Of a stretch of 32,081 nucleotides of DNA, positions 1 to 32,081 are shown piece after piece. Location: IMG/VR virus record IMGVR_UViG_3300025652_000294, positions 1 through 32,081 of that record, one strand, 5' to 3'. Made by a program: the position numbers and the translations under genes. The notes beneath the pieces are model-generated. The model was not told the DNA's origin. It saw only the letters and a list, made by a program, of their open reading frames with translations, and made no database searches. This stretch comes from a virus. Positions within the stretch are counted from its first letter, which is position 1. The number at the start of each line of letters is the position of its first letter.

Positions 1-66
1 TGTTAATGATAGATGAAGAAAGAAGTGTGGGTGGAGGGGTAGTGCCTTATTTTAAGCCAGTTTAAC

Positions 67-156
67 GGAGTAGATAGAGCATCTGACCATTACGACCGCA
101 TGAACTATGTGTGCAACGATCAGAAAGGCAGGTGCAAATCCTGTCTTACTCCACCA
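67..156 (+). ncRNA. tRNA-like element with CCA end, no D stem and an enlarged anticodon region
   Basis: Seen: GGAGTAG at 67-73 pairs with TTACTCC at 146-152 (six Watson-Crick pairs and one G-U), followed by discriminator A153 and an encoded CCA at 154-156. A T-arm-like hairpin is present (127-132 with 140-145, seven-base loop TGCAAAT; C56, A58 and C61 equivalents kept, but TG instead of TT). TCTGA at 82-86 pairs with TCAGA at 120-124 where the anticodon stem should be. It encloses 33 bases instead of 7, and these can form a further small hairpin (97-101 with 107-111). Only AGAGC remains of a D arm, with no 5' partner between the acceptor and it. Inference: a degenerate or interrupted tRNA, or a tRNA-like structure built like the tRNA domain of tmRNA. 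No anticodon can be assigned. Confidence 0.55.
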
Positions 157-162
157 GTTATG

Positions 163-219
163 AGAGGTAGAGAAGAAACCTGAGAGACTTCTTCTCACAA
201 AGTCTAGGAGGCTACCTCT
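163..219 (+). promoter_or_regulatory. Folded leader around the start of the first small gene
   Basis: AGAGGTAG at 163-170 is the exact reverse complement of CTACCTCT at 212-219. Inside it, AGAAGAA at 171-177 pairs with TTCTTCT at 189-195. The ideal Shine-Dalgarno AGGAGG at 206-211 lies unpaired just before the 3' arm, and the TTG start at 219 is the last base of that arm. The fold could modulate translation of the next gene or be an RNase III-type processing site. There is no strong T-tract after it, so an intrinsic terminator is less likely. Confidence 0.45.
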
Positions 220-491
220 TGTATTATTTAAGGACTATTATGGATAGAGATTTAGATGACGAGAGCTATCCTGAGTCTGATTATGAGGAAGAAAGTGATT
301 ACAGCGTAAATTTTCAATTTGTGACGCTAACACAGGCTGTTAGTATGTCTCAAATAGCCTTAGACTTACATTTTATGAATAATAACAACTATAGTACTGA
401 GCGAAAGAGAAGAAACGCAATAAAAAAAATCTATAGTTGGTTTTATGAAGAAAATATAACAAGGAAAGAATCTAGATGGAAGCTACATTAA
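219..491 (+). CDS. Small acidic protein upstream of terL, candidate small terminase subunit
   Basis: The protein has 90 residues, or 83 from the ATG at 240. It is strongly acidic at the N-terminus (runs of Asp and Glu at residues 8-28) and basic towards the C-terminus (ERKRRNAIKK). The TTG at 219 has an ideal AGGAGG seven bases upstream. The ATG at 240 has AAGGA five bases upstream, so both starts are credible. The gene overlaps terL by 16 bases, so translation is probably coupled. Its position fits TerS, which recognises DNA for packaging, but no helix-turn-helix is obvious and it is shorter than most TerS proteins. The TerS role is inferred from position only. Confidence 0.6.
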   Translation: MYYLRTIMDRDLDDESYPESDYEEESDYSVNFQFVTLTQAVSMSQIALDLHFMNNNNYSTERKRRNAIKKIYSWFYEENITRKESRWKLH

Positions 492-2032
492 TTGAAGCTA
501 AAATAAGGAATATTAGAAAACTTCCGTTAGATAAAGTTGTGAAGATGTGGAACGATTTAGAGAAAATGGGCAGAAAAGCCAATAATCTTGATCGCGTTGT
601 TAAACTTCTTTGTTTAAATGACTTAGCCTATCTATTAATTCGCGTTTGTAGACGAAAAGATTTGGCTCAACCTTGGTTTTACGAAAGAATTAGAGAGGTA
701 GAGGCTAAACCTAATGGTCATCTTGATCTTTGGGCTAGAGAACACGCAAAATCATCTATTATTACCTTTGGTCAGACTATTTCGGATATTTTAAATAACC
801 CTGATGTCACTATAGGCATATTTTCCCATACCAGGCCGATTGCAAAGGCTTTTCTTCGCCAAATCATGCGAGAGTTTCAAGAAAACATTGTTTTGCATAA
901 CGCTTTTCCTGATGTCTTATGGGGAAAAAATATAAAAGAAAGCCCAAAGTGGTCAGAAGATGACGGAATTATTGTTAAAAGAAAAGGCAACCCAAAAGAA
1001 GCTACAATCGAAGCCTGGGGACTTGTAGATGGTCAGCCTACTAGTAAGCATTATAAAATTCTTATTTATGATGACATTGTGGTTCGAGAGTCTGTAACCA
1101 CTCCTGAAATGATAGCTAAAACTTTAAATGGTTTAGAACAATCCTATAACCTAGGTGTTACGCCAGGTGGTGTTAGAAGGTTTATTGGTACTCGTTGGCA
1201 TTTTTCAGATGCTTACGCAACAGTCAAAGAAAGACGTACAGCGATCCCTAGAGAACATCCTGGCAAAAAGGGTGGTACTAATGAAGGCAAGTCTGTACTT
1301 TGGTCTGAAGAAGTCCATGAAGAAAAGAGAAGAAGTATGGGTATATATAACTATGCCAGCCAAATCCTTCTTAATCCCAAAGAAGATTCGTTACAAGGCT
1401 TTAGCCGAGATTGGATTCAATACTATACAAATGTTTCCGCAGGAAAGCTCAATAAATACATAGTAGTAGATGCAGCTAGTAGCAAGAAAAAAGGCTCTGA
1501 TTATACAGCCATGTGGGTGATTGGAGTAGGTGGTGATAACAATTATTACGTTTTAGACATGGTTAGGGATAGATTGAATCTCAAAGAACGGGGGGACGCA
1601 TTATTTACGCTTCACAGAAAGTGGAAACCAAAAGAAGTGCGGTATGAGAAATACGGCTGCATGGCGGATATTGAACACTTCCAAGATAGGATGGAGCAAG
1701 AGACGTACAGATTTCGCATTAAAGAGGTCGGAGGACAGACTTCTAAGACAGATAGAATCAAAAGACTGCTCCCGATATTTGAATCAGGAAGAGTGTATTT
1801 TCCAAGAACGCTGCACAAGACAAATTGGGACAAAAAGACAGAGGACTTGGTGTCCATATTCGTTGAAACGGAGTTCTTAGCATTTCCTGTTGGCTCACAT
1901 GATGATATGCTTGACTCGTTAGCGAGAATATGCGAGCCTAATATGGACTTAGTGTTTCCTAAAGAGGAATCACTTTACATTCCTCCCCCAACCCCTTCAT
2001 TACAAAGGGGAACTGCCTGGATGGGCGGGTAA
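476..2032 (+). CDS. terL: Large terminase subunit (packaging ATPase and nuclease)
   Basis: The protein has 518 residues, a normal length for TerL, the motor that pumps DNA into the prohead through the portal and cuts the concatemer. Visible motifs are a variant Walker A (REHAKSS, about 88-94), Walker B (ILIYDD, 195-200) and a coupling-type segment (IGTRWHF, 237-243). The RNase H-like nuclease half starts at VDAASSKKKGSDY (331-343, D332 a likely metal ligand) and ends with SHDDMLDSL (474-482). The RBS AAGGAAAG lies just upstream of the ATG. The gene begins inside the preceding small ORF and is followed 23 bases later by the portal gene. The family assignment is firm; the packaging type (headful or other) cannot be read from the sequence. 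Confidence 0.93.
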   Translation: MEATLIEAKIRNIRKLPLDKVVKMWNDLEKMGRKANNLDRVVKLLCLNDLAYLLIRVCRRKDLAQPWFYERIREVEAKPNGHLDLWAREHAKSSIITFGQTISDILNNPDVTIGIFSHTRPIAKAFLRQIMREFQENIVLHNAFPDVLWGKNIKESPKWSEDDGIIVKRKGNPKEATIEAWGLVDGQPTSKHYKILIYDDIVVRESVTTPEMIAKTLNGLEQSYNLGVTPGGVRRFIGTRWHFSDAYATVKERRTAIPREHPGKKGGTNEGKSVLWSEEVHEEKRRSMGIYNYASQILLNPKEDSLQGFSRDWIQYYTNVSAGKLNKYIVVDAASSKKKGSDYTAMWVIGVGGDNNYYVLDMVRDRLNLKERGDALFTLHRKWKPKEVRYEKYGCMADIEHFQDRMEQETYRFRIKEVGGQTSKTDRIKRLLPIFESGRVYFPRTLHKTNWDKKTEDLVSIFVETEFLAFPVGSHDDMLDSLARICEPNMDLVFPKEESLYIPPPTPSLQRGTAWMGG

Positions 2033-2055
2033 ATAAAAGATCAAATTAGGCTGCG

Positions 2056-4380
2056 ATGATAAAACCAAATATCGAAAAAGATGACGATTCTAGGGGGAAT
2101 GTCTCTGGAATAGCCGAAGAAACAGCAGAGAGAACAGATAAACAAATATTAGATCAAGCTAAACACCGTTTTCAGATAGTTTCTGATGCTAACGCAGCCG
2201 AAAGAGATTTGCAAAAGGATGATGCTAGATTTGCTGATGAAGATCAGTGGGAGCCAGAGATTAGACGGGCAAGAGAAAGTGCAGTAAACGGCGCAAGACC
2301 AGTTCTTACTGTTGACAAAATAAATCAGTATATCTCGCAAATCGTAAATGATTTAAGACAAAACAAACCATCAATAAAAGTAAAACCTATAGACGATGAT
2401 GCTGATGTAGATACTGCACAGGTATTTCAGTCTATTATTCGTAGAATTGAAGACAATTCAAATGCAGACTTAGCTTATTTAATTGCTGGTGAATCAGCGG
2501 TTAAGGTTGGTGAAGGCTATTTCATGCTGCGTACAGAATACATAGACGAAATGAGTTTCGATCAAGAAATTAGATTTGAGCCTATCTATGACTATAGTAA
2601 AGTCTATTTAGGCGAACACGATATGCCTGATGGCTCAGATGCTAAATATGGGTTCATTATTGAAGATGTTCCTGACGAAGAATTTAAGCGTCAGTACCCT
2701 AATGCAAAAGCAGGTAGTTCTACTGAATTTAGCGATGCCGTAAGTTCCCAAGAGGCTTTAATATGGCGAATGGAAAAAACAACTAAAGTCGCTTTATATC
2801 ACTATATAGACTATAAAGACACAGAGCTTTATGCTTTAGCAGATGGCAGCACAATGCTAAAAGAAGATTATGAAAAATTAGCAGAAAGTGCCGAGCATAT
2901 AGTTCCACAGGTAATGGATCGCAGACCAACCCGAACTCAATCTATTAAGTGGGTCAAAATGACCGGAGCAGAAATACTTGAAAAAGGAGATTGGCTAGGT
3001 AAGCACATACCTATAATTAAAGTGGTTGGCAAGTCTTCTAATGTTAATGGGAAAAAACATTTTAAGGGATTAGTGAGGTTAGCTAAAGACTCATTAAGGG
3101 CTTATAACTACTGGTTCTCAGCTTTAACAGAAAAACTAGCATTAGCACCAAAAGCACCTTTTATTGGCGCAGTTGGTCAATTCGATACTGAGCGGGATAA
3201 GTGGCAGAAGGCTAATACAGAGAACTACGCTTTTCTGCAATATGATGTAGTAGATGCAAATGGAGCTGCTTTAGGCGCACCACAAAGACAACACGCTGCT
3301 CCTATGGAATCAGGGATGATTCAGCATTTACAGTTAATTGAGCATGACATTAAAACATCTCTTGGTATGTTTAAAGCAAACGTAGGAGAGCAATCAGCGC
3401 AGCAATCAGGGGCAGCAATTAATAGCTTGCGAACTCAAGGAGAAACTGGCTCATTCCATTTTCCTGATAATGTTGCTATGTCTATACGTTGTGCTGGAAG
3501 GCAGTTAATTGATGTGATTCCTAAACTTTATGATACTCAACGTATTGTACGAATCATGGGAGAAGATGGCGGAATAAAGAATGTAGAAATTGATCCTAAT
3601 CAGCCAGAATCCAGAAAGCTCATTGATGGTATAAATTCTATTTATAATTTGCGTGTAGGAAAATATGATGTAACTGCAATTGCAGGTGCATCTTATGCTA
3701 CTAAACGTATGGAGCAATCGGAGTTATTACTTCAATTTATGCAAAACAATCCTCAACAGCTACCTATGTTTGGCGATTTGCTTTTCAAGATGCAGGATTA
3801 TCCGTTGGCTGAAGAAATAGCGAAAAGATTTGAAAAGATGCTGCCACCTGGCATTAAACCCGCACAAGAAGGTGAATTACCACCAGAGATACAGCAGATA
3901 CTAGAACAAGTGGAGCAAGAGAAAGAGAAATTGGCTGGACAGGCACAAGCTCTAAGTGACGCTGAAAATGAGATAAATCAAGCTAGAATCAAAGTAGGGA
4001 AGGCTACTGTTGAGGCTATGGGCAAAGAAGAACGAGTTAGGGTTGAATTAGGAAGAGTTGAGGTTATTAAACAAGAAATAGGCGTAATGAAAAGAGAGTT
4101 AGAGTTAAAGAACCCTAATGCAGACGCAGAGGCTAAAATTAAAATTGCTACCATTCAACAAGAGACAGATTATGTTTTAGGGGTACTAAAGGGTGAATTA
4201 GAAGAAAAAACACAACAAAACAAAGCCTATCAAAGTGCTATAGATGAAAAAAATGGAAAGAACGCAGAAATAAGGGAGCAAGAAAGAACGGATGCAGTGG
4301 CAAAACTAACTGAAATGGTAGCAGAGCTACAGGGCTTGGCATACTCCTCGAAAAAAAAAGAAGAAGAAGAGGAGGAGTAA
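2056..4380 (+). CDS. P22-type portal protein
   Basis: At 774 residues this is close to the roughly 725 of P22 gp1, and much larger than HK97-type portals. In virions a portal dodecamer forms the DNA entry and exit channel at one capsid vertex. The N-terminal part carries features of this family (FADEDQWEPEIR near residue 54, then RPVLTVDKINQYI and NDLRQNKPSIKV). The C-terminal 150 residues or so are a charged, Gln/Glu/Lys-rich probable coiled coil ending in an acidic tail, reminiscent of the long helical barrel of P22 portal. It sits between terL and scaffold as expected. The ATG at 2056 has only a weak AGG upstream. Confidence 0.9.
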   Translation: MIKPNIEKDDDSRGNVSGIAEETAERTDKQILDQAKHRFQIVSDANAAERDLQKDDARFADEDQWEPEIRRARESAVNGARPVLTVDKINQYISQIVNDLRQNKPSIKVKPIDDDADVDTAQVFQSIIRRIEDNSNADLAYLIAGESAVKVGEGYFMLRTEYIDEMSFDQEIRFEPIYDYSKVYLGEHDMPDGSDAKYGFIIEDVPDEEFKRQYPNAKAGSSTEFSDAVSSQEALIWRMEKTTKVALYHYIDYKDTELYALADGSTMLKEDYEKLAESAEHIVPQVMDRRPTRTQSIKWVKMTGAEILEKGDWLGKHIPIIKVVGKSSNVNGKKHFKGLVRLAKDSLRAYNYWFSALTEKLALAPKAPFIGAVGQFDTERDKWQKANTENYAFLQYDVVDANGAALGAPQRQHAAPMESGMIQHLQLIEHDIKTSLGMFKANVGEQSAQQSGAAINSLRTQGETGSFHFPDNVAMSIRCAGRQLIDVIPKLYDTQRIVRIMGEDGGIKNVEIDPNQPESRKLIDGINSIYNLRVGKYDVTAIAGASYATKRMEQSELLLQFMQNNPQQLPMFGDLLFKMQDYPLAEEIAKRFEKMLPPGIKPAQEGELPPEIQQILEQVEQEKEKLAGQAQALSDAENEINQARIKVGKATVEAMGKEERVRVELGRVEVIKQEIGVMKRELELKNPNADAEAKIKIATIQQETDYVLGVLKGELEEKTQQNKAYQSAIDEKNGKNAEIREQERTDAVAKLTEMVAELQGLAYSSKKKEEEEEE

Positions 4381-4424
4381 TACTCAACACTTAATGTAAT
4401 TGATTAAGTATTAACTCAATATAG

Positions 4425-4453
4425 TTGATTTTGTTAACTATTAATGATATAAG
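4425..4453 (+). promoter_or_regulatory. Candidate sigma-70-like promoter before the scaffold gene
   Basis: TTGATT (4425-4430) and TATAAG (4448-4453) are separated by exactly 17 bases, in a 121-base AT-rich gap after the portal gene, the longest gap in the packaging and head block. It would give extra transcription of scaffold and coat, the most abundant head proteins. The -35 matches consensus at four of six positions and the -10 at five of six. Confidence 0.45.
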
Positions 4454-4464
4454 ATAAAAACCTA

Positions 4465-4482
4465 CGTGTGGGTTAGCGCACG
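4465..4482 (+). promoter_or_regulatory. 5' leader stem-loop upstream of scaffold
   Basis: CGTGTG (4465-4470) pairs with CGCACG (4477-4482) around the loop GGTTAG, with one G-U pair. If the promoter at 4425-4453 is real, this hairpin lies within about 25 bases of the transcript's 5' end and just ahead of the GGAG ribosome binding site, where it could stabilise the message. No T-tract follows, so it is not a terminator. Confidence 0.35.
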
Positions 4483-4501
4483 GGCAAGATTGGAGATTCC
4501 A

Positions 4502-5281
4502 ATGAGTGAAGAAGCACAAGAAGCACAAGAAGTACAAGAAACAGAAGAAACTGTTGCGGATACAGAAGAGGCACAATCCGAGTCGGTTGCAGAGCCAGAA
4601 GAAACTGAACAGGTAACGGAAGAACCTGAACCAATACCGGAAAAGGTCTACACAAAATCTGAGTTAGATGAAATTATGACTCGGCGTGTTGCCAGAGAAA
4701 AAAGAAAGTTGCAGCGGGAGTTTGAGTCTAAAGAACCAAAAGAAGTGCCTGTAAAAAATACAGGGGAGCCTGATTTAGATGATTATGAAGACACTACCGA
4801 GTGGATTAAAGATCGGACAGATTGGGCGGTAAAGCAAGAAAGAGAAAAACACATCAAGTCTCAACAAGATGCGGAAGCGGAGAAGCTCAATGCCGCTTAC
4901 CAAAAGCAGCAGAGTGACGCTGCTATCATTCATGCCGATTATTGGGATGCAATGGAAGTCTTGGAAGATTATGGAGATATACCACCTTACTTAAATGAGG
5001 CGGTAGTTACTTCCGACATAGGTGGAGAACTCTCGTATTTCTTGGCTAAGAACCCTGAAGAAGTAGACAGGATAATAGGACTTTCACCAACGGCTGCGGT
5101 TAAAGCAATAGCTAGGATAGAAGATAAACTAACAACTTCTCCTAGACGAGAAATATCAAAAGCACCTGCCCCTGCCCCAAAAGTTAATACGGGTGGGAGG
5201 GTTGACTCTCTTGAGTATAAAAAAGATATGTCTTTTGAAGACTTTCAAAAACTCAGGAATCGTCAACTAGGCAGGAATTAA
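4502..5281 (+). CDS. Scaffolding protein
   Basis: This 259-residue protein is extremely Glu-rich over its first 55 residues and is then charged and helical, with a basic patch (TRRVAREKRKLQREF). Phage scaffolds are typically acidic, helical and encoded just before the coat gene, as here; they direct coat assembly and leave the procapsid. The ATG at 4502 has GGAG eight bases upstream and is preferred to an in-frame GTG at 4466 that lacks a site. The C-terminus ends in a small basic segment (RNRQLGRN), comparable in position to the coat-binding basic helix-loop-helix of P22 scaffold. Assignment rests on composition and position. Confidence 0.8.
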   Translation: MSEEAQEAQEVQETEETVADTEEAQSESVAEPEETEQVTEEPEPIPEKVYTKSELDEIMTRRVAREKRKLQREFESKEPKEVPVKNTGEPDLDDYEDTTEWIKDRTDWAVKQEREKHIKSQQDAEAEKLNAAYQKQQSDAAIIHADYWDAMEVLEDYGDIPPYLNEAVVTSDIGGELSYFLAKNPEEVDRIIGLSPTAAVKAIARIEDKLTTSPRREISKAPAPAPKVNTGGRVDSLEYKKDMSFEDFQKLRNRQLGRN

Positions 5282-5306
5282 AAATATATAGAGGGAGATT
5301 TAAAAA

Positions 5307-6533
5307 ATGGCTTATACAGCAACTACGATTGATAGTATCACTAATGAAGTCTTGCGTTTAGCGCATGAAAAGGCTGCATTTATTGGTACAATTAATCGAC
5401 AATTCGATGACAGTTTTGGTAAAGCAAGCGGTAAGATAGGAGATACTCTCCGCATCCGTGAACCAGCCCGTTACACACGCAGACAAAATAGTCGCGTAAT
5501 GAATGTGCAGGATTCAGTAGAAACCAGTACTTCTTTAGTAGTAGCAACCCAAGACGGTGTTGATATGTCTTTCAACAGCCGTGAAATGAAATTAGACCTA
5601 CAAGACTTTTCTAAGCAACATTTAGATAGTGCTGTAGCTTCTATGATTTCAGGCATTGAATCTGATGTTTTACAGGGTTGTACTCAACAGGTTTACAATG
5701 TAGCTGGAACTCCTGGCACAGCATTAGCTGATTTAGCTGCTGTTGGAACTGCTAGAGCAAGATTAAATCAAGGGCTTGCGCCTAAAGATGGTAATCGCGC
5801 TGTTCAGCTTGATTCTGTTGCAATGGGTGGAATGGTAAACGGCTTAAAAGGTCTTTTCCAAGATGCTACTCAAATTAAAGAACAGTATCGTGAAGGCATG
5901 ATTGGTCGTACAGGAATGGCTGATTTCTATGAAAATGAGCGTGTAAACATTCATACTAATGGATCAGATGTAACTTGTACCCTTGCAGCAGCAGCAGCGG
6001 TTACTGATGGCGGAACTAATGTTACTTTCGCTTCTTTGGCTTCTACTACTACAGCAGGAACAGTATTTACTATTCCAGGTGTATTCCAGTGCCATCCTGA
6101 AACTAAAGCAGCAATGGCTCATTTACAACAATTTACAGTTGTAACTGGCTCAACTACAACTCAGGAAGTTTCACCTCCTACATTCTTAACAGGTGGACGG
6201 CAAAATATTTGTGCTGCTGATGGATCACAATTAGCTGTTGCATATTTTAATGATACTGGTTTGGTTCCTGCTTTTGTTGGCGCAGCTTCAACAACGTATG
6301 CACAAGGCTTGATGTATCATAAAGATGCTTTCACCTTTGCTACTGCTGAACTACCTAAACTAGGTGGCGCACATTCTTGTGTTACAAAGACATTTGATGG
6401 ATTAAGTGTTCGCGTATGGCAAGACGGTGACATCAGAAATGATGAATTGCTAACTCGTATTGATATGCTGTACGGTTACAAAGCAATTAGACCAGCATGG
6501 GCTTGCCGTTTAATCGGTTCTGCATCTGCTTAA
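5307..6533 (+). CDS. Major capsid (coat) protein, P22 type
   Basis: At 408 residues it is close to P22 gp5 (430). It should form the icosahedral shell with an HK97 fold. The N-terminal half has the GDTLRIREPARYTRR strand region and a segment following NSRVMNVQDSVETS. A long inserted region (about 215-300) includes GTVFTIPGVFQCHPET, which closely resembles the P22 coat I-domain junction with its HPETK motif. It is preceded by the RBS GAGGGAG and followed at once by a strong terminator. Base composition is richer in GC and Ala/Thr codons than its neighbours, as expected for a highly expressed gene. Confidence 0.93.
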   Translation: MAYTATTIDSITNEVLRLAHEKAAFIGTINRQFDDSFGKASGKIGDTLRIREPARYTRRQNSRVMNVQDSVETSTSLVVATQDGVDMSFNSREMKLDLQDFSKQHLDSAVASMISGIESDVLQGCTQQVYNVAGTPGTALADLAAVGTARARLNQGLAPKDGNRAVQLDSVAMGGMVNGLKGLFQDATQIKEQYREGMIGRTGMADFYENERVNIHTNGSDVTCTLAAAAAVTDGGTNVTFASLASTTTAGTVFTIPGVFQCHPETKAAMAHLQQFTVVTGSTTTQEVSPPTFLTGGRQNICAADGSQLAVAYFNDTGLVPAFVGAASTTYAQGLMYHKDAFTFATAELPKLGGAHSCVTKTFDGLSVRVWQDGDIRNDELLTRIDMLYGYKAIRPAWACRLIGSASA

Positions 6534-6540
6534 TTATTAG

Positions 6541-6563
6541 CCACCCTTCGGGGTGGTTCTTTT
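6541..6563 (+). terminator. Intrinsic terminator after the coat gene
   Basis: CCACCC (6541-6546) pairs with GGGTGG (6551-6556) around a TTCG tetraloop, followed by TTCTTTT. It starts seven bases after the coat stop codon. Genes continue in the same direction, so it may act as a partial terminator that sets the ratio of coat to downstream products. Confidence 0.85.
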
Positions 6564-6584
6564 ACATGAATTGGAGATATTAAA

Positions 6585-6830
6585 ATGGCACAGCCAACAG
6601 AGTATGAACAAGGTACATATAACGATAGCGAAGGGGCGCAGATTTGTAATAGCGCATCTAAAAAGGTAGCATTTTATGGTGCAACACCTACGGCTCAACG
6701 CTCTTATACAGCAGCAGTCCACTTATCAAGTGAACTAGCAGCTAGTGCTTCATTTGGAGCAACACAACTAGCAGCAGTTAATGAGATTCAAAAAACCCTA
6801 GTAGCATTGGGAATTTGGGCAACTGCCTAA
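6585..6830 (+). CDS. Small head decoration or head-fibre-like protein
   Basis: This 81-residue protein contains VAFYGATPTAQRSYTAAV followed by a short helical tail ending LVALGIWATA. Many phages carry similar small proteins with a GFYGxTPxxQ-type motif and a short C-terminal helix after the coat gene; these are annotated as head fibre or decoration proteins. Position right after coat, isolated between two strong terminators, supports a capsid-surface role. The RBS TTGGAG precedes the ATG. The function is inferred from motif and place. Confidence 0.55.
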   Translation: MAQPTEYEQGTYNDSEGAQICNSASKKVAFYGATPTAQRSYTAAVHLSSELAASASFGATQLAAVNEIQKTLVALGIWATA

Positions 6831-6837
6831 CTAACAT

Positions 6838-6860
6838 CTACCCCTTCGGGGGTAGTTTTA
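6838..6860 (+). terminator. Intrinsic terminator after the decoration-like gene
   Basis: CTACCCC (6838-6844) pairs perfectly with GGGGTAG (6849-6855) around TTCG, followed by TTTTATTTTA. It begins seven bases after the stop codon. This is the second of two similar terminators bracketing one small gene. Confidence 0.85.
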
Positions 6861-6872
6861 TTTTAAAGACAA

Positions 6873-7592
6873 ATGACAAAAACCAAAAAGAAAGTTGCTT
6901 TTTGTGTTCCAACGGTAAAAAAACCATATCAAGTTTGTCTTAACAGTATAAAAGATTCAATACCCTCGATAGAGGAAGCTGGCTGGGATCATGTAATGGT
7001 TTCAGAGATAGGCAACCCATATATATCAGCAGCTAGGTCATATATGTTACACAAGGCATTAAAAGCTGATGCTGATGTAATTGTATTTATAGATCACGAT
7101 TTATCTTGGGATTCCAAGGACTTACTAAAACTTATTGAGACAGAGGGCGAGGTTGTAGCTGGAACTTACAGATTTAAAAGAAAAGATGTGGAGTATATGG
7201 GCAGTCCTTTGCCTGGTATAGATAAAAGACCCATAGTTCGAGAAGATGGGTGCGTTTCTGCTTTTTGTATTCCGGCTGGGTTCTTAAAGATAACTCGGAA
7301 AGCGGTTAACATATTTATAGAGAAGTATCCTGAATTATGTTACGGAGACAGATGGCAGCCTAAAGTGGATTTATTTAATCATGGTGTTCATAACCATGTA
7401 TGGTTTGGCGAGGACTACGCTTTTTCTAGGAACTGGCTTGCCACGGGGAATCCAATTTGGATTATACCTGACATAAATATTAATCATCATACTGATACTG
7501 AAGAATTTAAAGGTAACTATCATCAGTATTTATTACAACAACCTGGAGGAAGCGAGTCAGACAATCCAGAGCCACCAAGGGAACTTAAATGA
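6873..7592 (+). CDS. GT-A type glycosyltransferase-like protein
   Basis: The 239-residue protein begins KKVAFCVPTVKKPYQVCL, a nucleotide-sugar-binding beta strand as in GT-A enzymes. It continues with NPYISAARSYMLHKAL and VIVFIDHDLSWD, whose D74-H75-D76 fits the DxD metal motif, and ends with FGEDYAFSR, a typical acceptor-side acidic motif. Such enzymes move a sugar from a nucleotide donor to a protein, lipid or base. There is no membrane segment. It lies between the decoration-like gene and the neck genes, so it might glycosylate virion proteins or modified DNA; the substrate is unknown. The start has no strong RBS. It overlaps the next gene by four bases (ATGA). Confidence 0.75.
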   Translation: MTKTKKKVAFCVPTVKKPYQVCLNSIKDSIPSIEEAGWDHVMVSEIGNPYISAARSYMLHKALKADADVIVFIDHDLSWDSKDLLKLIETEGEVVAGTYRFKRKDVEYMGSPLPGIDKRPIVREDGCVSAFCIPAGFLKITRKAVNIFIEKYPELCYGDRWQPKVDLFNHGVHNHVWFGEDYAFSRNWLATGNPIWIIPDININHHTDTEEFKGNYHQYLLQQPGGSESDNPEPPRELK

Positions 7593-7822
7593 TATTAATG
7601 ACGCATCCTAAACATGGTTTTCATCATGCTTATTCACCAGTTGATGTTCAGGAACATTTAGACAATGGCTGGGTGGCTGTTGCTAAAGAGCCTGAAGAAA
7701 TAAAAAAACCACAAATATCAACCGCTGAATTAAAGAGAAGATACCAAGAGATGTTCCATAAAAAGCCTCATTGGAACTTAAACCGTCATAACCTACAAAA
7801 AGCATTAGATAGAGGAGTATAA
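7589..7822 (+). CDS. Small protein with a C-terminal peptide-binding-like (HeH-type) helical motif
   Basis: This 77-residue protein has an N-terminal part (MTHPKHGFHHAYSPVDVQEHL-type start, then DNGWVAV) resembling short phage virion-associated proteins. Its C-terminal RRYQEMFHKKPHWNLN repeats a pattern (FGKKPH followed by a basic helix) seen in small phage proteins near the neck genes. It begins at an ATGA junction with the glycosyltransferase, although the ATG at 7598 is also possible. No function can be given. Confidence 0.6.
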   Translation: MILMTHPKHGFHHAYSPVDVQEHLDNGWVAVAKEPEEIKKPQISTAELKRRYQEMFHKKPHWNLNRHNLQKALDRGV

Positions 7823-7823
7823 A

Positions 7824-8063
7824 ATGGCATTGAAAACAATAAGCATAATGCATAGAGAAACAGAAAGGGAAAAACTTAAAGAAGAACTTAAAAAAGAAAT
7901 TGAGGCGGAGCAAAAGAAGAAGAAATCAAAAGATTCTGAGCCGTATTATCAGTCTTGGATTGATAAATTTAATCACGCAATGGACGCTCAAAAGTTTAAA
8001 GGGTCTAGCAAAAAAGGTAGTAAAGCCACAGATGTGGGAAAAGCCTTCGATTATTTAGGATAA
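7824..8063 (+). CDS. Small lysine-rich coiled-coil protein, function unknown
   Basis: The protein has 79 residues, with a long charged helix in the first half (REREKLKEELKKEIEAEQ-type composition) and a Lys/Ser-rich second half. The RBS AGAGGAG sits about six bases before the ATG, the best in this stretch. The gene lies one base after the previous stop and seven before the gp4-like gene. A small virion or assembly protein is possible; I recognise no family. Confidence 0.65.
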   Translation: MALKTISIMHRETEREKLKEELKKEIEAEQKKKKSKDSEPYYQSWIDKFNHAMDAQKFKGSSKKGSKATDVGKAFDYLG

Positions 8064-8069
8064 CAGACA

Positions 8070-8780
8070 ATGGCAACCGCTAATGACATGATCTCACGGG
8101 CTTTGCGCTTGATCGGAGTACTAGGACAAGGGCGAAGGACTTTAGACGCAACAGAGGCTTCTGACGGGCTTGACGCATTGAATACCATGATGGACTCATG
8201 GTCAATTGACAGGAGTATGATTTTTCAATTACTTACCCAAACTCATACTCTTACGGCAGGAACGGCAGACTATTCGATTGGTACAGGTGGGACTATTAAT
8301 ACCACCAGGCCAGTAAAAATAGATCAGGCATTTATCCGAGACAATGCAAACTATGACTACCCTGTTGAGATAATAAATAAAACTGCTTATGACTCAATAG
8401 CATTAAAGTCAACTAGAACAAGGTCAAGGTATCTCTATTATGATGAAATATATCCTCTAGCCTTTATAAGACTTATTTATACCCCTTCTAACTCTACTGA
8501 TGTATTGCATTTCACTTCATGGAAACAGCTTCAGCAGTTTTCTTTAGGGACAACTGAGTTAGATTTACCTCCTGGTTATCAGAGGGCAATAGAGTTTAAC
8601 TTAGCTTTAGAGTTGCAGCCAGAGTATCCTGGTTCTTTAATAGACCCTAGAACGGCTCAAATTGCTCAGAAATCTTTAGCTAATATTATACAAATTAATC
8701 AAAAAGCACCTGTTCTGAATGTATCTGAAGCTGCGCTTACAAGCACAGGCAGAAGCAGAATGAGCATATTTACAGGATAA
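8070..8780 (+). CDS. Head-to-tail adaptor, P22 gp4-like
   Basis: The 236-residue protein starts TANDMISRALRLIGVLGQG, then LDALNTMMDSWSIDRSMIF, the signature of P22 gp4-like tail accessory factors. These bind under the portal after packaging, keep DNA inside and let the tail assemble. A conserved DLPPGYQRAIEFNLALEL segment lies near residue 167, typical of the family. It is followed by one small gene and then the gp10-like gene, matching the P22 order of neck proteins. P22 gp4 is shorter (about 166 residues), so this one carries extra sequence. Confidence 0.85.
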   Translation: MATANDMISRALRLIGVLGQGRRTLDATEASDGLDALNTMMDSWSIDRSMIFQLLTQTHTLTAGTADYSIGTGGTINTTRPVKIDQAFIRDNANYDYPVEIINKTAYDSIALKSTRTRSRYLYYDEIYPLAFIRLIYTPSNSTDVLHFTSWKQLQQFSLGTTELDLPPGYQRAIEFNLALELQPEYPGSLIDPRTAQIAQKSLANIIQINQKAPVLNVSEAALTSTGRSRMSIFTG

Positions 8781-8792
8781 TCGGAGGAAATT

Positions 8793-8996
8793 ATGGCACA
8801 CGGAAAAATGAGCGAAAGACAAAAGAAATTTATTAAGAGCAAGAAAGGTCTGGGAGATGGTTCTATGACTGATGCGGAAATGGAGCAATTAATCCGGTCA
8901 ATGGAGGCTTTTGATGACTCTGGCTCTATTTCAGAGAAAGATAGAAATGAATCCAAATATAAGTCATTTAAAAATAAAATGAGAAAATCTAAATAA
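8793..8996 (+). CDS. Small basic protein, function unknown
   Basis: The protein has 67 residues, with a basic N-terminus (MSERQKKFIKSKKGLG), an acidic middle and a Lys-rich C-terminus (KNKMRKSK). A strong RBS (CGGAGG) stands before the ATG, and the stop codon directly abuts the ATG of the gp10-like gene. Its position between two neck genes suggests a minor structural or assembly role. No recognisable domain. Confidence 0.65.
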   Translation: MAHGKMSERQKKFIKSKKGLGDGSMTDAEMEQLIRSMEAFDDSGSISEKDRNESKYKSFKNKMRKSK

Positions 8997-10412
8997 ATGA
9001 GGACTGATTTTTTAGGGGTAGGTATTTTTTCTAAGTCTCCAAATGTAACTGCCCAGACTAGAAAGAATATGTACCTTGATGAACAGCCAGCCGGAGATAA
9101 GGTACAGGTATCAGCTTATCCTACGCCAGGGTTAGATTTATTTGTTTCTCTGGGAGATGAGCCTATAAGGTCGATGTATGAGGTAGGAGATAAATTATAT
9201 ATTATCCACTTACAAACATTTTATCAGATAGATAATGGAGGCACTCTTACTAACAAAGGGACGCTACTAACATCTGACGGAAGATGCTCTATCATAGATA
9301 ATGGCGTTCAAATAATGATAGTCGACGGGCAATATGGATATATATATACCCTTGCAAGCTCTACTCTAGCTAGAATTACAGACGAAGACTTTTCGGCTAG
9401 TCCACAAACAGTTACATTTAATAGTGGTTATTTCATTATTACTGAAAATAACTCAGGAAAAATATGGATTTCTTCCCTTTATAACGGAAATGCATGGGAT
9501 GCATTAGACTTTGCTACTGCTGAATCTAGTCCCGATAATCTAGTTAGAGTGGAAGAGAATAACGGAAATCTAGTTTTATTTGGAGAAGACACTACTGAGT
9601 TCTGGGTAAATACCGGAGAGTTAGATTTTCCTTATTCAAGACAGTCTGGAACAAATATGCAGTGGGGATTAGCTTCAAGATATTCTGTTGCTAAGTTTAA
9701 CAACTCATTGATGTTTTTAGGAAAGAGTAGGCAGGGAGAAGTGAAGGTAGTCTTCTTGAAGGGAGTTACTCCTGTCCCTGTATCTAATAGTGATTTAGAA
9801 CAAATATTTAATGCAAATCCAGCGCAAAATGCTACTGCTTTTTCTTATATGTTAGACGGGCATAGTATGTACCAAATTTCATTTCCTAACATTGCCAGAA
9901 CTTTTTTATTTGATGGCACAACTCAAGTATGGTCTGAAATGACTTCAGATTATAGTCGGCACAGGGCTGAAATGATTGAAACATTTATAGGGAAGCAGGT
10001 ATTAGCTGATTATGCTAATGGTAAATTATATCGGTTTAATAATGAAAACTATACTGACAACGGCTCTCCTATTATAAGAGAGATAACTGGTAGGCATTAT
10101 GAAAAAGATATGGATTATTTTACTGTTCAGCAATTTATACTAGATTGTGAGATGGGAATGGGTCTTGATTCTGGACAAGGAGATGATCCTCAGATAATGA
10201 TGCAATACTCTATAGATAATGGACATACTTGGTCTAATGAGTTATTGCGTTCACTAGGTAAGACAGGCGAGTATTCTCAAAGAGCCGAATGGTGGAGACT
10301 AGGAAGAGGAAAAGATTTTATATTTAGGGTTAGATGCTCCGATCCAATTAAGTTTGTGGTTACTGGAGCAGGTCTAAAGGTTGCTAGAAAACTTAGAGTT
10401 GCGGGGTACTAA
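8997..10412 (+). CDS. Tail hub / DNA-stabilisation protein, P22 gp10-like
   Basis: This 471-residue protein is almost the length of P22 gp10 (472), which forms the tube joining the gp4 ring to tailspikes and needle. The start (DFLGVGIFSKSPNVTAQT, then KNMYLDEQPAGDK and YPTPGLDLF) is characteristic of the phage stabilisation family. The rest is beta-rich and propeller-like, with repeated DNGV, NSGKIWIS and FGEDTTEFW strands. It is adjacent to the gp4-like gene. The next gene starts at a TAATG junction. Confidence 0.88.
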   Translation: MRTDFLGVGIFSKSPNVTAQTRKNMYLDEQPAGDKVQVSAYPTPGLDLFVSLGDEPIRSMYEVGDKLYIIHLQTFYQIDNGGTLTNKGTLLTSDGRCSIIDNGVQIMIVDGQYGYIYTLASSTLARITDEDFSASPQTVTFNSGYFIITENNSGKIWISSLYNGNAWDALDFATAESSPDNLVRVEENNGNLVLFGEDTTEFWVNTGELDFPYSRQSGTNMQWGLASRYSVAKFNNSLMFLGKSRQGEVKVVFLKGVTPVPVSNSDLEQIFNANPAQNATAFSYMLDGHSMYQISFPNIARTFLFDGTTQVWSEMTSDYSRHRAEMIETFIGKQVLADYANGKLYRFNNENYTDNGSPIIREITGRHYEKDMDYFTVQQFILDCEMGMGLDSGQGDDPQIMMQYSIDNGHTWSNELLRSLGKTGEYSQRAEWWRLGRGKDFIFRVRCSDPIKFVVTGAGLKVARKLRVAGY

Positions 10413-10846
10413 TGCCAAAACCAGAAAATCTAGGAGAGTTGTATAGAAGACTCTATTCGCACGAGTCTGGGATTTTATCTATGCCCCATACTTGGAAGGA
10501 AGGAGGCAACCTAAAGACCGATGTTTCAGATGATAGGCATCAGCCAGTACAAGGAAAGAAGGGTGGTGGATACTATGGTATGGGCAATATAACAACCTCA
10601 GACGGTGAGGACATGACTGAATATACCATTGGAATGAATATAATAGGCGAAGATGGGAAGGAGTATGAAATTGATGTTCCTTCAGTAGTTCCAGGGCTTA
10701 CTTTATCTGAAATAGAAGACCTAAAGAAGTACAAGGTTAGCCCTAGTACTAAAAAGAAAGCCTTTGCTCATGCAAGAAAAAGGAGAAAGGAAGGAAGGTC
10801 TGTATTTGCCGAGTTAGGTGAAAAATACGACTTACCTACTAAATAA
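10412..10846 (+). CDS. Conserved-looking phage protein, function unknown
   Basis: The 144-residue protein has a centre, YEIDVPSVVPGLTLSEIEDL, followed by KKAFAHARKRRKEGRSVF. This two-part pattern occurs in small proteins of many tailed phages. The N-terminal half contains a Gly/Tyr-rich segment (KKGGGYYGMGN). Start and stop overlap the neighbours by one base each (TAATG), so it belongs to the tail transcript. A catalytic role is not evident. Confidence 0.65.
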   Translation: MPKPENLGELYRRLYSHESGILSMPHTWKEGGNLKTDVSDDRHQPVQGKKGGGYYGMGNITTSDGEDMTEYTIGMNIIGEDGKEYEIDVPSVVPGLTLSEIEDLKKYKVSPSTKKKAFAHARKRRKEGRSVFAELGEKYDLPTK

Positions 10847-11184
10847 TGGAGCTAACTAAGTTAGACGGAGAACAGGAATTTTTATTTCAAGATGAGATAA
10901 GAAACTCTCCTTGGTACGCTGAATTTATACTAAATGAAGGAGGCGCACCTGATTTAGATTACCCTGATTTTGATTATAGAGGGGCATGGCTTGACGGGGA
11001 AACCCCTAAAGTTAATAAGAATGATGGCAGACTGCATTGGGGCAGTAAGTGGAAGTCCAAAGACCATGCTACAGCTTGGAAGAATGACTTTATGAATGAA
11101 TTTGGCTACGACCCTGATGAGAAAGGAATAACAAAAGAAGAATATAAAGCCGGATATGTTGATTTTGGAAAGGTTGCTAAATAA
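10846..11184 (+). CDS. Small acidic phage protein, function unknown
   Basis: The 112-residue protein is rich in Asp, Tyr and Trp. The segment YPDFDYRGAWLDGE followed by LHWGSKWKSKDHATAW recurs, by my recollection, in other phage genomes next to tail genes, but the role is unknown. It is joined to both neighbours by TAATG junctions. No membrane segment or nucleotide-binding motif is seen. Confidence 0.65.
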   Translation: MELTKLDGEQEFLFQDEIRNSPWYAEFILNEGGAPDLDYPDFDYRGAWLDGETPKVNKNDGRLHWGSKWKSKDHATAWKNDFMNEFGYDPDEKGITKEEYKAGYVDFGKVAK

Positions 11185-11390
11185 TGGAATCTAATGTCAA
11201 ACAAATAGGCGGAGAGCATTACCTCAAAGCTATACAGCCTTGGGATTTTATTGTAGCTAATGACTTAGGATTCCTTGAAGGAAATATTGTTAAATATATC
11301 ACTAGATATAAAGAAAAGGGCGGGGTAGTTGATTTACAGAAAGCCAAACACTACCTAGAAAAACTAATCGAACTAGAAGACTGTAAATAA
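11184..11390 (+). CDS. DUF3310-type small protein
   Basis: This 68-residue protein has the pattern IGGEHYLKAIQPWDFI, then GNIVKYITRYKEKGG and DLQKAKHYLEKLI. These are the hallmarks of the DUF3310 family, common in phages and usually found with nucleotide-metabolism or replication genes. The biochemical role is not established. Here it lies in the structural block between tail genes, joined by TAATG junctions, which is an unusual location. Confidence 0.85.
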   Translation: MESNVKQIGGEHYLKAIQPWDFIVANDLGFLEGNIVKYITRYKEKGGVVDLQKAKHYLEKLIELEDCK

Positions 11391-14107
11391 TGGCTGTTAT
11401 TACACCACCACCGCTAGGAGAAGAATTTGATAAGGATGGGGCAGTATCTCAACCTTGGCAATCATGGACTAAATCCGTTTACACAATTGCTAACTCAGTA
11501 TCTCAGAGTGGAATAACAGCTAATAGACCCGCACAGAAATTTGTTGGACAACAATTCTTTGATACTACATTAGGAGAGCCAGTATTTTCTAATGGAACTG
11601 ATTGGATAACTATTGGCGGCTCGGGAGGAGGGGATGCAGAAACCTCTGCCCCATTATCTCAATTTGCTGCTACGACATCAGCACAGTTAGCTGGAGTAAT
11701 ATCAAATGAAACAGGTAGCGGATTGCTTGTGTTTAATGACAGCCCTACTCTTGTTACACCAGCTCTTGGCACTCCATCCGCTTTAGTAGGAACTAATATA
11801 TCGGGAACTGCAAGCTCATTTACTGCGAGCAATGTAACAACCAATGCTAATCTAACGGGGCATATTACCAGTACGGGAAATGCAGCGGTGCTAGGTAGTT
11901 TTACTTCAGCCCAACTTAAAGCTGCATTAACTAACGAAACAGGATCAGGTGCTGCCGTCTTTGCAGAAAGTCCTGCCTTAGTAACCCCGGCTCTAGGCAC
12001 TCCCGCTAGTGGCAATCTAGCTAATTGTACATTTCCAACACTTAACCAAGATACTACTGGTCAAGCAGCAGACCTTACGGGCGGATTAGGTGGTCAAATA
12101 CCTTATCAGTCAGCAGCTAATACTACAGCCTTTTTAGCTAACGGTAGTTCAGGACAAGTTCTAACAAGCGGAGGAACAACAGCAGCCCCTACATGGACAA
12201 CTAATGCTGCAGGTGATGCTTTAACATCTAATCCTTTATCCCAGTTTGCAGCAACGACATCTTTACAACTTAAAGGTGTGCTTTCTGATGAAACTGGTAG
12301 TGGAGCAGCAGTATTTGCAACCTCTCCGACTCTGGTTACTCCGGCATTAGGAACACCTGCTAGTGGTAATTTAGCTAACTGTACCTTCCCGACTCTCAAT
12401 CAATCCACATCAGGTAATGCCGCCACTGTTACTACCAATGCTAACTTAACTGGTCACGTAACCAGTGTAGGTAATGCAGCAGTATTAGGAAGTTTTACTT
12501 CAGCACAATTAGCAACCGCGCTTACCAACGAAACAGGTAGCGGAAGTGCCGTGTTCGCAACATCCCCAACATTTGTTACACCAGTATTAGGAACTCCAGC
12601 ATCTGGAGTAGCTACTAATTTAACTGGAACAGCAGCTTCATTAACAGCAGGTAATGTAACTACTAACGCAAATCTTACAGGACATATAACTAGCACAGGC
12701 AACGCAGCAGTACTTGGTTCATTCACATCTGCTCAATTGGCTACGGCGTTGACCAACGAAACAGGTTCAGGATTGGCTGTGTTTGGAACCTCTCCTACGC
12801 TGATAACTCCTGTTCTCGGTACTCCAGCATCAGGTACGCTTACTAACTGTACATTTCCAACGCTTAATCAGAATACTACTGGTCAAGCTGCTGATCTTAC
12901 TGGAGGTTTAGGAGCGCAGATTCCATACCAATCTGCTGCTAATACTACAGCCTTCTTAGCCAACGGCTCTGACGGGCAGGTACTAACAAGTTCTGGTGGA
13001 ACAGCCGCCCCAGCGTGGGAAACTTTACCCGGCGGTGGTGATGCAGAAACAGCCAACCCGTTATCTCAATTCGCGGCTACAACCTCGGCACAGCTTGCAG
13101 GAGTAATTTCTAACGAAACTGGATCAGGTGTTTTAGTTTTTAATACATCTCCTACATTAGTAACGCCAGCATTGGGAGCAGCTACGGCAACCACATTAGC
13201 GGTTAGTGGATTTGTTGGTACAGCAGCAACCGCTGCGATTAAGATACCTGTTGGAACTACTGGACAGCGACCAACACCAGCTACAGGTATGCTACGGTTC
13301 AATTCAACCACTACATCCTTTGAGGGTTACAATGGTTCAGCTTGGGCTACTATAACCAGTGAATTGCCATTTACCGCCACTGGTGGAACTATCACGACAG
13401 ATGGATTGTATACTGTCCATACGTTCACGTCGTCGGGAACTTTCACAGCAAGTAGAGCTGGTGAGGTTGAATACTTAGTAGTTGCTGGTGGCGGTGGAAC
13501 TGGTAGAAAAACATATTATGGCGGTGGCGGAGGAGCTGGAGGCTATCGAACTGCAACAGGATTTGCGGTAGCTGCAACTGGACTTACAGTTACTATCGGT
13601 GCTGGTGGTGCAGCAGCAGCATCTTCTGGTGTGGGTTCAGATGGTTCTGATTCTGTATTTAGCACAATCACTGCTGTTGGTGGTGGTGGTGGAGGAACTC
13701 AAGATACCAATGGGCGAGCTGGTGGATCAGGTGGTGGCGGCGGCGGTAATGATGCGAACAATGCTGGTGGTGCTGCGGAGTCTGGACAAGGTAATGCAGG
13801 TGGGGCTAGTGGTTCTGGAAGCGCACGATCTGGTGCAGGTGGTGGGGGTGCAGGATCAGCCGGGTCAACAGGCGGCGGAACTTCTAATGGTACTGGCGGT
13901 ACTGGCGGTGCTGGTTTGCAATCTTCAATTAATGGAACTGCTACTTATTACTCTGCTGGCGGTGGGGGAGTGCAAGGTGCTTATTCCCCAGTTATGGGTT
14001 CAAACGGAACAGGCTGGGCAAATGCAGCTAACCGAGGACACGGTGGCGGAGCTACTACTGAACAAGATGGTAGTTCAGGAATCGTAATAATTAGATACTT
14101 AACATAG
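11390..14107 (+). CDS. Large tail fibre with internal repeats and glycine-rich tip
   Basis: The protein has 905 residues. The N-terminal 90 or so are likely virion-attached (AVITPPPLGEEFDKDGAV, then VGQQFFDTTLGEPVF). The middle (about 95-600) holds six copies of a NETGSG-xxVF-xSP-xLVTP-xLGTP module, interspersed with TTNANLTGH and FPTLNQ units, typical of trimeric beta-structured shafts. The C-terminal 190 residues are a glycine-rich domain (VAGGGGTGRKTYYGGGGGAG) ending SSGIVIIRYLT, as in glycine-rich receptor-binding tips. It should bind a host surface receptor. A TAATG junction precedes it. Length and repeats fit a side fibre. Confidence 0.88.
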   Translation: MAVITPPPLGEEFDKDGAVSQPWQSWTKSVYTIANSVSQSGITANRPAQKFVGQQFFDTTLGEPVFSNGTDWITIGGSGGGDAETSAPLSQFAATTSAQLAGVISNETGSGLLVFNDSPTLVTPALGTPSALVGTNISGTASSFTASNVTTNANLTGHITSTGNAAVLGSFTSAQLKAALTNETGSGAAVFAESPALVTPALGTPASGNLANCTFPTLNQDTTGQAADLTGGLGGQIPYQSAANTTAFLANGSSGQVLTSGGTTAAPTWTTNAAGDALTSNPLSQFAATTSLQLKGVLSDETGSGAAVFATSPTLVTPALGTPASGNLANCTFPTLNQSTSGNAATVTTNANLTGHVTSVGNAAVLGSFTSAQLATALTNETGSGSAVFATSPTFVTPVLGTPASGVATNLTGTAASLTAGNVTTNANLTGHITSTGNAAVLGSFTSAQLATALTNETGSGLAVFGTSPTLITPVLGTPASGTLTNCTFPTLNQNTTGQAADLTGGLGAQIPYQSAANTTAFLANGSDGQVLTSSGGTAAPAWETLPGGGDAETANPLSQFAATTSAQLAGVISNETGSGVLVFNTSPTLVTPALGAATATTLAVSGFVGTAATAAIKIPVGTTGQRPTPATGMLRFNSTTTSFEGYNGSAWATITSELPFTATGGTITTDGLYTVHTFTSSGTFTASRAGEVEYLVVAGGGGTGRKTYYGGGGGAGGYRTATGFAVAATGLTVTIGAGGAAAASSGVGSDGSDSVFSTITAVGGGGGGTQDTNGRAGGSGGGGGGNDANNAGGAAESGQGNAGGASGSGSARSGAGGGGAGSAGSTGGGTSNGTGGTGGAGLQSSINGTATYYSAGGGGVQGAYSPVMGSNGTGWANAANRGHGGGATTEQDGSSGIVIIRYLT
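11654..13180 (+). repeat. Protein-level tandem repeats in the fibre gene
   Basis: Six NETGSG-type modules (one begins SDETGSG) and three TTNANLTGH...TSAQL modules alternate along the shaft. The three TTNANLTGH modules lie at 11837-11917, 12431-12511 and 12659-12739. The first and third encode the same 27 residues, yet by my count 22 of 27 codons differ. The repeats are therefore conserved in protein but not in DNA. Confidence 0.85.
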
Positions 14108-14117
14108 GAACAATAGA

Positions 14118-14438
14118 TTGGCACATTTTGCAAAATTAAATAACAACATAGTTACAGAAGTAATAGTAGCTGAAAAGGATTTCATTAACTCAGGACAAGT
14201 GGGCGATGAGTTCCTATGGGTACAGACTTCATACAACGCCAACTTTCGCAAGAACTATGCAGGACTTGGTTATACTTATGACAAAATAAGGGATGCTTTT
14301 ATTCCACCCAAGCCGTTTCCTAGCTGGGTATTAGATGAAGAGACTTGCAATTGGAACTCACCTGTTCCAATGCCTATGGATGGTAAAATGTATACATGGA
14401 ACGAAGAGACAACGAACTGGGTAGAGGTAACGCAATAA
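14118..14438 (+). CDS. MAHFAK-type conserved phage protein
   Basis: The 106-residue protein has the features MAHFAKLNNNIVTEVIVAE, WVQTSYNANFRKNYAG, DAFIPPKPFPSWVLDEETC and a final TWNEETTNWVEV. This pattern is frequent in marine phages, especially cyanophages, where the protein is usually encoded near tail or structural genes; its function is not known. The TTG start at 14118 is chosen because it restores the conserved MAHFAK beginning and no ATG is available. The next gene starts at a TAATG junction. Confidence 0.8.
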   Translation: MAHFAKLNNNIVTEVIVAEKDFINSGQVGDEFLWVQTSYNANFRKNYAGLGYTYDKIRDAFIPPKPFPSWVLDEETCNWNSPVPMPMDGKMYTWNEETTNWVEVTQ

Positions 14439-14809
14439 TGCAAGTAGACTTAGACTTAGAGTATAGAGAATTTGTATACGATAAGATTAAAGATGAAGTA
14501 GATTTTACTTTTGAAAAGTGGTCTAAAGAGACAGCAGATTGGACATTTCACCCAATAGTCCAAGAAGGTAGTTTAGTTGCTGTTGTTACAGTGGTCAACA
14601 ACGAAGTTCATGTAGCTATCGACCAAGAATACAAAGGCAGATGGCTTACCAAGGGGACTATACATAAGATACTTGGGGACATACTAGAAAAGTACGGCTC
14701 AGTTATAACTTGTGTAGGAATAGACAACGAAGTAGGAAAGAGATTTGTAACAAGATTGGGATTTGAGCCAGAAACTACTGGTTACGAATTAACAAAACTA
14801 AATTACTAG
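14438..14809 (+). CDS. GNAT-like acetyltransferase-fold protein
   Basis: The product has 123 residues from the ATG at 14438 (TAATG junction with the preceding gene). The late part, VHVAIDQEYKGRWLTKG, followed by CVGIDNEVGKRFVTRLGFE, matches the GNAT scheme. In that scheme a basic and glycine-rich acetyl-CoA loop is followed by a helix and the closing xxFYxxLGF strand. The loop here (KGRWLTKG) departs from Q/RxxGxG/A, so acetyl-CoA binding is uncertain. Several T7-like phages carry comparable GNAT-fold proteins beside internal virion genes. Here it directly precedes the ejection-protein genes, suggesting a virion or assembly role. Confidence 0.6.
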   Translation: MQVDLDLEYREFVYDKIKDEVDFTFEKWSKETADWTFHPIVQEGSLVAVVTVVNNEVHVAIDQEYKGRWLTKGTIHKILGDILEKYGSVITCVGIDNEVGKRFVTRLGFEPETTGYELTKLNY

Positions 14810-14829
14810 AAATAGATCGGAGGATTAAA

Positions 14830-15801
14830 ATGGGTTCAGCAGTTTCATTGGGAACAACGGTTGGCGGAAACGTCATGGGGAAAAAGTCTGCTAATAATTC
14901 CAGGAGACGTCTAGAAGAAGGCTACAACAGGGCTAGAGACTTAACTAACGAAGGTTTTGGTGATGCAGAAGGGGTTATGGACTCCAGTTATTCAACCGCT
15001 ATTGACCGCCTAAATCCTTATGCTGATCTCGGTGAAGGGGCTTTAGGAAAACTAGCTTATGGATTAGGATTCGATGTTCCTGATATGGAAGGCAAAGGTG
15101 TTGATAAAGGCAGTCTTCTTGAAAGTTTTTCCGCAGAAAAGTTTAAAACTGATCCTGGTTATGAATTTGCTAGAAGCGAAGGAAATAGGGCAATAGAGCG
15201 AGGAGCTTCATCCAGAGGGCAACTTCTATCTGGAGCAACTTTAAAAGCCTTAAATAAGTTCAATACTGGTCTCGCTAATCAACAGTATGGCGATGCTTAT
15301 GAGCGTTACAATAAAGACAGACAAATGAACCTAAATTCTTTGTCAGCTATGGGGGCGCAAGGGCAGACAGCAGCAAGAGCGCAAGGTGGATTTGATGAGG
15401 CTTATGGACTAAACAAGTCTAGTCTAATTACTGACAAGTTTGATAAGTTGTCTGGGCTTGAGTTAGGCAGAGCTGGAGCAAAAGCGCAATCAGCTCTAGC
15501 AAAAGGTAGATATGCTCAAAACTCTATGGGAGCGATAGGAAATGAATTTGATGATACCATGGGAGATTTAGCTTCTACGGTTGGATTGATGGCAGCCTTT
15601 TCCGACAGAAAACTTAAATCAAATATTAAGCGTATCGGTACACATCCATTAGGAATAGGTATTTATAAGTATTTAATTTTTGGTGACGAAGCTATAGGTG
15701 TAATGTCTGATGAGGTTAGGAAAGTAATGCCAGAAGCCGTATCTGTCCATAAAGAATCTGGATATGACATGGTTGATTACGGAATGATTGGAGGAGTGTA
15801 A
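14830..15801 (+). CDS. DNA-ejection protein with C-terminal S74-like chaperone module
   Basis: The 323-residue protein is Ala/Gly/Ser-rich and helical, with the motifs SAEKFKTDPGYEFARSEGN and RGASSRGQLLSGATLKAL typical of P22 gp7-like ejection proteins of many podoviruses. The last 70 residues start FSDRKLKSNIKRIG (S258 and following Lys) and continue IGVMSDEVRKVMPEAV and YGMIGGV. This resembles a short peptidase S74 intramolecular chaperone, whose Ser-Lys pair cuts itself free after folding. The RBS GGAGG precedes the ATG. It is the first of three successive ejection genes joined by TAATG. Confidence 0.8.
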   Translation: MGSAVSLGTTVGGNVMGKKSANNSRRRLEEGYNRARDLTNEGFGDAEGVMDSSYSTAIDRLNPYADLGEGALGKLAYGLGFDVPDMEGKGVDKGSLLESFSAEKFKTDPGYEFARSEGNRAIERGASSRGQLLSGATLKALNKFNTGLANQQYGDAYERYNKDRQMNLNSLSAMGAQGQTAARAQGGFDEAYGLNKSSLITDKFDKLSGLELGRAGAKAQSALAKGRYAQNSMGAIGNEFDDTMGDLASTVGLMAAFSDRKLKSNIKRIGTHPLGIGIYKYLIFGDEAIGVMSDEVRKVMPEAVSVHKESGYDMVDYGMIGGV

Positions 15802-17132
15802 TGGCTATTCAAATATATGATATGGGTGTAGATTTTACCAAAGGAGAGCGCACCCATGAGTCAATCTCTGATTTTCGTCATAAAAAAGCTCAAGCCAATC
15901 AAGCTAATGCTACTGCTGATAAGTATAGGGCAGATGTGGCTGCTGCTAAAGCTGCTGCTGCTAAAGCTGCTTCCTTACAAGCAAAAAGAGGAGAGCTTCT
16001 TAGATTATCAGGAGAGCTTAAAGATGAAAATGGAAACCCAGCGTCAGAGTTAGAAAAACTAATTCACTTTAGAGGTTCTCTCGCTGGGATAGGAGATACA
16101 GAAGCGTATGCCGAGGCAAGCAAATCTATTCTTGAGCATAGAACAGGAATAGCAAATAAGCAAAAAGCTGACGAAGAAAAAACCGAAGCCTTACAAAAGA
16201 GATATTCACCCAAATTCGCCGACTTAGAGCGAGATCCTTCTAATGAAAATATTGAGAGACATATGGAAGACCTTACCGTTACCGATCCTGCGGCGGCTCA
16301 AAGACTTCGGGAGATGTATGAAGCTAATCCTGATATGCCACTAGAGGAGAGGAGTAAAAGATTTGGCGAGATGGTTCATAAAGAATACAGGGAATTAAAA
16401 CATAAACAGAACAAGAAGATTAGTATAGATACAAACGGGTCAATCGTAAGAGTGCCTGAAAATCAGGAGGGAATTTTCCCCAAAACTTTATCCGCTAAAG
16501 ATCAACACGATATAGACAATCCGAAACCTAGTGCATTTCACTACATAACGAACGAGCAGGGCGATGTTACTGTTCTGCAAGGTGAAAATGTAGTTAGGAC
16601 AATAAAGGGTGCGGGCAAACCATCTGCAACTCACGAAAAATCTATAAAGTCTGTTGAAGATATGGAACGCAAACTGGATGAGTTAATTCCTGAACTGGAA
16701 CGTATTACGGCAGATGGTGGCTTAATTGACAAGTCGACTGGGAGCGGACTGGGTCATCTATATGACCTAGCTGCCTCTCTTATTGGTCATGCTACTGAAG
16801 GTGCTATTGCGATAGGTAGATTGCAACCAATATGGGATATGGCATTAAAAATGATCCCGCGATTTGAAGGACCACAATCTAACAAAGACGTAAAAACATA
16901 CAGGGAGGCTGCCGCAGACTTAGCCAATCCACTGACTCCGAACGATAGGAGAAAGGAGGCAGGTAAGGAGCTGTTACGCCTACTCAAAGAGCGGCGCGGG
17001 CAATTTACTACAATAGAGGTAGAGGCTTCCGGTGGACGAAGGAATCCAGTCCGCGAGCTACAAGATAAGCGGAAAGGTGGAATCTACACTCCGTCTGGGG
17101 CTGCGGAAGCATTAAAACGAAGGAATAGCTAA
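15801..17132 (+). CDS. Probable internal virion / DNA-ejection protein
   Basis: This 443-residue hydrophilic, strongly helical protein has an Ala/Lys-rich segment near residues 48-60 (AAAKAAAAKAAS) and long charged helices. The position between a gp7-like and a large gp16-like protein matches the gp20 slot of P22, whose product is ejected into the cell with the DNA. I see no sequence motif that identifies it directly. It starts and stops at TAATG junctions. Confidence 0.6.
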   Translation: MAIQIYDMGVDFTKGERTHESISDFRHKKAQANQANATADKYRADVAAAKAAAAKAASLQAKRGELLRLSGELKDENGNPASELEKLIHFRGSLAGIGDTEAYAEASKSILEHRTGIANKQKADEEKTEALQKRYSPKFADLERDPSNENIERHMEDLTVTDPAAAQRLREMYEANPDMPLEERSKRFGEMVHKEYRELKHKQNKKISIDTNGSIVRVPENQEGIFPKTLSAKDQHDIDNPKPSAFHYITNEQGDVTVLQGENVVRTIKGAGKPSATHEKSIKSVEDMERKLDELIPELERITADGGLIDKSTGSGLGHLYDLAASLIGHATEGAIAIGRLQPIWDMALKMIPRFEGPQSNKDVKTYREAAADLANPLTPNDRRKEAGKELLRLLKERRGQFTTIEVEASGGRRNPVRELQDKRKGGIYTPSGAAEALKRRNS

Positions 17133-19096
17133 TGGATTACTCTAAATTCTCAGATGCTGATTTAGATGCCTTGTCAAAAGAGGACTATGACTCAATGTCA
17201 ACAGAAGGATTGCAGATAGTTGTAGCTGCCGAAGAAAATAAGGCTTTTGAGGCAAAATCTCAAGAAGAACAAACACCTTCAGGAGAATGGGATAGCTCTC
17301 AAGGTGCTTCAGCTAGTTGGGGTGATCCAGAACAAGAATGGGAAACCAATCAGAGAAAGGGTGCAGGTTGGGGAACTAGGGCAATGAGCGAGGTTAAGGA
17401 AACTGCCGCAGGAGTTGCTGACTATCCCTTGGCTGCTGCTAGAATGGCGGGTGAAGCATCAGATGAAGTGTTTGGAACTGATATTGCTCAATATCCAGAG
17501 GCGGCTCAAGAATATGTTGACGAAGGTGTTAGAGAAGCAAGAACAAAGGCGGGGAAAGACCCTGATGAAACTAGCGGTTACAGAGAATCTGCAAAGTTCG
17601 TTATGTCATTAACTCCGTTAGGTAGATTAATGCGAATAAAGGGCGCGATAACAGGAGTTACAGCAGCAGCGGGTTATGCTGGAACGGTTGGAGCTTTAAA
17701 TTACAAACCAGCCGAAGGTGAGAATTATAACTTCGGTCAGGTGGCAGAAAGATTTGGAGAGGATGCTTTAATTGGTGGAGCTTTTGGAGTTGCCGCTCCT
17801 TTGATTGGTGCTGGAGTTAAAGCTGGGAGTTCTGTTTACCAAGGCGGCAAAAGAATTATTACTGGGGCAAGTAATCCGGGAATGACTCTTAATAAAGCAG
17901 CAGGTAAAGACAAGCAGCAGATAATTGACGAATTAAGAACAACGGAAAGTAAGGTTCCTGGTACTAAGTTAACTCCTGCGGAAGCAACTACAGCAGCTCG
18001 TAGTCCTGAATTTGCTGCGTTAGAAAAATCTGTGATAAGCAAACGAGATCCTAAAGACTTCGTAGTTCTAGCAGAAAAACAAGAAGAAGCTGCCAGAGAT
18101 GTATTAAAAGGTATAAAAGAAACTGGCGGCGGGAAAGAAGCGGCTATGAAGGCAAGAAAGAAAGCGGCAGAGCCTCATTACGCAGCAGCAGCTAATGACA
18201 CTACAACCATTGTAAATACAACTCCAGTTGTTAGAGAACTAAAAGCATTAATAGCTGTAAATTCTAAAAATAAAGAAGTAGCAGAACCATTGCGTCAGAT
18301 ATTAAAGGAAGTTAAAAGTTCAAAGAATAGGTTAGGTAGAGAGACAAATTTAACCGTTCAAAAGATGAAGTCAATGTCAGAAGGAATAAGATCGAAAATA
18401 AAAGAAAAGGTTGATGGAGTTCCAAAGTATGACCAAGTTACGTTAATGAAGGTTAAAAAACTACTAGACAAACAAATTGAGGCTAAATCACCATCTTACA
18501 GAAAAGCAAGGAGAATATTTAAAGAGAAATCAGTTGCAGTTAATCAAGCAGCGTTAGGTGATGACCTTCTTAAAGCGTATAACTCTCCTTTAGAGGGCGG
18601 AAAGTCAAGAAAGACTATATTTGCTGGTGTTATTAATAAATACAAAACAACATTAAATCCTAAGACAAAGAAGCCGATGCTTAGTTCGCTAGATAAGAAA
18701 CAGGAAGAAGGTCTTGCTGGCGTAATGGATTTATTAAGCAGACAGGTAAAGGCGGCTGAATTAGCTAAAGCTGGAACAGCAAGCGTTAAAACAAGAACAC
18801 AGCCGTTCCAAGTTCCTTCTACTGGTATTTTTTCTCCAATACTTTCATTTGCGAGGGGTACTTTTAATAGAGCAGTTGGCGGAGCTAGTGAGAAGGGTCT
18901 GCAACGTCTAGGAGAGATAATGGCGAAGGCTGATAATAAAACAATAGCTGATTTAATGGAGAACGCTAGTCCTGCTCAAATTGAAGAGATGGCTGCATTT
19001 TTAAGAACCAGCTTAAAACCTATACTACAATCTTATGGGGCAGCAGTCGGAGTTTCGGCAAAAGAGCTTGCCCTAAATACACCAGAGGATAAATAA
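17132..19096 (+). CDS. Large internal virion / DNA-ejection protein
   Basis: The 654-residue protein has an acidic N-terminus (SDADLDALSKEDYDSM). A glycine/alanine-rich, hydrophobic stretch follows around 170-235 (GAITGVTAAAGYAGTVGA; LIGGAFGVAAPLIGAGV) that could insert in a membrane. A long charged helical part (about 270-600) comes after. Size, composition and place (third in the ejection cluster, like P22 gp16) suggest a component of the trans-envelope channel for DNA. No lytic transglycosylase motif is seen. Joined to neighbours by TAATG. The role is inferred. Confidence 0.65.
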   Translation: MDYSKFSDADLDALSKEDYDSMSTEGLQIVVAAEENKAFEAKSQEEQTPSGEWDSSQGASASWGDPEQEWETNQRKGAGWGTRAMSEVKETAAGVADYPLAAARMAGEASDEVFGTDIAQYPEAAQEYVDEGVREARTKAGKDPDETSGYRESAKFVMSLTPLGRLMRIKGAITGVTAAAGYAGTVGALNYKPAEGENYNFGQVAERFGEDALIGGAFGVAAPLIGAGVKAGSSVYQGGKRIITGASNPGMTLNKAAGKDKQQIIDELRTTESKVPGTKLTPAEATTAARSPEFAALEKSVISKRDPKDFVVLAEKQEEAARDVLKGIKETGGGKEAAMKARKKAAEPHYAAAANDTTTIVNTTPVVRELKALIAVNSKNKEVAEPLRQILKEVKSSKNRLGRETNLTVQKMKSMSEGIRSKIKEKVDGVPKYDQVTLMKVKKLLDKQIEAKSPSYRKARRIFKEKSVAVNQAALGDDLLKAYNSPLEGGKSRKTIFAGVINKYKTTLNPKTKKPMLSSLDKKQEEGLAGVMDLLSRQVKAAELAKAGTASVKTRTQPFQVPSTGIFSPILSFARGTFNRAVGGASEKGLQRLGEIMAKADNKTIADLMENASPAQIEEMAAFLRTSLKPILQSYGAAVGVSAKELALNTPEDK

Positions 19097-20541
19097 TGAC
19101 AGTATTTATAGCACCATCACCAAGACAGCAGTTTTTTGATTCCAATGGCGATCCGCTGGTAGGTGGAAAGCTATTTACTTATAAAGCAGGTACTACTACT
19201 AAGGTTGCTACTTATACCACTTCAGTAGGAGATACAGCTAACTCTAATCCTATTATATTAAATGCTTCTGGCAGAACTCCCTATGGAGTATGGTTAACAG
19301 ACGGACAGTCTTATAAGTTTACTCTTGCTCCGGCTACGGACAATGATCCGCCTAGCAGCGCAATCTTTGTTTCGGATAATGTGGACGGTGTAAATGATTT
19401 TGAAGCAGCAGGAGCTTCTCAATGGATAGCTTCTGGTTTTGACCCAACTTTTATCTCCACTACACAATTCTCTGTAACAGGAAATAGAACAGCTACGCTA
19501 CATGTAGGCAGAAGGTTAGAGCTAACCGTATCAGCAGGAAAGGTCTACGGATACATATCTGCTTCTACTTTTAGTTCTGTAACTACTGTTACATTAGTTA
19601 TGGATGCGGGAGATGCTTTAGACTCTGGACTGACCGAGTTTAATTACGGCATATTATCCGCTACAAGCCCTTCAATACCTGGGTTAGCTGATGCTGACTG
19701 GCAAAACCTTGGGATAGCAACGCTTGGTGCGGATAACACGTTTGGTGCAGACAACACGCATACCGGAAAGATTATCATGTCCGGCAAAGCTATTGATGAA
19801 GCTGTTCATAGCGAAGCTGCTCATGCGACCACTTCGGATATATGGGCGGGTGGCAATACTTGCTTATTAACGGGAGGTGTTGTTACCTTCACGGATATTG
19901 CAGATGCGCCACAAGCCGGAGCAGTTCGATTTGTGGTCGCTAATGCCGCTCATATCATAACTGACGGGTCGAATTTGGAGGTTGATGGGAATCAAAATTA
20001 TACTTGCGCGGCAGGAGACTTGCTACGTTTTGAAGCTAAAACAACTTCCACTTTCCGTGTAAGTGTTATGTCTCACGGAGACTCCGCTATTGTGGGTAAA
20101 ATAATACAGGTAGTTAATACTCAAACTGGCGCATCAGCTACTGGCACAACTGCAATTCCTTACGATGACACTATTCCTCAAAAGACTGAGGGTGATGAGT
20201 ATATGACTCTAGCCATTACACCAACCAAGTCTACCAGTAAATTAAGAATAGATGTTGTCGTTTACGGAGCGCAAGCTGCTAATGATAGATTAGGAACTGC
20301 TTTATTTCAAGATACTACTGCGGATGCTATAGCGGCAACCGCCACTCTTGTGGATACTAATTGGGATTCTGTTTCTACCTGTAGGCATACAATGACTTCA
20401 GCAACAACTTCCGAGACCACTTTTAAGGTTAGGTGTGGCTCGCAAACAGGAGGCACGTTTACCTTTAATGGCTCTGGCTCTGTTAGAAAACTAGGCGGTG
20501 TTGGAGCCTCCTCAATCACAATTACGGAGTATGTAGCATGA
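19096..20541 (+). CDS. Tail fibre or tailspike-like protein with head-binding-type N-terminus
   Basis: The 481-residue protein has a first 105 residues (FIAPSPRQQFFDSNGDPLVG, GKLFTYKAGTTTKVATY, NPIILNASGRTPYGVWL) that are the well-known virion-attachment domain of podovirus tailspikes and fibres. The remainder is beta-rich, Thr/Ser/Ala-rich and without obvious hydrolase motifs. It contains a collar-like VFTFTDIADAPQAGAV-like segment and a C-terminal jelly-roll-like stretch (TQTGASATGTTAIPYDDTIP onward). It would be the second receptor-binding protein besides the 905-residue fibre. It overlaps the next gene by four bases (ATGA). Confidence 0.82.
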   Translation: MTVFIAPSPRQQFFDSNGDPLVGGKLFTYKAGTTTKVATYTTSVGDTANSNPIILNASGRTPYGVWLTDGQSYKFTLAPATDNDPPSSAIFVSDNVDGVNDFEAAGASQWIASGFDPTFISTTQFSVTGNRTATLHVGRRLELTVSAGKVYGYISASTFSSVTTVTLVMDAGDALDSGLTEFNYGILSATSPSIPGLADADWQNLGIATLGADNTFGADNTHTGKIIMSGKAIDEAVHSEAAHATTSDIWAGGNTCLLTGGVVTFTDIADAPQAGAVRFVVANAAHIITDGSNLEVDGNQNYTCAAGDLLRFEAKTTSTFRVSVMSHGDSAIVGKIIQVVNTQTGASATGTTAIPYDDTIPQKTEGDEYMTLAITPTKSTSKLRIDVVVYGAQAANDRLGTALFQDTTADAIAATATLVDTNWDSVSTCRHTMTSATTSETTFKVRCGSQTGGTFTFNGSGSVRKLGGVGASSITITEYVA

Positions 20542-20846
20542 ATATAACTCAATCAATATTGCATTTAATCCCAGACGCAAAGTTCATGTGCTGGGAGAAT
20601 GATTATAATCGCATTACATGGAATGATTCTAATACAAAATCTAAACCATCATTGGTCGAGCTAGAGGCTGCATGGGTTGCTGTCGAAGCAAATGAAAAAG
20701 CCATGGCATACAAAGAGCAACGGGTAGCGGCTTATCCTCCTATGACTGATTATCTTGACGGAATTGTAAAAGCTGATAACGTACAAGTTCAAAAGTACAT
20801 TGATGATTGCTTGGCAGTAAAGGCAAAGTATCCCAAGGGTGCGTAA
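20538..20846 (+). CDS. Small fibre-associated protein (chaperone-like)
   Basis: The 102-residue protein has a C-terminal half, YPPMTDYLDGIVKADNVQVQ followed by CLAVKAKYPKG, that matches a motif common in small proteins encoded right after phage tail fibres, where they are usually annotated as tail-fibre assembly or hypothetical proteins. The N-terminal half (FMCWENDYNRITWND) is less typical. It starts at an ATGA junction with the tailspike-like gene and overlaps the thioesterase gene by eight bases. Confidence 0.65.
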   Translation: MNITQSILHLIPDAKFMCWENDYNRITWNDSNTKSKPSLVELEAAWVAVEANEKAMAYKEQRVAAYPPMTDYLDGIVKADNVQVQKYIDDCLAVKAKYPKGA

Positions 20847-21261
20847 ACAAAGATTATTAACTCCCTTTCATACTACCTTGCCAAAGGATTTAGACCCAAC
20901 GTTAAGGATAGTTACTATGCCGACAGATACCAACCATAGCGGCGATGTATTTGGTGGTTGGATAATGTCTCAGGTTGATATAGCTGGCAGTCTCTTGGCA
21001 ATTCGGCGTACCGGAGGCAGAGTAGTTACAGTTGCCGTAGATAATTTCGTATTTAGACACCCCGTCTTTGTTGGTGACGTTGTTAGCTTCTATACCAAGA
21101 TTACTAAAATAGGGCGAACTTCAATTACTATAGATGTCTCCGTGTATGCACAGCGAGGAGCGCGAGAAGGACATGAAGAAATCTGTATTAAAGTAACTGA
21201 AGCGATGTTGACTTATGTGGCAGTAGATGACAAAGGAAAACCGGAGGCTATAAATGAGTAA
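20839..21261 (+). CDS. YciA-type acyl-CoA thioesterase (hotdog fold)
   Basis: The 140-residue protein contains VTMPTDTNHSGDVFGGWIMS followed by QVDIAGS. This is the YciA/acyl-CoA hydrolase signature: N32, D36 and F38-G-G, with D47 at the place of the catalytic acid. The remaining family landmarks follow in order: RVVTVAVDNFVFRHPVFVGD, SFYTKITKIGRTSITIDV and LTYVAVDDKGKP. YciA-type enzymes hydrolyse acyl-CoA to free acid and CoA in the cytoplasm. All core residues appear intact at the usual length. The GTG start overlaps the preceding gene by eight bases, and the next gene overlaps its end, so it is embedded in the late transcript. An unusual phage cargo gene. Confidence 0.85.
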   Translation: MRKQRLLTPFHTTLPKDLDPTLRIVTMPTDTNHSGDVFGGWIMSQVDIAGSLLAIRRTGGRVVTVAVDNFVFRHPVFVGDVVSFYTKITKIGRTSITIDVSVYAQRGAREGHEEICIKVTEAMLTYVAVDDKGKPEAINE

Positions 21262-21523
21262 AGAGCTAATAGATCAGTCAGCGCACTTCGCAAGTAATAT
21301 GTTATTTACGATATTGGTATTTGTACCAGTTCTAAACTGTCTGGTAGTTTTACTTTGGGCTTACACTAGGGAATACTACCAACATAAAGATGAGTCAAAA
21401 TCCTTCTGGGGAAACATTCCAGACTTTAATAGAGACTTATTTTGGAGTTCAATTGGAATTGTTGTAGGATTGCTCATAAGTGGGGCTGTATGGGCGTTTC
21501 TACTGATTGGGTTAAGGGGCTAG
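21254..21523 (+). CDS. Small membrane protein with two transmembrane segments
   Basis: The 89-residue protein has hydrophobic segments at about 16-38 (FTILVFVPVLNCLVVLLWAY) and 66-87 (SSIGIVVGLLISGAVWAFLL), separated by a charged loop (TREYYQHKDESKS). Two short membrane helices at the head of the lysis region could mean a holin, but the small charged loop protein type is also found elsewhere in phages. It overlaps the thioesterase gene by eight bases. The family was not recognised. Confidence 0.65.
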   Translation: MSKELIDQSAHFASNMLFTILVFVPVLNCLVVLLWAYTREYYQHKDESKSFWGNIPDFNRDLFWSSIGIVVGLLISGAVWAFLLIGLRG

Positions 21524-21630
21524 TGACCAATTTAGCTTAAAAGCTCTTAGAGAGCGATATAGACCCCTTGCTGTCGATTTTGGCACATATTGGGACATAA
21601 ATCATTAAATAACTTATAAAAGGGGTGCAT
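21524..21630 (+). other. Intergenic leader before the lysis cassette
   Basis: These 107 bases contain two overlapping and mutually exclusive hairpins: AGCTT (21534-21538) with AAGCT (21541-21545), and GCTCT (21543-21547) with AGAGC (21551-21555). Neither has a T-tract. An AT-rich stretch (21600-21620) ends in AGGGG, the RBS of the next gene. TTGGCA with TA-rich sequence downstream hints at a weak promoter, but no good -10 stands at proper spacing. Confidence 0.3.
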
Positions 21631-21804
21631 ATGGAGATGGATTTGTTTATATTGATAGGAAGTCAGGTTTTGGTCGCTGCTGCCGTGTTTGGCGGAATCC
21701 GTGCTGACCTGAGAAATATGCACGAAAAGATAAAAAACATAGATGGGGATGTTACAAACGCTCACAATAGAATAGATGGTATACTTCTAAACAAGAAATC
21801 ATAA
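21631..21804 (+). CDS. Small holin-like protein (57 residues) with coiled-coil tail
   Basis: A start ATG with AGGGG upstream leads to a 57-residue product. One N-terminal hydrophobic segment (LFILIGSQVLVAAAVFGGI) is followed by an amphipathic heptad-like tail (DLRNMHEKIKNIDGDV, then NAHNRIDGILLNKKS). This is the general shape of small holin or XhlA-like proteins. The stop is 11 bases before the next gene, whose RBS AAGGAG it overlaps. The last 15 residues nearly repeat the C-terminus of the nuclease at 27563-27991. Confidence 0.7.
   Translation: MEMDLFILIGSQVLVAAAVFGGIRADLRNMHEKIKNIDGDVTNAHNRIDGILLNKKS
21755..21777 (+). repeat. 23-base repeat, copy 1 (holin-like gene end)
   Basis: This segment is identical to 27948-27970. 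Over about 48 bases the two flanking regions differ at eight positions, all of which are transitions by my alignment. Both copies code in the same frame for the C-terminal tail NAHNRID-x-ILLNK. Confidence 0.85.
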
Positions 21805-21815
21805 GGAGTTAAATT

Positions 21816-22091
21816 ATGTGGCAAAAAGTTAAGAACTTTATAAGCGAAAGGTTGTCGGAAGCATCAACTTTAAGAGCGATCACTTTGCTTACTGGTTTGG
21901 CAGGGTGGACTCTATCGCCAGAACATGGTGAGATGATCGCAACTCTAGTTGTCTTTGGTTTGGGTTTATTTGGTATCATGCCAGATAAGAAAAAAACAGA
22001 AGGTGAAATTCTTGTAGAAGCTGAAGCGGTAAAAAAAGCAAAACTAGCTGAAGCTAAAGAATATGTGAGGATCGCAGAAGAAGAGGAGTGA
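21816..22091 (+). CDS. Putative holin
   Basis: The 91-residue protein has a short basic/amphipathic N-terminus (MWQKVKNFISERL), two closely spaced hydrophobic stretches (about 20-32 and 41-56: ATLVVFGLGLFGIMP) and a long charged C-terminal helix (KKTEGEILVEAEAVKKAKL). Small phage holins often have this layout, and the gene stands immediately before the DUF5675 and spanin genes. It has the strong RBS AAGGAG. Holins permeabilise the inner membrane at the end of infection. The call rests on topology and location. Confidence 0.65.
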   Translation: MWQKVKNFISERLSEASTLRAITLLTGLAGWTLSPEHGEMIATLVVFGLGLFGIMPDKKKTEGEILVEAEAVKKAKLAEAKEYVRIAEEEE

Positions 22092-22097
22092 CTCAAA

Positions 22098-22490
22098 ATG
22101 GAGTTCAAACTTCAAAGAGTTTATGTCGGAGAGGAAGGGGCTTTTGGAGTCTTGTCAAAAAATGATGAGCCTCCCTTCGCTGTCACGCTGGAAAGAACCT
22201 TCAAGCCGTCAAATGAAGTGGTAGTTCCATACGGCACACATAAGTGTATCAGAACGATGTTTAATAAGGGTGGGTATCCAACCTATGAGATACTGCTGCC
22301 AGAGACTCAACACACTCTAGTAAAATTTCACAAAGGTAATTTAGAGGAACACTCTTTAGGGTGTGTACTAATAGGCGAATCCTTCCATCAGTTCGGTGAT
22401 ATAGCTGGTATTGGCAATAGTAAAGGTGGCTTCAACGAGTTTATGGAACACACCTGCTCGGCTGAAGAGCTTATGTTGCTAGTGTGCTAA
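22098..22490 (+). CDS. DUF5675-like protein in the endolysin position
   Basis: The 130-residue protein has the sequential features FAVTLERTF, VVPYGTHKCIRTMF, TYEILLP and LVKFHKGNLEEHSLGCVLIG. They match the DUF5675 family (an early ...TLE/IE, a PxGxY/H strand, then HxxN..GC). H78 and the S-L-G-C of 86-89 resemble the His...(S/T)-H-G-C active site of YkuD-type L,D-transpeptidases, but the His of SHGC is Leu here. Between a holin-like gene and Rz/Rz1, this is where a phage keeps its endolysin, and no other endolysin is seen in the window. The RBS is GAGGAG. A TAATG junction joins it to Rz. Confidence 0.75.
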   Translation: MEFKLQRVYVGEEGAFGVLSKNDEPPFAVTLERTFKPSNEVVVPYGTHKCIRTMFNKGGYPTYEILLPETQHTLVKFHKGNLEEHSLGCVLIGESFHQFGDIAGIGNSKGGFNEFMEHTCSAEELMLLVC

Positions 22491-23029
22491 TGGTTCAAGC
22501 TGCTATCGTACTGGTTGTTGCTTCCCTATTAACTGGCGCAGGTTTTATAACTGGCAAGAAGTGGGAGCGTTCCGTTTGGCAGCCTGTATATGGGCATTTA
22601 GCATCGCAACTGACTAAACTTCAATCAGACTTAAATATTAAGACAGCGGAATCTTTAGGTGCTTCTTCTACTAGGCTTGCAGAGATAACTGTATACGGGA
22701 AAGTTTCGGAGGTTAAAAATGAATTTGCACAAAAAGAGATTGACCGCAGGGTTGATGCTTACCTTAACAATCTCTCAGATAACGGGCTGCTCCTTTCTTC
22801 CAAAGAAAGAGATTCAGGTAAAAACATTAGCTCCAATCCTTTGTCCAGTTCCGCCAGAAAGTCTTACAAGCGAAGTGGGCAAGATGGACTCTTTATCGGT
22901 CTGGACAGACTTGAAAGAGGAGTTATCGAAAGATTAGTTAGAAGTAGGGACAAGGCTTTGGCCAGGAATCTTCAGTGCAAAGAATATCTCGATGAGCTAG
23001 AGATTAAGATGAAGACTCTGCGCGATTAA
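22490..23029 (+). CDS. Rz-like inner-membrane spanin
   Basis: The 179-residue product starts at the ATG of a TAATG junction (a GTG at 22484 is an alternative). One N-terminal membrane segment (AAIVLVVASLLTGAGFITG) precedes a long charged helical periplasmic domain. Rz-type spanins reach across the periplasm to join Rz1 in the outer membrane and fuse the two membranes after the wall has been cut. An Rz1 ORF with a lipobox lies inside it in the +1 frame, which is decisive for the assignment. Its 3' end overlaps the convergent minus-strand ORF by 26 bases. Confidence 0.82.
   Translation: MVQAAIVLVVASLLTGAGFITGKKWERSVWQPVYGHLASQLTKLQSDLNIKTAESLGASSTRLAEITVYGKVSEVKNEFAQKEIDRRVDAYLNNLSDNGLLLSSKERDSGKNISSNPLSSSARKSYKRSGQDGLFIGLDRLERGVIERLVRSRDKALARNLQCKEYLDELEIKMKTLRD
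22719..22937 (+). CDS. Rz1-like outer-membrane spanin lipoprotein, embedded in Rz
   Basis: This 72-residue product is read in the +1 frame wholly inside the Rz gene. It begins MNLHKKRLTAG, has a hydrophobic core, and a lipobox ITGC puts the lipidated Cys at residue 24, so the mature chain would be about 49 residues, normal for Rz1. A short proline-containing segment (CPVPPE) follows, as in other Rz1 proteins. An independent RBS GGAGG lies six bases before the ATG. Rz and Rz1 together complete lysis of Gram-negative cells. Confidence 0.88.
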   Translation: MNLHKKRLTAGLMLTLTISQITGCSFLPKKEIQVKTLAPILCPVPPESLTSEVGKMDSLSVWTDLKEELSKD

Positions 23030-23171
23030 TTGATTGATGGTCTATAAAAAGACTATACTCGTAGTTGGAAAAACTAACCTTGTATATAGTATCCCCGCCA
23101 TTTGGAAATGTTCCTGTAACCGTCCCTTCTCCGTAAATTGAATGTTCAACATTAGAGCCAATCTCAATCAT
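23004..23171 (-). CDS. Small protein with a VxHxxxGxGxV (Tudor/KOW-like) motif
   Basis: The 55-residue product starts IEIGSNVEHSIYGEGTVTG and continues TIYKVSFSNYEYSLFI. The V-x-H-x-x-x-G-x-G-x-V pattern resembles small SH3-like domains at the C-terminus of UvrD-family helicases and similar nucleic-acid-binding modules. Its start overlaps the end of the upstream gene by eight bases (ATGATTGA), so it is translated with the minus-strand operon. The 3' end overlaps the Rz gene convergently. Too short for most gene finders. Confidence 0.65.
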   Translation of the reverse strand: MIEIGSNVEHSIYGEGTVTGTFPNGGDTIYKVSFSNYEYSLFIDHQSINRAESSS

Positions 23172-23415
23172 TTTTTTCACGCAATTCCCTTTTTTTCTTT
23201 AAAGTAGCCGTCATCCTGTCTCTACGAAGTTGATTGGCATTACTAAGCTCTAGTCGTTGTTCGGCTAATTTGGCAGATTCTTCAATCAGCACTTTTAAAA
23301 GTTCAGCACAAGTTGGATAAGCAGGAACTTCCCAATAGTTACAGGTCGTAAACTTTATCTTTGATTTTCCTGTATCAGTATAAGGGGTGCGGTTGTATTT
23401 ATAAGTTGTTTTCAT
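23164..23415 (-). CDS. Small basic protein, function unknown
   Basis: The 83-residue protein has a Tyr/Thr/Lys-rich N-terminus (TTYKYNRTPYTDTGKSK) and a helical, charged C-terminus (QLRRDRMTATLKKKRELRE). It has the RBS AGGAG and follows the preceding gene after one base. It is part of the leftward recombination operon. No family recognised. Confidence 0.65.
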   Translation of the reverse strand: MKTTYKYNRTPYTDTGKSKIKFTTCNYWEVPAYPTCAELLKVLIEESAKLAEQRLELSNANQLRRDRMTATLKKKRELREKND

Positions 23416-23416
23416 T

Positions 23417-23620
23417 TCATACTCCTAGTTTGCGCTCTAATTTCTTATCTCTGTCCGGCAAGCCATGCCAAGCAATACAACCATGCTTGTGTCCGTTCCA
23501 GTCGCCTAAAATTGCAATCTTACCCTGAGTCAGCAGCAACATTTTCTTACTGGCATTTTCTGGTGGTCTATCGTAAATCCAGTAGTTGCCTGTTTCTACA
23601 GATGCGTCTGGATTGCTCAT
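23417..23620 (-). CDS. Small protein, function unknown
   Basis: The 67-residue protein has the core GKIAILGDWNGHKHGCIAWH followed by GLPDRDKKLER. This pattern of aromatic, His and Gly residues is, by recollection, seen in other phage small proteins, but no role is assigned. It has the RBS GAGGA and lies two bases after the previous gene of the operon. Confidence 0.65.
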   Translation of the reverse strand: MSNPDASVETGNYWIYDRPPENASKKMLLLTQGKIAILGDWNGHKHGCIAWHGLPDRDKKLERKLGV

Positions 23621-23622
23621 CT

Positions 23623-23838
23623 CTAATCCTCTTTAATTACCCAATTAGCCCCGCAAACATCCTTGTCTGCTGGTTCAAGTCTACTGACTTCCTCATTTAA
23701 ACGTATTATCTTATCCCACAATCCTTTAACCACTGTACAGTGATCGGTATAACGCACCCAATCGCCCGAAATATGTTCGGACACATTAGTCTCATCATAA
23801 TATCCATCATCATTGTAAACTGCATATCTTTTTTTCAT
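23623..23838 (-). CDS. Small acidic protein, function unknown
   Basis: The 71-residue protein begins KKRYAVYNDDGYYDETNV and ends with a helical part. It starts at an ATGA overlap with the upstream gene, preceded by the RBS GGTGGA. No recognisable domain. It is one of a run of very short genes in this operon. Confidence 0.65.
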   Translation of the reverse strand: MKKRYAVYNDDGYYDETNVSEHISGDWVRYTDHCTVVKGLWDKIIRLNEEVSRLEPADKDVCGANWVIKED

Positions 23839-23996
23839 TTTTTTCCACCTTTGATTAACGTAAGTTTTGGCTTGATATGTTCTTCTATTGAGCCTTCAAA
23901 AAAAAGAATAACTGACATAGCTTCTTCAACAGAAATATCTAGTTCCGGCAATTGAAGCAGGTTTTTAGCTCGCTTTACTATCTCTTTATCGGTCAT
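23835..23996 (-). CDS. Small helical protein, function unknown
   Basis: The 53-residue product begins TDKEIVKRAKNLLQLPELDI and ends IKGGKK. The ATG at 23996 is chosen over an in-frame start at 24041 because it forms an ATGA junction with the small membrane protein gene upstream. The chain is amphipathic and helical. No family recognised. Confidence 0.6.
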   Translation of the reverse strand: MTDKEIVKRAKNLLQLPELDISVEEAMSVILFFEGSIEEHIKPKLTLIKGGKK

Positions 23997-24154
23997 AGAA
24001 GAACCAGTAATATAAACAGTATAATTACCAATAAAGTCCACGGGAATTTGTTGTCTGTTTCATTTTGGTGATAGTGAACACCAGTAGCATCCCGATAAGT
24101 CCGGCTGAATTTAGCTGATTTTAATCTTTTAATCTCATTTTCATTTATATTCAT
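23993..24154 (-). CDS. Tiny membrane protein (53 residues)
   Basis: The start ATG has AAGGA eight bases upstream. The first 38 residues are hydrophilic (NINENEIKRLKSAKF, then SRTYRDATGVHYH) and the last 15 are purely hydrophobic (LLVIILFILLVLL), giving a C-terminal tail anchor. The stop overlaps the next start as ATGA. The gene is too short for standard ORF cut-offs, but the RBS and junction support it. Confidence 0.55.
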   Translation of the reverse strand: MNINENEIKRLKSAKFSRTYRDATGVHYHQNETDNKFPWTLLVIILFILLVLL

Positions 24155-24178
24155 TAGATGTCCTTTTTAAATTTTAAG

Positions 24179-24193
24179 CTCCCACTGTGGGAG
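24179..24193 (-). other. Perfect small hairpin downstream of the SSB-like gene
   Basis: CTCCCA (24179-24184) pairs with TGGGAG (24188-24193) around a three-base loop, in the 74-base gap between the SSB-like gene and the next downstream gene. On the minus strand it is followed by CTTAAAATTT, a poor T-tract, so it could be a partial terminator or an RNA-stabilising hairpin. Confidence 0.4.
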
Positions 24194-24228
24194 TTATGCG
24201 CTTCCAACAGTGAGAGTAGCTCTTTGTT

Positions 24229-24492
24229 TTAGAACGGTACGTCATCCTTCATGGTTGAAAACCCCCCGCCCCTTGCTGGCTCTTTTTGCGGAGATTTCGG
24301 ATTATACTCTTCCTTCAATTTGAATTTTAAAGCTTGATAAGGAATTCCACTGGCTGCGACATTATCCCACGCAGATACCCAATAAGGTTTCCCATCAACG
24401 ATAAATGTACCTCTTTTATCCGGCTGACTATCCGTCTCTTTCTTATCGTTTGGAAATAATGAACCTGTATTATCCTTCATTTCAAATGCCAT
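24229..24492 (-). CDS. SSB-like protein with SSB-type acidic C-terminal tip
   Basis: The 87-residue product begins AFEMKDNTGSLFPNDKKET and has YWVSAWDNV, then YQALKFKLKEE, a layout seen in DUF736-type small proteins. It ends STMKDDVPF. The last residues D-D-V-P-F match the universal bacterial SSB tip (DDIPF) that recruits repair proteins. The ATG at 24492 is preferred to upstream starts because AAGGAG stands eight bases before it. It follows the ERF gene, so a role in handling single-stranded DNA is probable, though the OB fold is not certain. Confidence 0.65.
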   Translation of the reverse strand: MAFEMKDNTGSLFPNDKKETDSQPDKRGTFIVDGKPYWVSAWDNVAASGIPYQALKFKLKEEYNPKSPQKEPARGGGFSTMKDDVPF

Positions 24493-24520
24493 GTTAACTT
24501 CTCCTTTGGTTTTAAAAATA

Positions 24521-25186
24521 CTACTTTGAACTTTGATTTTTTTCGTCTTGTAACTTTTTAATTTTGTTCCGACAAGCAGAATCATCTTTTAAATTTTTCC
24601 AGATCAAAACTTTACACTCATTGCTAATTGACCTGTCATCGCAAAATAACTTCCGCGCCGATTCATGATCTCCCACAATATAGCGTTTTCTTATTTCGTC
24701 GGCTAACTCTTTCGCTCTGACAATTTCACCTGGAGTACACTCATCTTCTGCCCCGTCTGTTGGTACGATAGCGCGTTTGCCACGCTTCTTAGGATCGGCA
24801 GCAGCGTTAGCATCGTCATCTAATTCTGACAAACATCCTGTCAAACTAGCCAAATTATACCTGCGTAAATAAGTAATTCCAGAGCCAGCCCCATGCGGAT
24901 CTTTTTTAGCTAATGGGATAGATGACTTACAACTAATCCATTCGCCTGACTCATGTATAAGCACAGTCTCTAATGACTGAGTGCCGTCCACATACTCACC
25001 AACTAACTGCGTAACAGCCAGTCCGTTGTTATGCAATGGTTCGGCAACCGCTTCCCATACGCTGTTTAAATCAGCGTACTTACTTTTAAAGAATGGGTTA
25101 TCCGATGACTTGGATGCTGCCCCCATCTCACTTTGCATCTTAACTAATGCTTTGCTTAGTTTTACTATTGATTCTGACTTTTCCAT
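24521..25186 (-). CDS. erf: ERF-family single-strand annealing protein
   Basis: The 221-residue protein has the ERF signature: NPFFKSKYADLNSVWEAVAE (residues 31-50), LAVTQLV, then ETVLIHESGEWI and GSGITYLRRYNLASLTG (101-117). ERF proteins form rings on single-stranded DNA and anneal complementary strands in phage recombination and in circularisation of permuted genomes. The variable C-terminus is charged. The RBS AGGAG precedes the ATG. It is followed by the SSB-like gene, a common recombination pairing. Confidence 0.88.
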   Translation of the reverse strand: MEKSESIVKLSKALVKMQSEMGAASKSSDNPFFKSKYADLNSVWEAVAEPLHNNGLAVTQLVGEYVDGTQSLETVLIHESGEWISCKSSIPLAKKDPHGAGSGITYLRRYNLASLTGCLSELDDDANAAADPKKRGKRAIVPTDGAEDECTPGEIVRAKELADEIRKRYIVGDHESARKLFCDDRSISNECKVLIWKNLKDDSACRNKIKKLQDEKNQSSK

Positions 25187-25200
25187 AATCTACTTCTCCT

Positions 25201-25560
25201 TTAATTAATAACTTCAAATACCTTTTTGTAATCCGCTTCCACCCTCATCCTCTCTTCTTTTTTTAGCTGATTTTCTTTTTTAGTTCGTATCTCTTGAGCA
25301 GCTCTTAATTTTTGAGCTTCTTTAGGCGATAATCCTAAGTTGTTTTCATCTTCTTTTTTTGCTGCCTGTGCCTTCACAAATTCATCATGGCATTGATTCC
25401 AGAAATCCCTGACAAATTTCTGATATTCCGCTGTAAAAGTATAATCTAATAACTGCTTTGCTGTTTTTGGCTGCGTGAAATTCTCGTATGCTTTCGCCAG
25501 CTCCTTGTCGGCAGGTGTTGGGTTTTTTCTACTCTTGAGATATTTTTGAATGTCATCCAT
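25201..25560 (-). CDS. Charged helical protein, function unknown
   Basis: The 119-residue protein is very rich in Lys, Glu, Gln and Ala and predicted helical throughout (AQEIRTKKENQLKKEERM near the end). It lies directly upstream of the ERF gene and overlaps the previous gene by eight bases. It may assist recombination, but no motif supports a particular role. Confidence 0.65.
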   Translation of the reverse strand: MDDIQKYLKSRKNPTPADKELAKAYENFTQPKTAKQLLDYTFTAEYQKFVRDFWNQCHDEFVKAQAAKKEDENNLGLSPKEAQKLRAAQEIRTKKENQLKKEERMRVEADYKKVFEVIN

Positions 25561-25747
25561 CTTTAGACCCCCTTATCATTTTTAACAGGTCGGCTTCCAT
25601 AACCTCTGCCCACTCATGCCCCTCATCATCCAACTGCTTTTGAAAGTCGGGATCAGCATCCAGTAAAGCAGCATCGGATGTTAGTCCCTGTTTAGCATCT
25701 TCATACCTATCTTCTTCCTGACTTTCTTGCCAAGCCTCTTTACTCAT
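25553..25747 (-). CDS. Small acidic protein, function unknown
   Basis: The 64-residue protein is strongly acidic (SQEEDRYEDAKQ, then LLDADPDFQKQLDDEGHEW). It overlaps both neighbours by eight bases, indicating coupled translation. Small acidic early phage proteins may act as DNA mimics or inhibitors, but nothing here shows that. No family recognised. Confidence 0.62.
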   Translation of the reverse strand: MSKEAWQESQEEDRYEDAKQGLTSDAALLDADPDFQKQLDDEGHEWAEVMEADLLKMIRGSKDG

Positions 25748-25952
25748 CTTCGCTCTCCTTATCTTCGTTAATTAAGCCTTGCTGTTGGTCTTCCCAATCG
25801 GAGTACTCCAGTATATAGGCATCGGCAAATGCTGTAAACTCTGGAGTTCCCCATTCGTAAGGGTTTTCAATGTGAAAGCCCGTTGATTCTTTTTGTTCAT
25901 AGAAGTGATCTCTTCCCATCAACCCTGCTATTCTTACGCTAGTATTTGACAT
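25740..25952 (-). CDS. First gene of the leftward recombination operon, function unknown
   Basis: The 70-residue product starts at the ATG at 25952, which has AAGGAG about nine bases upstream (an in-frame TTG at 25976 is rejected). The segment MGRDHFYEQKESTGFHIENP, then FADAYILEYSDWE, is acidic and aromatic-rich. It stands first after the promoter at 25986-26014. No known family recognised. Confidence 0.62.
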   Translation of the reverse strand: MSNTSVRIAGLMGRDHFYEQKESTGFHIENPYEWGTPEFTAFADAYILEYSDWEDQQQGLINEDKESEDE

Positions 25953-25985
25953 AAAAAGTTTCTCCTTTTTTGACAATGTTAGTGG

Positions 25986-26014
25986 ATATTAAGGGATAGC
26001 TTACATGGTGTCAA
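25986..26014 (-). promoter_or_regulatory. Leftward promoter of the recombination operon
   Basis: On the minus strand a perfect TTGACA (complement of 26009-26014) and TAATAT (complement of 25986-25991) are separated by 17 bases. It lies 34 bases upstream of the first leftward gene and diverges from the Cro-like gene, so it is a likely target of that regulator. Confidence 0.7.
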
Positions 26015-26058
26015 GCAAATCAATATAAATATATGTTGGCTCTTTATTCCAACGCAAC

Positions 26059-26087
26059 TTGACCTTGCTATTCATGCGGTGTTAATC
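26059..26087 (+). promoter_or_regulatory. Possible rightward promoter of the replication block
   Basis: TTGACC (26059-26064) is a good -35. About 16-17 bases later only GTTAAT/TTAATC is available as -10, a weak match. It lies 33 bases before the Cro-like gene's ATG. TTAGTG (25979-25984) and CACTAA (26097-26102) form an inverted pair framing the divergent region and may be part of operators, but they are short. Confidence 0.35.
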
Positions 26088-26119
26088 TGCATACTTCACT
26101 AACTATTTGGAGGTTAAAA

Positions 26120-26350
26120 ATGAATCTGCGAAAAAAATCAGAGGTTTTAAAACATTTTAAAAATAACAGGCAAATATCTCTCGCCTTGAATATTAGCGCA
26201 CAAGCGGTTGGGGAGTGGAAGGAAGTGATTCCAGAATTGCGCTCTTATCAACTCGCTGAAATCTTAAAGAAACGTGAGTCTGACAAAACAAAATTAAAGT
26301 TGGCCAGGAAATTAATAGATCATATCGAAACGGAAAATATGGGAGACTAA
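26120..26350 (+). CDS. Cro-like HTH regulator
   Basis: The 76-residue protein has KKSEVLKHFKNNRQISLALN followed by ISAQAVGEWKEVIPELRSYQ. It carries the helix-turn-helix and the W-x-x-x-IPE-x-R-x-Y-Q signature of the Cro/DicC family of P22-type Cro repressors. It should bind operators in the divergent region upstream and repress early transcription. The strong RBS GGAGG precedes the ATG. No CI-type partner is encoded on the opposite side, where a lambdoid phage would have one. Confidence 0.82.
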   Translation: MNLRKKSEVLKHFKNNRQISLALNISAQAVGEWKEVIPELRSYQLAEILKKRESDKTKLKLARKLIDHIETENMGD

Positions 26351-26351
26351 T

Positions 26352-27176
26352 ATGCCAAACCGATTGCTCAAGTCGGGAATTTGCACTTCGGATACGATTA
26401 ACCTGCTGACTAGCAATAGCGAGGTCTTTTTCTACAGGCTATTAACGGTAGTTGATGATTTGGGAAATATGGACGCTCGGATACCAATTTTAAAGGCAAC
26501 TTGCTTCCCATTAAAAGACAACATTACTGTTAAACAGATAAGCTCGTGGCTCTCTGAGTTAGAGTCGGCAAAACTGATAATCAGATACGAATCTGAAGAT
26601 AAAAAGCAGTATTTATCAATACTCAAGTGGGATCAACGAGTTAGATCGCATGGCAAGTATCCGCTGCCATCTGACAGCAACTTGCTGACAAGTGACAGCA
26701 ATCCGCCGCTTGGGGTTGGGGTTGGGGTTGGGGTTGGGTTAGGGAAAGGGAAAAACACTACGCCGTTGGCGTTGTTGAGTGAGTACTCTGTTTCTAACCA
26801 AACCAGTTCTGACTGGGTGTCGTTACGCAACAAATTAAAAGCTCCCGTCACCAAGACTGTGCTTGAGATAATTAAACGAGAATCGGACAAGGCTAATATA
26901 TCAGTTGAAGACGCTTTAAAGTTATGTATTGAAAATTCGTGGAGAGGGTTCAAGGCTGAATGGCTTTTAAAATCGATTTCAGGGGGTAGCTGCCCACAAA
27001 TAAACCGACACAGCATAGTTACCCCTTCCGGCAAAAAGATAAGGGACTGGAGAGCGTCTGAAGAGGGTCAGGATGCAATGGCTGTTAAAATGTCCTTGCC
27101 AGCGAGGCCAGGTGAAGATTATTTCCAACACAAACAAAGATTATTCGCTAAAATTAAAGAGGTTAATAATGGTTGA
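26352..27176 (+). CDS. O-like phage replication initiation protein
   Basis: The 274-residue protein has an N-terminal half, PNRLLKSGICTSDTINLLTS, then EVFFYRLLTVVDDLGNMDAR and LKWDQRVRSHGKYPLPS. This is the winged-helix replication domain of many phage replication proteins. A low-complexity Gly-Val linker (residues about 121-133) follows, and then a second helical domain. In lambda-type phages the O protein binds iterons located in its own gene and recruits helicase. Here the linker is encoded by a striking TTGGGG array. It starts one base after the Cro-like gene and overlaps the next gene by eight. Confidence 0.78.
   Translation: MPNRLLKSGICTSDTINLLTSNSEVFFYRLLTVVDDLGNMDARIPILKATCFPLKDNITVKQISSWLSELESAKLIIRYESEDKKQYLSILKWDQRVRSHGKYPLPSDSNLLTSDSNPPLGVGVGVGVGLGKGKNTTPLALLSEYSVSNQTSSDWVSLRNKLKAPVTKTVLEIIKRESDKANISVEDALKLCIENSWRGFKAEWLLKSISGGSCPQINRHSIVTPSGKKIRDWRASEEGQDAMAVKMSLPARPGEDYFQHKQRLFAKIKEVNNG
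26675..26687 (+). repeat. Short inverted repeat beside the G-tract array
   Basis: CAGCAA (26675-26680) and TTGCTG (26682-26687) form a perfect inverted repeat around one base. TGACAGCAA occurs again at once downstream (from about 26693). They lie 25-35 bases before the TTGGGG array in the replication gene, a place where lambda-type phages keep origin iterons. Confidence 0.4.
26710..26750 (+). repeat. Telomere-like TTGGGG array in the replication gene
   Basis: Four exact TTGGGG units (26710-26733) are followed by TTGGG, TTAGGG and AAAGGG, making seven successive G-runs of three or four. The coding strand can form G-quadruplexes. It encodes a Gly-Val/Gly-Leu linker, so the repeats might simply reflect a flexible linker that grew by slippage, or be a part of the replication origin. 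Confidence 0.9.
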
Positions 27177-27408
27177 TGATGACGAGGGTAGACCTTGGGA
27201 GCGGTGTAGTAATTCTAGCTGTAGAAATAGGGCGATAATTAGTAAATCGTTTGACAAAAATCCGCCAAAAAATTACTGTGTTGGGTGCTATGATTTAGAA
27301 GGGTTAAATGCTGCGTTAAAATGGAATTACGCACAGACTCCACCGCTAGATACGGTTGAAAAGAGAAAGCAATATATTAGCAAAGGTTTTAAGTTAAAAA
27401 GGATTTAG
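27169..27408 (+). CDS. Small zinc-ribbon-like protein
   Basis: The 79-residue product starts at an ATG overlapping the replication gene's stop (ATGGTTGA). Cysteines at 13, 18, 37 and 40 (CSNSSC and CVGC) could bind one zinc ion. The remainder is basic and helical. A nucleic-acid-binding role in replication is plausible from the location. A longer reading from 27073 would overlap the replication gene by 104 bases and is rejected. Confidence 0.68.
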   Translation: MVDDDEGRPWERCSNSSCRNRAIISKSFDKNPPKNYCVGCYDLEGLNAALKWNYAQTPPLDTVEKRKQYISKGFKLKRI

Positions 27409-27582
27409 ATGTCTGAAGCATTAATAGTGGGGTATCCTGAAACTCTGGCTCAAATGAAAATTCGATACCGAGAAAATCGAAAATTAATCGAAGCGGGGAG
27501 AGTAAAGGAAGTCAAGCCATGCCCAACTTATTCATATACAGCGTGCAAAGGGGGTTATTTCCATGAGTGGAAAATCAAGTAG
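27409..27582 (+). CDS. Small protein (57 residues), function unknown
   Basis: The ATG directly abuts the preceding TAG, with AAAAAGGA upstream, and the stop lies 20 bases inside the next gene. The product MSEALIVGYPETLAQMK... is basic (RYRENRKLIEAGR), with two Cys, and ends GGYFHEWKIK. Tight packing and the RBS support it, despite its being below common length cut-offs. No family recognised. Confidence 0.62.
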   Translation: MSEALIVGYPETLAQMKIRYRENRKLIEAGRVKEVKPCPTYSYTACKGGYFHEWKIK

Positions 27583-27991
27583 AGGTAAGGGACAAAGGGG
27601 TGAAAGAGAAGTCTGTAAAATGCTCCGAGAAGAGTTAGGATTAGAATCTTTATCTAGAAATTTATCGCAAACACGCAACGGTGGCTGCGACATAGCCGAA
27701 TTAGAGGGTTGGAGTATCGAAGTTAAATATCAAGAGACTTTGCATATTCCGGCATGGTGGCAGCAATGTCTGGATCAATGCGAAAATACTAAACCGCTAT
27801 TAATTTACAGGAAATCACGCCAACCTTGGAAATGTATCATGTTATTATCGGACGTTACTGATGGAAATTACAAAGGAAGCGATACGGTAGAGATGGGCTT
27901 TTTAACCGCCTGTACAATTATCCGTGAACACATAGCAATAGATATTGCAAACGCTCACAATAGAATAGATAACATACTTTTAAATAAATAA
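27563..27991 (+). CDS. PD-(D/E)XK nuclease, Holliday-junction-resolvase-like
   Basis: The 142-residue protein begins RGKGQRGEREVCKMLREEL. It then has NLSQTRNGGCDIAELEGWSI and EVKYQE, so the D of GGCD, the E of IEVK and its K form a PD-(D/E)XK site, with the early Glu of GERE as a further ligand. A Trp-rich PAWWQQCLDQC follows. Phage enzymes of this kind resolve or trim DNA junctions during recombination and packaging. The last 15 residues (NAHNRIDNILLNK-type tail) repeat those of a holin-like protein and are not needed for the fold. It stands last in the replication block. Confidence 0.75.
   Translation: MSGKSSRGKGQRGEREVCKMLREELGLESLSRNLSQTRNGGCDIAELEGWSIEVKYQETLHIPAWWQQCLDQCENTKPLLIYRKSRQPWKCIMLLSDVTDGNYKGSDTVEMGFLTACTIIREHIAIDIANAHNRIDNILLNK
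27948..27970 (+). repeat. 23-base repeat, copy 2 (nuclease gene end)
   Basis: This is the second copy of the 23-base repeat, at the end of the PD-(D/E)XK nuclease gene 6.2 kb from the first. The shared region extends through the stop codon neighbourhood in both genes. Confidence 0.85.
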
Positions 27992-27993
27992 AA

Positions 27994-28023
27994 AAACCGC
28001 CAGATCAAAAAAAGTGGCGGTTT
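27994..28023. terminator. Bidirectional terminator between convergent blocks
   Basis: AAACCGCCA (27994-28002) pairs perfectly with TGGCGGTTT (28015-28023) around a 12-base loop, with T-rich sequence downstream on the plus strand (TTTAATTCTT) and TTTATTTATTTAA on the minus strand. It ends both the rightward replication block and the leftward early operon. Confidence 0.85.
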
Positions 28024-28028
28024 AATTC

Positions 28029-28130
28029 TTACTCGTCATTTAAACGCTCTATGATGCGCCTAGACAGCAAGTAAAGTGCAACGGGTATACCAACCCCTGC
28101 TAAAATAATTAAATAATCGTATAAACTCAT
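28029..28130 (-). CDS. 33-residue single-pass membrane peptide
   Basis: The start overlaps the methyltransferase stop as ATGA. The product begins MSLYDYLIILAGVGIPVAL and ends SRRIIERLNDE: one hydrophobic segment with a basic-acidic cytoplasmic-like tail. It is the last gene before the bidirectional terminator. The junction and composition make a real gene likely; the role is unknown. Confidence 0.55.
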   Translation of the reverse strand: MSLYDYLIILAGVGIPVALYLLSRRIIERLNDE

Positions 28131-28738
28131 TCTGCCCCCTTTAAACTTTTCATAATTTGTCTGCCGATTTCAGGATGCACCGCGTTTCTCAATACTTGGG
28201 CTGGGCAATGGTTGCCTTCATAATAAATGCTTCCCTCGTAAGCGATTCCAAGCCATTCCTTGAGGGCTTCCGCGCCCCTTAAAGTTGTTTGATTAATAAA
28301 TCCTTTTGGACTCGGTACATCTTCGGCTTGAAATTCAAAATTAGACCAGAACAAATGTCTGCCCACTTTTTTTGAAGGTGCGATTAACGGCTTATAATAA
28401 GGCACAACATTTTCCACAATCCACTTGCCCTTAAAATCAGCTTGTAACAGTAAAATTTCCTCGTATAGTTTTAAATCAATAAATCTTGGTTTCCGATTTT
28501 TGCCTGATCGGATCATTCTACTATGGGACTGACAAGGTGGGCTTGACCAGATAAAATCAAAATCCTGGAAATTTTCTAGCAGATATTGGTGAGCATCCGT
28601 CACTATTACGGTATCTTGTGGATACTGTTTTTTGTAGGCGTTGGCTATCTTGTCGGTATACTCTACCGCCGTAACCGCGCAATCCTGCCAATACATACGG
28701 TTGCCCCCAAGTCCTGCATATAAATTTAATATTTTCAT
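28127..28738 (-). CDS. Compact C5-cytosine DNA methyltransferase
   Basis: The 203-residue protein shows motif I (LNLYAGLGGNR), motif II (VTAVEY), motif IV with the catalytic Cys (IWSSPPCQSHS, C69) and motif VI (WIVENV, 106-111). The C-terminal RNAVHPEIGRQI serves as motif X. The enzyme would methylate cytosine at C5 in DNA using S-adenosylmethionine, protecting phage DNA from restriction or marking it. At 203 residues it is much shorter than typical C5 enzymes (over 300), so the target-recognition domain is minimal. It has the RBS AAAGGA. Confidence 0.85.
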   Translation of the reverse strand: MKILNLYAGLGGNRMYWQDCAVTAVEYTDKIANAYKKQYPQDTVIVTDAHQYLLENFQDFDFIWSSPPCQSHSRMIRSGKNRKPRFIDLKLYEEILLLQADFKGKWIVENVVPYYKPLIAPSKKVGRHLFWSNFEFQAEDVPSPKGFINQTTLRGAEALKEWLGIAYEGSIYYEGNHCPAQVLRNAVHPEIGRQIMKSLKGAE

Positions 28739-28747
28739 TTTGTCCTT

Positions 28748-29230
28748 TTATTCTGCGGTTAAAAATTCAACATTTTTATACTTTGCTAGAATGTATGCTC
28801 TGCATTTTTCCGCGTTTCCTTCGTGCGGAATTGTAAAATATTCTCCATCCTTACAAGTATCATCCTTATAAAGAACTTTTGTTCTTAATTGAGATTTTCG
28901 CTTTCTATTGATTAAGAATGAATCAACCTCGCCGGATATAATTATATCCATACCTTGATAGCAATTCCCGTCTTTGTCGTAAATTGCAGTAAACCCATCG
29001 GTATCATCTTCTATTCTTAATGGTGGATATTCTTTAATTGCCTTGGCAAGTAATGAGCAATTGGCTTGCCTTGTTTCGTGGGTTTTTCCGACATAATCAT
29101 AGTCAGCCATTCCGCCACTTGCATCATCACGAGCAAAAGCAACTTTTTTGCCATCAACAAATACATTGCAGTTGTAACCGTGACCCTCGCGCCCTATAAA
29201 TGTCTTTACTGCGTTAACTGTAATTTTCAT
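28748..29230 (-). CDS. Conserved-looking phage protein, function unknown
   Basis: The 160-residue product begins KITVNAVKTFIGREGHGYNC and NVFVDGKKVAFARDDASGG. I recall this pattern from other phage early regions, without a known function. The ATG at 29230 is chosen because GGGGAT stands seven bases before it, while the earlier ATG at 29242 has no site. It is mixed alpha/beta with several Cys, no membrane segment. Confidence 0.65.
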   Translation of the reverse strand: MKITVNAVKTFIGREGHGYNCNVFVDGKKVAFARDDASGGMADYDYVGKTHETRQANCSLLAKAIKEYPPLRIEDDTDGFTAIYDKDGNCYQGMDIIISGEVDSFLINRKRKSQLRTKVLYKDDTCKDGEYFTIPHEGNAEKCRAYILAKYKNVEFLTAE

Positions 29231-29259
29231 AGTTATCCCCATAATTTACTAGTTAAAAT

Positions 29260-29592
29260 TTAACTGCCGATGCAGTTCCAATATCCCATCGAATGAACAA
29301 GGTGTTTTGTTTTTCCTTGTATTTTACATTGAGCAACTTCCTCAAGTTTGCTCCCTAAAAAATGCAAAGTAACATCTTGATACTTTTTAAAATCATTCGG
29401 ATCAATAAGCGCGTAAAGTTCGCCCCTCGCGTCAAATTCACCTGCTAACGCTCTTTTAAAGCCGTGCGTGTTTTTATTTGTAGCATGGAAATCTTTTGCT
29501 AAAGAGTGAAATTCTTTCCATCCTTGTTGCAGTTCGTCCTGCGTCATTTTTTTGCGAACTTTAAAAACTGGGTTTTTATTTAGTGTTAACAT
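29260..29592 (-). CDS. Phage early protein, function unknown
   Basis: The 110-residue protein begins LTLNKNPVFKVRKKMTQDEL and has a central GEFDARGELYALID and final LVHSMGYWNCIGS. The start overlaps the preceding gene's stop by seven bases with the RBS AAGGGGG. Mixed basic and aromatic composition; no family recognised. Confidence 0.62.
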   Translation of the reverse strand: MLTLNKNPVFKVRKKMTQDELQQGWKEFHSLAKDFHATNKNTHGFKRALAGEFDARGELYALIDPNDFKKYQDVTLHFLGSKLEEVAQCKIQGKTKHLVHSMGYWNCIGS

Positions 29593-29834
29593 TCTGCCCC
29601 CTTTTGTTTTTTTAAATCCTCTAAACTAAGATTTCGGCTTAGTTCAATAAGTTCGGTTGCTGCGTCTTCATTTTGCGCAAAAGAATAAGCGCAATTACAG
29701 GCAGCAGTTAAAAGCCCTACTAACGCAGATGGTAAAGCGTCAGCCCCTGCGGTTTTGTCAATACTGGCTAATGCATCAAGTCCGGCATTGTACCCAATCT
29801 CGTAAATCTCGGCGGTGTCGTGTTTAATAGTCAT
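29586..29834 (-). CDS. Small helical protein, function unknown
   Basis: The 82-residue protein is Ala-rich (GLDALASIDKTAGADALPSA, then VGLLTAACNCAYSF) with a charged C-terminus. It is joined to the upstream gene by a TAATG junction and overlaps the downstream gene. No motif. The alanine-rich middle is not hydrophobic enough for a membrane helix. Confidence 0.62.
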   Translation of the reverse strand: MTIKHDTAEIYEIGYNAGLDALASIDKTAGADALPSALVGLLTAACNCAYSFAQNEDAATELIELSRNLSLEDLKKQKGAEC

Positions 29835-30124
29835 TATATTATCTCCTTAATGTTTAGGAAGTCGGTTTCACAAGTCACAAGATAATCGTGCTGAGTGTCG
29901 TAACTTTCTTGCTTTTGTAAAAGCCGGATATTACCGCCCTGTTCTTTATTAGCTGCAACATAGGCAGCAGCAAAGTCTGACGCTTCAAACCGTGGCAAAT
30001 TCCATGCGAACATCTTAGAACGCTCTACATTGCGTGCTATGGTCTCAGGGTCACCATCCCAGTGTTGGTAGATTGTAAAACTGTTGTGCGCGTCTTCAAA
30101 TGTAATGCTTGCTCTTGTTCCCAT
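29834..30124 (-). CDS. Small conserved-looking phage protein (GTRASITFED type)
   Basis: The 96-residue protein begins MGTRASITFEDAHNSFTIYQ and HWDGDPETIARNV. This start is characteristic of a family of small proteins in phages and plasmids whose function is unknown. It has the RBS GGAG before the ATG and lies four bases from the previous gene's end. Confidence 0.7.
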   Translation of the reverse strand: MGTRASITFEDAHNSFTIYQHWDGDPETIARNVERSKMFAWNLPRFEASDFAAAYVAANKEQGGNIRLLQKQESYDTQHDYLVTCETDFLNIKEII

Positions 30125-30127
30125 CGT

Positions 30128-30310
30128 CTATTCTCCTCTGTCTAGTATTTTATGAATGGCAATTAATTGAGTATTGCTAACATCCATCCAGTTAGTATCA
30201 CCCACAACAAAACTAATTTTTATCCTTGCATTATCTGGGTATTCGTTTACAGGTTTATTGTCTGCAATGCAAAACCCGATACCTAATAATTGTGAATTAA
30301 TATATGACAT
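30128..30310 (-). CDS. Small protein, function unknown
   Basis: The 60-residue protein has the middle segment YPDNARIKISFVVGDTNWMD and C-terminal TQLIAIHKILDRGE. It has the RBS AAGGAG and sits between two operon members. No recognisable family; beta-rich N-terminus and a helical end. Confidence 0.6.
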   Translation of the reverse strand: MSYINSQLLGIGFCIADNKPVNEYPDNARIKISFVVGDTNWMDVSNTQLIAIHKILDRGE

Positions 30311-30325
30311 TTCCTATTCTCCTTA

Positions 30326-30646
30326 TTAAAGATCAAAAATTATCGGGTTTCCGGTGTAAGATTCTGTGCCGGAAATCTCGACACAATCGTCCTCAGTATC
30401 GCCGTACACTCCACCGATTAGATTATAAAAGACAGTCTCTAGGTCAGACGCTTGCTGCAGCCAATTATCTACATTATTATTTTTATGTTGGCTGATAAAA
30501 TTTCGTGCGATCTTTTCTTTTTGTTTTAATTCTTTTTTTTCTTTTGTGTCTCTTTTTAAAATACTTTTTACTACTGCCAACTCCTCTTTTAAATCTCTGA
30601 TTCTTTCTTTCATTTTTGTAATTTCGATTTTAGTTAATGCTTTCAT
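30326..30646 (-). CDS. Coiled-coil protein, function unknown
   Basis: The 106-residue protein has about 50 initial residues forming a Lys/Glu-rich coiled coil (TKMKERIRDLKEELAVVKS-like). The rest is acidic (GDTEDDCVEISGTE). The RBS AAGGA precedes the ATG. It follows the terminator-like hairpin after the ArdC-like gene. No family recognised. Confidence 0.62.
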   Translation of the reverse strand: MKALTKIEITKMKERIRDLKEELAVVKSILKRDTKEKKELKQKEKIARNFISQHKNNNVDNWLQQASDLETVFYNLIGGVYGDTEDDCVEISGTESYTGNPIIFDL

Positions 30647-30674
30647 TTTGTATCCTTATTTAAAGGTTAATTAA

Positions 30675-30696
30675 AGAGGGGCGATTAAACCCCTCT
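30675..30696 (-). terminator. Terminator-like hairpin after the ArdC-like gene
   Basis: AGAGGGG (30675-30681) pairs perfectly with CCCCTCT (30690-30696) around an eight-base loop, seven bases from the ArdC stop codon. On the minus strand TTTAATTAACCTTT follows, a broken T-tract, so termination may be partial and lower expression of downstream genes. Confidence 0.55.
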
Positions 30697-30702
30697 AAAG
30701 GG

Positions 30703-31590
30703 TCATGCTGCGGTTGCGGTGGCTTCCTTATCTTCATTGGCTACCTCAACCCCTTGGATAAAATCAACGGCTTTCTGTGCTTGTCCTGCAGCGGTAAAGA
30801 TTGCCTTTTTATCGCCTTTTAAGACTTTGAGCCATGACTCAATATAGGCAGCGTGTTGCAGTTTGCCTTCAATGCCTAAATCTGCACAAAGGAACGCAGC
30901 TCCTAACTCTGCACAGAGTTCCTCTCTCGCATAGGCAGTATCTCCGAAACGTCCCACAAGGTTGCGATCACAGCGTGTCTTGTGGCTTGTCCAATGGGTT
31001 AGCTCATGCAATGCCGTTGCGTAATAGTCCTCAGGTGTTTTAAAAACATCCTGCACAGGTAGTTGGATATGGTCATGGCTAGGTGAGTAATAGGCAGAGT
31101 CACCGCCGTGTCGAATGTCCGCAGGTTTTAAGCACTCATCAGCTTTGGCGTGTCTTGTTTCTACTGGGGCGTACCATTCCTTCTCCTCTGGTAGTTCGAT
31201 GCCCTCGCAGTCTTCAACGGAAAATACGGTGTAACTCTTTAGCAATGGGATCACCATAAACTCACCCTTTTTGGTTTTGTCTTCAATTTTCAAAGGTGAG
31301 TAGAATGCTATAGCATGACCCTTTGCGCCCTTCTTGACGTTACCGCCTTTCAACTTGGCTTGACGATAGGTTAGGAAGTAGTTGGATTCTGAAACGCCCC
31401 ACAAGATCAGGCGGTTGATGCCACGGTATGCTTTACCAGTTATCAGGTTTTTCGGTAGCAATGATTCACCCCTATAGCCCCCGTCACCTTTCCAAGGCTT
31501 GACCCATGGCACACAGCCAGATTCTAGCTGCTCAATAATGCGATTAGTAACGTCTTGCATCAGGTCTTTTTTTACATAATTTTTTTTCAT
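30703..31590 (-). CDS. ArdC-like antirestriction protein
   Basis: The 295-residue protein has an N-terminal part, QDVTNRIIEQLESGCVPWVK, then GKAYRGINRLILW and FLTYRQAKLKGGNVKKGAKG. This is the single-stranded DNA-binding domain of ArdC/TraC-like proteins. The C-terminal half is a zincin-like metallopeptidase with HELTH (H195, E196, H199) and a downstream acidic helix (AREELCAELGAAFL, about 221-234). Such proteins are thought to shield incoming DNA from host restriction. An early position in the operon fits this. The RBS GAGGTGA precedes the ATG. Confidence 0.88.
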   Translation of the reverse strand: MKKNYVKKDLMQDVTNRIIEQLESGCVPWVKPWKGDGGYRGESLLPKNLITGKAYRGINRLILWGVSESNYFLTYRQAKLKGGNVKKGAKGHAIAFYSPLKIEDKTKKGEFMVIPLLKSYTVFSVEDCEGIELPEEKEWYAPVETRHAKADECLKPADIRHGGDSAYYSPSHDHIQLPVQDVFKTPEDYYATALHELTHWTSHKTRCDRNLVGRFGDTAYAREELCAELGAAFLCADLGIEGKLQHAAYIESWLKVLKGDKKAIFTAAGQAQKAVDFIQGVEVANEDKEATATAA

Positions 31591-31628
31591 GTTGTCACCT
31601 CTTTAGTTGACCCCTTTCGGGGGGTTAA

Positions 31629-31949
31629 TTATTCGCTGTAAAAATCCACTCTTCCTGAATCATAAGGCTGAAACTCCCAGCCAACTGATTTAACCCATTT
31701 AGCAACATTTGGATTTAGTCCGCTGTCATAAGTGTATTCATAATTATAATCATCGAACTCATCAGCAAACATCCGCGCCATTTCCTCGTCATGGTAAGGA
31801 TCGTACAACGGTAAGCCATTTGGCATATCGCAACACTCGCCTGTAAATGGCTGCCCGTTCTCATCAATTTTGATCCAGAACCTTTCTGATCCGCCAAATT
31901 TCTTGGTAAATGCTTGCACGAATGTTTCGCTGCTTTTAATCTTGTTCAT
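31629..31949 (-). CDS. First gene of the early leftward operon, function unknown
   Basis: The 106-residue protein is acidic and aromatic-rich (GGSERFWIKIDENGQPFTGE, then YDPYHDEEMARMFADEF and FDDYNYEYTYDSGL). The RBS GGAGG lies six bases before the ATG. It is the first gene after the promoter at 32001-32029, so it would be expressed earliest. High Asp/Glu/Tyr content resembles phage inhibitors that mimic DNA, but this is speculation. Confidence 0.65.
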   Translation of the reverse strand: MNKIKSSETFVQAFTKKFGGSERFWIKIDENGQPFTGECCDMPNGLPLYDPYHDEEMARMFADEFDDYNYEYTYDSGLNPNVAKWVKSVGWEFQPYDSGRVDFYSE

Positions 31950-32000
31950 GTTAGTACCTCCGATGTTGCAGTTAGGGGCTGTTGGCTGCCCGATGTCTCG

Positions 32001-32029
32001 ATTATAATTAATAACATCAGATATATCAA
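32001..32029 (-). promoter_or_regulatory. Strong early leftward promoter
   Basis: On the minus strand TTGATA (complement of 32024-32029) and a perfect TATAAT (complement of 32001-32006) stand 17 bases apart, 52 bases before the first leftward gene. It is the best sigma-70-like promoter in the window and suggests host RNA polymerase starts transcription here. The last 52 bases of the window (32030-32081) show only AT-rich sequence and a GGCCAGG followed by nine T. Confidence 0.82.
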
Positions 32030-32081
32030 CCCCCCTTTATATAAATAGATGTAATTAACCGAGGCCAGGTTTTTTTTTGCC

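Follow-up and report, generated by a model that had tools for sequence, protein, structure and literature searches.

YciA enzymes are hexamers, i.e. trimers of dimers, with the CoA site at the dimer interface. Among the members with known structures, YciA of H. influenzae (HI0827; PDB entries 1YLI and 3BJK) and Cj0915 (3D6L) have a common fold, the motif DTN-x-x-G-x-x-FGGW and a catalytic aspartate. According to the accessible portions of the cited papers, the YciA proteins studied hydrolyze many acyl-CoAs (PMC10560148, PMC6469607), and D44 is the key catalytic residue of the H. influenzae enzyme (PMC10560148). On the viral side, an acyl-CoA thioesterase is mentioned for the E. coli Qin prophage in the available text of PMC6379469. 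For viruses of nitrifiers, host-derived MCO1, aminotransferase and oxidoreductase genes are described as auxiliary metabolic genes in the available text of PMC11849493, the viruses in question being those of archaeal ammonia oxidizers and of nitrite oxidizers. The word "thioesterase" does not occur in the main text of that paper, nor did a thioesterase of nitrifier phages appear in any title found in the open-licence literature.

The DNA analyzed here (the window) is the whole of the IMG/VR record IMGVR_UViG_3300025652_000294, 32,081 bases in length. It encodes a YciA-like protein that has this fold, motif and catalytic aspartate and is 44-47% identical to HI0827 and Cj0915 in structural alignments, but differs from both in scoring below the equivalog cut-off of the YciA family model, in being phage-borne and in having fiber and lysis genes as flanks. 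The gene is a host-derived phage auxiliary gene, of a kind already known and not unprecedented; what is added here is the donor lineage and a module common to distantly related phages. Viruses of bacterial ammonia oxidizers are poorly known, and a candidate virus group is offered for them here, open to testing by way of a single host-derived gene.

The thioesterase gene and its surroundings

The window is linear and has no direct terminal repeat, so the virus may continue past its ends. Its left two thirds form a single rightward run, with packaging, portal, scaffold, capsid and connector genes, then fiber-like genes and then a lysis-type cassette (Table 1). PHROGs matches were obtained for the terminase (phrog_38), portal (phrog_156), capsid (phrog_283) and head closure protein (phrog_578), and the relatives of the portal in the phage collection are P22-like portals. 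Between the capsid and connector genes, at 6873-7592 (+), lies an ORF matching phrog_1574 (function not named in PHROGs), which reads as glycosyltransferase-like from its sequence and has no Pfam match.

Table 1. Features around the thioesterase gene of the window
Feature	Position	Strand	Basis and remarks
Fiber-like ORF	19096..20541	+	PHROGs match; N-terminus similar to phrog_26190 (function not named in PHROGs)
102-aa ORF	20538..20846	+	phrog_9114 (function not named in PHROGs); C-terminal part conserved; overlaps yciA by 8 nt
YciA-like 4HBT acyl-CoA thioesterase, 140 aa, GTG start	20839..21261	+	ORF, Pfam, NCBIfam, alignment, fold model
89-aa ORF with REYYQ motif, putative membrane protein	21254..21523	+	Judged from hydrophobic segments; 8-nt overlap with yciA
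91-aa holin-like ORF	21816..22091	+	Hydrophobic pattern and position; no profile match
DUF5675 protein	22098..22490	+	Profile match and position, which is that expected of an endolysin
Rz-like (inner spanin-like) ORF	22484..23029	+	Read from sequence; no spanin profile match
Lipoprotein-like ORF	22719-22937	+	Sequence-based; lies within the Rz-like gene in a different frame, an arrangement like that of embedded Rz/Rz1 spanin pairs

A reading made earlier from the sequence alone (the sequence-only reading) had described an intact hotdog gene of YciA type that overlaps both neighbors and is situated between fiber genes and a lysis cassette. This description held in each respect: the ORF contains no internal stop, both overlaps were recovered, and the fiber genes are found on one side and the lysis-type cassette on the other. 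Against Pfam 4HBT (PF03061), the protein scores 66.6 bits with a cut-off of 20.6, which places it in the superfamily. The best named model is the NCBIfam YciA model NF007970 (E 3e-36, 124.2 bits), whose equivalog cut-off of 162 is not reached, and the protein is therefore named YciA-like. Seven further proteins scored with this model, i.e. three Nitrosomonadaceae orthologs, one from Herbaspirillum (L030) and the viral L002, L005 and L104, likewise stayed below the cut-off, all with 95.7-126 bits. Since this includes the Nitrosomonadaceae orthologs (116.8-126 bits, or 115.5-126 for all four with L030), the low score suggests a trait of the lineage and not decay. The protein is also matched over most of its length by phrog_18230 (E 1.8e-34; no named function in PHROGs), so virus-associated relatives are already catalogued.

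The active-site residues proposed from the sequence, N32, D36, F38-G39-G40 and D47, align with those of YciA. Together with T64 they are invariant in an alignment of nine rows; with 32 rows, D47, FGG and T64 are invariant and N32 and D36 nearly so. The position altered in PDB 3BJK (the "Asp44Ala mutant" of HI0827) corresponds to D47 in the alignment, i.e. an equivalent of the catalytic Asp44 is present. An AlphaFold2 model of the monomer (pLDDT 87.2, pTM 0.81) had 3D6L, 3BJK, 1YLI and 5DM5 as its best PDB matches, and the nine best, with TM (query) values of 0.80-0.85, are without exception YciA-type thioesterases, in agreement with a predicted hotdog fold. Judged from alignment and model, the gene probably encodes a functional acyl-CoA thioesterase, with acyl-CoA hydrolysis as its predicted activity.

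The DUF5675 protein, placed between the holin-like and Rz-like genes, has an invariant KFHKGN and, later on, S-x-G-C, motifs which we take to resemble those of L,D-transpeptidases. It might be an unrecognized lysis enzyme; its structure model, built from three sequences, is poor (pLDDT 47.3).

Origin in Nitrosomonadaceae

The genome scan gave at least 595 stretches and at least 533 relatives, the best 80 of which were kept. The top 19 of these 80 were assigned to Nitrosomonadaceae, Nitrosospira or Nitrosovibrio, except for one betaproteobacterial MAG, which groups with them. An 85-row tree united all five phage proteins in one clade (99/89, the bootstrap not fully settled) within Nitrosomonadaceae, beside an uncultured Nitrosomonadaceae MAG. 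In a tree of 29 rows, to which genomes G033 and G022 were added, the phages together with a low-GC donor lineage received 99/99 and the phage clade alone 90/90. The phage rows are thus nested in a cellular clade, in keeping with the cellular origin of an auxiliary metabolic gene. The sequence-only reading had proposed a phylogeny for finding the donor, and this phylogeny points to Nitrosomonadaceae, a family of ammonia-oxidizing bacteria; as judged from these trees, a donor in this family, nearest to the one low-GC lineage, is well supported. Alternative topologies with one phage placed among the hosts gave p-AU values of 0.065, 0.072 and 0.138, i.e. they were disfavored but not rejected. Taken with the 90/90 support of the phage clade, this makes a single capture, rather than several, likely but not proven.

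Within the family, the gene was found in 102 of 120 genomes, 101 of which have it in single copy; one match contains a stop codon, and those in G102 and G121 are partial. The host copies closest to the window protein are those of G033 (81%), G001 (81%) and G022 (79%), the range being 78-81% with locus L006 included; the assemblies of the three genomes are 1.0-1.5 Mb in size and perhaps incomplete. The GC content of the window is 0.407, compared to 0.415-0.422 in three stretches of the donor lineage and 0.467-0.561 in five other loci of the family. Stretches of the Nitrosomonadaceae G013, G024 and G036 also have 0.42-0.43, so GC indicates the low-GC members of the family and not the donor lineage alone.

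Four host loci were inspected, namely L006, L100 and L101 from the donor lineage and L103 from another genome of the family (G035). The first three have the gene order miaA-like, AMP-binding acyl-CoA ligase, yciA and copper nitrite reductase-like, with the ligase at L006 confirmed by Pfam and the other names read from sequence. In L103, an acyl-CoA dehydrogenase gene and then an acyl-CoA ligase gene, the latter read from sequence, come before yciA, and genes for an enoyl-CoA hydratase/3-hydroxyacyl-CoA dehydrogenase and a thiolase come after it. The placement beside an acyl-CoA ligase, in L103 within a beta-oxidation cluster, connects the captured gene with the turnover of fatty acyl-CoA. The chromosomal copies (L006, G033, G022) are the nearest relatives of the phage copies and fall in the same clade, but while the host gene is preceded by the ligase gene, the phage copies have an N-terminal stretch of their own and a GTG start that overlaps the upstream gene.

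Viral copies, cargo slot and host

Besides the window, four IMG/VR loci were found with the single protein as query and five with a profile, the scan being one that detects only loci sharing short conserved peptides. Four of them (L002-L005) are close copies, with 76-78% identity over the matched part and a residue difference of 22-25% from the window copy, and one is distant. Over the aligned part, the proteins of L002, L003 and L004 do not differ. All four close copies are intact; each lies after a fiber-side gene, begins with a GTG inside the upstream gene, and precedes a relative of the 89-aa REYYQ membrane-type ORF. A relative of the 102-aa ORF is found directly before yciA in L002-L004 and farther upstream in L005. 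In the window and in the four viral contigs, yciA has phage genes on both sides (the L004 contig ending one gene further), which places it in viral genomes and not in contaminating host DNA.

The expectation of the sequence-only reading that few phages carry this gene was borne out, with four to five loci in IMG/VR and, out of 50,697 INPHARED records, 7 matching the window protein and 16 the L005 protein. Five INPHARED neighborhoods were viewed, one of them from the MD-2021a, one from the Staphylococcus and one from the Moraxella records, a set outside the Listeria records, the other records under these three names and six rows of the L005 query. Three look like host DNA (mislabelled or flank-containing records), and the remaining two are jumbo phage XacN1 and an unannotated 635-kb uncultured phage; with three of five viewed neighborhoods resembling host DNA, a wide spread in isolated phages is not borne out. 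The Staphylococcus match adjoins an aminopeptidase fragment near an integrase end, and the Moraxella Mcat17 match falls outside attL. The one record viewed of "Acinetobacter phage MD-2021a" (L086, CAKLQH020000002.1) is a bacterial-chromosome-like contig with transhydrogenase, mnmC and yajQ. XacN1 (ORF409; 384,670 bp) and a viral contig of 428,320 bp (L104) also carry a hotdog acyl-CoA thioesterase. ORF409 is 28.9% identical to the L005 protein and L104 shows 44% identity, and both genes reside in very large genomes with different neighbors; these thioesterases are likely of separate origin.

All window ORFs of at least 50 aa were compared with the contigs of L002, L003 and L005 (G007, G008 and G009, respectively) at E 1e-4. 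Matches comprised yciA, the 89-aa membrane-type ORF, the small ORF before yciA (G009 excepted), repetitive fiber pieces and short ORFs elsewhere, and the terminase, portal and capsid of the window had no match in the three contigs at this threshold. By PHROGs, the capsids and the portals or connectors differ from those of the window: G008 matches phrog_1216 with its portal and phrog_1357 with its capsid, while the matches of G009 are phrog_332 for a head-tail adaptor, phrog_376 and phrog_394 for tail proteins, and phrog_979 for the terminase. Kinship at the profile level is seen in phrog_38, common to the terminases of the window and G008, in phrog_979, common to those of the window and G009, and in a weak match of the G008 portal to phrog_156 (E 1.8e-21). 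Three podovirus-type backbones, distant in sequence though not wholly unrelated at the profile level, thus carry the yciA module, as counted without L004, a fragment of 5.6 kb. Since the structural genes of the two further backbones resemble those of the window at the profile level at most, the module has been passed between phages. Contamination or assembly error was rejected, given the same arrangement on three phage backbones. Fiber pieces that the window has in common with G009 (a repetitive ORF with 73% identity across 318 aa) would fit a shared host range. Elsewhere in the window, a 67-aa ORF at 23417-23620 (-) is 95.5-96% identical in G009, which has another backbone, and in the L186 contig (81% in L187 and L188); a recent exchange of this gene would fit such identities.

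Selection was assessed by dN/dS, as suggested in the sequence-only reading, and proved to be purifying, with 0.14-0.21 among three phage copies and 0.10-0.21 between phage copies and the two nearest host copies (G033, L006), ratios that are rough because of the high dS (0.8-1.7). The unbroken frame, at the protein difference given above, makes the gene appear maintained.

The REYYQ membrane-type ORF is present in 33 IMG/VR loci. We surveyed the same-strand ORFs of at least 50 aa upstream of it in 31 of these, leaving out the yciA-bearing L004 and L200; two lacked upstream sequence, giving 29 readable slots. The set contains several nearly duplicate loci. The slot contained a cytidylyltransferase with a cupin and a small ORF (seven loci), a 2OG-Fe(II) oxygenase (six), a phage lysozyme (two) or yciA (two), and was empty beyond the fiber gene or a 105-109-aa ORF in the remaining 12. 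Cargo was identified by Pfam on one representative per type (e.g. PF13640 for the oxygenase and PF02348 for the cytidylyltransferase) and otherwise by sequence likeness; cargo loci include L186 3584-4135 (-), L215-L219, L191-L197 and L206-L207. The fiber-like ORF of the window has an N-terminus resembling that in L186 and L201, where the slot holds the oxygenase.

The sequence-only reading had also called for a survey of related phages for the same locus, and this gave a divided answer: the locus recurs in the four close-copy contigs, but none of 28 capsid relatives has a 4HBT gene. These 28 were taken from the best 80 and include fragments, 22 of the records being at least 26.9 kb. The nearest ones (L105-L108, 92-100% capsid identity) are fragments whose 6-16 kb do not suffice for a statement on the slot, and the longer ones have a capsid identity of at most 70% and may infect other hosts. 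The gene is therefore not a general trait of the phage type of the window.

From the donor clade, the GC content and the sharing of the module, we infer a nitrifier host that belongs to the donor lineage or stands close to it. A search of 125 Nitrosomonadaceae genomes for DNA matches revealed neither a CRISPR spacer nor a prophage link; apart from short or weak matches, it gave yciA itself and, in one assembly, a distant capsid gene. The array check, which covered the sole near-exact match (27 bases), found no repeat array around it. Portal relatives occur in 7 of the 399 genomes of the order, the best with 41% identity. The best tetranucleotide correlations of the window were 0.43 (a Gallionella locus, G098 and phage NF-1), with 0.33 for the best G001 stretch; such profiles, which lack a preference for the donor lineage, are not decisive for the host. 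The highest correlations of the other contigs were with G033 and G001 for G007 (0.48), a G001 stretch for G008 (0.51) and G013 for G009 (0.61).

Possible roles during infection

The best explanation in our judgment, to which we give about an even chance, is a functional nitrifier-derived thioesterase, selected as cargo in an exchangeable fiber/lysis slot and hydrolyzing host acyl-CoA late in infection. The gene would have been captured from a Nitrosomonadaceae ammonia oxidizer and kept by selection as exchangeable cargo between fiber and lysis genes, and its order among the genes suggests late expression along with the genes for virion structure and lysis. The enzyme would split host acyl-CoA into free acid and CoA, thereby opposing the acyl-CoA ligase encoded upstream of the host ortholog. 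The released CoA would go back into central metabolism, the re-activation of fatty acids would be stopped while membranes break down, and free fatty acids would rise shortly before lysis. Phage infection would in this way be linked to nitrifier acyl-CoA metabolism, and should the enzyme change membranes or free fatty acids, phage gene content would be tied to the loss of nitrification. The fiber/lysis cargo slot is, moreover, one whose contents are open to survey.

Infection of N. europaea by phage Nir1 is accompanied by a rise in free C16 fatty acids and 3-hydroxybutanoate and by disintegration of the intracytoplasmic membranes; the authors attribute the fatty acids to phospholipid hydrolysis (available text of PMC13356812). 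The compounds that rise are products that such an enzyme could yield. Phage NF-1, which is included in the INPHARED collection searched and to which Nir1 has 90.6% similarity (same source), had no thioesterase match with the window or L005 protein. With its relative Nir1 (genome outside the search) raising C16 acids, this effect can apparently arise without a phage thioesterase.

A link of the thioesterase to lysis, which the sequence-only reading had raised, is hypothesized from gene position only. One form of it is an interchangeable extra lysis function, in which the late enzyme would block re-activation by the ligase and C16 acids would dismantle the ammonia-oxidizing membranes before holin and spanins act. 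It would be traded among distantly related podoviruses of the same nitrifiers, hosts rich in intracytoplasmic membranes. We find this form distinctly doubtful.

Other readings were weighed against the favored one. The gene could be hitchhiking cargo, i.e. an active host enzyme caught by chance beside a fiber gene and spread by the exchange of fiber/lysis modules, with little benefit to the phage. The very different cargo, or none, in the 29 readable slots of the 31 loci would agree with this, as would the zero of 28 capsid relatives with a 4HBT gene and the finding in IMG/VR of only four close copies and one distant copy besides the window. Against it stand the intact active site and a dN/dS of 0.10-0.21 at 22-25% residue difference from the window copy, and the retention on three backbones, and we regard chance carriage as unlikely, if worth serious attention. 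The slot contents also show that genes at the fiber/lysis boundary need not serve lysis, and in this they favor a role in central metabolism, where the enzyme would act mainly on acetyl-CoA and other short acyl-CoAs and keep free CoA and acid flux at the disposal of virion production, without a part in lysis or membranes. E. coli YciA does use acetyl-CoA, acetoacetyl-CoA and 3-hydroxybutyryl-CoA (accessible part of PMC6469607). The host orthologs, on the other hand, adjoin an AMP-binding ligase, joined in L103 by beta-oxidation genes, a setting that indicates longer chains, and the feedback inhibition of H. influenzae YciA by CoA (accessible part of PMC10560148) would limit a net drain, so that a purely metabolic role on short chains seems rather improbable.

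The position of the gene between fiber and lysis genes, with both neighbors overlapped, might also be taken to mean that the hotdog protein is a part of the virion or of lysis timing, its catalysis being incidental. The conserved N32, D36, FGG and D47 speak against this, as does the lack of yciA in 27 of the 29 slots that could be read upstream of the REYYQ ORF (two yciA-bearing loci being outside the survey), and we consider such moonlighting highly improbable.

A defense role was dismissed, as PADLOC gave no match for the thioesterase; its 89-aa neighbor weakly matches a two-transmembrane effector model (E 0.0082). Two further minus-strand genes of the window were identified, namely a short C5 cytosine methylase-like ORF at 28127-28738 (-), which covers only positions 1-111 of the 324 in the profile, and, at 30703-31590 (-), an ArdC-type protein (ArdcN and MPTase-PolyVal domains) that is likely an anti-restriction factor.

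Follow-up and report, generated by a model that had tools for sequence, protein, structure and literature searches.

A DUF5675 protein with a predicted L,D-transpeptidase fold as the probable endolysin of a P22-portal-type phage

L,D-transpeptidases of the YkuD superfamily (PF03734), including LdtMt1, LdtMt2, and Ldtfm, share a catalytic His and a [ST]xGC motif, and the characterized YkuD enzymes in the open literature mostly build or trim the bacterial cell wall. Their full transpeptidase motif, HXX14-17-[ST]HGC, is followed by an Arg two positions after the Cys (Cys+2), and in E. coli this Arg marks the transpeptidases, whereas the DpaA-like hydrolases lack it (PMC8263019). DpaA, Csd6, and Pgp2 represent a hydrolytic branch of the same fold, and are exported bacterial housekeeping enzymes that trim stem peptides or detach proteins. 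LD-endopeptidase activity has been reported for YkuD enzymes (PMC12729407), but DpaA did not display it (PMC8263019). Another group consists of the Tlde1a-type effectors (Tlde1_dom, PF10908), wall-targeting killers that are delivered between bacteria by type VI secretion and that keep the His of the SHGC motif. Phage endolysins of the M15 peptidase, GH108, and GH19 families, which are encoded in the slot behind the holin gene, have folds and chemistries (zinc peptidases and glycosidases) that are unrelated to those expected for the protein family described here. This family, DUF5675 (PF18925; phrog_1501), is encountered in the open-licence literature as a hypothetical or domain-containing protein for which no function is given, and neither PF18925 nor phrog_1501 has an assigned function. 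Records of crAss-like phages, including crAss001, annotate the family as "L,D-carboxypeptidase/transpeptidase", so that the fold resemblance is already present in public annotation; these genes lie in another genomic setting, carry the name by annotation only, and were not seen to be claimed as endolysins. A search of the open-licence literature yielded no description of phage endolysins of the YkuD type. Moreover, for some phages that encode DUF5675, such as Vibrio phages Virtus and R21Y, no endolysin is named in the corresponding papers.

This paper describes a DUF5675 gene in the virus record IMGVR_UViG_3300025652_000294, which was analysed over its whole length of 32,081 bases (the window). 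The data indicate that this gene probably encodes the endolysin of a P22-portal-type phage, in the form of a minimal YkuD-fold cysteine hydrolase. The proposed endolysin would be built on the L,D-transpeptidase fold, the fold itself being well known. Assignment of DUF5675 to this role would settle the mode of host exit for a large and diverse group of phages, and would add a class of lysis enzymes with a fold otherwise known for building or trimming the wall. Moreover, DUF5675 is a small domain with a defined predicted active site, and can be assayed directly as a peptidoglycan hydrolase.

The window is a P22-like phage record, in which a P22 portal, P22 coat, Erf, Cro, and stabilisation protein were found. 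It spans the whole of a linear virus record without a completeness estimate; since the complete phages with related portals measure 33.6-40.5 kb among the closest matches, one end of the genome may be missing. The DUF5675 gene is located in a compact lysis cassette on the forward strand, with the following features.

21254..21523, + strand: protein of 89 aa, holin or antiholin candidate, with two strongly hydrophobic segments (Kyte-Doolittle window values of 2.76 and 2.59).
21631..21804, + strand: 57-aa holin-like candidate with one N-terminal hydrophobic segment and a heptad-like tail (homologue in L002 at 2392-2571).
21816..22091, + strand: protein of 91 aa with a charged tail and a single, moderately hydrophobic segment, directly 5' of the DUF5675 gene; the holin-like gene of the earlier note.
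22084..22088, + strand: AGGAG ribosome-binding site of the DUF5675 gene, as read from the sequence.
22098..22490, + strand: DUF5675 open reading frame of 130 aa with an ATG start, candidate YkuD-fold endolysin (on the basis of Pfam, conservation, model, and slot swap).
22490..23029, + strand: Rz-like inner-membrane spanin (N-terminal hydrophobic segment, position, and homologues in L002 and L143).
22719..22937, + strand: Rz1-like lipoprotein spanin of the outer membrane, encoded entirely within Rz in the +1 frame, with lipobox ITGC.

The DUF5675 protein is a full-length member of PF18925 (E=8e-11; 42.2 bits against a gathering score of 26.7; residues 5-118) and also matches phrog_1501. The ATG of Rz (22490) overlaps the DUF5675 stop codon as TAATG, although the open reading frame program starts Rz at a GTG at 22484, and the Rz1-like frame has a weak match with the Rz-like spanin family phrog_456 (E=0.011). 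Holins in the window were assigned from hydrophobicity only, and the proteins encoded at 21254..21523 and 21816..22091 gave no confident family match in Pfam and phrog profile scans. The window protein has few direct relatives: a single-protein scan of IMG/VR detected two and a portal search one more. In two independent related loci, L002 (73% identity) and L143, from a 34.9-kb contig of which the portal is 67% identical to the window portal, the cassette has the same order of small membrane proteins, DUF5675, Rz, and embedded Rz1 (lipobox LPGC and LQGC, respectively), and both keep the 21816..22091 protein in the same position. The placement between a holin-like gene and Rz/Rz1, which the earlier note had seen in the window, is thus encountered in all three loci. 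Immediately 5' of the cassette, the window encodes a 4HBT acyl-CoA-thioesterase-like protein (20839-21261, + strand; Pfam 4HBT, E=2.5e-18; phrog_18230), and no thioesterase open reading frame is listed at the corresponding place in L002. Elsewhere in the window, an ArdC-like protein (30703-31590, - strand) with an ArdC N-terminal domain and a zincin-like metallopeptidase domain is a candidate anti-restriction protein.

Pfam scans of the 51 open reading frames in the window revealed no peptidoglycan hydrolase besides the DUF5675 candidate, which bears out the earlier reading that no known endolysin is visible in the window. In phages with related portals, the lysis region contains an M15 peptidase, a GH108 protein, or an annotated endolysin. 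Of six examined portal relatives that lack a DUF5675 annotation, three gave a match with one of five common endolysin families, and in other portal relatives the annotation of the lysis region includes an M15 peptidase or an amidase. When DUF5675 records at large were considered, the same five families were present in just two of 40-42 records. One of these (G020, the record of L032) encodes a phage lysozyme domain at C1:19261-19617 within an open frame of 1754 aa, which is likely virion-associated, and in the other (G011) an M15_3 peptidase is encoded besides DUF5675. Moreover, the small genes that adjoin DUF5675 encode a hydrophobic segment in 61% of the cases, as compared to 14% for genes located 6-10 places away (p=5e-13), and holin families top the 25 families listed beside DUF5675, while none is found among the 25 listed for distant genes.

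The strongest evidence for an endolysin function of DUF5675 was obtained from freshwater phages, in one group of which DUF5675 is preceded by a GTA-type holin; this holin served as bait. The slot behind the homologous holin was intact in 45 of the 48 loci. DUF5675 was the next gene in 11 of these, and known hydrolases took its place in others: GH108 in 15, M15_3 in six, M15_4/VanY in one, and GH19 in one, with GH19 found about 0.5 kb further on in two more. The remaining slots contained one gene that appears lysozyme-like by eye and has no Pfam match, and eight genes that matched neither DUF5675 nor the tested endolysin families. Representative slot genes were confirmed by Pfam, and the others by BLAST to these representatives. 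The exchange could be followed at the DNA level, as L149 (DUF5675) and L155/L156 (M15_3) are 85-95% identical on the upstream side as far as base 5449, close to where the holin gene ends, and identity resumes at 5907/5910 with 89-90% over 2.6 kb, so that essentially the endolysin gene alone differs. L159 (M15_4) displays a swap pattern like that of L155/L156, at 83%. Because known endolysins replace DUF5675 one for one behind near-identical holins, we conclude that DUF5675 fills the endolysin slot in these phages; the DUF5675 protein of the swap lineage and the window protein agree at 30 of 125 aligned positions (about 24% identity). Together with the cassette position and the absence of another hydrolase from the window, the swap supports the candidacy as a peptidoglycan-active endolysin that had been put forward from the window sequence. 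In eight loci (L170-L173 and L175-L178), the holin is about 75% identical to the bait and is followed by a gene that belongs neither to DUF5675 nor to the tested endolysin families, and these genes are possibly further unrecognised lysins.

Comparison with YkuD-type enzymes by structure prediction, a check suggested in the earlier note, was performed with an AlphaFold2 model of the window protein, built from 67 aligned sequences (mean pLDDT 95.9, pTM 0.89). Foldseek alone returned no significant match for this model in the PDB. When VIA-align was run over the top 1000 Foldseek chains, the first eleven entries all belonged to the YkuD superfamily, with 97-109 residues aligned and Z-scores from 8.7 to 4.8 (LdtMt1 8.7, Pgp2 8.6, LdtMab2 8.0, Csd6 7.7, LdtMt2 7.7, Tlde1a 7.0, Ldtfm 7.0, DpaA 6.8, LDTGo 4.8), and the next, unrelated row had a Z-score of 2.7. 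Z-scores of 7 to 9 are by themselves middling, and the weight lies in a single superfamily filling every rank above the gap. The proposed fold is therefore the well-studied YkuD fold, and not a little-studied class as had been supposed. Weak cross-matches were collected by scanning 73 DUF5675 members against 24,736 Pfam models, in which Tlde1_dom (22 members, best E 0.011) and YkuD (six members, best E 0.024) ranked, at sub-threshold level, among the families matched most often besides DUF5675; where inspected, these matches fall on the His-Cys region. The window protein matched neither of the two families in Pfam, staying below the YkuD cut-off. Sequence searches of the PDB, whether with the window protein alone or with a profile of 73 rows, gave nothing relevant, and hhalign against a set of seven YkuD sequences aligned just an 11-column patch around [ST]xGC, with a probability of 1%. 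Since Foldseek alone and the profile-profile comparison gave little, the homology of DUF5675 with YkuD rests on structure and motif.

As had been recognized in the sequence, the window protein contains H78 and S86-L87-G88-C89, a candidate active site that resembles the L,D-transpeptidase motif with its second His replaced by Leu. It reads H-x7-SLGC, and hence keeps the His, Ser, Gly, and Cys of that motif, whereas the complete transpeptidase pattern with Arg at Cys+2 is absent. The conservation of these residues was determined in an alignment of 109 distinct DUF5675 proteins from phage, virus, and genome collections. E32, H78, G88, C89, and S108 are invariant in all 109 members, including the window protein, so that the loss of H78 or C89 from the family, which would have spoken against the assignment, was not encountered; the His was part of some search patterns and its invariance is partly selected there, while the Cys was in none. 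Position 86 is occupied by Thr or Ser in 104 members, and position 87 by His in seven, which thereby have the exact [ST]HGC motif. At Cys+2 the members have Leu, Ile, Gly, or Ala, and none has Arg. DUF5675 thus differs from the YkuD L,D-transpeptidases in its shorter His-Cys spacing, the usual lack of the SHGC His, and the lack of the Cys+2 Arg, the latter two being shared with DpaA, which likewise has a non-His residue in its SxGC. The branch to which the window protein belongs is divergent, with about 20-30% identity to most members. The unusual point is the predicted YkuD fold in an endolysin position, in a minimal form that has neither a signal peptide nor a wall-binding domain. In one member (L092, 10001-10426 of a 102.9-kb contig) the DUF5675 frame is interrupted by a single in-frame stop codon, which the phage perhaps reads as an amino acid.

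On the basis of these data, the 130-aa protein would act as an enzyme with C89 as nucleophile and H78 as base, and with S86 (Ser/Thr in the family) in a supporting role. Because it has no signal peptide, it would collect in the cytoplasm and would need the holin, which would open the inner membrane and give the enzyme access to the wall, after which Rz/Rz1 would complete lysis at the outer membrane. Hydrolysis is expected rather than stitching, because the Arg at Cys+2 is absent and the gene is swapped with lytic enzymes; the predicted target is the meso-DAP to D-Ala bond of the stem peptide, which YkuD enzymes are able to recognise, or the adjoining cross-link, and its cleavage would unlink the sacculus. 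A transpeptidase that strengthens the wall was set aside on the same two grounds.

It is unlikely that the protein is only a YkuD-fold helper that leaves the cutting of the wall to an unrecognised enzyme and itself, as an LD-carboxypeptidase or a DpaA-like amidase, shortens stem peptides or releases lipoproteins of the outer membrane. The LD-carboxypeptidases Csd6 and Pgp2, as well as DpaA, are among its structural neighbours, and the consistent lack of Arg at Cys+2 is a property of DpaA-like hydrolases (PMC8263019). In the swap contigs, however, whole-wall hydrolases are replaced one for one and not supplemented, and the common endolysin families are missing from nearly all DUF5675 records. 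A less probable reading still is that of an antibacterial enzyme like Tlde1a, which would trim stem peptides and exchange D-amino acids, such that lysis follows from failed wall synthesis and the sacculus is not cut directly. Tlde1_dom is the commonest of the weak Pfam cross-matches, Tlde1a is among the structural matches, and its H121-S128-H129-G130-C131 spacing (PMC9638812) almost equals that of H78-S86-L87-G88-C89, with a His-to-Cys distance of 10 in Tlde1a as compared to 11 in DUF5675. The sequence match stays below the cut-off. However, the genes that DUF5675 replaces are direct hydrolases, and endolysins must act fast on existing wall.

Least probable is that the fold match is true, while the protein is inactive or has a function other than lysis, e.g., within the virion or in superinfection exclusion. 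DUF5675 domains are also present inside very large phage proteins. In crAss-like phages the gene adjoins tail and topoisomerase-like genes, so that the role of DUF5675 may vary between phages. In contrast, the invariance of His and Cys in all 109 members, the position in the lysis cassette of the window and its two relatives, and the slot swap all argue against this reading. For the window phage, the endolysin assignment is therefore preferred. More tentatively, and as a reading that is somewhat less likely than not, DUF5675 as a whole may form a separate catalytic class of endolysins, in which a cysteine-dependent YkuD-fold enzyme would dissolve the sacculus through cleavage of the L,D bond between meso-DAP and D-Ala. 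This class would be used across Vibrio, crAss-like, and P22-portal tailed phages, and as a true wall-cutting lysis enzyme in some ssDNA microviruses of 5 kb.

Besides these tailed phages, DUF5675 genes were detected in ssDNA microviruses of 4.8-5.4 kb (L004, MW202581.1, 7-384; PV067912.1; MH992181.1; MT135445.1), where they possibly encode a wall-cutting lysis enzyme in a group that is mostly known for single-gene lysis. Finally, DUF5675-like domains were found in very large phage proteins in BFVD, including A0A1L7N1E2 of Ralstonia phage RP31 (a segment of 1251 aa) and A0A8S5VTR0 (868 aa), which suggests a virion-borne version of the enzyme.
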